Shown here: piece by piece, positions 1 to 28,343 of the stretch
Layout of the letters: each line of letters starts with the position of its first letter
How positions within the stretch are numbered: position 1 is the stretch's first letter
Virus record (IMG/VR): IMGVR_UViG_3300025146_000191
Span: 1 to 28,343 of that record
Strand: one strand, 5' to 3'
Origin: a virus
Length of the DNA stretch: 28,343 nucleotides
The notes under the pieces: model-generated
What the model was told of the DNA's origin: nothing
The model's input: the letters and a program-made list of their open reading frames with translations, nothing else
Databases searched by the model: none
Made by a program: the position numbers and the translations under genes

Positions 1-36
1 ATAGTACCCCAATAAGTTTTACTGTTAAATAGATCG

Positions 37-213
37 CTACTTTTTAGTTTTGCTAACCCGTTTTCTTTCATTTAAAGGCACTATTTTTATTTCCGATTGT
101 TTGCTTCTTTTGTTAAATTCTTTAACTCTAAAAGCCACACGACCGGCAGCTAAATAAAGTTTCCTTTTAGTGTGGTTTCTTGGCCTGTGTTTGCCTATGC
201 AAGAACAAAACAT
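37..213 (-). CDS. Small basic protein, 58 aa
   Basis: The ORF runs from an ATG one base after the stop of the glycosyltransferase gene upstream to a TAG. The product is very rich in Lys and Arg (for example IGKHRPRNHTKRKLYLAAG near the N-terminus) and has two Cys at residues 3 and 5. No clear Shine-Dalgarno site is visible, so translation is probably coupled to the preceding gene. No family recognised; the charge would suit a nucleic-acid-binding protein, but that is inference. It is the last gene of the visible cassette. Confidence 0.6.
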   Translation of the reverse strand: MFCSCIGKHRPRNHTKRKLYLAAGRVAFRVKEFNKRSKQSEIKIVPLNERKRVSKTKK

Positions 214-214
214 A

Positions 215-1030
215 TCAATTTCGATAAGGTTGTAATTTCCAATTCCCTTGCTTGTCCTTGTGCCACTCGATACTTTTTATATTATCGTCAACTAAAATAT
301 CGGCTTTTCTGGTCATGTGTATAACTCTCAAACCCCAATCAACCTTAGCCTCATAACCTAACTTACAAACATCCATTACAAAACAAACATCTGGCCCAAA
401 ACACTCCGCCTCATATCGGTACTTTATATTTTTATATAGATAGGCAGTAGTTAGATAACAATAAAACCCCCCACCGGTAATCGGTTCGATAAGATCGCTT
501 ATAAATCTAGGTGGCAACAATGTTTTCTGGGTTGTTGGATCATGAATGTTGTTTGTTACCCAAGCCCCCACCATTTTTATTCCATGCCTACCTGCCTCGA
601 CCCCCTCGACAAAGCCAATATCTTCGTCACCATCAATAGTCTCTCTAAGTTTTTGAAATGTGTTCGGCGGTACCAATGTATCATCCTCAAGTCCAAAAAC
701 ATATTCACCGGAAATCATCAATTTGCTTTTTTCTTTCATACCTACAATTCTGTTTCTCTGTACCGATATATTTGTTTCTAAAGGTGCGGGGTTGCCGCTA
801 ACAAAAAGTTTGCAACCATTAAACTCCTCTGCCTTTTCTTCCAGATATTCTCTGAGCCTTTTTATTAAAACTTCATTATCACTATCAACAAAAAAGTCCA
901 GTTCCGTTTCTTCTCTAGGTATAATTATACTACTTAAAGATGGTAAAAATCTATCCAAAGACCAATCTCTAGTGAAGGGAACAAACACGCTTATAAGCGG
1001 TCTTTCTGGGGCCTTTATGATTTCAAGCAT
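215..1030 (-). CDS. GT-A type glycosyltransferase (GT2-like), 271 aa
   Basis: The N-terminus (ISVFVPFTRDW, residues 13-23) is the start of a GT-A nucleotide-sugar binding fold. GLEDDTLVPP at 113-122 matches the metal-binding DxD region of family 2 enzymes. ITGGGFYCYLT near 183-193 is like the acceptor-loop region of such enzymes. The start overlaps the end of the upstream GT4-like gene by 16 nt, so the two are translationally coupled. It presumably transfers a sugar from a nucleotide donor to a glycan made by the neighbouring enzymes; donor and acceptor cannot be read from sequence. Confidence 0.78.
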   Translation of the reverse strand: MLEIIKAPERPLISVFVPFTRDWSLDRFLPSLSSIIIPREETELDFFVDSDNEVLIKRLREYLEEKAEEFNGCKLFVSGNPAPLETNISVQRNRIVGMKEKSKLMISGEYVFGLEDDTLVPPNTFQKLRETIDGDEDIGFVEGVEAGRHGIKMVGAWVTNNIHDPTTQKTLLPPRFISDLIEPITGGGFYCYLTTAYLYKNIKYRYEAECFGPDVCFVMDVCKLGYEAKVDWGLRVIHMTRKADILVDDNIKSIEWHKDKQGNWKLQPYRN

Positions 1031-2064
1031 AGGTCTTCAAACTCCTTTAAATACAAAGGGATTTGGTTTTCCCAACTTATTTTATCGGCCAGTTCATTTG
1101 AATAATCACTAAGTTCTTGAACTAAACTTGGTGTTTGGGCCAAAAGTTCTATCCTGTCCGCCAAGTCATGAGGACTACATTGGTAGCTTTCCATCTTCAT
1201 TCTGGTAAATATTGTTTTTACTGAGTTATATTTTATTAGTGATGCTGATTTTAAATACTGGTTTTGAGGAGTAATATCAGTCATTAAAGGTATCATACCG
1301 CAGCTTAATGCCTCATTCAACTGCAAACTAAGGCCGCCATATTTTCTCGGCAAAAGTAAAACGTCTTCGTCTTGATAAAGACTCCAATAATTATCCACGT
1401 CGCTATTTATTACCTTGACGTTATACTGACCCAATTCCGGTAACGGATGCTGACTGTAAATAATAAACTCCAAGTCTTTATTTTTAACCAACTTTATTGC
1501 TTCAAATACCGTTTGGGTTCCGTTTCTATCATCAAAGGTTTTATAGCCAGCTATATGCAGGAACTTCTTAGCTTGGGTTCTTTTCTTAAACGGAAGTAAT
1601 TTTCTGTTGACTGGTGCAGTTAGATACTTTACTAAGGTTTTATCGCCAAACTTTTGCCTTACCTCGTCAATTTTCCAAGTTGTCGGTGCGGCCAACATAT
1701 CTGGGTAAACCCAATCTGGCCTCAGGAAATAATCAAGGAACTCATAATTATATTGGTTTACTGTCTTGATATCCCTTTCCCTAGCCATGCTGTAAAGTTG
1801 ATAGCCATAGGGAGATTCAACTGTAAAAACCACATCCAAATCTTTAAGAAAACTGTCAAAGTCTGAATCGGTTGGGAAACCGTAAACAAACACTGCCTTT
1901 TCTGGATAGCGATCTGGATAATTTTTAGTAACCTTACCCATGTGCTGATTTACCCCTGTCATATCTATTACCAAAGTTTTATCCGGCTTCATATTCTTAT
2001 AAAATTCGTGGGTTTGTACCCCCACGCCAGTATTATCCATCCTAGCCAAAAGGCCGATTCTCAT
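1015..2064 (-). CDS. GT-B type glycosyltransferase (GT4-like), 349 aa
   Basis: It starts MRIGLLARMDNTGVGVQT, the usual N-terminal Rossmann strand and Gly loop of GT-B enzymes. The C-terminal half has FLHIAGYKTFDDRNG (168-182) and then GGLSLQLNEALSCGMIPL (243-260), the donor-binding E-x7-E type motif of GT4 (here the first Glu position is not obvious, while Glu251 is present). Length is typical of the family. Its ATG overlaps the stop of the two-domain transferase upstream by 4 nt (ATGA). Role in a glycan pathway is inferred from the family and context. Confidence 0.8.
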   Translation of the reverse strand: MRIGLLARMDNTGVGVQTHEFYKNMKPDKTLVIDMTGVNQHMGKVTKNYPDRYPEKAVFVYGFPTDSDFDSFLKDLDVVFTVESPYGYQLYSMARERDIKTVNQYNYEFLDYFLRPDWVYPDMLAAPTTWKIDEVRQKFGDKTLVKYLTAPVNRKLLPFKKRTQAKKFLHIAGYKTFDDRNGTQTVFEAIKLVKNKDLEFIIYSQHPLPELGQYNVKVINSDVDNYWSLYQDEDVLLLPRKYGGLSLQLNEALSCGMIPLMTDITPQNQYLKSASLIKYNSVKTIFTRMKMESYQCSPHDLADRIELLAQTPSLVQELSDYSNELADKISWENQIPLYLKEFEDLCLKS

Positions 2065-3752
2065 ATCATTTTCCCTTTCACAAACATTTTATACTTAGGC
2101 TCTGCCCCCCTGCCGTCCGTGTGGTAGCTTCTTTTCATGTCCCCTTCGGGTGCGTAAATCCAAACCTTCCAGTTATTCCAACCAGCCTTACCCAAGATTT
2201 TATAGCTTTCCATCAAAGGACTGTGGACAATGTCTTCAATCATTGTCTTGTCGCCAGCTTCAAAATACTTGTCAATCATTTGCCTATAAAACTCAGTTGA
2301 GGCAACATGGGGCCTTTGTGACCACTGCGAGGTTCTTACTAAAGGTATTCCGTGTATTGTTATTGGTTGTTTATCAAGCATCATATGTTTATGGACATCT
2401 AAAATAAGGGCTTCATGGTGAAGCCTTATCATGTTGGCCTCACCACTCCTAACTGTTTCTATTAAATTCTTAAACGGTATTTCTTGACAAAGCGGTGCAT
2501 CATGTTCGACAAACATAATAGTCGGAGTTCTGGCAAGTTTAAGGGCCTCTCTAGTCATGGCTGCTTGGTGTTTATGCTCTTCAAAAAAAAGCGGGACTAC
2601 ATTATGCCAAACAAAGTTAGTCCCCCAAAGTAATCTCCTAACATACTCATCATACTGACTTTTGAATTTCTTTTGTTCGTCCCTAACCCCATCAATCATC
2701 AATATTATCTCGCTATTTGGCAGTCGTTCCCTTATTGTGCTGATAGTTTCTTCAATCATAGAAGTGTCGGGATGGTTTATTATCGGGCTGGTAGGTATTA
2801 AAACAGTAATTAAATCCTTTAAATCATCTGTTATCGATTCTGTTTCCGCCAGATAATTTATATCGTCTGTTATTTGGTAGGCTAACTCTCGTTTTTTAAG
2901 CTGCCACCAAGCAAATATTTTATTGTTTATCGCAGGATAGCGATCAATCATGTTTACCATAACTCCTTTTAACTTCCGCCAATCGGTTATTACGGGAAAG
3001 GGAATGTCATCTCCGAATAGCTTTCGCCAGTAATTTGTCCTCTTATCGTCCTTCCTTGTTTTATCGTCAGCTATTGGTACACACCCCGACTCTAAAGCCT
3101 CATAAAACCTAAAGGTATCTGGTGTCTCCGGCCCCGAAGGACAAGGTGCAACCTTAGCCGAAGCCATATAATTGTAATATTCTTGGTGGGGCAAACCTTC
3201 GGTAAACTTTTCTGTCTCTACCAAATGACCGGTATATTTTTTATCCTTTTTTATACTAACTAAAGCCTTCTTACATTGCTGTCGCCTCGTGTGGGTTATC
3301 TGACCAGCAAAAAACCAATCAATACTCTTGTTAACCAACCCTGCTACTTTAATCAATTCTGGGGCATCTGGTGGCCACCCGTCACCCAAAAACCCATCTA
3401 CCGACTTGTGCCTGTCAAAGTTTGGAGTCATAACATAGGTTTTTATTCTTGGGTGGTTTATCTTTTCAACAGGAAATGTGGCTTCCTCATCACCGGCAAG
3501 TATCAAAATACACCACCTAAGTTTAGCCAAGTCTGAATTGATCTGGTCTATATCTTTAGCGTGATAACGAGCAGGTATAACTACAATGCCGTAGTCAAAA
3601 ACACTATCAAAATCGTCATGGTGTTCAAACTCGTAATCGCCTACAGGGTTCCAAATCTCTTTACTGAAAATATGCTCAATAATCCCCATGTCCCAATAAC
3701 CACGGTTGGGTGTTTCCTGGTGGTAACTTTTCCAAAAGACAGGCACTATCAT
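2061..3752 (-). CDS. Two-domain glycosyltransferase: exostosin-like plus GT-A, 563 aa
   Basis: The N-terminal half (about 1-290) ends with APCPSGPETPDTFRFYEALE at 202-221 followed by GCVPI, the signature of exostosin/GT47-like domains, where a conserved Glu and Gly-Cys-Val-Pro line the donor site. A second domain begins at about 314 (ITVLIPTSPI) and has IILMIDG (349-355) and VEHDAP (415-420), as in GT-A enzymes of the GT2 type. Two catalytic domains in one chain suggest alternating sugar addition, but this is inference. It overlaps both neighbours by 4 nt (ATGA), so the whole block is one coupled operon. Confidence 0.8.
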   Translation of the reverse strand: MIVPVFWKSYHQETPNRGYWDMGIIEHIFSKEIWNPVGDYEFEHHDDFDSVFDYGIVVIPARYHAKDIDQINSDLAKLRWCILILAGDEEATFPVEKINHPRIKTYVMTPNFDRHKSVDGFLGDGWPPDAPELIKVAGLVNKSIDWFFAGQITHTRRQQCKKALVSIKKDKKYTGHLVETEKFTEGLPHQEYYNYMASAKVAPCPSGPETPDTFRFYEALESGCVPIADDKTRKDDKRTNYWRKLFGDDIPFPVITDWRKLKGVMVNMIDRYPAINNKIFAWWQLKKRELAYQITDDINYLAETESITDDLKDLITVLIPTSPIINHPDTSMIEETISTIRERLPNSEIILMIDGVRDEQKKFKSQYDEYVRRLLWGTNFVWHNVVPLFFEEHKHQAAMTREALKLARTPTIMFVEHDAPLCQEIPFKNLIETVRSGEANMIRLHHEALILDVHKHMMLDKQPITIHGIPLVRTSQWSQRPHVASTEFYRQMIDKYFEAGDKTMIEDIVHSPLMESYKILGKAGWNNWKVWIYAPEGDMKRSYHTDGRGAEPKYKMFVKGKMI

Positions 3753-4420
3753 AATTTAAAAAGAATATTTGCTTGATTAAAATTCATTTCCCCATCAAAC
3801 CTTCTACCGTTTTTAAAAGCCTTATAACCGTATTCCATCAGTCTTTTATAAATATCTGGATAACTGTTATTAAAGACAGGACTAAATTCAATAAATAAAT
3901 TCCTGACTCTTTTTTCTTTCAACCAGTCTTGATATAAGTTGATTGCATAGACCTCGTTGCCTTCAATGTCTATTTTTATTAACTCTATAATAGTTTTGGC
4001 AGTTTTTAATTTTTCGATTTCACCATCAATCCAAATTGTGAATGTGCTTATTTTATCGACAACCGAATTTAAAATCGCATTGGCCTTTAAAGTCTTTATG
4101 TTTTCTTTATCGCCATCTATAGCTTTGACTTGATAGCCCATTTTTCCTGCCAATATTGAATACCAACCTATATGGCAACCAATATCAATAAGCAAATTAT
4201 TTCGATTGCCATTCTCTAAAATACCTTTGACTATTTCGGTCTCCGGTTTCTCCCAAGCACCCTCATTTATTAAAGTCCTAGATACATCATCTTTACCAGT
4301 ACAATAACCAGCAATATCTTTATATTTCTCGTAATCATAAACAAACATTGGCCCGACCCCAGTTTCGACTTTTAAAGTATCGTGTTTTTTATGCCCAGCT
4401 TGGCAAACGTTTCCTATCAT
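3749..4420 (-). CDS. FkbM-family SAM methyltransferase, 223 aa
   Basis: Counting from the chosen start, DIGCHIGWYS at about 79-88 is SAM-binding motif I and KIDIEGNEV at about 149-157 is the FkbM signature (DxEGxE). These enzymes O-methylate sugars and polyketides. I place the start at the ATG that overlaps the stop of the upstream methyltransferase by 4 nt (ATGA); an upstream in-frame TTG would add seven residues. It lies between another methyltransferase and a glycosyltransferase, which fits methylation of a glycan. Confidence 0.85.
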   Translation of the reverse strand: MIGNVCQAGHKKHDTLKVETGVGPMFVYDYEKYKDIAGYCTGKDDVSRTLINEGAWEKPETEIVKGILENGNRNNLLIDIGCHIGWYSILAGKMGYQVKAIDGDKENIKTLKANAILNSVVDKISTFTIWIDGEIEKLKTAKTIIELIKIDIEGNEVYAINLYQDWLKEKRVRNLFIEFSPVFNNSYPDIYKRLMEYGYKAFKNGRRFDGEMNFNQANILFKL

Positions 4421-5025
4421 AATTTTTTTGCTGTTACCCAAGTCCAGTTTTGATAAATTAAGCCCTTATCGTATTTTGTTATCACTAGGTCGTTCATATT
4501 AAGCCACTTAGATACCTCGTCTAATTGATAGTGGTGGCTCATTGGTTCGTGTTCGTTCCCTTCAATAAATTGGAATCTGAATACACCGTTTTTATTTAGG
4601 TGTTTTCCCACCTCTGATATATATGCTTTAATCCCACCTTCGTCTATATGTTGAAAAACCGTAACTGCATAAATAAAATCTGATTGATAATCATTAGGTA
4701 ACTTTCTCCCTTTGGTGTGCTGAAAACCTAAATTATTAACACTAGCTTCGATATTTTTAGCTCTGTTTTTAGCAATGTTTAACAAACCTTCTGATATATC
4801 AATACCTAGAACATTAGCTTGAGAAAATTTTAAAGCCGTGGGTATAGCCAATCTACCAACACCACAACCAATTTCTAATATAGCTTTTGGGGCAAAATCA
4901 AGGTCTTTAAATAAAATATCGATTTCTTCTTCAGTTGATATTTCCTTATCGTGCATTTCGCTATCGACATTTTTTGATTCAGCTTTTTGGTTCCAGTACT
5001 GTCTTTCAAAATTAACTCTTTTCAT
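4417..5025 (-). CDS. Class I SAM-dependent methyltransferase, 202 aa
   Basis: EIGCGVGRLAIPTAL at 51-65 is motif I, and VLGIDISEG at 72-80 carries the acidic residue that binds the SAM ribose. FIYAVTVFQHID further on matches motif IV/post-IV of Methyltransf_11/25-type enzymes. The family acts on many small molecules and sugars, so the substrate is not defined. It overlaps the FkbM-like gene upstream by 14 nt and the next one by 4 nt. Confidence 0.82.
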   Translation of the reverse strand: MKRVNFERQYWNQKAESKNVDSEMHDKEISTEEEIDILFKDLDFAPKAILEIGCGVGRLAIPTALKFSQANVLGIDISEGLLNIAKNRAKNIEASVNNLGFQHTKGRKLPNDYQSDFIYAVTVFQHIDEGGIKAYISEVGKHLNKNGVFRFQFIEGNEHEPMSHHYQLDEVSKWLNMNDLVITKYDKGLIYQNWTWVTAKKL

Positions 5026-5758
5026 AAAATAAATGAACCTCGTGTTGGTAATCTAGTAAGGTTTCTTTATACCCAAAGGCTTTAATCCAATTTCTTAAAT
5101 CGGTTAGGTACTCTTTATATTGGTGGAACATAAACTCTGGATGGCCACTAAGCCATATTTTAGGCTTGTGATTTCTTATAGTTTGTTCTGCTCCCCTTAA
5201 AACTTTCCACTCGCTGCCCTCTACGTCAAGAATAATTGCTGTCGGTGGTTTTAATCTTTTCGCTGTATTATCGATTTTATATTGTGGTAATCCATCTGCT
5301 TCTAAATATAATTCGCTAAACCCGTGTGCTTTTACAATTTTACCTTGTGAAAATATAGGCCAAGTATCTTTGCCATTTGCCCAGCCTATACCTTCGTATA
5401 ATTCTTTATCGGGATTTTTTGGTATTTGTTTTTCAACACTGCTTGCAAACCCAGCTAAAAGCCCCAATGGGCGTTTCAATTTGTTTGCTTTCCATACCGC
5501 TTTTATAACTGGCCAAGCCTTGTGGTTAGGTTCGTACAAGACAACTTCCGCCCCCCACATTTGACACAAGGCTGGCATCTCGCCCAACTCCGCACCAACG
5601 TAATAAACTACATCACCTTCACCAATATACTCGTGCATTGAACTTAATCTTTTCTTTTCCCAACCTTGCTTGGTAAACCATTCTAGCCTAGCCGCCCTAT
5701 GTTCTGGTAGTTTAATTTTAAACTGACCATTTATTAAAGTATCAATCATTTTTACCAT
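5012..5758 (-). CDS. FkbM-like SAM methyltransferase, 248 aa
   Basis: DVVYYVGAELGEMPALC (49-65) is a motif I with Ala-Glu in place of the usual Asn/His-x-Gly, VVLYEPN (72-78) is motif II, and AIILDVEGSEWKVL (174-187) is the FkbM signature. The degenerate motif I makes it more divergent than the other FkbM gene of the cassette. The ATG lies just inside a 25-codon ORF that overlaps it by 7 nt, so it may be coupled to it; a second ATG three codons in is possible. Likely a sugar O-methyltransferase. Confidence 0.75.
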   Translation of the reverse strand: MVKMIDTLINGQFKIKLPEHRAARLEWFTKQGWEKKRLSSMHEYIGEGDVVYYVGAELGEMPALCQMWGAEVVLYEPNHKAWPVIKAVWKANKLKRPLGLLAGFASSVEKQIPKNPDKELYEGIGWANGKDTWPIFSQGKIVKAHGFSELYLEADGLPQYKIDNTAKRLKPPTAIILDVEGSEWKVLRGAEQTIRNHKPKIWLSGHPEFMFHQYKEYLTDLRNWIKAFGYKETLLDYQHEVHLFYEKS

Positions 5759-5829
5759 TTATGTTTTCTTTCTTCTCTTACTACTCTGGGTTTATAAAAA
5801 TTATCTTCAATTGTTTTTGGGAACTCCAT
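5752..5829 (-). CDS. Possible 25-aa microprotein with strong RBS
   Basis: A GGAGG stands six bases before an ATG inside the 3' end of the CgeB-like gene, in another frame. The ORF runs 25 codons (MEFPKTIEDNFYKPR at its start, very basic at its end) and its TAA overlaps the ATG of the FkbM-like gene. It may encode a microprotein or act only as a coupling ORF that brings ribosomes to the methyltransferase start. No family recognised. Confidence 0.4.
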   Translation of the reverse strand: MEFPKTIEDNFYKPRVVREERKHKW

Positions 5830-6760
5830 TTATTACCTCCAATATTTTAGCCCACCTTTGTAAATAAGTGTGGTCTCTTTTTGTTCTTTCCGATCCTGCC
5901 CTTCTAATCTCCTCCCGTTCCTTTTTGTTTTCAACATAGTAATCAATCTTAGATTTTAAATCTTTGAAATCACCAAACTTAAAAGTAACAATTTCTTTTC
6001 CTATCTCGAAAAAATCCTCAATCCCTTTGATATACGGGTGGATAATAAAGCCGCCTCGGCCTGTCGTCTCAAAGATACGGTCACTTAGGTAGTTGGGGTA
6101 ATCAAAGTTTAAACACAAGGTATCGCCGATAACTACTTTAGATTCAGCATAAATCATATTCAACTCGTGTCCTCTAACCACCTTGATACCGTCACCACCA
6201 TAATGAAAAAACCTTTGACCGTAGGTTTCTCTAAGCCAATCAACAAGCTGTGGTCGCCACTGCCACTCAGGATGATAACCTCGGCTGCCTACAAACACCA
6301 CATCCTTATTTTGATTAACATTTTGGTTTAGATAACACTCTTGGTCAAATACTCCTGCCGCTAAATAATGACCTTTAACCGGCGTGTTTTTATTAAGCCA
6401 GTTGGCCATGTTCTTGTCGGCAGTAAAGAAATGTTGGATATTCCAGTAGTCCTCTGTTTCCATCTCCTTTTGTCTTTGAATCCCAAACCATAAATCCAGA
6501 TGATAAGTCAAGGTTGGTATATTACGGCTTTTCAATAATTTTAATAACTCTCGCATTGTTAAGACTCCGGGAGTATTCCACCCATGAGTATGTACCCAAA
6601 CAAATAAATCTGACCTGGAAGCGACCTCAAAAATCAATTCGCTGGTAGTGTTTCTTTCTTGCAGCTTAATAACTTCGTGACCAAGAGATTCTAAAGATTT
6701 AACATGGTGACTCTCGCTACTAAAATCTACACCGAAATTTCCTAAAAATGTTATTTTCAT
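5807..6760 (-). CDS. CgeB-like GT-B glycosyltransferase, 317 aa
   Basis: MKITFLGNFGVDFSSESHH opens a GT-B fold. KDVVFVGSRG at about 152-161 starts the second Rossmann domain, SDRIFETTGRGGFIIHP at about 226-242 is the donor-site region (E in the Glu-x-Gly-type loop), and RTKRDHTYLQRW near 292-303 is the C-terminal helix motif (R..x.HTY..R) typical of CgeB/DUF3880-like glycosyltransferases. A good RBS (AGAGGATAAAG) precedes the ATG. First glycosyltransferase of the cassette in transcription order. Confidence 0.8.
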   Translation of the reverse strand: MKITFLGNFGVDFSSESHHVKSLESLGHEVIKLQERNTTSELIFEVASRSDLFVWVHTHGWNTPGVLTMRELLKLLKSRNIPTLTYHLDLWFGIQRQKEMETEDYWNIQHFFTADKNMANWLNKNTPVKGHYLAAGVFDQECYLNQNVNQNKDVVFVGSRGYHPEWQWRPQLVDWLRETYGQRFFHYGGDGIKVVRGHELNMIYAESKVVIGDTLCLNFDYPNYLSDRIFETTGRGGFIIHPYIKGIEDFFEIGKEIVTFKFGDFKDLKSKIDYYVENKKEREEIRRAGSERTKRDHTYLQRWAKILEVINGVPKNN

Positions 6761-6817
6761 TCTTTATCCTCTAAATTACTTTTCTTTGGTTTCATAATAA
6801 ACCTGCAAGGATACCCA

Positions 6818-7411
6818 CTAATTTATTTGTGGGAGGAATTGCAGCCTTTCTTTGTTTGCTTGATAAAATGCTCGAGCAAACCCTTGTGGGGTAATTGCTC
6901 TCCTATCGGCTACTGTCAGCCCTTTGAACTTAGGTAGTGGTCTTGTATTTTGCATTGAGTCCCTTACTTCTTTTGGTGTCAAAGTAACTGGCTTTCTTAC
7001 TGGGAAGTTGAAGTATCCCCATAAATCTGTTCTCTTTTTGTATCTATCTCCAAAGTCATAAGGTTGAAAGATAAATGGTGGTTTACCTAGAAATTGTCTA
7101 AGGTAGGCTGTAGGGTTCTCTAATGCCCAGAACTTCAAGTCTCCTCTTGCTCTGGCAGCCCAGATTAGTTCCAAACAGGCTTTCACTACTTCCATACCTT
7201 TCTCAAAATCTCTTGGAGTCTTTGCAGTTGTTCTTGCTAAACTAAACATTGTGCAAGGTGGGGCAGCTAGTATGCCCACAACTGGTTCTTCTGGTAGTTT
7301 GTAAGTCATAACATCATATTCTGGTAAGGTAACATTGATAACTTTATAACCTGCTTCTACCCAAGGCTTACTCCAACTTCCTGTTCCTCCGCATAAGTCT
7401 AGGATAACCAC
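6818..7411 (-). CDS. Short C5-type DNA cytosine methyltransferase, 197 aa
   Basis: ILDLCGGTGSWSKPW (3-17) is SAM motif I, AAPPCTMFSLA (49-59) is motif IV with catalytic Cys53 after Pro, and ENP at 98-100 is the motif VI Glu-Asn pair. RTDLWG near 127-132 is like motif VIII of phage relatives. The protein is much shorter than cellular C5 enzymes and shows no separate target-recognition domain or motifs IX-X. The start is GTG, one base overlapping a TAG, with AAGGGAG about ten bases upstream. It may protect phage DNA from host restriction. Its place just before the sugar cassette leaves a role in DNA modification open. Confidence 0.78.
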   Translation of the reverse strand: MVILDLCGGTGSWSKPWVEAGYKVINVTLPEYDVMTYKLPEEPVVGILAAPPCTMFSLARTTAKTPRDFEKGMEVVKACLELIWAARARGDLKFWALENPTAYLRQFLGKPPFIFQPYDFGDRYKKRTDLWGYFNFPVRKPVTLTPKEVRDSMQNTRPLPKFKGLTVADRRAITPQGFARAFYQANKERLQFLPQIN

Positions 7412-7503
7412 TAGAATAAACTCCCTTGGGTAAAATCACCAATCTTTTGCTTTGGGTTTCCAAAGACACTATATTCAAATACGTCTTTTCCCTGTTGCTC
7501 CAT
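7411..7503 (-). CDS. Possible 30-aa ORF ahead of the methyltransferase
   Basis: The ATG-initiated ORF of 30 codons (begins MEQQGKDVFEYSVFGNP) ends in TAG, overlapping the GTG of the methyltransferase by one base. No RBS is close to the ATG, so it could be non-coding or a coupling leader. No family recognised. Confidence 0.3.
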   Translation of the reverse strand: MEQQGKDVFEYSVFGNPKQKIGDFTQGSLF

Positions 7504-7529
7504 AATGTAGCGTTTGACTGCCTCTTGGG

Positions 7530-7557
7530 GTGGCTACCTGTGCCTGCAAGTAGCCAC
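7530..7557 (-). other. Perfect 8-bp hairpin in intergenic DNA
   Basis: GTGGCTAC and GTAGCCAC form a perfect stem with a 12-nt loop between the zinc-ribbon gene and the methyltransferase leader ORF. No T-run follows on either strand, so it does not look like an intrinsic terminator. It may stabilise or process the mRNA. Confidence 0.45.
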
Positions 7558-7567
7558 GCTAAAAAGA

Positions 7568-7720
7568 TTACTTCCTATGGTAATTGCAAAACTTTTTATT
7601 TGTCTTAGAAACTGGTTTCCCACATTCAATACATAAACCAACCCTAAGGTTTCTTAATTGGTATTTTCTCTGCCTACTAACGTTTAAATTTGTAAACTTA
7701 TCAATAATTTTAACTGGCAT
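7568..7720 (-). CDS. Small zinc-ribbon protein, 50 aa
   Basis: The ORF begins with ATG two bases after the stop of the small membrane protein gene. It reads MPVKIIDKFTNLN, then RQRKYQLRNLRVGLCIECG and ends FCNYHRK. Cys30-x2-Cys33 and Cys45-x2-His48 form a probable zinc site. The pattern (basic helix, GLCxxCG, then C..H) is common in small phage proteins of unknown role. It is in the early operon. Confidence 0.65.
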   Translation of the reverse strand: MPVKIIDKFTNLNVSRQRKYQLRNLRVGLCIECGKPVSKTNKKFCNYHRK

Positions 7721-7722
7721 AC

Positions 7723-7821
7723 TTAACTAAACACCCCATAAACTATCCAAACTAATAATAAAATTAAACTTACTGCGACTATCGTATTTGCGACCTTATC
7801 CTCCTGGCCATCTTGATTCAA
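7723..7821 (-). CDS. Small single-span membrane protein, 32 aa
   Basis: A GGGGAGG site lies five bases before a TTG start that overlaps the TGA of the winged-helix gene (TTGA). The product is MNQDGQEDKVANT followed by one hydrophobic segment (IVAVSLILLLVWIVYGV) to the C-terminus. Acidic, polar N-terminus plus one helix suggests a membrane peptide. Function unknown; early phage membrane peptides often alter host physiology or exclude other phages, but this is speculation. Confidence 0.6.
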   Translation of the reverse strand: MNQDGQEDKVANTIVAVSLILLLVWIVYGVFS

Positions 7822-8099
7822 ACTAGCCTCCCCTGCCCTCGGCTTTCCATCTCTTTTATTTTTTCCAATCTTTTGTCTACTCGCCAATCTTTTGTTTGCT
7901 TACCAAATTCTTTATAATCCAAAACGTATTTCCAAACATTATCCTTAACCCTAATCGTTTTGATGTTATAACCATTCTCCCTTAACTCATCCAACCTAGC
8001 CTTATAATTAAGAATAAAGTTTTGAGGAAACTCATAATTACAAACGCCCTCTTGTCCTCGCACTCTTAACATAGAGATAATTTTTTGTTTTTGCGTCAA
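7818..8099 (-). CDS. Winged-helix DNA-binding protein (HTH_39-like), 93 aa
   Basis: MTQKQKIISMLRVRGQEGV then YKARLDELRENGYNIKT fits the small phage winged-helix family (helix, turn, recognition helix RLxELRxxGYxI, wing). The C-terminal third is highly charged. The start is TTG in a TTGA overlap with the upstream gene, with GGAG about eight bases before. It may be a regulator or a recombination/replication accessory. Confidence 0.65.
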   Translation of the reverse strand: MTQKQKIISMLRVRGQEGVCNYEFPQNFILNYKARLDELRENGYNIKTIRVKDNVWKYVLDYKEFGKQTKDWRVDKRLEKIKEMESRGQGRLV

Positions 8100-8446
8100 T
8101 CTAGTTTCTCCTTTATCTTGTCAATAAACTGCTCAACTTTTTGTCTATAAAAAGTATCAAAGTCACTGGTCTTTTCGGTTTGTTCCCAAAGTACAAACAA
8201 TACGGCTCTCAATCTTTGGCTTGGTGTCTTCTCGCCTCTTTCAACCCTTTCTTTAGTAACTTGTATATCCTCTGGCAATATTTCTCTTTCAGCCATTACG
8301 GCCCAAACTTCTTTACCTTTAAGACTGCTGAGCAATCCTGCTTCTGGTGGGGTCAATTCTCTAGTGTGTAATTTCAGCCCCCAGCCTCTATCGGCCATTG
8401 ATTCAATTTTTTCTATTATTACTGGAACTTGAAAGAGATTACTCAT
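8096..8446 (-). CDS. Conserved-looking early protein, 116 aa, unknown
   Basis: The chosen ATG overlaps the GAGTAA end of the upstream gene; an upstream in-frame TTG would add two residues. The protein has a beta-rich N-terminus (LFQVPVIIEKIESMADRGW) with ELTPPEAGLLSSLKGKEVW after it, and a charged helical C-terminus. This arrangement next to a single-strand annealing protein is common in phage recombination clusters. No function can be named. Confidence 0.65.
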   Translation of the reverse strand: MSNLFQVPVIIEKIESMADRGWGLKLHTRELTPPEAGLLSSLKGKEVWAVMAEREILPEDIQVTKERVERGEKTPSQRLRAVLFVLWEQTEKTSDFDTFYRQKVEQFIDKIKEKLD

Positions 8447-8627
8447 CTTCAAAATTTATAGCCATTGTAAGTTCTGTATCGTCTTTCAGAACTTCCAAAA
8501 CGTCTTTTGCACCTGCTAAATATATATCTGCCATAGCTCTCGCCCCTACATGGGGATGTCTTTCGGCTAAGGTCTTAATTGTTTTGTCAGATTTTTTATC
8601 GAAATCCCAGACTTCTTTAAACTCCAT
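8439..8627 (-). CDS. Small acidic early protein, 62 aa
   Basis: AAAGGAGGCAG immediately precedes the ATG, and the start overlaps the stop of the annealing-protein gene. The product, MEFKEVWDFDKKSDKT then helical ARAMADIYLAGAKDVLEVL, is acidic and probably alpha-helical. No family recognised; its place between two recombination-cluster genes is the only clue. Confidence 0.65.
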   Translation of the reverse strand: MEFKEVWDFDKKSDKTIKTLAERHPHVGARAMADIYLAGAKDVLEVLKDDTELTMAINFEDE

Positions 8628-9201
8628 CTGCCTCCTTTGCTGGCATTAAATTCCTTTGGGCAATTTTAATCCGTTCCATAACCCCTGACTTCTCCTCAAA
8701 GGTCAAGGTTTTATATTCTTGGCTTTGCATTATGGTATTTATATCCTCAAATGTCTTAGCCTTAACCACCTGGCTAAATATTTCTTTATACTTAGGGTTA
8801 TCACTACCGTGGAAGCCAATCACTTTACCTTCCCTACCTTGTGCGTGCATAACCTCCTCTGCCGAAGCAATACCGCCAATCAACCCAAAACCAGCAAAAC
8901 CCAACGCCCTACCTATAGCCGAGGTTTCAGCAACCTCAAACGGGCTTGTTCCCTCTACACCTTGAGCATCAAAATAGCTTACAGCATGGCCGTTATAAAC
9001 CTTGCTATCAATCTCAACCGTAGCTTTGAATAATACGCTGTTGTCCCTTACCTCAAAGTTTGTGGTTATACTTAGTGATTCGTGGGTATCACGGTGGGCC
9101 TCAATTAGCCTACCAGCCACCATCATATATTTTTTTCCTTTAATATCTACTATGTAATCTTCTGGTTTAACTTGAGGTTTGGTTTTTTCTTCTTCAGGCA
9201 T
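8617..9201 (-). CDS. Probable single-strand annealing protein (ERF/Rad52-like), 194 aa
   Basis: Numbering from the ATG with AGGAGG four bases before it (a TTG nine codons upstream is less likely). The core is GRLIEAHRDTHESLSI near 30-45, an FxVRDNSVLFKATVEI strand pair, and ETSAIGRALGFAGFGLIGG at 92-110. That last motif is a hallmark of a phage family usually tied to ssDNA binding and annealing in recombination. Neighbouring small genes fit an early recombination/replication module. The assignment to the ERF/Rad52 group is from motif memory, not alignment. Confidence 0.55.
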   Translation of the reverse strand: MPEEEKTKPQVKPEDYIVDIKGKKYMMVAGRLIEAHRDTHESLSITTNFEVRDNSVLFKATVEIDSKVYNGHAVSYFDAQGVEGTSPFEVAETSAIGRALGFAGFGLIGGIASAEEVMHAQGREGKVIGFHGSDNPKYKEIFSQVVKAKTFEDINTIMQSQEYKTLTFEEKSGVMERIKIAQRNLMPAKEADGV

Positions 9202-9358
9202 TTGGCCTCCTGTTAAGATATACGGCAACCTTACCCAAATTCTGTAGGACCGTATAGGAAATCAAATCGCTGTGGTAAATTGGTAACTCGTCTATTTTAT
9301 CTCTGACGCTTTCCAACGCCTGTTCTAAAGTTTGGTAAGTAGCAACTTTAATTTGCAT
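9194..9358 (-). CDS. Small early protein, 54 aa, unknown
   Basis: The ORF starts at an ATG overlapping the end of the Cys-containing gene by 11 nt, with AAAGGGG seven bases upstream. It ends in TGA inside the start of the annealing protein gene. The product begins MQIKVATYQTLEQALESVRD and is mostly helical. No family recognised. Confidence 0.6.
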   Translation of the reverse strand: MQIKVATYQTLEQALESVRDKIDELPIYHSDLISYTVLQNLGKVAVYLNRRPNA

Positions 9359-9584
9359 TTAAACCCCTTTCAGGTAGCTCTACTAAATAACTGGCTCTAC
9401 AATCTTGACACTTGCCGTGTTTTCCGAACTCGTCTTTGTATTCCCATTGAATCCGGCCACCGCATTTATAACCAATAAAATCTTCGGGGTCGTCTGCATA
9501 ATTGGCAACACAAATATTGCCGTGCAAGGAAACTTCTCTTTCTACTTCGTGGCCTAAAGCCTTTATGTAAAGTTGGGCTAACAT
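9348..9584 (-). CDS. Small zinc-binding early protein, 78 aa
   Basis: After an N-terminal helix (MLAQLYIKALGHEVE) there is a YKCGGRIQWEY stretch and then GKCQDCRASYLVELP. Three closely placed Cys (CGG, CxxC) plus an earlier Cys in GNICVANY could bind one zinc ion. AAGAAGG precedes the ATG. Likely a zinc-ribbon protein; role unknown. Confidence 0.65.
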   Translation of the reverse strand: MLAQLYIKALGHEVEREVSLHGNICVANYADDPEDFIGYKCGGRIQWEYKDEFGKHGKCQDCRASYLVELPERGLNAN

Positions 9585-9653
9585 AAATACAACCTTCTTT
9601 CCCGAGGCTACCAGCAGGCTTCGTGTTACCTAACCCACTGATACCCCCGCAAC

Positions 9654-9727
9654 TGCCCTTGTGTAGATTATCATTAGACTGCCATCTAATTTTCAATTTT
9701 TAGCACCTGCCATGCAACACAAGGGCA
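9654..9727 (-). repeat. 11-bp inverted repeat in gene-free DNA
   Basis: TGCCCTTGTGT and ACACAAGGGCA lie 52 bases apart in the 169-base gap between two early genes (9585-9753). Only ORFs of under 20 codons occur here. Two copies of ATGGCAG lie inside the loop. The transcript could form a long hairpin, or the arms could be protein-binding sites. Confidence 0.45.
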
Positions 9728-9753
9728 ACTGTGGTTCTCTCTCCTTCTCCCAT

Positions 9754-9936
9754 TTACCTATTCGCATATTCAGGCAATAGGCTGATCTTGGCTCTCCAGA
9801 CCGGCAGCATTTTCTTTTGCAGCCAACTTTCCGCCCCGCCGTAGTTTCTGGCAGAGTAGAAACGGTCAAGAATCTCTTTATCCCTTTGGGTTAAGATGTC
9901 GAAAGCCATCAGTTCCCAAACACTCCCTGGTTTCAT
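9754..9936 (-). CDS. Small early protein, 60 aa
   Basis: A near-perfect RBS (GGGAGGT) stands five bases before the ATG. The product begins MKPGSVWELMAFDILTQRD and continues with two amphipathic helices and YGGAESWLQKKMLPVW. The look is that of a small helical DNA-binding or adaptor protein, but no family is recognised. It is the first gene after the promoter at 10094-10122 and is separated from it by a long structured leader. Confidence 0.65.
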   Translation of the reverse strand: MKPGSVWELMAFDILTQRDKEILDRFYSARNYGGAESWLQKKMLPVWRAKISLLPEYANR

Positions 9937-10087
9937 TCTTACCTCCCTTCTCCAAGATTATATCCTGGTAAGCTAGTTGCTTACAACGAACACTGGCAAA
10001 ATGTCGTCCGAGGGCTGAAAGGTGGGCCACAAGCCACCGCCTTTGGCAACCAGCTATCAAGCGACAATCTCCTAATCTCAATCCTAC
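9937..10087 (-). ncRNA. Possible structured RNA leader, about 150 nt
   Basis: Transcription from the promoter just upstream would give a leader of about 150 nt before the 60-aa gene, richer in G and C than its surroundings. Visible helices: GTAAGC/GCTTAC (9968-9984, 5-nt loop); CCAGGAT/ATCTTGG (9952-9968, 7 pairs with one G-U, 3-nt loop), which ends just before the RBS; GGTGG/CCACC around 10020-10038; and TGTCG with CGACA (about 10062 and 10004). A TTG-started ORF crosses the region but has no RBS, so I read it as non-coding. It does not fit any RNA family I can name. Confidence 0.35.
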
Positions 10088-10093
10088 AAACCA

Positions 10094-10122
10094 ATCTTAA
10101 TACAACCGCAAGGGCTTGTCAA
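10094..10122 (-). promoter_or_regulatory. Sigma70-like promoter
   Basis: TTGACA at 10117-10122, a 17-base spacer, then TAAGAT at 10094-10099 (4 of 6 consensus). The -35 overlaps the stop codon of the HTH gene. Start of transcription would be near 10087, feeding the 60-aa gene and the recombination cluster. Confidence 0.55.
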
Positions 10123-10289
10123 CCCCCTAGTTTAGCCTTATAGTTTCTATACCTCTTGTGTACTGCTTGCCTAGAAACATTAAATTGGGGCATCTTGGAT
10201 ATTTCATCGAAGGTATAACCCTGGATGTCGTGCAAAGCAACTATCAAGCTTTGTTCCCGTTCGTGCTTTCTTCTTCTTGGTTCTTCCAT
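10119..10289 (-). CDS. Sigma-region-4-like HTH protein, 56 aa
   Basis: ATG to TGA, 56 codons. The N-terminus is very basic (MEEPRRRKHEREQ), followed by a helix (SLIVALHDIQ), YTFDEISKM, NVSRQAVHKRYRNYK. This is the layout of sigma-70 region 4 and related HTH domains, where SRQAVHKR would be the recognition helix. No RBS is present; TATAAT sits six bases before the ATG, so it may be read from a leaderless transcript. Likely a small transcription regulator of the early region. Confidence 0.65.
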   Translation of the reverse strand: MEEPRRRKHEREQSLIVALHDIQGYTFDEISKMPQFNVSRQAVHKRYRNYKAKLGG

Positions 10290-10295
10290 AGATAA

Positions 10296-10301
10296 ATTAT
10301 A
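10296..10301 (-). promoter_or_regulatory. TATAAT box six bases before an ATG
   Basis: A perfect -10 hexamer overlaps the stop of the upstream gene and is followed by six bases and then the ATG of the HTH gene. No good -35 stands 16-18 bases upstream (a TTGACA is present but only seven bases away). If active, the transcript would be leaderless. Confidence 0.3.
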
Positions 10302-10611
10302 AACCCTGTGTCAACTTGTTTCTTATTTCTTCAATTTTTTTCCTAGCTTTTAGTCTTTCCTCCGGTGTTTGCTGGGGATATTTTTCTGGAGCCGTTAGTT
10401 GGTTTTCTATTTGTCTGCTTTCAAGTGACCACGAAACAATATGTGATAATTTAAAACCGCCTTCTTTTAACTCAATGAAGCCCGACTCCCCCTGAATCAA
10501 CCTTCTTTTTATCTGCTCTAACTCCTCGCCGGTAACCTGATATTCTTTTCTTGTAGAAAGCTGGATTGTCCAAAGCTCACGATATTTTGGTATAGCTGTA
10601 TTTTCTACCAT
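10297..10611 (-). CDS. Early protein, 104 aa, unknown
   Basis: The ATG has AAAGGGG nine bases upstream; in-frame codons further 5' lie within the end of the replication gene. The product begins MVENTAIPKYRELWTIQL. Its middle reads as a beta-rich segment (SGFIELKEGGFKLSHIVSW), and its C-terminus (residues 75-104) is a charged helix. It follows the replication gene with overlap, so may assist replication. No family recognised. Confidence 0.6.
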   Translation of the reverse strand: MVENTAIPKYRELWTIQLSTRKEYQVTGEELEQIKRRLIQGESGFIELKEGGFKLSHIVSWSLESRQIENQLTAPEKYPQQTPEERLKARKKIEEIRNKLTQGL

Positions 10612-11200
10612 TTTCTTGACCCCTTTCTTTAATCTTTCTAATATCACGCAATACAAAATTACGCAATGCGGCTTTTAAATCTTTATATCTCTTTCCGCTA
10701 GAAGCCACATAATTATCTAAAGCCTCTTTTTGATAACGTACAAACGCAATAGGTACACCGTATCGTTCTGCTGTTTCCAATAAGTCTTGTTCTGTTAAGG
10801 GGGAGATAATAGAGGGGGTTATTTCTTTCTTCTTACTTCTTTCTTCTTTAGTAGTGTTAATTTGTTGTATGTTTTGCTGTTCGTTTGTTGCATAGTTTGA
10901 TTGATACTTATCATAATTATTGATTGTTATATATGTGTGTTTGTTGTCTGTTTTGATGTTAACCTGGTGTTTAAGTTGTTGTATAAGTAGGTGTCTAACA
11001 GTTAGTCGGTTCCAACCCCACCTTTCGGATAGGTATTTTTGAGTTGTTTTTAGTTCTCCACGCTTACAAAAATCAGTATCTTTATAGTTGGCGAGAAATA
11101 TTAAGTCTATCCAAGCCTGGCCTTTACTAAAGGGCCGGTCTTTCCATATCTCATTATCAATTATTTTTCTGAAAACTTTTATCCAGCCGTTATTGTCCAT
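10577..11200 (-). CDS. Replication initiator/replisome organiser-like protein, 207 aa
   Basis: The chosen ATG (11200) gives MDNNGWIKVFRKIIDNEIW then KGQAWIDLIFLANYKD, the classic start of phage replisome-organiser N-domains. A winged helix follows with TQKYLSERWGWNRLTVRHLL (about 51-70). A low-complexity linker (about 95-130, rich in N, Q, T, K) leads to a C-terminal helix set ending in LRNFVLRDIRKI. A longer ORF upstream (37 codons) runs through the leader hairpins and is not used. The SD-like AGAGGG is eight bases before the ATG and is buried in a hairpin. It probably binds the origin and recruits the helicase. Confidence 0.72.
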   Translation of the reverse strand: MDNNGWIKVFRKIIDNEIWKDRPFSKGQAWIDLIFLANYKDTDFCKRGELKTTQKYLSERWGWNRLTVRHLLIQQLKHQVNIKTDNKHTYITINNYDKYQSNYATNEQQNIQQINTTKEERSKKKEITPSIISPLTEQDLLETAERYGVPIAFVRYQKEALDNYVASSGKRYKDLKAALRNFVLRDIRKIKERGQENGRKYSYTKIS

Positions 11201-11201
11201 C

Positions 11202-11298
11202 AAAAAAGCCCTCTTTATGCTGCGGGGAGTTGTCACACTCGCTTGCGGAATACCCGCAGCCCAAAGAAGGCTTTTAGTGTGACAGTTTACTTCCGCAA
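11202..11298 (-). promoter_or_regulatory. Structured leader with competing helices before replication gene
   Basis: The leader contains four inverted pairs. (a) AAAGCCTTCTTT (11263-11274) pairs with AAAGAGGGCTTT (11205-11216), and inside it GCTGCGGG (minus strand, 11253-11260) pairs with CCCGCAGC (11219-11226); this long hairpin ends in TTTTTT two bases before the ATG and contains the AGAGGG RBS. (b) TGTCACACT (11276-11284) pairs with AGTGTGACA (11231-11239). (c) TTGCGGAA (11291-11298) pairs with TTCCGCAA (11243-11250). (b) and (c) together form a pseudoknot. (b) interleaves with (a), so both cannot form together without crossing. No leader peptide is visible. Confidence 0.6.
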
Positions 11299-11302
11299 TC
11301 AA

Positions 11303-11331
11303 AATATACACTACTCATTTTCAAATGTCAA
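11303..11331 (-). promoter_or_regulatory. Strong sigma70-like early promoter
   Basis: Perfect TTGACA (11326-11331), 17-base spacer, TATATT (11303-11308). Transcription would begin near 11296 and run through the structured leader into the replication gene. Best promoter match in the window. Confidence 0.75.
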
Positions 11332-11352
11332 CCTAGTTGTTGTAAAATATAC

Positions 11353-11370
11353 TTTACGAAGCCTCGTAAA
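11353..11370 (+). promoter_or_regulatory. Operator-like inverted repeat
   Basis: TTTACGA and TCGTAAA are perfect 7-base arms around a 4-base spacer, between the divergent early promoter and the plus-strand gene. TAAAAT at 11343-11348 or TATACT at 11348-11353 could be its plus-strand -10, but no good -35 is seen. The repeat could be an operator or a 5' hairpin of the mRNA. Confidence 0.45.
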
Positions 11371-11395
11371 ATTCAGGCACGAAAGGAGAAAACAG

Positions 11396-11593
11396 GTGAA
11401 GTTCTACGCAACCGTAGTTGTCAGGACTGGCTGGAACCCAACCGAACTGACTACCTATGATTTCGGTTCGGTTTCGCTGAAAATACTCTTGAGGAAAGTG
11501 GCCGAGATTATCAACGAAAACACGCTTTTGGTTGATATGCACCTATGGAACGATAACAAAAGGAATGAGATTGTCAAAGCAAGAGGAGATTAG
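11396..11593 (+). CDS. Only plus-strand gene: 65-aa protein, unknown
   Basis: AAAGGAG lies eight bases before a GTG. The product (starting MKFYATVVVRTGWNPTELT) has a strand-rich N-terminal half and a C-terminal half with a helix and SLKILLRKVAEIIN. The RBS, the upstream inverted repeat and the downstream terminator on the same strand all support this reading over the opposite-strand ORF. It faces away from the replication operon and converges on the 3D gene. Such lone counter-strand genes at an early/late border are often regulators, but no HTH is visible here. Confidence 0.6.
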   Translation: MKFYATVVVRTGWNPTELTTYDFGSVSLKILLRKVAEIINENTLLVDMHLWNDNKRNEIVKARGD

Positions 11594-11620
11594 TATAATT
11601 ATACTGTCCGTTGTTTCCAC

Positions 11621-11648
11621 AGAAGGCTCTGCTGCCCTAGAGTCTTCT
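11621..11648 (+). terminator. Rho-independent terminator of the plus-strand gene
   Basis: AGAAGGCTCT pairs with AGAGTCTTCT (ten pairs, one G-U) around an 8-base loop, followed by TATTTTC. It overlaps the stop codon region of the convergent 3D gene. On the minus strand the stem has one mismatch and no T-run. Confidence 0.5.
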
Positions 11649-12104
11649 TATTTTCAATACCCTTCGGCCCCAAGCTATAGCGTCATCATAATTTGGAAAG
11701 TAAACGTCAATCTTGTTGCCCTTTATAGCACCACCCCTATCAAGAACCGTACAAATCCCATAGCCAGGTATTTCAAATTTTGTCCCAAAAGGATAAACAG
11801 GGTCGGCAGCACAGATTCCATAAGCAACCCTAGCCCCGGAAGCGGTGTAGTACCCCGTCCCTTCTTGCTGGCTGGTGCTGTAACCAGTTACGCTATAAAA
11901 GCCGTTAGGGGCGACCACAGGGCCTCTGGCAAGCATTTGTGGTTTTGGAGTATATTTTTTAGATTTTATGGATACTGTTATTACAGGCCCTTGATATTCT
12001 GCGGGTTTTGGGGTTTGCCTAGTTTGGTTTTCGGCTGCCGTATCTCCGTTAAATATTAAAACTAGGAAAATAATCAGGAGATACGGTAAGAAAATTCTAT
12101 ACAA
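11637..12104 (-). CDS. 3D-domain peptidoglycan enzyme, 155 aa
   Basis: The TTG start gives a hydrophobic N-terminal anchor or signal peptide (FLPYLLIIFLVLIF, about 5-18). After a Pro-rich linker comes the 3D domain: TASGARVAYGICAADP (87-102), PFGTKFEIPGYG (105-116) and VLDRGGAIKGNKIDVYFP (120-137). Asp101, Asp122 and Asp133 are the three conserved Asp of the family, which shares the barrel of MltA-type lytic transglycosylases. Likely cuts peptidoglycan during lysis or at the cell envelope. The -10 box nine bases upstream suggests its own promoter and an almost leaderless message. Confidence 0.8.
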   Translation of the reverse strand: MYRIFLPYLLIIFLVLIFNGDTAAENQTRQTPKPAEYQGPVITVSIKSKKYTPKPQMLARGPVVAPNGFYSVTGYSTSQQEGTGYYTASGARVAYGICAADPVYPFGTKFEIPGYGICTVLDRGGAIKGNKIDVYFPNYDDAIAWGRRVLKIRRL

Positions 12105-12112
12105 CCGATATA

Positions 12113-12118
12113 ATTATA
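12113..12118 (-). promoter_or_regulatory. TATAAT box before the 3D gene
   Basis: A perfect -10 hexamer within a TATAATTATA palindrome lies nine bases before the TTG start. TTGGGG 18 bases upstream is a weak -35. Transcript start would fall almost at the start codon. Confidence 0.4.
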
Positions 12119-12132
12119 CCACTTATATACAA

Positions 12133-12156
12133 GAAGCCCCAACTAAGTAGGGCTTC
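12133..12156 (-). terminator. Hairpin after the holin-like gene
   Basis: GAAGCCC and GGGCTTC form a 7-base GC-rich stem with a 10-base loop. The stretch after it on the minus strand (TTGTATATAAG) is only weakly T-rich, so it may be an imperfect terminator that separates the main late operon from the 3D gene. Confidence 0.45.
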
Positions 12157-12173
12157 AAGTACCGGCATCATGA

Positions 12174-12344
12174 TTATTTTCCAGTTACACTTGCTCTAAG
12201 AAATACTGCTGCGATTGCACCAAGTCCTGCGATTACTGTTTGAAACGTCTCGGTGTCCCAGCTAATTACATTAAAGAATTGAAGCACGGCAACAACAAAA
12301 ATTACTCCAGCCGTAATATAAGTTCTTCTTCCGGTAAGATTCAT
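12174..12344 (-). CDS. Holin-like small membrane protein, 56 aa
   Basis: MNLTGRRTYITAGVIFVVAV is the start of a well-known small phage family with two hydrophobic helices. Helix one is at about 9-27, helix two at about 35-50 (VIAGLGAIAAVF), and the C-terminus is RASVTGK. Its ATG overlaps the TAA of the endopeptidase gene by one base (TAATG), a lysis-cassette layout. Probable holin that lets the endolysin reach the wall; some relatives are annotated only as hypothetical. Confidence 0.65.
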   Translation of the reverse strand: MNLTGRRTYITAGVIFVVAVLQFFNVISWDTETFQTVIAGLGAIAAVFLRASVTGK

Positions 12345-13294
12345 TATTTATCACCACCTTTACTAAATGGGTTTTTCCAATCATAACCACCCATAAAATT
12401 AGCAACAGATTTTACCAGTTTAATAAAACTGTTGTCGGTTTGTAGAATATTAAACCTAGTTGGTTTTTCATTTATTACTACTGGTTCGGTGAGTTTTAAT
12501 TTGAGGTCGGTCTCTGTCTTTTTTTTATCAACAGCGTCTTTTTTATATTCTTCTATTTGAGTAATGAGGGTATCATTAACAGCGTTTTGGTCTTCTATTG
12601 TCTTTTGAAGTTTCTCTATTTGTCCTTGCAGGGTAACTATACCGGCATTCAAAGTGGCTATTTCTTTATCATATTGGGATTTCTTTACCCATTTGATTAA
12701 ATAGTGTTTAGTTGCGTAGGCTCCAGCACTAAGTTTGCTTTTACGCCACGATTCAATATCGTATTTATTTGGTTTTTTACCGAGTAAAACTGTGAATAAA
12801 GCTGCTAATCTTTCCAGTTCTAAGTCCACGTTATTTACCCCCTTTGACCATTGTACCACTTTGGTTAAGTCAATCAAACGCCCTGCAGGGTCGGCAAATT
12901 CTATATGACAAACCGGCCCCGTTACAGTACCTGTTTGTCCAGTATAACCAATAAGCTGTCCTTTGGTTACTACCTGTCCTGATTTTATTATTAGAGAATC
13001 CATGTGAGCAAATCCTATGCGGTAGCCGTTATTTAATTTAATCCTACAAAATCTTCCGTAACCTGTTTTATAATCTTTGGCAGTAGTAACGGGAGAATAA
13101 ACCTCAATAACTTTACCTGCTTCTGGTGCAAAGGTTTTGATTTTTAGTTTAGGTGGGTAATCTGTACCTGTGTGGGGAAGGGGAATCTTTTGTCCTTTGT
13201 AATTAATAAAATAATCGTAAGGGCCAAGCCTTCCAAAGTTACCTGTTACAGGTAGGATTGGAGTATCAAAAGGCCATAAAAGTTTAATAGACAT
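12344..13294 (-). CDS. M23-family peptidase, endolysin candidate, 316 aa
   Basis: The LytM/M23 domain covers about 15-140. HTGTDYPP at 41-48 supplies His41 and Asp45 of the zinc site, IGFAHMDSL (93-101) gives His97, and GQLIGYTGQTG (112-122) is the conserved Gly-rich turn. VCHIEF at 128-133 stands where HLHFE is usual: zinc ligand His130 is kept but the catalytic His is replaced by Val128. About 180-270 is a long coiled coil (TLQGQIEKLQKTIEDQNAV), then a short tail; no known wall-binding domain is seen. It would cut peptide cross-bridges if active. It lies just before the holin-like gene. Confidence 0.75.
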   Translation of the reverse strand: MSIKLLWPFDTPILPVTGNFGRLGPYDYFINYKGQKIPLPHTGTDYPPKLKIKTFAPEAGKVIEVYSPVTTAKDYKTGYGRFCRIKLNNGYRIGFAHMDSLIIKSGQVVTKGQLIGYTGQTGTVTGPVCHIEFADPAGRLIDLTKVVQWSKGVNNVDLELERLAALFTVLLGKKPNKYDIESWRKSKLSAGAYATKHYLIKWVKKSQYDKEIATLNAGIVTLQGQIEKLQKTIEDQNAVNDTLITQIEEYKKDAVDKKKTETDLKLKLTEPVVINEKPTRFNILQTDNSFIKLVKSVANFMGGYDWKNPFSKGGDK

Positions 13295-13295
13295 T

Positions 13296-13601
13296 TTATT
13301 TATTTAGATGTTCTTTAATTTCTTTACCTAAAGTGTTTTCAATATTAGACTTTTGGGATAATGCCTGCAGGACTATTTGCTTCAAGTAGTCTTTCTTAAA
13401 TTTAACATCTTTGTAAGCACCCTCTAGCCTATTATTTTCTTTTTCCAAATACTCTACCCTTTTAGTTAAATCATTTATGGAATCTCTAAGGAGGTTAAGG
13501 TCGTTGCGTCTTATTTGGTAAACAAAAAAAGATCCTCCTAAAGCTAGGGCGGTTGCTGCTCCTACCCAACCTATTAATGTTTGTGGTAACTCTAAGCCCA
13601 T
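13296..13601 (-). CDS. Membrane-anchored coiled-coil protein, 101 aa
   Basis: I start at the ATG with GGAG ten bases upstream; an in-frame TTG would add six residues. One hydrophobic helix (about 7-27, LIGWVGAATALALGGSFFVY) is followed by a coiled coil (LLRDSINDLTKRVEYLEKEN). The layout resembles small holin-cassette or spanin-like proteins. It stands between the fibre and endopeptidase genes, so a lysis or virion-release role is likely but unproven. Confidence 0.6.
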   Translation of the reverse strand: MGLELPQTLIGWVGAATALALGGSFFVYQIRRNDLNLLRDSINDLTKRVEYLEKENNRLEGAYKDVKFKKDYLKQIVLQALSQKSNIENTLGKEIKEHLNK

Positions 13602-13602
13602 T

Positions 13603-14502
13603 TTAAATAATCTCCACAATAATAAAGCTTGTCATAGTAGCGTTTGCCAACGTGCTTGTCCCTGCTGTTGCTTGGCCACTAAGTTTATATGTATGGCTTC
13701 CAGTAGAAGGCATTAATATTACCGTGCTAATAATAGTTTCGTTTGTGGCATTTGCACCCTGTACTAAAATACCTTGACTATAAGTAGTTGTACTTTCCTT
13801 AATACGAAGTACCGACCTGTTTCCTGCTGCGGTATTTGCAAACAAGGTAAAAGTAGTTATCTTAATACGTTTGTTGGCAGGAACAATTACCGGAACCGAT
13901 AAACCAGTAAGATCAACTTCGCTAGTTATACCTCCTTGATCTGAGGTTGCCTGTCTATAGCCAATCACCCCAGGAGTAGGGTTTCGGTTATAGATTAAAT
14001 TACCTAGAGAATCTACAACAGATAAAATTACACTTGATATAGTTGGGCCGGTCGGCCCTAGTTGTCCTTGATTGATTGCGTTTTGGGAAGCTATGGTAGT
14101 GGCCCCTGTAATTACTACTGCAATACGAATTGCATTTGAAGCAAGTGAAGGAGAAGCAGCGTTATTGGCGACTTCTGTATATGTGATCACCCCATCATCT
14201 CCTAAATCTACATAAGTGTCTTTTGAAGCAGTAAACGTCCTTGCAGAAACGGCCGAGGCGGTAACTCTTTTGCCGTTTATGTAGGCAACCACACTTGTCA
14301 TTGAGGCGTTTCTGTTAACACCAGCATTATCAGCAGTCCAAACACCGCCGCCAGAAACAAAATTAGCTAAAGCCTCGCCTCTAAAAAGCTCTAACTTGTT
14401 ATTATTTACGTCCTCCGAACCACTAGCCAACCCATCATGGGTAGCCTTATGTTCTGTCGGATCTAATATTTGGTCTGTTGAATAAGTCGGGCCGCCACTC
14501 AT
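13603..14502 (-). CDS. Tail fibre or tip appendage protein, 299 aa
   Basis: The N-terminal part (MSGGPTYSTDQILDPTEHKA) and repeated Ala/Gly/Thr/Ser-rich strands with few Cys resemble phage fibre or appendage proteins. The C-terminal half has beta-strand pattern (TYSQGILVQGANATNETII). It follows the Tal-like gene as fibre genes usually do. No collagen repeats beyond QLGPTGPT were seen. Receptor unknown. Confidence 0.55.
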   Translation of the reverse strand: MSGGPTYSTDQILDPTEHKATHDGLASGSEDVNNNKLELFRGEALANFVSGGGVWTADNAGVNRNASMTSVVAYINGKRVTASAVSARTFTASKDTYVDLGDDGVITYTEVANNAASPSLASNAIRIAVVITGATTIASQNAINQGQLGPTGPTISSVILSVVDSLGNLIYNRNPTPGVIGYRQATSDQGGITSEVDLTGLSVPVIVPANKRIKITTFTLFANTAAGNRSVLRIKESTTTYSQGILVQGANATNETIISTVILMPSTGSHTYKLSGQATAGTSTLANATMTSFIIVEII

Positions 14503-14507
14503 AGTTT

Positions 14508-16202
14508 TTAATCTGGAACAGTTGGATTATTAACAGTTTCCAACTTTCCTATAGAGATTGATTGCTCTGCCATTTGTTTATATGGATTAACAATCAATTC
14601 TTTCGCTTCTAATATTATATCATTAGGGCTGTATGTTAGTCTTCCTATCTGCAATATTATGGTTCCAAAGTCCCTGAAATTCATGCCCCACTTATCTACT
14701 CCCCAACGTGCTTGACCCCAACGGCTACTGCCACCCTGACCGATATTTGCCAGAGAAATAACCTGACCGACAGTAATACTTTCAATATCATAACCACCAG
14801 GACTATCCCCCACATTACTATCTATAACTTGGATATTCGCCCGTAGTCTGGCTGAATTAGTTTCCTTTAGAAAACTGTTTACTATAGTATCGGCAGTTGC
14901 TTCAAGTGTAACTCGGTTATCATTTAAGGAAACAGCTTTGACACCGAAAGTATCTATAAGGCTTTGGTCAAAGTATTTTTTGTAAAAGTTTACTCCGGTA
15001 GAAACCTCGCCACCAGTAAAATAAACCGTATTTACTACAGTTTGGCTTACGGCATTTAATTCGTTTACAGCGATATTCTTTCCGTAAACTAACTTATGTT
15101 CGTAATCGTCGGCAGCCCCCCTAACAAAAAGAATGTTATTAGCTTGGTCTACATACCAGTAAAAATTGGCTGGACAAAGTTCAATGATTTTGTTTATACA
15201 CTCCAAAATACTCATTACTTTAAATGTATAGGTCGCTGTTGTAAGGCTCGGTTCTAAAGAAGCCCCGTCGTAATTTATCTTCCCGCCCCTCAAAATATAG
15301 TTGTCTAAAATATCTCTAAGCATTTCCACAGGGTCTATGTCTGTGTAGGTAAAGGTTGTGGTTAAATTAGCTGGTTCTAAAAGGAAATTTAATTCACCGG
15401 TTTGTGTAAACCAGCCAGCAGCGTTGTCATTAAATAGCCAAGTATAGTCATCAAAAACATTGTCGGCATCATAATAAAGGTTTGGAGTACCGCCACTTCC
15501 AGGAGATATAACAAAATGATAATACTTACCCTGCTCTAAATTTATACCAAAAGGGAAAACAAACTCGAAATCGTAAATATCTGGAGCAGCACTTATAAGC
15601 TGTTGCGATGCAAGAACAATACTTGTACCCGTTGGTAGAACACTGGTACCTGTTGGTAGCCCACCATTATCTTCAACCAAATCAAAATTTTCCATAGCCT
15701 GAGCAGCATCCAAATATAAATGTAACCTCCTTATCGAATCATAGCTTGCCCTAAACCTTAGAGCTATAGAATCCTGTCCTGTCACAATAGGGAAAGTAGA
15801 AGAAGTACCGTCAGCTTGATTATCTACCTGGTTTTCTGCACTTACTTCAAAGTTTTCTGCCATATAATCAGCCAAATCAGCACCGAAGCCCAGCAATACA
15901 ACTTCGGTATATTTTTCTTTATCTGAGAAATAAGGTCGATACTCACTTATAAAACCTTGAAAGAGATTTTGACCTTCGGGTGTTTCTTTATCATGAATTG
16001 TAATAATAACCTTGTTGTTGAAATCGACATCACTACTTAATGTATCTGGATCTCTGGCCAAGACTAACCTAAGCTCTGAACCGGCCGAATTTATTTCTTG
16101 GCTAAAGGAAGGCTCACTAACAACGTCATCCCAAGTAGCCAAAAAATTATCAGTATCGTCAAAGACCCTGTAATTGTAAGTCTTTTGATTAGGGTTGCTC
16201 AT
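14508..16202 (-). CDS. Tal-like tail tip/baseplate hub protein, 564 aa
   Basis: The N-terminal 140 residues (for example NKVIITIHDKETPEGQNLF) look like a hub domain. About 150-280 is an inserted beta-sandwich-like module with a short duplicated segment (LPTGTSVLPTGTSI). The C-terminal part has DIDPVEMLRDILDNYI and RWGQARWGVDKWGMNF near 495-510, a Trp-rich turn seen in many tail hub proteins. Position after Dit supports the call. It probably joins the tube to fibre and host surface. Confidence 0.65.
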   Translation of the reverse strand: MSNPNQKTYNYRVFDDTDNFLATWDDVVSEPSFSQEINSAGSELRLVLARDPDTLSSDVDFNNKVIITIHDKETPEGQNLFQGFISEYRPYFSDKEKYTEVVLLGFGADLADYMAENFEVSAENQVDNQADGTSSTFPIVTGQDSIALRFRASYDSIRRLHLYLDAAQAMENFDLVEDNGGLPTGTSVLPTGTSIVLASQQLISAAPDIYDFEFVFPFGINLEQGKYYHFVISPGSGGTPNLYYDADNVFDDYTWLFNDNAAGWFTQTGELNFLLEPANLTTTFTYTDIDPVEMLRDILDNYILRGGKINYDGASLEPSLTTATYTFKVMSILECINKIIELCPANFYWYVDQANNILFVRGAADDYEHKLVYGKNIAVNELNAVSQTVVNTVYFTGGEVSTGVNFYKKYFDQSLIDTFGVKAVSLNDNRVTLEATADTIVNSFLKETNSARLRANIQVIDSNVGDSPGGYDIESITVGQVISLANIGQGGSSRWGQARWGVDKWGMNFRDFGTIILQIGRLTYSPNDIILEAKELIVNPYKQMAEQSISIGKLETVNNPTVPD

Positions 16203-16878
16203 AAATTATTTCTATTGACACACTTGAATCTAAAAACGATAAGTATGCATCTTCTTCAATCGGGTCGCCCGAAATCGCTTGCAAACCTCTAACTCCCCTA
16301 AAATAGAAGTCAGGAACTATATCATACAAATCATTTTTACCCACCATATAAATTCTTATTGGGTCTGACCCACCAACCAAACTTTGAACATAATCAATCA
16401 TAGCTTTAGTAGATAGAAAACTAGGACTGGCCACTGACGGGTCTATAAAAAACTTTGTGTTTCTTGAACCAAGAATCGGATAGGTATCTGGGTTATTTAG
16501 AGTATCTAAGTTTATCCAATCAGCAGGGGCCAAAGCACCGCCTCCCCAATCATACTGGATAAGAAAAATATCAACGTAATCAGTACCAGTAGGCGGAAAA
16601 GCAGTAAAGTTTATTGTTACTTTAACGTCTTTAATCACTGCGTCTGCTGGAATACTGGCAACACTAAAAACCAAACCTGCTGTATATACATAATAATCAA
16701 ACTGGTAAATACTTCTGCCGACTTTGTTTATACCATCACTTAGATAATCGGCCTGAATTGTAGCGATAGCCTCCCCCCTGCGAGCCTCCTCATAGGTGAA
16801 TTGATTATTAACTATATAAGAAGCCAAATACTCTGTATCAGCATGGGCCTGAATTGTAGCAGTTTGTCGATAAGCCAT
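16189..16878 (-). CDS. Tail tip protein, 229 aa, unknown
   Basis: I start at the ATG one base after the Dit stop (MAYRQTATIQAHADTEYLAS). A longer in-frame start at 16944 would add a 22-residue hydrophobic stretch, but that segment is antiphase to the end of Dit and not likely real. The product is beta-rich with SYIVNNQFTYEEARRGEAIA; no domain recognised. Lying between Dit and the Tal-like gene it should be part of the tail tip. Confidence 0.6.
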   Translation of the reverse strand: MAYRQTATIQAHADTEYLASYIVNNQFTYEEARRGEAIATIQADYLSDGINKVGRSIYQFDYYVYTAGLVFSVASIPADAVIKDVKVTINFTAFPPTGTDYVDIFLIQYDWGGGALAPADWINLDTLNNPDTYPILGSRNTKFFIDPSVASPSFLSTKAMIDYVQSLVGGSDPIRIYMVGKNDLYDIVPDFYFRGVRGLQAISGDPIEEDAYLSFLDSSVSIEIIYEQP

Positions 16879-16879
16879 A

Positions 16880-17650
16880 TCAGAGCCAACGTTTCGTATA
16901 AGTAAAGCCAACAGTAACACTGCGGCCAGTAAAATTATCTTCATAGACTATCTTCTTACCTGTTCCAGGGTCAAAAGTCAAAAACTTTCCAGTATAATTT
17001 ACTTCTGTTCCGTTTACTTTGACAGTTTTATTGGCAGAGTCTATCTGTAAAATGTCGCTATTACTCCAATCCCTAGTAACTATTATTTCCTCACCACTAT
17101 CAGGATTGGTGATCGTAACTATTTTGCCGGTAGCACCACTAAGACTAGCGAAAGTAAAAGTAATAACTGGTGTGGCTTTATAGCTACCTAAAATATTAAA
17201 AGTTTTTTCCCCATAAAAAGCGGTTATTGCTGCTCCCATAGCTATAGATGTCGATTGAGTATTGTAACCAAAAGGATTGCTACAAAGAAAAGTAATTGTA
17301 AAAGTATTAAAACCACCGTTGGCCTCACTAAATATTATCTGTGAGACAGTGGCCGTGTATTCCCTTTCAATTCCAGACTGGTCAAATTTGAGAGGAGCTT
17401 CTTTTACTGATAAATAAATAAGCAAGTTATCTCTGGCTACTTCCAAAGATTGTCGGTTTGGGGCAACAATATGGCCTTCAATAACTATCTCTTTACTTTT
17501 ATAATCGGCAGAAACCAACTTGGCCCCATCTTCATTGGCAAGGTCTTTTTTATCTACCGACCTTATGGGTAAAGAGTGAGCAAGGCGATTGGTAATCGTA
17601 ATATATTCTATTGTGTCTAATCGGACATTATTAAAATATATAGGTAACAT
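16880..17650 (-). CDS. Distal tail protein (Dit-like), 256 aa
   Basis: MLPIYFNNVRLDTIEYITIT, a middle strand set with YKSKEIVIEGHIVAPNRQSL and FLCSNPFGYNTQS match the N-terminal ring domain of siphovirus Dit proteins. A C-terminal galectin-like half follows. Start is 2 bases past the tape measure stop. It forms the ring at the tail tip that links the tube to the hub. Confidence 0.75.
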   Translation of the reverse strand: MLPIYFNNVRLDTIEYITITNRLAHSLPIRSVDKKDLANEDGAKLVSADYKSKEIVIEGHIVAPNRQSLEVARDNLLIYLSVKEAPLKFDQSGIEREYTATVSQIIFSEANGGFNTFTITFLCSNPFGYNTQSTSIAMGAAITAFYGEKTFNILGSYKATPVITFTFASLSGATGKIVTITNPDSGEEIIVTRDWSNSDILQIDSANKTVKVNGTEVNYTGKFLTFDPGTGKKIVYEDNFTGRSVTVGFTYTKRWL

Positions 17651-17651
17651 A

Positions 17652-19403
17652 TTATTTAGGTTTAATTGTTAGCCCCAAGTTTGCTAACTCTTGGTTTCTG
17701 GTAAATCTTCTAAGAAAATCGTCAGCTTGTACTTGAGAACCGATATTTATATCACCAAGCACTGTCGTATTTGCTGTATTGTTATTTGTACTTTGAGCTA
17801 ATCCTGGGAAGTTAGGTCTTACAGTAGCCGTAAAATCTCTTGAAATTGAATTTATCTCGTCAAACATCCCACCATAAAGACTTGTTATCTTATCAGTACC
17901 TTTGCTTATTAAATCTACTAGGCTAGGCGAATGTCTTGAAAACGGGTTTAGATTCTTTAAAGTTTCAACCACCTTGCCCACCTGTTCCTTAATCCAATTA
18001 AAGGCCTTTTCAAAGGGTGCTTTTAAAGTATTGTAAACATTTTTTAGGGCATTTCTTATTGAAGAATCAATACCTTTAAAAAAGGCAATAAGTTTACTGG
18101 CCATATTTATTACAAAAGAAATTACTTTAATCATAAAAGTAAATTGCTTAATTGCCAGCAATATGGCCCCGAAAATTACTACTCCTATAACCACTGCTAA
18201 AAATTTTAGTATCGGTATTAAAGTCGGAGCAACCAAAGTCCAAAGTTGTTTTAGGGCAGGAAGCAAGTCCTTTGAAAACGCAGTCCAAAGTTGCATAACC
18301 GCCGGTATCAAAAAGTTAGTAACTGCAAATGTAATTAAATCGAAGGCGGCTTTTATTGTATCTACTATTGGTTGTAGAGCTTTTAATGTATTATCCAAAC
18401 CGCCAAAATGTTCGATAAGTTTTTGAATACCAAAAGCTAACAATGCCCCAGCAGCGATAAATGGTAACAAGGGGGCAAACAAGGTAATAAATCCGGCTGC
18501 TAAAGCTAAAACCGCAGGTACAAGACCGCCCATGATAGCACCAGCTATTATTGGCAAGTGAGGTTGTAATTGTTGCAGCTTCTCTATAAAGAAGTTTAGA
18601 ACCCCTTGTGGCCCACCCATAGCTGTAAACCAATCATTAAAGGCTTGAATAACAGGTTCCAAACTATTGCTAATACCCTCACCTATAAGCTCCATGAAAT
18701 CACTGAACGTATTTTTTGCTATTGTCAGTTGCCCAGCAAAGGTCTTGCCAGCAGCCTCGGCACTACCACCAAATTCGGTTTTCAACTCTTTCATTATCAA
18801 GGCTTGGGCCTCAGCCGAACGACCTGTTTCAACTAAGTTTTTTATTACATCTTGCTGTGCTTCATTGAAATTAACACCAACCCTACGCAAAGCCGTGACA
18901 CCTAAAATTGGATCTTGAAGGGCTTTTCCAAGCTGTATAGCAGATGATTTTACATCCTGACCAAGTGCTTGGCTCATGTCTAGCATTATTTCTGTAGCCT
19001 CTGGAAATATATCCTTGCCTATTTTAGTAAAGGTTAAAAGTAGGTTTTCACCAGTTTGGATTGTTTCGTCACTAAATTTAGTTGTCTTTTGTAAAGAGGC
19101 CGCAAGTTTGGAAACTTGGTCTGCGGTTACGCCAGCGACACCGCCAGTAGATTTCAAGACTGCCTGAGTCTGAGCCATGACGTTTTGTGCTTCGGTAAAG
19201 GCTTGGATAGATTTGACCCCGAAGGCTACCGCCCCAGCAGCAGCAGCAGTCAGACCACCAAGCAAGGCAAATGAACCGCCTTCAGCCGCTTTAGTAGCAC
19301 TACCTAAACCATGAAATTTCCTGCTTGCTGAGTCTACATCACCTTCAAACTTGCCCTTGTCTAAATTTAGAGTATATTTTATTGATCCAACTTCAGTTGC
19401 AAT
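17652..19403 (-). CDS. Tape measure protein with ATT start, 583 aa
   Basis: The reading frame begins after a TAG with AGGAGG, five bases, ATT, then ATEVGSIKYTLNLDKGKFEG, the standard start of tape measure proteins. No ATG, GTG or TTG occurs in-frame until 46 codons later. The TP901-type core covers about 60-230 (TQAVLKSTGGVAG, KTFAGQLTIAKNTFSDFMEL); hydrophobic stretches near 285-335 and 398-441 are likely membrane-inserting. The length suggests a tail near 90 nm (about 0.15 nm per residue). Confidence 0.85.
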   Translation of the reverse strand: MATEVGSIKYTLNLDKGKFEGDVDSASRKFHGLGSATKAAEGGSFALLGGLTAAAAGAVAFGVKSIQAFTEAQNVMAQTQAVLKSTGGVAGVTADQVSKLAASLQKTTKFSDETIQTGENLLLTFTKIGKDIFPEATEIMLDMSQALGQDVKSSAIQLGKALQDPILGVTALRRVGVNFNEAQQDVIKNLVETGRSAEAQALIMKELKTEFGGSAEAAGKTFAGQLTIAKNTFSDFMELIGEGISNSLEPVIQAFNDWFTAMGGPQGVLNFFIEKLQQLQPHLPIIAGAIMGGLVPAVLALAAGFITLFAPLLPFIAAGALLAFGIQKLIEHFGGLDNTLKALQPIVDTIKAAFDLITFAVTNFLIPAVMQLWTAFSKDLLPALKQLWTLVAPTLIPILKFLAVVIGVVIFGAILLAIKQFTFMIKVISFVINMASKLIAFFKGIDSSIRNALKNVYNTLKAPFEKAFNWIKEQVGKVVETLKNLNPFSRHSPSLVDLISKGTDKITSLYGGMFDEINSISRDFTATVRPNFPGLAQSTNNNTANTTVLGDINIGSQVQADDFLRRFTRNQELANLGLTIKPK

Positions 19404-19427
19404 ATTATCCTCCTATAAAAATACCGC

Positions 19428-20092
19428 CTAATTATTTTGACCAAATATCTTTTTTAGTCTGGTCAAACCTTCGGCGGTGTTTTCCTGATCCAGTAATTCT
19501 ATTATATCAGATGATTGCCTCTCTAATCCACTAAGTATGTTTTGGCGATCTGCCTTTTCCATAAACGGGTATGAAGCCGCCTCGATTTGTTTAAATTGTT
19601 CGATAGCGTCTATTTGTAGTGACTGGTTTAAAAGAGAATAAAATATTATTGCGTATTCGTTCAGTACCAAATCAAAAGTGTAGGCTGGGTATTTTCTAAG
19701 AAAATAGGCGATTATCTTTATAAATCGGGTTGGAGTGTTTTTTTTTCCACAGGAGAAATGCCAGCAGCCTTAGCAGCTTTTAATTCTTTTGGAGCCGCCA
19801 AACCCATTATGAAATCAATAAGCCTTTCGGCTTGTTGAAAAGATATGTCTACATTATCCTTTTTTATATCTGGGATTATTTTTTCTACTACATTGTGGAA
19901 AATCTCTAAGGCCTCTAAAGCAGAAGCACCGCCATCCTCTTTTTTCTTACTACTCTGAAAGAGTTTGTATATCCTAGACAACTCGATAATTGTCTTTAAC
20001 TTTGGTGGTTCTACTATATAAGTAATACCGCCAAGAGTTACCTCACCCTTTTCAGGAATAATAGAATCAAGATCAAGCTGTGCGTCTGCCAT
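19428..20092 (-). CDS. Frameshifted tail assembly chaperone (gpGT-like)
   Basis: A -1 shift at the A-run 19738-19746 joins 118 codons of the upstream frame to 103 codons (starting NTPTRFIKIIAYFLRKYP) in the -1 frame, ending at 19428. Total about 221 residues. The second part is acidic and helical and has no RBS or good start of its own. This is the standard scheme that makes a G and a GT product, which bind the tape measure while the tube assembles. Confidence 0.75.
19718..20092 (-). CDS. Tail assembly chaperone (gpG-like), 124 aa
   Basis: MADAQLDLDSIIPEKGEVTL then TYIVEPPKLKTIIELSRIYK fits the short chaperone between the major tail and tape measure genes. It ends QPDL six codons after the A-run used for the shift. 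In known phages it is made in excess over the longer fusion. Confidence 0.8.
   Translation of the reverse strand: MADAQLDLDSIIPEKGEVTLGGITYIVEPPKLKTIIELSRIYKLFQSSKKKEDGGASALEALEIFHNVVEKIIPDIKKDNVDISFQQAERLIDFIMGLAAPKELKAAKAAGISPVEKKTLQPDL
19738..19746 (-). other. Slippery sequence: nine A before the frameshift
   Basis: Read in frame as G-AA AAA AAA ACA. Two Lys codons slip one base back without mismatch, giving AAC next. A run of nine A is long even for these sites. A downstream stem was not clearly seen. Confidence 0.7.
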
Positions 20093-20101
20093 AAAGTCTT
20101 A

Positions 20102-20635
20102 CTAACTTACGTTCGTGAGACCAATGTGGCCCAATCTGCGGCCATCATCATAGGTTTCGTCAATTAGTGCTTCAAATGTTACTTTAAAGACCCTTTGCTC
20201 GTCAACCTTAAAACTCAATTCGACCGCTTCAATAGGTACAGCCCTGTAGATAGTAATATCGTCAGTTAGATCGCTGTCAGCCTTTGCTGTTGGGTGCAAA
20301 ACAAGCACTGCTGAATTGTTAGTCCTAAGACTCCAACCAGCCGATCTACCAATATTTAATCTATCACCAGCAGCACCGGTATCTGTATCGGAAGCTGCTA
20401 TAGCCTCCTCAAGATTTCCGACACTAGGCTCGGCTAAAGTTACTTCTACAAGTAACCTTTCACCTGTGAGTACCTTATCGACAGGAGTTGAGCCGTATTT
20501 GTCCACCGTAAGTTCTGCAAACTCTGGTTCATACTTGAACATTACACCCTCTTTAGTATTTCCCAGATTAACGGCGTTATAGATGACTCTACAAACACCG
20601 ATTCGCAGGTTGTCTAAACTAGGTGAAGCTGCCAT
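20102..20635 (-). CDS. Major tail protein, 177 aa
   Basis: Beta-rich with MAASPSLDNLRIGVCRVIYN and LVEVTLAEPSVGNLEEAIA; length and place (just upstream of the chaperone) match tail tube proteins. It should form the tube by hexamer stacking. No C-terminal Ig-like extension is seen. Confidence 0.8.
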   Translation of the reverse strand: MAASPSLDNLRIGVCRVIYNAVNLGNTKEGVMFKYEPEFAELTVDKYGSTPVDKVLTGERLLVEVTLAEPSVGNLEEAIAASDTDTGAAGDRLNIGRSAGWSLRTNNSAVLVLHPTAKADSDLTDDITIYRAVPIEAVELSFKVDEQRVFKVTFEALIDETYDDGRRLGHIGLTNVS

Positions 20636-20650
20636 AAATCAACCTCCAAT

Positions 20651-21040
20651 TTAAGATACTAAATCAAGGTTGCGATAGGTCAACTCGAAAGTCGCTTTTA
20701 ATAATTTGCGATTTTCTAAATCACGGTCAAAATCATCTATCTTTCCAAGAGCCTTACAATTATATATCTGGTAATTCGGCAGATATAATGGCCCCATTCT
20801 GTGAAGAAGGGTAAATACAGTTTCAAGTTTAGTATAACCATCCGCCGTATTTCTATATCTGCACCAAACATCTATAGTTTGGTATTCTACACCAGTATAT
20901 TTATCTGGCTCTCCACTTGGTACTGACAACAACATTATAGCATTTTCTATTTCTTTTGGAAACTCACCTATAAACAGGTTAGTACCAACTGTGCCTACAC
21001 CCTGATCTTCAAGCCAAGCAGTAAACTCGTTAATCAACAT
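20651..21040 (-). CDS. Tail terminator/completion protein, 129 aa
   Basis: MLINEFTAWLEDQGVGTVGT then a strand with TGVEYQTIDVWCRYR and ETVFTLLHRMGPLYL is like small minor capsid/tail completion proteins. It is the last connector before the major tail gene. It likely caps the tail end that meets the head. Confidence 0.65.
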   Translation of the reverse strand: MLINEFTAWLEDQGVGTVGTNLFIGEFPKEIENAIMLLSVPSGEPDKYTGVEYQTIDVWCRYRNTADGYTKLETVFTLLHRMGPLYLPNYQIYNCKALGKIDDFDRDLENRKLLKATFELTYRNLDLVS

Positions 21041-21043
21041 AGG

Positions 21044-21412
21044 TTATATCCTTATAGTTTCGAAAGCCTTTCTAAAATAGTTGTCGCTTTTTCTAATTAC
21101 TTTTTCGGCCGAGTCTCTTAAATATCTTGACTTCTTACCTTTTTTGAATCCGTGTGGTGGGGTTTCAAATTCCCAACGTCTTGCATAAGGTGCGTCGGAA
21201 GGCGGGGCCTCACCATATCTTATTTCGTAATTTAAAAGTCCAAGTCTTTGCGGCATCCTTGCACCAGTATTTCGTAGCGTACCCTTATCGTGGGGAACTT
21301 GATCGGCACTTAACCGGCGAATATCAACACCCATAAGCAGAAGCGTCTTATCCAAAGCTAAAACATTTTTTGCTTTAAATTCTTTTGATTTGTCAATAAT
21401 TATTACGCCCAT
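21044..21412 (-). CDS. HK97 gp10-like head-tail protein, 122 aa
   Basis: ADQVPHDKGTLRNTGARMP and APYARRWEFETPPHGF are the hallmarks of this group (VPxDxGxLRxS, YAxxxE...). The C-terminal LRDSAEKVIRKSDNYFRKAF is the usual helix. It helps join tail to head. Confidence 0.75.
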   Translation of the reverse strand: MGVIIIDKSKEFKAKNVLALDKTLLLMGVDIRRLSADQVPHDKGTLRNTGARMPQRLGLLNYEIRYGEAPPSDAPYARRWEFETPPHGFKKGKKSRYLRDSAEKVIRKSDNYFRKAFETIRI

Positions 21413-21413
21413 A

Positions 21414-21764
21414 TTAAGATACTACATTAAATTTACTTAAAAAACATTTCAAAAAGTGAATCGGGCCGCTACTAAAATCCCTAGCCTTGATTATCTTTTC
21501 TATTCGAAAATAAGTATCGTCAGCAAATATTACGTTTCCCTTCACGACAGTTGGGGTAACACCATCGCTACGGAAAGGATTAAACCAAGCCATAGCCTCT
21601 GAGTCGACCTCCTCCATATTGCTGCGGTTACTTTTAATATCGGTTATATACCTAAACTTACCTGTCAGTACCAAATTGGTTGTTGGGTCGTCCGACACTA
21701 CATCACCGTACTCGTTGGTTTCTACCGAAACCAGTATAATTGTTTGATTCATTTCCGGTTTCAT
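21414..21764 (-). CDS. Head closure protein, 116 aa
   Basis: MKPEMNQTIILVSVETNEYG with a beta-barrel pattern (LVLTGKFRYITDIKSNRS, DTYFRIEKIIKARDF) and SGPIHFLKCFL at the end is typical of head-tail stopper proteins. Gene order supports this call. Confidence 0.6.
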   Translation of the reverse strand: MKPEMNQTIILVSVETNEYGDVVSDDPTTNLVLTGKFRYITDIKSNRSNMEEVDSEAMAWFNPFRSDGVTPTVVKGNVIFADDTYFRIEKIIKARDFSSGPIHFLKCFLSKFNVVS

Positions 21765-21765
21765 A

Positions 21766-22329
21766 TTAAACTAAGACTTTTTTATAACTTGAAAGCAAAC
21801 TTTGTATCTGGGGGTTTTCGGTCAATATATTTGTGTAGACCTCACTGTAGCCTTCTATAGACCTAGATTTTAAATTTTGTGCATAGGAATCAATTAAGTT
21901 GGCGACAATCATAGTGGCTGCCATTTGGATAGCTTCGGGAATACTGGTAAAACCTAAATTGCCGACCACCTTTATATTCTTAATACCTTTTGACCAAGTA
22001 CCCCCACGCAAAACAATACTGTTTTTATAGTCTGCGTTTAAAGGATAAAGCTCGTACTCTTCGTTTTCTTCCAAAGTTACCGTGACAACACTATCCTCAT
22101 CAATATAAGCGATAGATGTAACCGAGCTGAAGTCATTTATAAAAAGTTCCCTTTTGCCATTACCGTCATAGTATCTGGTGGCAGCCGTTGTATTTTCAAA
22201 AGTACGTCCGCAAATCGTATCTACTAGGTGGTCAACAGCAGGGATAGCGGTAACGATCATACCTACTTCGTGGGAATTTAAATCTCTTTCAAGGTAGTCT
22301 TCTATTTGGGCCTCTGTGGTGTACGGCAC
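21766..22329 (-). CDS. Head-tail adaptor protein (gp6-like), 187 aa
   Basis: The GTG start overlaps the TAG of the small zinc gene by one base and follows GGAAGGGAGG. MPYTTEAQIEDYLERDLNSH is a helix pair and VDTICGRTF a conserved adaptor strand; the middle has TSIAYIDED and GTWSKGIKNIKVVG. Forms the ring under the portal. Confidence 0.75.
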   Translation of the reverse strand: MPYTTEAQIEDYLERDLNSHEVGMIVTAIPAVDHLVDTICGRTFENTTAATRYYDGNGKRELFINDFSSVTSIAYIDEDSVVTVTLEENEEYELYPLNADYKNSIVLRGGTWSKGIKNIKVVGNLGFTSIPEAIQMAATMIVANLIDSYAQNLKSRSIEGYSEVYTNILTENPQIQSLLSSYKKVLV

Positions 22330-22499
22330 TATACCTCCCTTCCACTACAGTGGACACAAATAATCTTGCTGCAATTACTGAAAAATGGCGGTAACTGGTA
22401 AGGGTGGCAAGTACAACCGCACTTCAAAGGCTGCGGGTCTTCTATTTCTTTTGTTTCTTTCGGTTCTAGTATAGCTTCGTTCTTTGCGTTTTTTATCAT
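22329..22499 (-). CDS. Small Cys-rich zinc-binding protein, 56 aa
   Basis: After a charged helical N-terminus (MIKNAKNEAILEPKETKEIE) come CGCTCH (27-32), then Cys43, Cys48, His50 and Cys51 (ICVHC). These could bind one zinc ion. Its stop overlaps the adaptor gene by one base. Too short for most annotation; function unknown. Confidence 0.6.
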   Translation of the reverse strand: MIKNAKNEAILEPKETKEIEDPQPLKCGCTCHPYQLPPFFSNCSKIICVHCSGREV

Positions 22500-22516
22500 A
22501 GCTTATATCCTTAACC

Positions 22517-22538
22517 CTGCCTCCTGCACGGGAGGCAG
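22517..22538 (-). other. Hairpin after the capsid gene
   Basis: CTGCCTCC and GGAGGCAG form a perfect 8-base stem with a 6-base loop; outer CCTTA/TAAGG may extend it. No T-run follows, so it is more likely an mRNA stabiliser than a terminator. Confidence 0.5.
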
Positions 22539-22554
22539 AATAAGGTTATAAACC

Positions 22555-23796
22555 TTAGCTAACTGTTCCAGTACCTATAAGACAAAATGCCTCAGGGAAC
22601 TGTACTAAGTTGTTTGCCCTCATTACGGCACGAAGCCCTGTCATATCCTGTCTGGCAAGGTTTACAGTATTACCATCTGAGTCGGCTATAGTAGCCTCTT
22701 TCAAGGTGGTTAGCTGTAGTCCAGCCTTCTGGATTAACACGCTGTACTTCAAGTTACCGAATATTATATAAGGCTCGTTTGCGTCCCCAACGTGAGCTAT
22801 ATCGGGTAGAACCTCGACTAACTCATAAGGGAAACCCCAAATAGTGCCATTAACAACACCGTTAGTACCTGGCTGCCAAATATAATTATCTGTCGTGTCT
22901 TTGATCCTCTGTATTATCCCAAGAATCGTCCTGTGAAGATAGAATTTACCCCCCTGCATAGACTGTGTAGGAACCGAATAAACCGCTAGGTTCAAATCGT
23001 CAAAGTCTATCAAGTCAATAGTAGCACCAACAGCAACGGCGGCAGTTCCAGCAGCAACTGATATACCGCTTGTAGCGTCAGTAAATACTAAAGTATCTTT
23101 GATTCTTGCAGATTCACGGGCGAAATCGGTTGAAAGCTCGTTGAAAATAGCAACGGCTGCATCCTCATTCAACTCGTCGGTTACAGCAGCTATACCTGCG
23201 AACTTACGCAGAACCACTGTGTCCTGACCAAAGGTCATTTTAGTACCGGTTTTAGCACCAGCTTCGCTAGTCTCATACATAGTTACGCCAGAGTCTTTTT
23301 TGTTGATCTTCAAAGAATCTGACCTAACCGTAATTACTCTAGCATCCCTCTGAGCTACCCCGTACTGCTCCTCAAGTCTTGCGACTTCGGCAATAAAGTC
23401 GGGATCGGGTACTAGGAAACCACCGTCAGCATTGGTAGTTTCGTTCTGATAACCAGCCTTAGTTATTGCGTATTTGTTATGCTGACGCAAAGTTTCAAAG
23501 TCGTTTTGCATCATGGCCCTAAGACCCTTAACAAAACGGACTTCTTTAGACATGGTTTCCAACTCGTCTTTGACATCAGCAGAAGGTGTACTACCACCAA
23601 TACCTTTGTCAACGACTTTTTCTAAGGACTGGATTGCTTTCGCAACCTCATCCTGTACTGTTTTTGAGACGGCTTCCTCAATAGTAGAATTAAGCTCTTT
23701 CATAACAGAAGGTGAAATCTCTATTTCTTCCTCTGTTTCTTCTGCTTTAGTTTCTACTTTTTCAGAAGGCTCGTCTTTTTTATCTTTGTCGTCCAT
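22555..23796 (-). CDS. HK97-fold major capsid protein, 413 aa
   Basis: TGGAGGTC precedes the chosen ATG by eight bases; a start five codons earlier is less likely. Residues 1-110 form an acidic, helical scaffold-like delta domain (EIEISPSVMKELNSTIEEAV). The core begins at NADGGFLVPDPDFIAEVARL and has EYLxxG-type strand RDARVITVRSDSLKINK and an A-domain near the end (GLRAVMRANNLVQFPEAFC). Length fits a capsid protein cleaved by the maturation protease. Confidence 0.85.
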   Translation of the reverse strand: MDDKDKKDEPSEKVETKAEETEEEIEISPSVMKELNSTIEEAVSKTVQDEVAKAIQSLEKVVDKGIGGSTPSADVKDELETMSKEVRFVKGLRAMMQNDFETLRQHNKYAITKAGYQNETTNADGGFLVPDPDFIAEVARLEEQYGVAQRDARVITVRSDSLKINKKDSGVTMYETSEAGAKTGTKMTFGQDTVVLRKFAGIAAVTDELNEDAAVAIFNELSTDFARESARIKDTLVFTDATSGISVAAGTAAVAVGATIDLIDFDDLNLAVYSVPTQSMQGGKFYLHRTILGIIQRIKDTTDNYIWQPGTNGVVNGTIWGFPYELVEVLPDIAHVGDANEPYIIFGNLKYSVLIQKAGLQLTTLKEATIADSDGNTVNLARQDMTGLRAVMRANNLVQFPEAFCLIGTGTVS

Positions 23797-23814
23797 TTTT
23801 AAGACCTCCATTTG

Positions 23815-24891
23815 CTAGTTGTCAGTACCAGCAGATAGATTCTTTTTTAATGCTGCTATGACAAGCTCGACCTGCTTGTCAACTATTTGTGCGTTCTTCT
23901 TGGCCGTGACGACCAACCTTCGCTTCCTAACCGTACCAACTCCCTTATCGGTGACTATGGAACTAATCGTAGTTCCTAAAGCCGATACCTGCTCGGTTAG
24001 AGCAGAAATTTGAGATGATAGGTTTTCATATTCGGATTTTTCCTCTGACTGTATCTCATCAAAACTCTTAAACTCTGGTGCCTCCTCGTCAAATTGTTTA
24101 TAGTGTTTGGCCAAGTGGTTATATACTCCTTTTCTATCCTCATCCGGTATATCAACCCCACCTCTGGCTCCCATTAAGGCCCCCATAGCTGCTTTTACAC
24201 CGTTCCAGACTACAGCGTGTTCTCCTACTGCTAAGTGGTGGGGCAGTTTATAACTGGACTTAATGTCTGGGTTTTCGCTGTCAAACCAAGCAGAAATAGC
24301 CTTGATCTTTTGAATGTCGTCTCCACATTCCCGAATTTGCATTGGGCCATCCCATATCAAAGCCTTGTCGGCTTTTGGGGTTTCTTTAAAACCGATAACA
24401 CCTTTATCTTCAGCAAAGTTTTCCAGAAGGTTTGTCTCAATCCCCTTACTCTTAGCAGTAATTAAGGCCTCACTATTGGCCGGAACTGGTACGATTGAAA
24501 ATTCAAGCATCTCACTTTTAGTCCATGTGTTTGTTTCTTCATCCCATTCTATCCCCATAAAACCGACTGACAGGCCTTTTACAAAATCACCAAGAATCAT
24601 GTCATAGACCTGACGTGCCAAAGGCGAAATATCAACAGCAAGTTTGAATTGGGCAATTAACTGATCCGCCCTTTTTCTTAAACTCAAAGTTTTACCGATT
24701 GGTAGGGAAAAGTAATCGTGGCCATAAAGGACAACACCGCTAGTTTCCATGTAGGTTTTAATATCCAATCCTTTTAGGTCTAGCTTTTCTCCTTGTCTAT
24801 CTACACTGGAAGTAGCAATAATCCCTTCCACTACACCTTCTTCGAGGGACTTGGCCTTTATGATTGAAAGAATTATCTGTTTTTTATTCAT
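23815..24891 (-). CDS. Prohead maturation protease with extra C-terminal domain, 358 aa
   Basis: The HK97-type serine protease domain covers about 1-145: VVLYGHDYFSLPIGK (His58), KGLSVGFMG (Ser108) and MLEFSIVPVPANSEAL (128-143). A second domain at about 185-270 (DSENPDIKSSYKLPHH, MGALMGARGGVDIPD, YNHLAKHYKQFD) is a module seen on some phage maturation proteases. A further helical tail ends at residue 358. Cuts the delta domain from capsid subunits. No RBS is visible; a hairpin with T-run precedes it. Confidence 0.85.
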   Translation of the reverse strand: MNKKQIILSIIKAKSLEEGVVEGIIATSSVDRQGEKLDLKGLDIKTYMETSGVVLYGHDYFSLPIGKTLSLRKRADQLIAQFKLAVDISPLARQVYDMILGDFVKGLSVGFMGIEWDEETNTWTKSEMLEFSIVPVPANSEALITAKSKGIETNLLENFAEDKGVIGFKETPKADKALIWDGPMQIRECGDDIQKIKAISAWFDSENPDIKSSYKLPHHLAVGEHAVVWNGVKAAMGALMGARGGVDIPDEDRKGVYNHLAKHYKQFDEEAPEFKSFDEIQSEEKSEYENLSSQISALTEQVSALGTTISSIVTDKGVGTVRKRRLVVTAKKNAQIVDKQVELVIAALKKNLSAGTDN

Positions 24892-24898
24892 AGATACG

Positions 24899-24946
24899 AA
24901 AAAAGTCCCAGTGATAACTTGATTTCACTCAAGATCAACTAGGACT
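24899..24946 (-). terminator. Intrinsic terminator or attenuator before the protease gene
   Basis: On the minus strand AGTCC...TTGA pairs with TCAA...GGACT (some wobble and mismatch) and is followed by six T, seven bases before the protease ATG. GAGTCC occurs twice in tandem at 24940-24953 with GAGACC copies beyond, so two alternative 5' arms exist. Confidence 0.5.
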
Positions 24947-24967
24947 CTGGACTCACGGTCTCTGGTC

Positions 24968-25216
24968 TCAAATATTTACTTTGTCTTTATTATATTTACT
25001 TCTAGGTTGTATGTCAAGGGAAAGCTCATGCTGTTGTATGTCAAGGGAAAGCTCATGCTTTTGACTTATTATGTATATGTTGTTTGTAGTTCCGCACCGG
25101 TGACACCTGATTTTTCCCATAGCCATAATAGCTACCATTAAAAGGCCGTAGCATGGCTCGCCACTTTTTCTTATACCTACGCAACGAATATCAACATAGT
25201 TTGGTTCTATTTCCAT
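24968..25216 (-). CDS. Com-like zinc-finger protein, 82 aa
   Basis: RCVGIRKSGEPCYGLLM, then IRCHRCGTTNNI place Cys at 12, 21, 38 and 41, like the Com translation regulator of Mu-type phages. The C-terminus carries a duplicated nonapeptide (QHELSLDIQ twice). Start is two bases after the upstream stop and has no RBS. Regulation of a head gene is possible by analogy to Com only. Confidence 0.55.
   Translation of the reverse strand: MEIEPNYVDIRCVGIRKSGEPCYGLLMVAIMAMGKIRCHRCGTTNNIYIISQKHELSLDIQQHELSLDIQPRSKYNKDKVNI
25006..25059 (-). repeat. 27-bp tandem duplication in frame
   Basis: Two identical 27-base copies encode the doubled nonapeptide at the C-terminus of the Com-like protein. Identical copies indicate a recent event. 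Confidence 0.9.
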
Positions 25217-25218
25217 AA

Positions 25219-25344
25219 TTACCCAAAAATATATCCAAAAACCCTCTGTACCGCAGCTACTACTCCCATTCCATAATAGAGTAATCCCTTATGAAGAAAG
25301 TTGTTTGATTGTGTTGTTCCGTAGCTTCTTAAAAATCTCGCCAT
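25219..25344 (-). CDS. Small membrane-like protein, 41 aa
   Basis: The ATG is five bases after the stop of the virion-like gene. Product begins MARFLRSYGTTQSNNFLHKG and has a weakly hydrophobic helix (LLYYGMGVVAAVQRVFGYIF). No RBS. Unknown; the next gene follows after two bases. Confidence 0.5.
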   Translation of the reverse strand: MARFLRSYGTTQSNNFLHKGLLYYGMGVVAAVQRVFGYIFG

Positions 25345-25349
25345 ATTTT

Positions 25350-26531
25350 TTAATAGGTTGAAGCTCTATTCACTGCCTGATTCAATTCTTTAGGTTTACC
25401 AATTGGCACTGGTGGCGGATCATTGTTACTTGCTACTACCTCTACCGCTATAGCGGCGCATTGTACCCCCGCACCAGCAGAGTCAGGTTTAGTAAGACCT
25501 GCTTGCAGGGAATCTATCGCCCCCTGTGTCCAAGCTACTCCACCTGGAGCCAACTCAAATGTTTTATTACGATTTACGTAAGTTGTGAAGTCTAAATTGT
25601 TATTCGCTTTATCAATTAAATTAGAAGTATTCCGAATACGCACTGAGGAGTTTACAGTTTTGCTAGCAACATTAGTTTTTATATAGGTATAAACTTTAAC
25701 ACCGTCAATACTCCCTGTTGGGGTAACCGTTGATAAATTAGAAGTGTGGGCTTTTATATCTCCAGCACAAGCAATATTATGAACTGTATCTGGAGTCCCG
25801 CCACTTACAAAATCATCCCAATTAGAAAAATCAGCCAGCCCATCAGCGCAATCTGCATCCGTTCCCCAAGCATCGTTCGTGCCTTCTGAGGTAGGATCAA
25901 TCTGACCAATCCAGATATTAGTTCCAGGGCGATCTGAAGTAACACCACCATATAAACCTACTCGGTTCCATTTCACCGTTACCCCTGCTTTTCCCATCCC
26001 TTCTAAAGTTAAAACATTGTATTTGGGGTAGGCAGTAACAGCTACGGTTAATTCCAACGTCCCATTGACCCAAAGCAGCATCTGACTATGGTTTATTTCC
26101 CAACGAATCGCATAAGTTGTACTGGTGTTAAACTTTGTTGTTGTCGTCCCCGTTTCCCCTCCTGCCGTTTCCGTCATTGCAAGTTTATACGTACCGTCAG
26201 ATTGTCCAACAGCCTGAATATGCAAAGCCCCTACTTCATTTGGTAATCTCGTCTTAAACCACATGACAGGAAAAGTATCGCCTGTCGTAATCGTCCCTTC
26301 AATTCTATATCCTCGTATACATAACCAATAAACCTGATAGTTGGATATAATTTCGTTAAATTGTCCAATACTTTGTGCCTGAGTAGGATTGATACATTGT
26401 ATCCAATAGGTTCCTTGAGGGGGAGCAGGAGATGAGGTTAAAGAGTAGGCAAGTCCTGTATTTGGGCTATCAGAATAAACTTTATAAAAGTTCATCTCTG
26501 GCCCGAAGCAGTTGATTAAGGAGCGAGCCAT
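25350..26531 (-). CDS. Virion- or fibre-like protein with jelly-roll domain, 393 aa
   Basis: Residues about 10-195 alternate strands in the pattern of concanavalin-like (LamG-type) domains, including ITTGDTFPVMWFKT, YAIRWEINHSQMLLWVNGTL and VTVKWNRVGLYGG. The C-terminal half (IWIGQIDPTSEG onward) is another beta-rich module with TVHNIACAGDIKAHTSN. No signal peptide. It probably binds sugar or decorates the particle. It is unusual between the portal side and protease genes. Confidence 0.5.
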   Translation of the reverse strand: MARSLINCFGPEMNFYKVYSDSPNTGLAYSLTSSPAPPQGTYWIQCINPTQAQSIGQFNEIISNYQVYWLCIRGYRIEGTITTGDTFPVMWFKTRLPNEVGALHIQAVGQSDGTYKLAMTETAGGETGTTTTKFNTSTTYAIRWEINHSQMLLWVNGTLELTVAVTAYPKYNVLTLEGMGKAGVTVKWNRVGLYGGVTSDRPGTNIWIGQIDPTSEGTNDAWGTDADCADGLADFSNWDDFVSGGTPDTVHNIACAGDIKAHTSNLSTVTPTGSIDGVKVYTYIKTNVASKTVNSSVRIRNTSNLIDKANNNLDFTTYVNRNKTFELAPGGVAWTQGAIDSLQAGLTKPDSAGAGVQCAAIAVEVVASNNDPPPVPIGKPKELNQAVNRASTY

Positions 26532-27028
26532 TGTTTAGTTGCCTCCGCATCAACAATAATATCATCCATCCTAGGGCCTTCAATCTTCCAGCTTAAACCC
26601 AAAACATATAAAACTGGACTAGTAGTAGTTGTATTGGGAAAGAATTTCTTCCAATCATCACAAAACTGTTTAGCAGCAGTTAGATTAGTAAAGTCTTTAA
26701 GACACCCCCGACCAGTGGTAAAAACTGCGTAGACTTTCCAAGCAGCACATTGAGGGTGTCTTTTTACAACTGCTTTGAAACAAGCTAAAGCAGTGAGCAT
26801 CAGTATCTTCTTATCCTCACTTGCAGGTAGAAGCCAAACTATATTGATTGATTGGGTTTCTTTATTGACTGAAACTCTACCAACAATGCCTCTAACATCA
26901 TCAACAAAGACTATTTCTTCTGGAGCTCTTAGGATTGCGGGTATATCTGGGTTAAGGGGAGGGTTTTCAAGTTCAGCTAAACGCTGATTTATTAAATCGG
27001 AATCTTTTAGTGTTGCTAGTCTTATCAT
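26516..27028 (-). CDS. Protein of unknown function, 170 aa, GNAT-like N-terminus
   Basis: MIRLATLKDSDLINQRLAEL and IVFVDDVRGIVGRVSV followed by LMLTALACFKAVVKRHP and a second beta unit resemble the start of an acetyltransferase fold, but no Q/RxxGxG/A motif was found. Overlaps the next gene by 16 nt. Listed as unknown. Confidence 0.55.
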   Translation of the reverse strand: MIRLATLKDSDLINQRLAELENPPLNPDIPAILRAPEEIVFVDDVRGIVGRVSVNKETQSINIVWLLPASEDKKILMLTALACFKAVVKRHPQCAAWKVYAVFTTGRGCLKDFTNLTAAKQFCDDWKKFFPNTTTTSPVLYVLGLSWKIEGPRMDDIIVDAEATKQWLAP

Positions 27029-27031
27029 AGG

Positions 27032-27130
27032 TCATCTAGTCTCTCCACAATTGCATTTAAAAAGACGTTTAATCCATAGATACGGATAAACCAAAGACAA
27101 AGATAGAATATATTTTATATTACGCAGCAT
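27032..27130 (-). CDS. Small protein, 32 aa
   Basis: AGAGG lies seven bases before the ATG inside the last codons of the HNH gene. Product MLRNIKYILSLSLVYPYLWI then KRLFKCNCGETR: a hydrophobic N-terminus and a CxC near the end. Unknown. Confidence 0.5.
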   Translation of the reverse strand: MLRNIKYILSLSLVYPYLWIKRLFKCNCGETR

Positions 27131-27132
27131 AT

Positions 27133-27735
27133 TTATACCTCTAATACCCATCTTATTAAGGCTTTTTTACTTATTTTTTCTTTAGTTTTCATAGAATGTT
27201 TTTTGCCCCACATAGGATTATTTCTTCCATTATGGTCTGCTGTTCTTCCTTTACTGATTCTATCAAAATTATTATCTGATCTCGTTCCCAGAAACAAATG
27301 TTTCGGATTGATACATGATGGATTATCGCATTTATGGCAAATGCATAAACCTACTGGTACTTCTCCAAAATGTAATTCCCAAGATAACCTATGTGCCTTA
27401 TACCATTTAATAGGTTGTCTTGATTTATATAATATTCCATATCCTTGTGATTCTTTTGCCCCTTGCCATTCCCAACATTCATCTTCTTTACCTTTTTTTA
27501 CTTTAGCCCAAAAGCGTTCTTCTAAGATAGTAAAAACTCGTCCTTTTCTTTTACTTGGCCTATCCTTAGCTGCTTTATCACTACATTTATAAGAACAAAA
27601 TCTTCTACTTTCCCAATATTCTTTTGTAACTCTATACTTAGGCGAAAACTGTTGTTTACAAATTTCGCATATCTTTGGTTCTATTAATCTTCCTAGCCCT
27701 TTATTATAAGGAACATTACCTTTTGCATATGTCAT
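27133..27735 (-). CDS. HNH homing endonuclease with NUMOD3 motif, 200 aa
   Basis: An N-terminal zinc finger (Cys23, Cys26, Cys47, Cys51) precedes the HNH_3 domain at about 85-150: ECWEWQGAKESQGYG, KAHRLSWELHFGEVP and CHKCDNPSCINPKHLF with the conserved His134, Asn145-region and His146. NNPMWGKKHSMKTKEKISK at 172-190 is a NUMOD3 DNA-binding motif; GNVPYNKG near the N-terminus may be another. A free-standing mobile gene that nicks or cuts intron-less alleles. It has its own promoter but no RBS. Confidence 0.82.
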   Translation of the reverse strand: MTYAKGNVPYNKGLGRLIEPKICEICKQQFSPKYRVTKEYWESRRFCSYKCSDKAAKDRPSKRKGRVFTILEERFWAKVKKGKEDECWEWQGAKESQGYGILYKSRQPIKWYKAHRLSWELHFGEVPVGLCICHKCDNPSCINPKHLFLGTRSDNNFDRISKGRTADHNGRNNPMWGKKHSMKTKEKISKKALIRWVLEV

Positions 27736-27770
27736 GTGAGCATTATATCATAGTTCACATGATATAACAA
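27732..27770 (-). promoter_or_regulatory. HNH promoter inside nested palindromes
   Basis: TTGTTA (27765-27770), 17 bases, TATAAT (27742-27747). Two palindromes overlap it: TCATGTGA/TCACATGA (27732-27739 and 27755-27762) and TATATCAT/ATGATATA (27744-27751 and 27759-27766). Transcription would start at or next to the ATG. Confidence 0.6.
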
Positions 27771-27775
27771 TAACC

Positions 27776-28282
27776 CTAAACTTCCACCACTACGAAACAA
27801 TAGGCATTGACCGCCGCACCTGCAGTTACCCTAACACGCAAAGAAGTGGAGACATTAACAATCGGTTCCCTACCTAGAGGGAATTGCTTTAAGTATTGAT
27901 TGGTCGGTGCTACCAGTTGAGCATCAAACATTCTTGATGCACTAATTGACCCTTCTCCTGTTGCCGTATAACCTGTTCCAGTAGTTGTGAGTATAAAATT
28001 AGAAGTAGTAGGATCAACCGCATTCGGATCAAGTTTAACAATACCCGATGCTACGTGAGCGGTTACCGTAGCAAAGACAGTTCCTGTTTCAAGAAGTTCG
28101 CATTTAATTGGAGTTGCGGCGGCACTGCCGTCAAAAGATATTCCCCATTCCACAATCTTCCCGAAATTCTGAGTTCCAAGTTTGATTTGAAGCAGTGTTT
28201 TAATAACGGTTCCCGTAGTTACAGGTACTTGAGCTGCTGTTGTAGGGCTAGGGCCATTATAAACTACATAAAGTTGTGCCAT
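27776..28282 (-). CDS. Virion-like protein, 168 aa
   Basis: Beta-rich with MAQLYVVYNGPSPTTAAQVP, FGKIVEWGISFDGSAA and NQYLKQFPLGREPIVNVS; no hydrophobic or catalytic motif. AAAGGA stands before the ATG. The composition fits a head decoration or fibre protein. Upstream of the HNH gene and probably the head of a transcript beginning near 28295. Confidence 0.5.
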   Translation of the reverse strand: MAQLYVVYNGPSPTTAAQVPVTTGTVIKTLLQIKLGTQNFGKIVEWGISFDGSAAATPIKCELLETGTVFATVTAHVASGIVKLDPNAVDPTTSNFILTTTGTGYTATGEGSISASRMFDAQLVAPTNQYLKQFPLGREPIVNVSTSLRVRVTAGAAVNAYCFVVVEV

Positions 28283-28299
28283 AAATTATCCTTTCTTTA

Positions 28300-28305
28300 A
28301 TTATA
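28300..28305 (-). promoter_or_regulatory. TATAAT box before the last minus-strand gene
   Basis: Perfect -10 hexamer about 17 bases before the AAAGGA-ATG of the virion-like gene; the -35 region (CTTAAT) is weak. The 61 bases to the window end hold no gene. Confidence 0.35.
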
Positions 28306-28343
28306 CACCATACTAATTTTTAATTAAGGTATAAATTCCAATA

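Follow-up and report, generated by a model that had tools for sequence, protein, structure and literature searches.

Replication-gene attenuators of plasmids of the pT181 and pIP501 type need a convergent antisense RNA, and in phage P4 the processed antisense RNA lies between its two targets. Turning to phage leaders (for the plasmid type, see PMC4981023), the IsrK/orf45-anrP leader of the Salmonella prophage Gifsy-1 has a phage promoter, a structured, terminator-ended leader, and alternative helices, and its read-through mRNA is translationally inactive through structure (PMC4825925). As summarized in that source, premature termination via RNA pairing in the P4 immunity leader (CI RNA, seqA/seqC) controls the replication operon (PMC4825925). 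The c4 antisense RNA of P1/P7 carries loop segments a' and b' along with two matching targets (PMC5320573; PMC2864571).

Here, we scrutinized a 28,343-base IMG/VR virus record, the whole of which is termed the window, and describe a minus-strand leader of ~97 nt (roughly 100) between a promoter and a DnaD-like gene. The leader resembles IsrK in its phage promoter, its terminator-ended leader, its alternative helices and, as proposed here, structure-masked translation; however, IsrK pairs with the downstream orf45, whereas all pairing arms here lie within ~97 nt 5' of the ATG. With P4, as far as the summary cited above describes it, the locus shares the leader of a phage replication operon and putative termination by RNA pairing, but the window leader has a putative intrinsic terminator ending at the ATG. 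As in c4, two loop segments are accompanied by two matching target segments, although RF01695 was not matched and the three-stem-loop c4 fold of PMC5320573 was not seen in the leader. Like pT181 and pIP501, the locus has a replication-gene leader with a terminator just 5' of the gene that is rivalled by upstream helices. Unlike them, it has no promoter-like site on the + strand at the scan threshold within 11202-11300; a TTGTCC-17-TATGCT site (8/12) noted by eye is below that threshold. To our knowledge, none of IsrK, P4, c4, or the plasmid rep attenuators has three mutually interleaved helices. The elements of the window, L057, L044, and L062 gave no Rfam match at curated score, including isrK and c4; the best match in the window was sau-19, at 24 bits against a cutoff of 80. 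A literature search, which was not exhaustive, returned no description of such an element. The element would belong among phage leader attenuators, a known kind.

Three interleaved helices in the leader of an early operon

The features of the locus, all on the minus strand, are as follows.

11303..11331, minus strand: promoter TTGACA-17-TATATT, 11/12 consensus (-35 TTGACA 11331-11326; 17-nt spacer; -10 TATATT 11308-11303), predicted +1 about 11296-11299
11291..11298, minus strand: arm A (UUGCGGAA; pair listing TTGCGGAA), extreme 5' end of the transcript
11276..11284, minus strand: arm B (UGUCACACU; pair listing TGTCACACT), from the inverted-pair search
11253..11275, minus strand: arm C, 5' strand of the putative terminator/RBS hairpin, from the inverted-pair search and folding
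11243..11250, minus strand: arm A' (UUCCGCAA; pair listing TTCCGCAA), inside the C/C' loop
11231..11239, minus strand: arm B' (AGUGUGACA; pair listing AGTGTGACA), inside the C/C' loop
11204..11226, minus strand: arm C', 3' strand of the putative terminator hairpin, carrying the Shine-Dalgarno sequence AGAGGG (11209-11214)
11202..11207, minus strand: U6 run right after the hairpin, overlapping the end of C'
10577..11200, minus strand: DnaD-like helicase-loader gene, 207 aa, opening the leftward early operon (phrog_2514, E 7e-18)

Arm A starts at the predicted +1 or a few bases off. A/A' and B/B' are perfect helices of 8 and 9 bp, and C/C' (23 nt) is 87% complementary, or higher with G.U counted. 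The arm order A-B-C-A'-B'-C' means that each helix is interleaved with both others. A stable, G+C-containing hairpin is followed directly by the U-run 5' of the gene, whose ATG (11200-11198) lies just past U6, and the upstream helix and the terminator are mutually exclusive in silico. A preliminary description of this DNA had the promoter and leader coordinates right, as it did the long hairpin that buries the RBS and ends in six T before the ATG. The competing inverted pairs it reported are complete and exceed chance, the 9-bp and 8-bp extra perfect pairs occurring together in 0.08% of dinucleotide shuffles. When the 5' segment was paired with the C loop in A-B order, the score was 17, a value reached in 0/3000 shuffles, and B/B' with A/A' fixed had P = 5e-5. 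The leader had a fold z of -5.3, and 0/200 shuffles were equally stable. The pseudoknot that it proposed to interleave with the hairpin held as regards interleaving, which applies to all three helices mutually, but A and B together are perhaps sterically strained by a 3-nt A'-B' linker and are not required to coexist.

The start of the DnaD-like gene is backed by a homologue, L004, beginning MDNNGWIK. We rejected the possibility that the DnaD-like protein is extended N-terminally through the leader, since the alternative start, at 11311, lies 5' of the predicted +1 and L004 begins MDNNGW. Among 50,697 phage records, searches at the nucleotide and protein levels gave no leader homologue and only distant homologues of the gene (<41% identity). 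In six known phages (Enterococcus, Anoxybacillus, two Staphylococcus, and two Vibrio), a DnaD-like gene is internal to an operon, where the gaps are about 15-55 nt, and has no such leader. In two strains, L002 and L003, the leader is identical to that of the window and hence uninformative.

The arm order recurs in an unrelated phage

A gapped pattern built from the window and L044 (promoter -10, ATTGCG, CGCAA, and CTTTTT) was run over 2.9 million viral contigs and yielded one further real case, L057, among eight stretches. L057 and L062 are one phage whose structural genes differ from those of the window, and it carries two full elements. In L057_1, A (ATTGCGGT), B (TATCGAA; 14 bp with G.U and flanks), and C are followed by A' (ACCGCAAT), B' (TTCGATA), C', and then TTTTTTAATG, such that the six-arm order of the window is kept while the B and C sequences are replaced; the promoter spacing and TATATTTTGATTGCGG of the window are also present in L057. 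Since the pattern demanded the -10, ATTGCG, CGCAA, and CTTTTT, A/A' and the -10 and CTTTTT positions of L057_1 were partly selected, whereas B/B' and C/C' pairing and the arm order lay outside the selection. The second element, L062_2 (L062 6059-5896, minus strand; promoter TTGACA-17-TGTATT), was found by a sequence-independent scan requiring a hairpin with a U-run plus one loop pairing; its A/A' was thus partly selected for, whereas no selection acted on the second pairing, the arm order, the promoter, or the ATG. Here A (ACTTTCGGTAA), B (CAATCAAG), and a C of 27 nt precede A', B', C', T7, and the ATG of a 70-aa Zn-ribbon ORF, and the element has no sequence in common with the others.

L044, a relative of the window via its ERF-like protein, lacks the DnaD gene, and an element opens the corresponding operon. 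Its promoter is TTTACT-18-TATAAT (by eye), and the 5' end, ATTGCGTAG, matches by complementarity the loop of a terminator hairpin of 27 nt, after which comes U5-AATG. It is a two-helix variant: its A helix is extended by nested GUAGG/CCUAC, leaving two interleaved helices, and its ordered-pairing score was not significant in the strict test applied to all elements. In every element, the predicted +1 falls on A or within about 4 nt of it and the ATG directly follows the U-run; a Shine-Dalgarno sequence lies inside C' in the window and L057_1, with no clear one in C' of L062_2 or L044. The ORFs after the L057_1 and L044 elements have 18 and 25 codons only, and what follows the element in L057 and L044 is noncoding, structured early sequence and not a long gene. 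Judged from sequence, the element is a marker of predicted transcription-unit starts irrespective of the first gene. The link to a replication gene drawn in the preliminary description is not supported: the other elements precede a Zn-ribbon ORF or noncoding early leaders, and the DnaD-like genes of the six known phages have no leader of this kind.

Ordered A-B pairing in the three full elements scored 17, 15, and 19 (0/3000 shuffles each), and the conditional P of B/B' given A/A' was 5e-5, 0.02 (5e-5 with G.U), and 4.5e-4. Apart from short matches, the arms of one element did not pair with the loops of a different one. Fold z was about -5 in all four elements, and the RNA strand was more stable than its complement by 5 to 13 kcal/mol in 4/4 (-42.4/-33.8, -34.6/-29.5, -41.4/-31.4, and -39.2/-26.7), favoring an RNA over a DNA function. 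Against a background of 38 further viral-contig stretches and a reversed-sequence control, the promoter-free descriptor was at background below a score of about 16 (1.02 Mb), whereas strong matches in a promoter-anchored scan of 1.02 Mb were these elements only; the remaining matches, two real and three control, had weaker promoters (9/12) and weaker hairpins. No element was found by the pattern search in 392 prokaryote genomes (one phylum), in two Manatee Spring phages whose capsids relate them to L057, or in L038 (a 63% capsid relative), and relatives by capsid and by ERF-like protein lack the DnaD gene. The check on conservation and covariation thus did not refute the preliminary description: in two full elements of another phage, A, B, and C remain paired even though their letters differ. 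Because an unrelated phage has the same layout in different letters, the window leader is probably a real, undescribed RNA switch and not chance.

A scan of viral contigs for the B motif returned mostly unrelated palindromes. Several unrelated viral contigs (L007, L010, L021, L022, and L023) have intergenic clusters of the word GTGTGACA, possibly operator arrays. Further interleaved pairs of 1-2-1'-2' order were seen by eye in noncoding sequence after the element at L044:3900-4226 (+), for example GCGACA/CUAGUG/UGUCGC/CACUAG, and at L057:14376-14575 (+), where they end in a clear terminator ahead of a 93-aa gene. A strongly folded, two-domain RNA of ~170 nt lies 3' of a small ORF at L044:3600-3778 (+) and L038:16203-16366 (-), with z of -4.4 and -4.7, a pyrimidine/U run at its end, and no Rfam match; a kissing interaction could form between its loops, CACCCCC and GGGGCGG/GCGGGG, and the window lacks this RNA. 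Between small early genes at L044:5145-5228, an 11-bp perfect inverted pair, CTCTCCTGTAG/CTACAGGAGAG, encloses a GCCGG hairpin.

Folding order and proposed mechanism

Minimum-energy structures of growing transcripts, with pseudoknots disallowed, gave the same order in each full element. In the window, the favored helix was A/A' for transcripts of 56-64 nt, B/B' for those of 68-88 nt, and C/C' from about 92 nt; the corresponding lengths were 52-60, 64-84, and from 88 nt in L057_1, and 84-88, 92-116, and from 120 nt in L062_2. In 3/3, every later helix excluded its predecessor. Taken with the sequence, the arm order, its recurrence with changed letters, and the promoter and U-run positions, this thermodynamic order by transcript length is consistent with a leader attenuator that acts in cis on the early operon and is paced by transcription order, the early helices holding back the terminator/RBS hairpin; we consider that the element may well work in this manner, the chances standing about even. 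As the RNA emerges, A' would pair with A first, B' would next pair with B and displace A/A', and C' would last pair with C, displacing both A/A' and B/B'. C/C' would be the intrinsic terminator, its 3' strand also carrying the ribosome-binding site. With B/B' in place, C would be trapped in the B/B' loop and the RBS open, so that RNA polymerase would be likelier to pass the U-run and ribosomes to reach the RBS. The contest between B/B' and the terminator would be timed to RNA polymerase sitting on the U-run, and C/C', once formed, would stop transcription or close the RBS; termination, antitermination, delay, and RBS closure are the predicted in vivo consequences.

Alternative explanations

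The main rival to the cis attenuator is action in trans, IsrK- or P4-like, whereby the element would be both small RNA and leader: putative terminated RNAs of ~97 nt, with A'/B' exposed in the C/C' loop, would act on A/B of new transcripts and render the early operon self-limiting or self-activating, as in Gifsy-1 IsrK or P4 immunity. A terminated product would be compact, with a free A/B tail and a free A'/B' loop; the L057 and L044 elements precede noncoding structured early sequence; and the arms are element-specific, as immunity specificity would predict. Precedents are IsrK (PMC4825925), the P4 CI RNA seqA/seqC as cited there, and the c4 loops a'/b' (PMC5320573). Nevertheless, intermolecular pairing of A-B with A'-B' is topologically awkward and Rfam gave no match to isrK or c4, and we regard trans action as possible though unlikely. 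A role in processing or stability, with RNase III cleaving the long hairpin or A/A' shielding the 5' end from RNase J or RppH, would suit the imperfect 23-bp stem and a 5' end paired in A/A' that is able to coexist with C/C', but leaves B/B', the interleaved order, and the U-run unexplained and is distinctly unlikely.

Competition between pseudoknot and terminator is a usual layout among riboswitches; on that reading, the A/A'-B/B' pseudoknot would be an aptamer and C/C' the expression platform. The lack of a conserved unpaired core disfavors this reading, almost all bases of L057_1 being in arms and its B wholly changed, as do two elements of one phage without common sequence and the lack of an Rfam match; a ligand-binding riboswitch is the least probable of the readings and scarcely credible. 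Of the riboswitch-like or protein-controlled attenuator first suggested, the attenuator-like RNA is supported by its recurrent pairing with changed letters, but nothing was found for a ligand or protein. The suggestion of origin dyads, or more broadly of a DNA-level signal including protein-binding inverted repeats, draws on the position ahead of a helicase-loader gene and on the recurrence of the B arm motif in intergenic DNA of other phages. It is very unlikely, given the strand asymmetry with G.U pairs, the U-run, and the anchoring to promoter +1. L062 has two copies of different sequence, each at a promoter +1 with a U-run and one distant from replication genes; the inverted-pair search showed no iterons, and other elements precede unrelated genes.

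A class defined by arm order

We tentatively propose, at less than even confidence, a class of phage RNA device whose defining feature is the arm order A-B-C-A'-B'-C' and not sequence: a three-step folding cascade from the first transcribed base that would time or self-limit early genes, its terminated copies possibly serving in trans as sequence-specific immunity RNAs. The proposal is based on the window plus a pair of full elements from a single unrelated phage, or three lineages when the two-helix L044 is included. Structured-RNA searches depend on conserved sequence and nested helices; with all helices interleaved and the sequence free to change, such elements would be missed by Rfam-type models and ordinary folding, and hence phages may contain more of them than these three lineages suggest. 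If true, this would be a compact natural case of programmed sequential strand displacement in nascent RNA.

Surroundings of the leader in the window

A divergent ORF of ~64 aa (window 11397-11594, +) has a good RBS, a promoter overlapping that of the leader, and a terminator at 11621-11648; one difference between strains was seen in this ORF, apparently synonymous, and the product is possibly a small regulator. At 11571-11650 (+), TTGTCA-17-TATAAT (11/12) lies ~20 nt before the same terminator, and its transcript would be ~45 nt. Elsewhere, genes resembling glycosyltransferases and methyltransferases occupy ~7 kb (window 215-7411, -; annotated by eye); they are conserved in the relative L038 and are an unusual load for a small phage.
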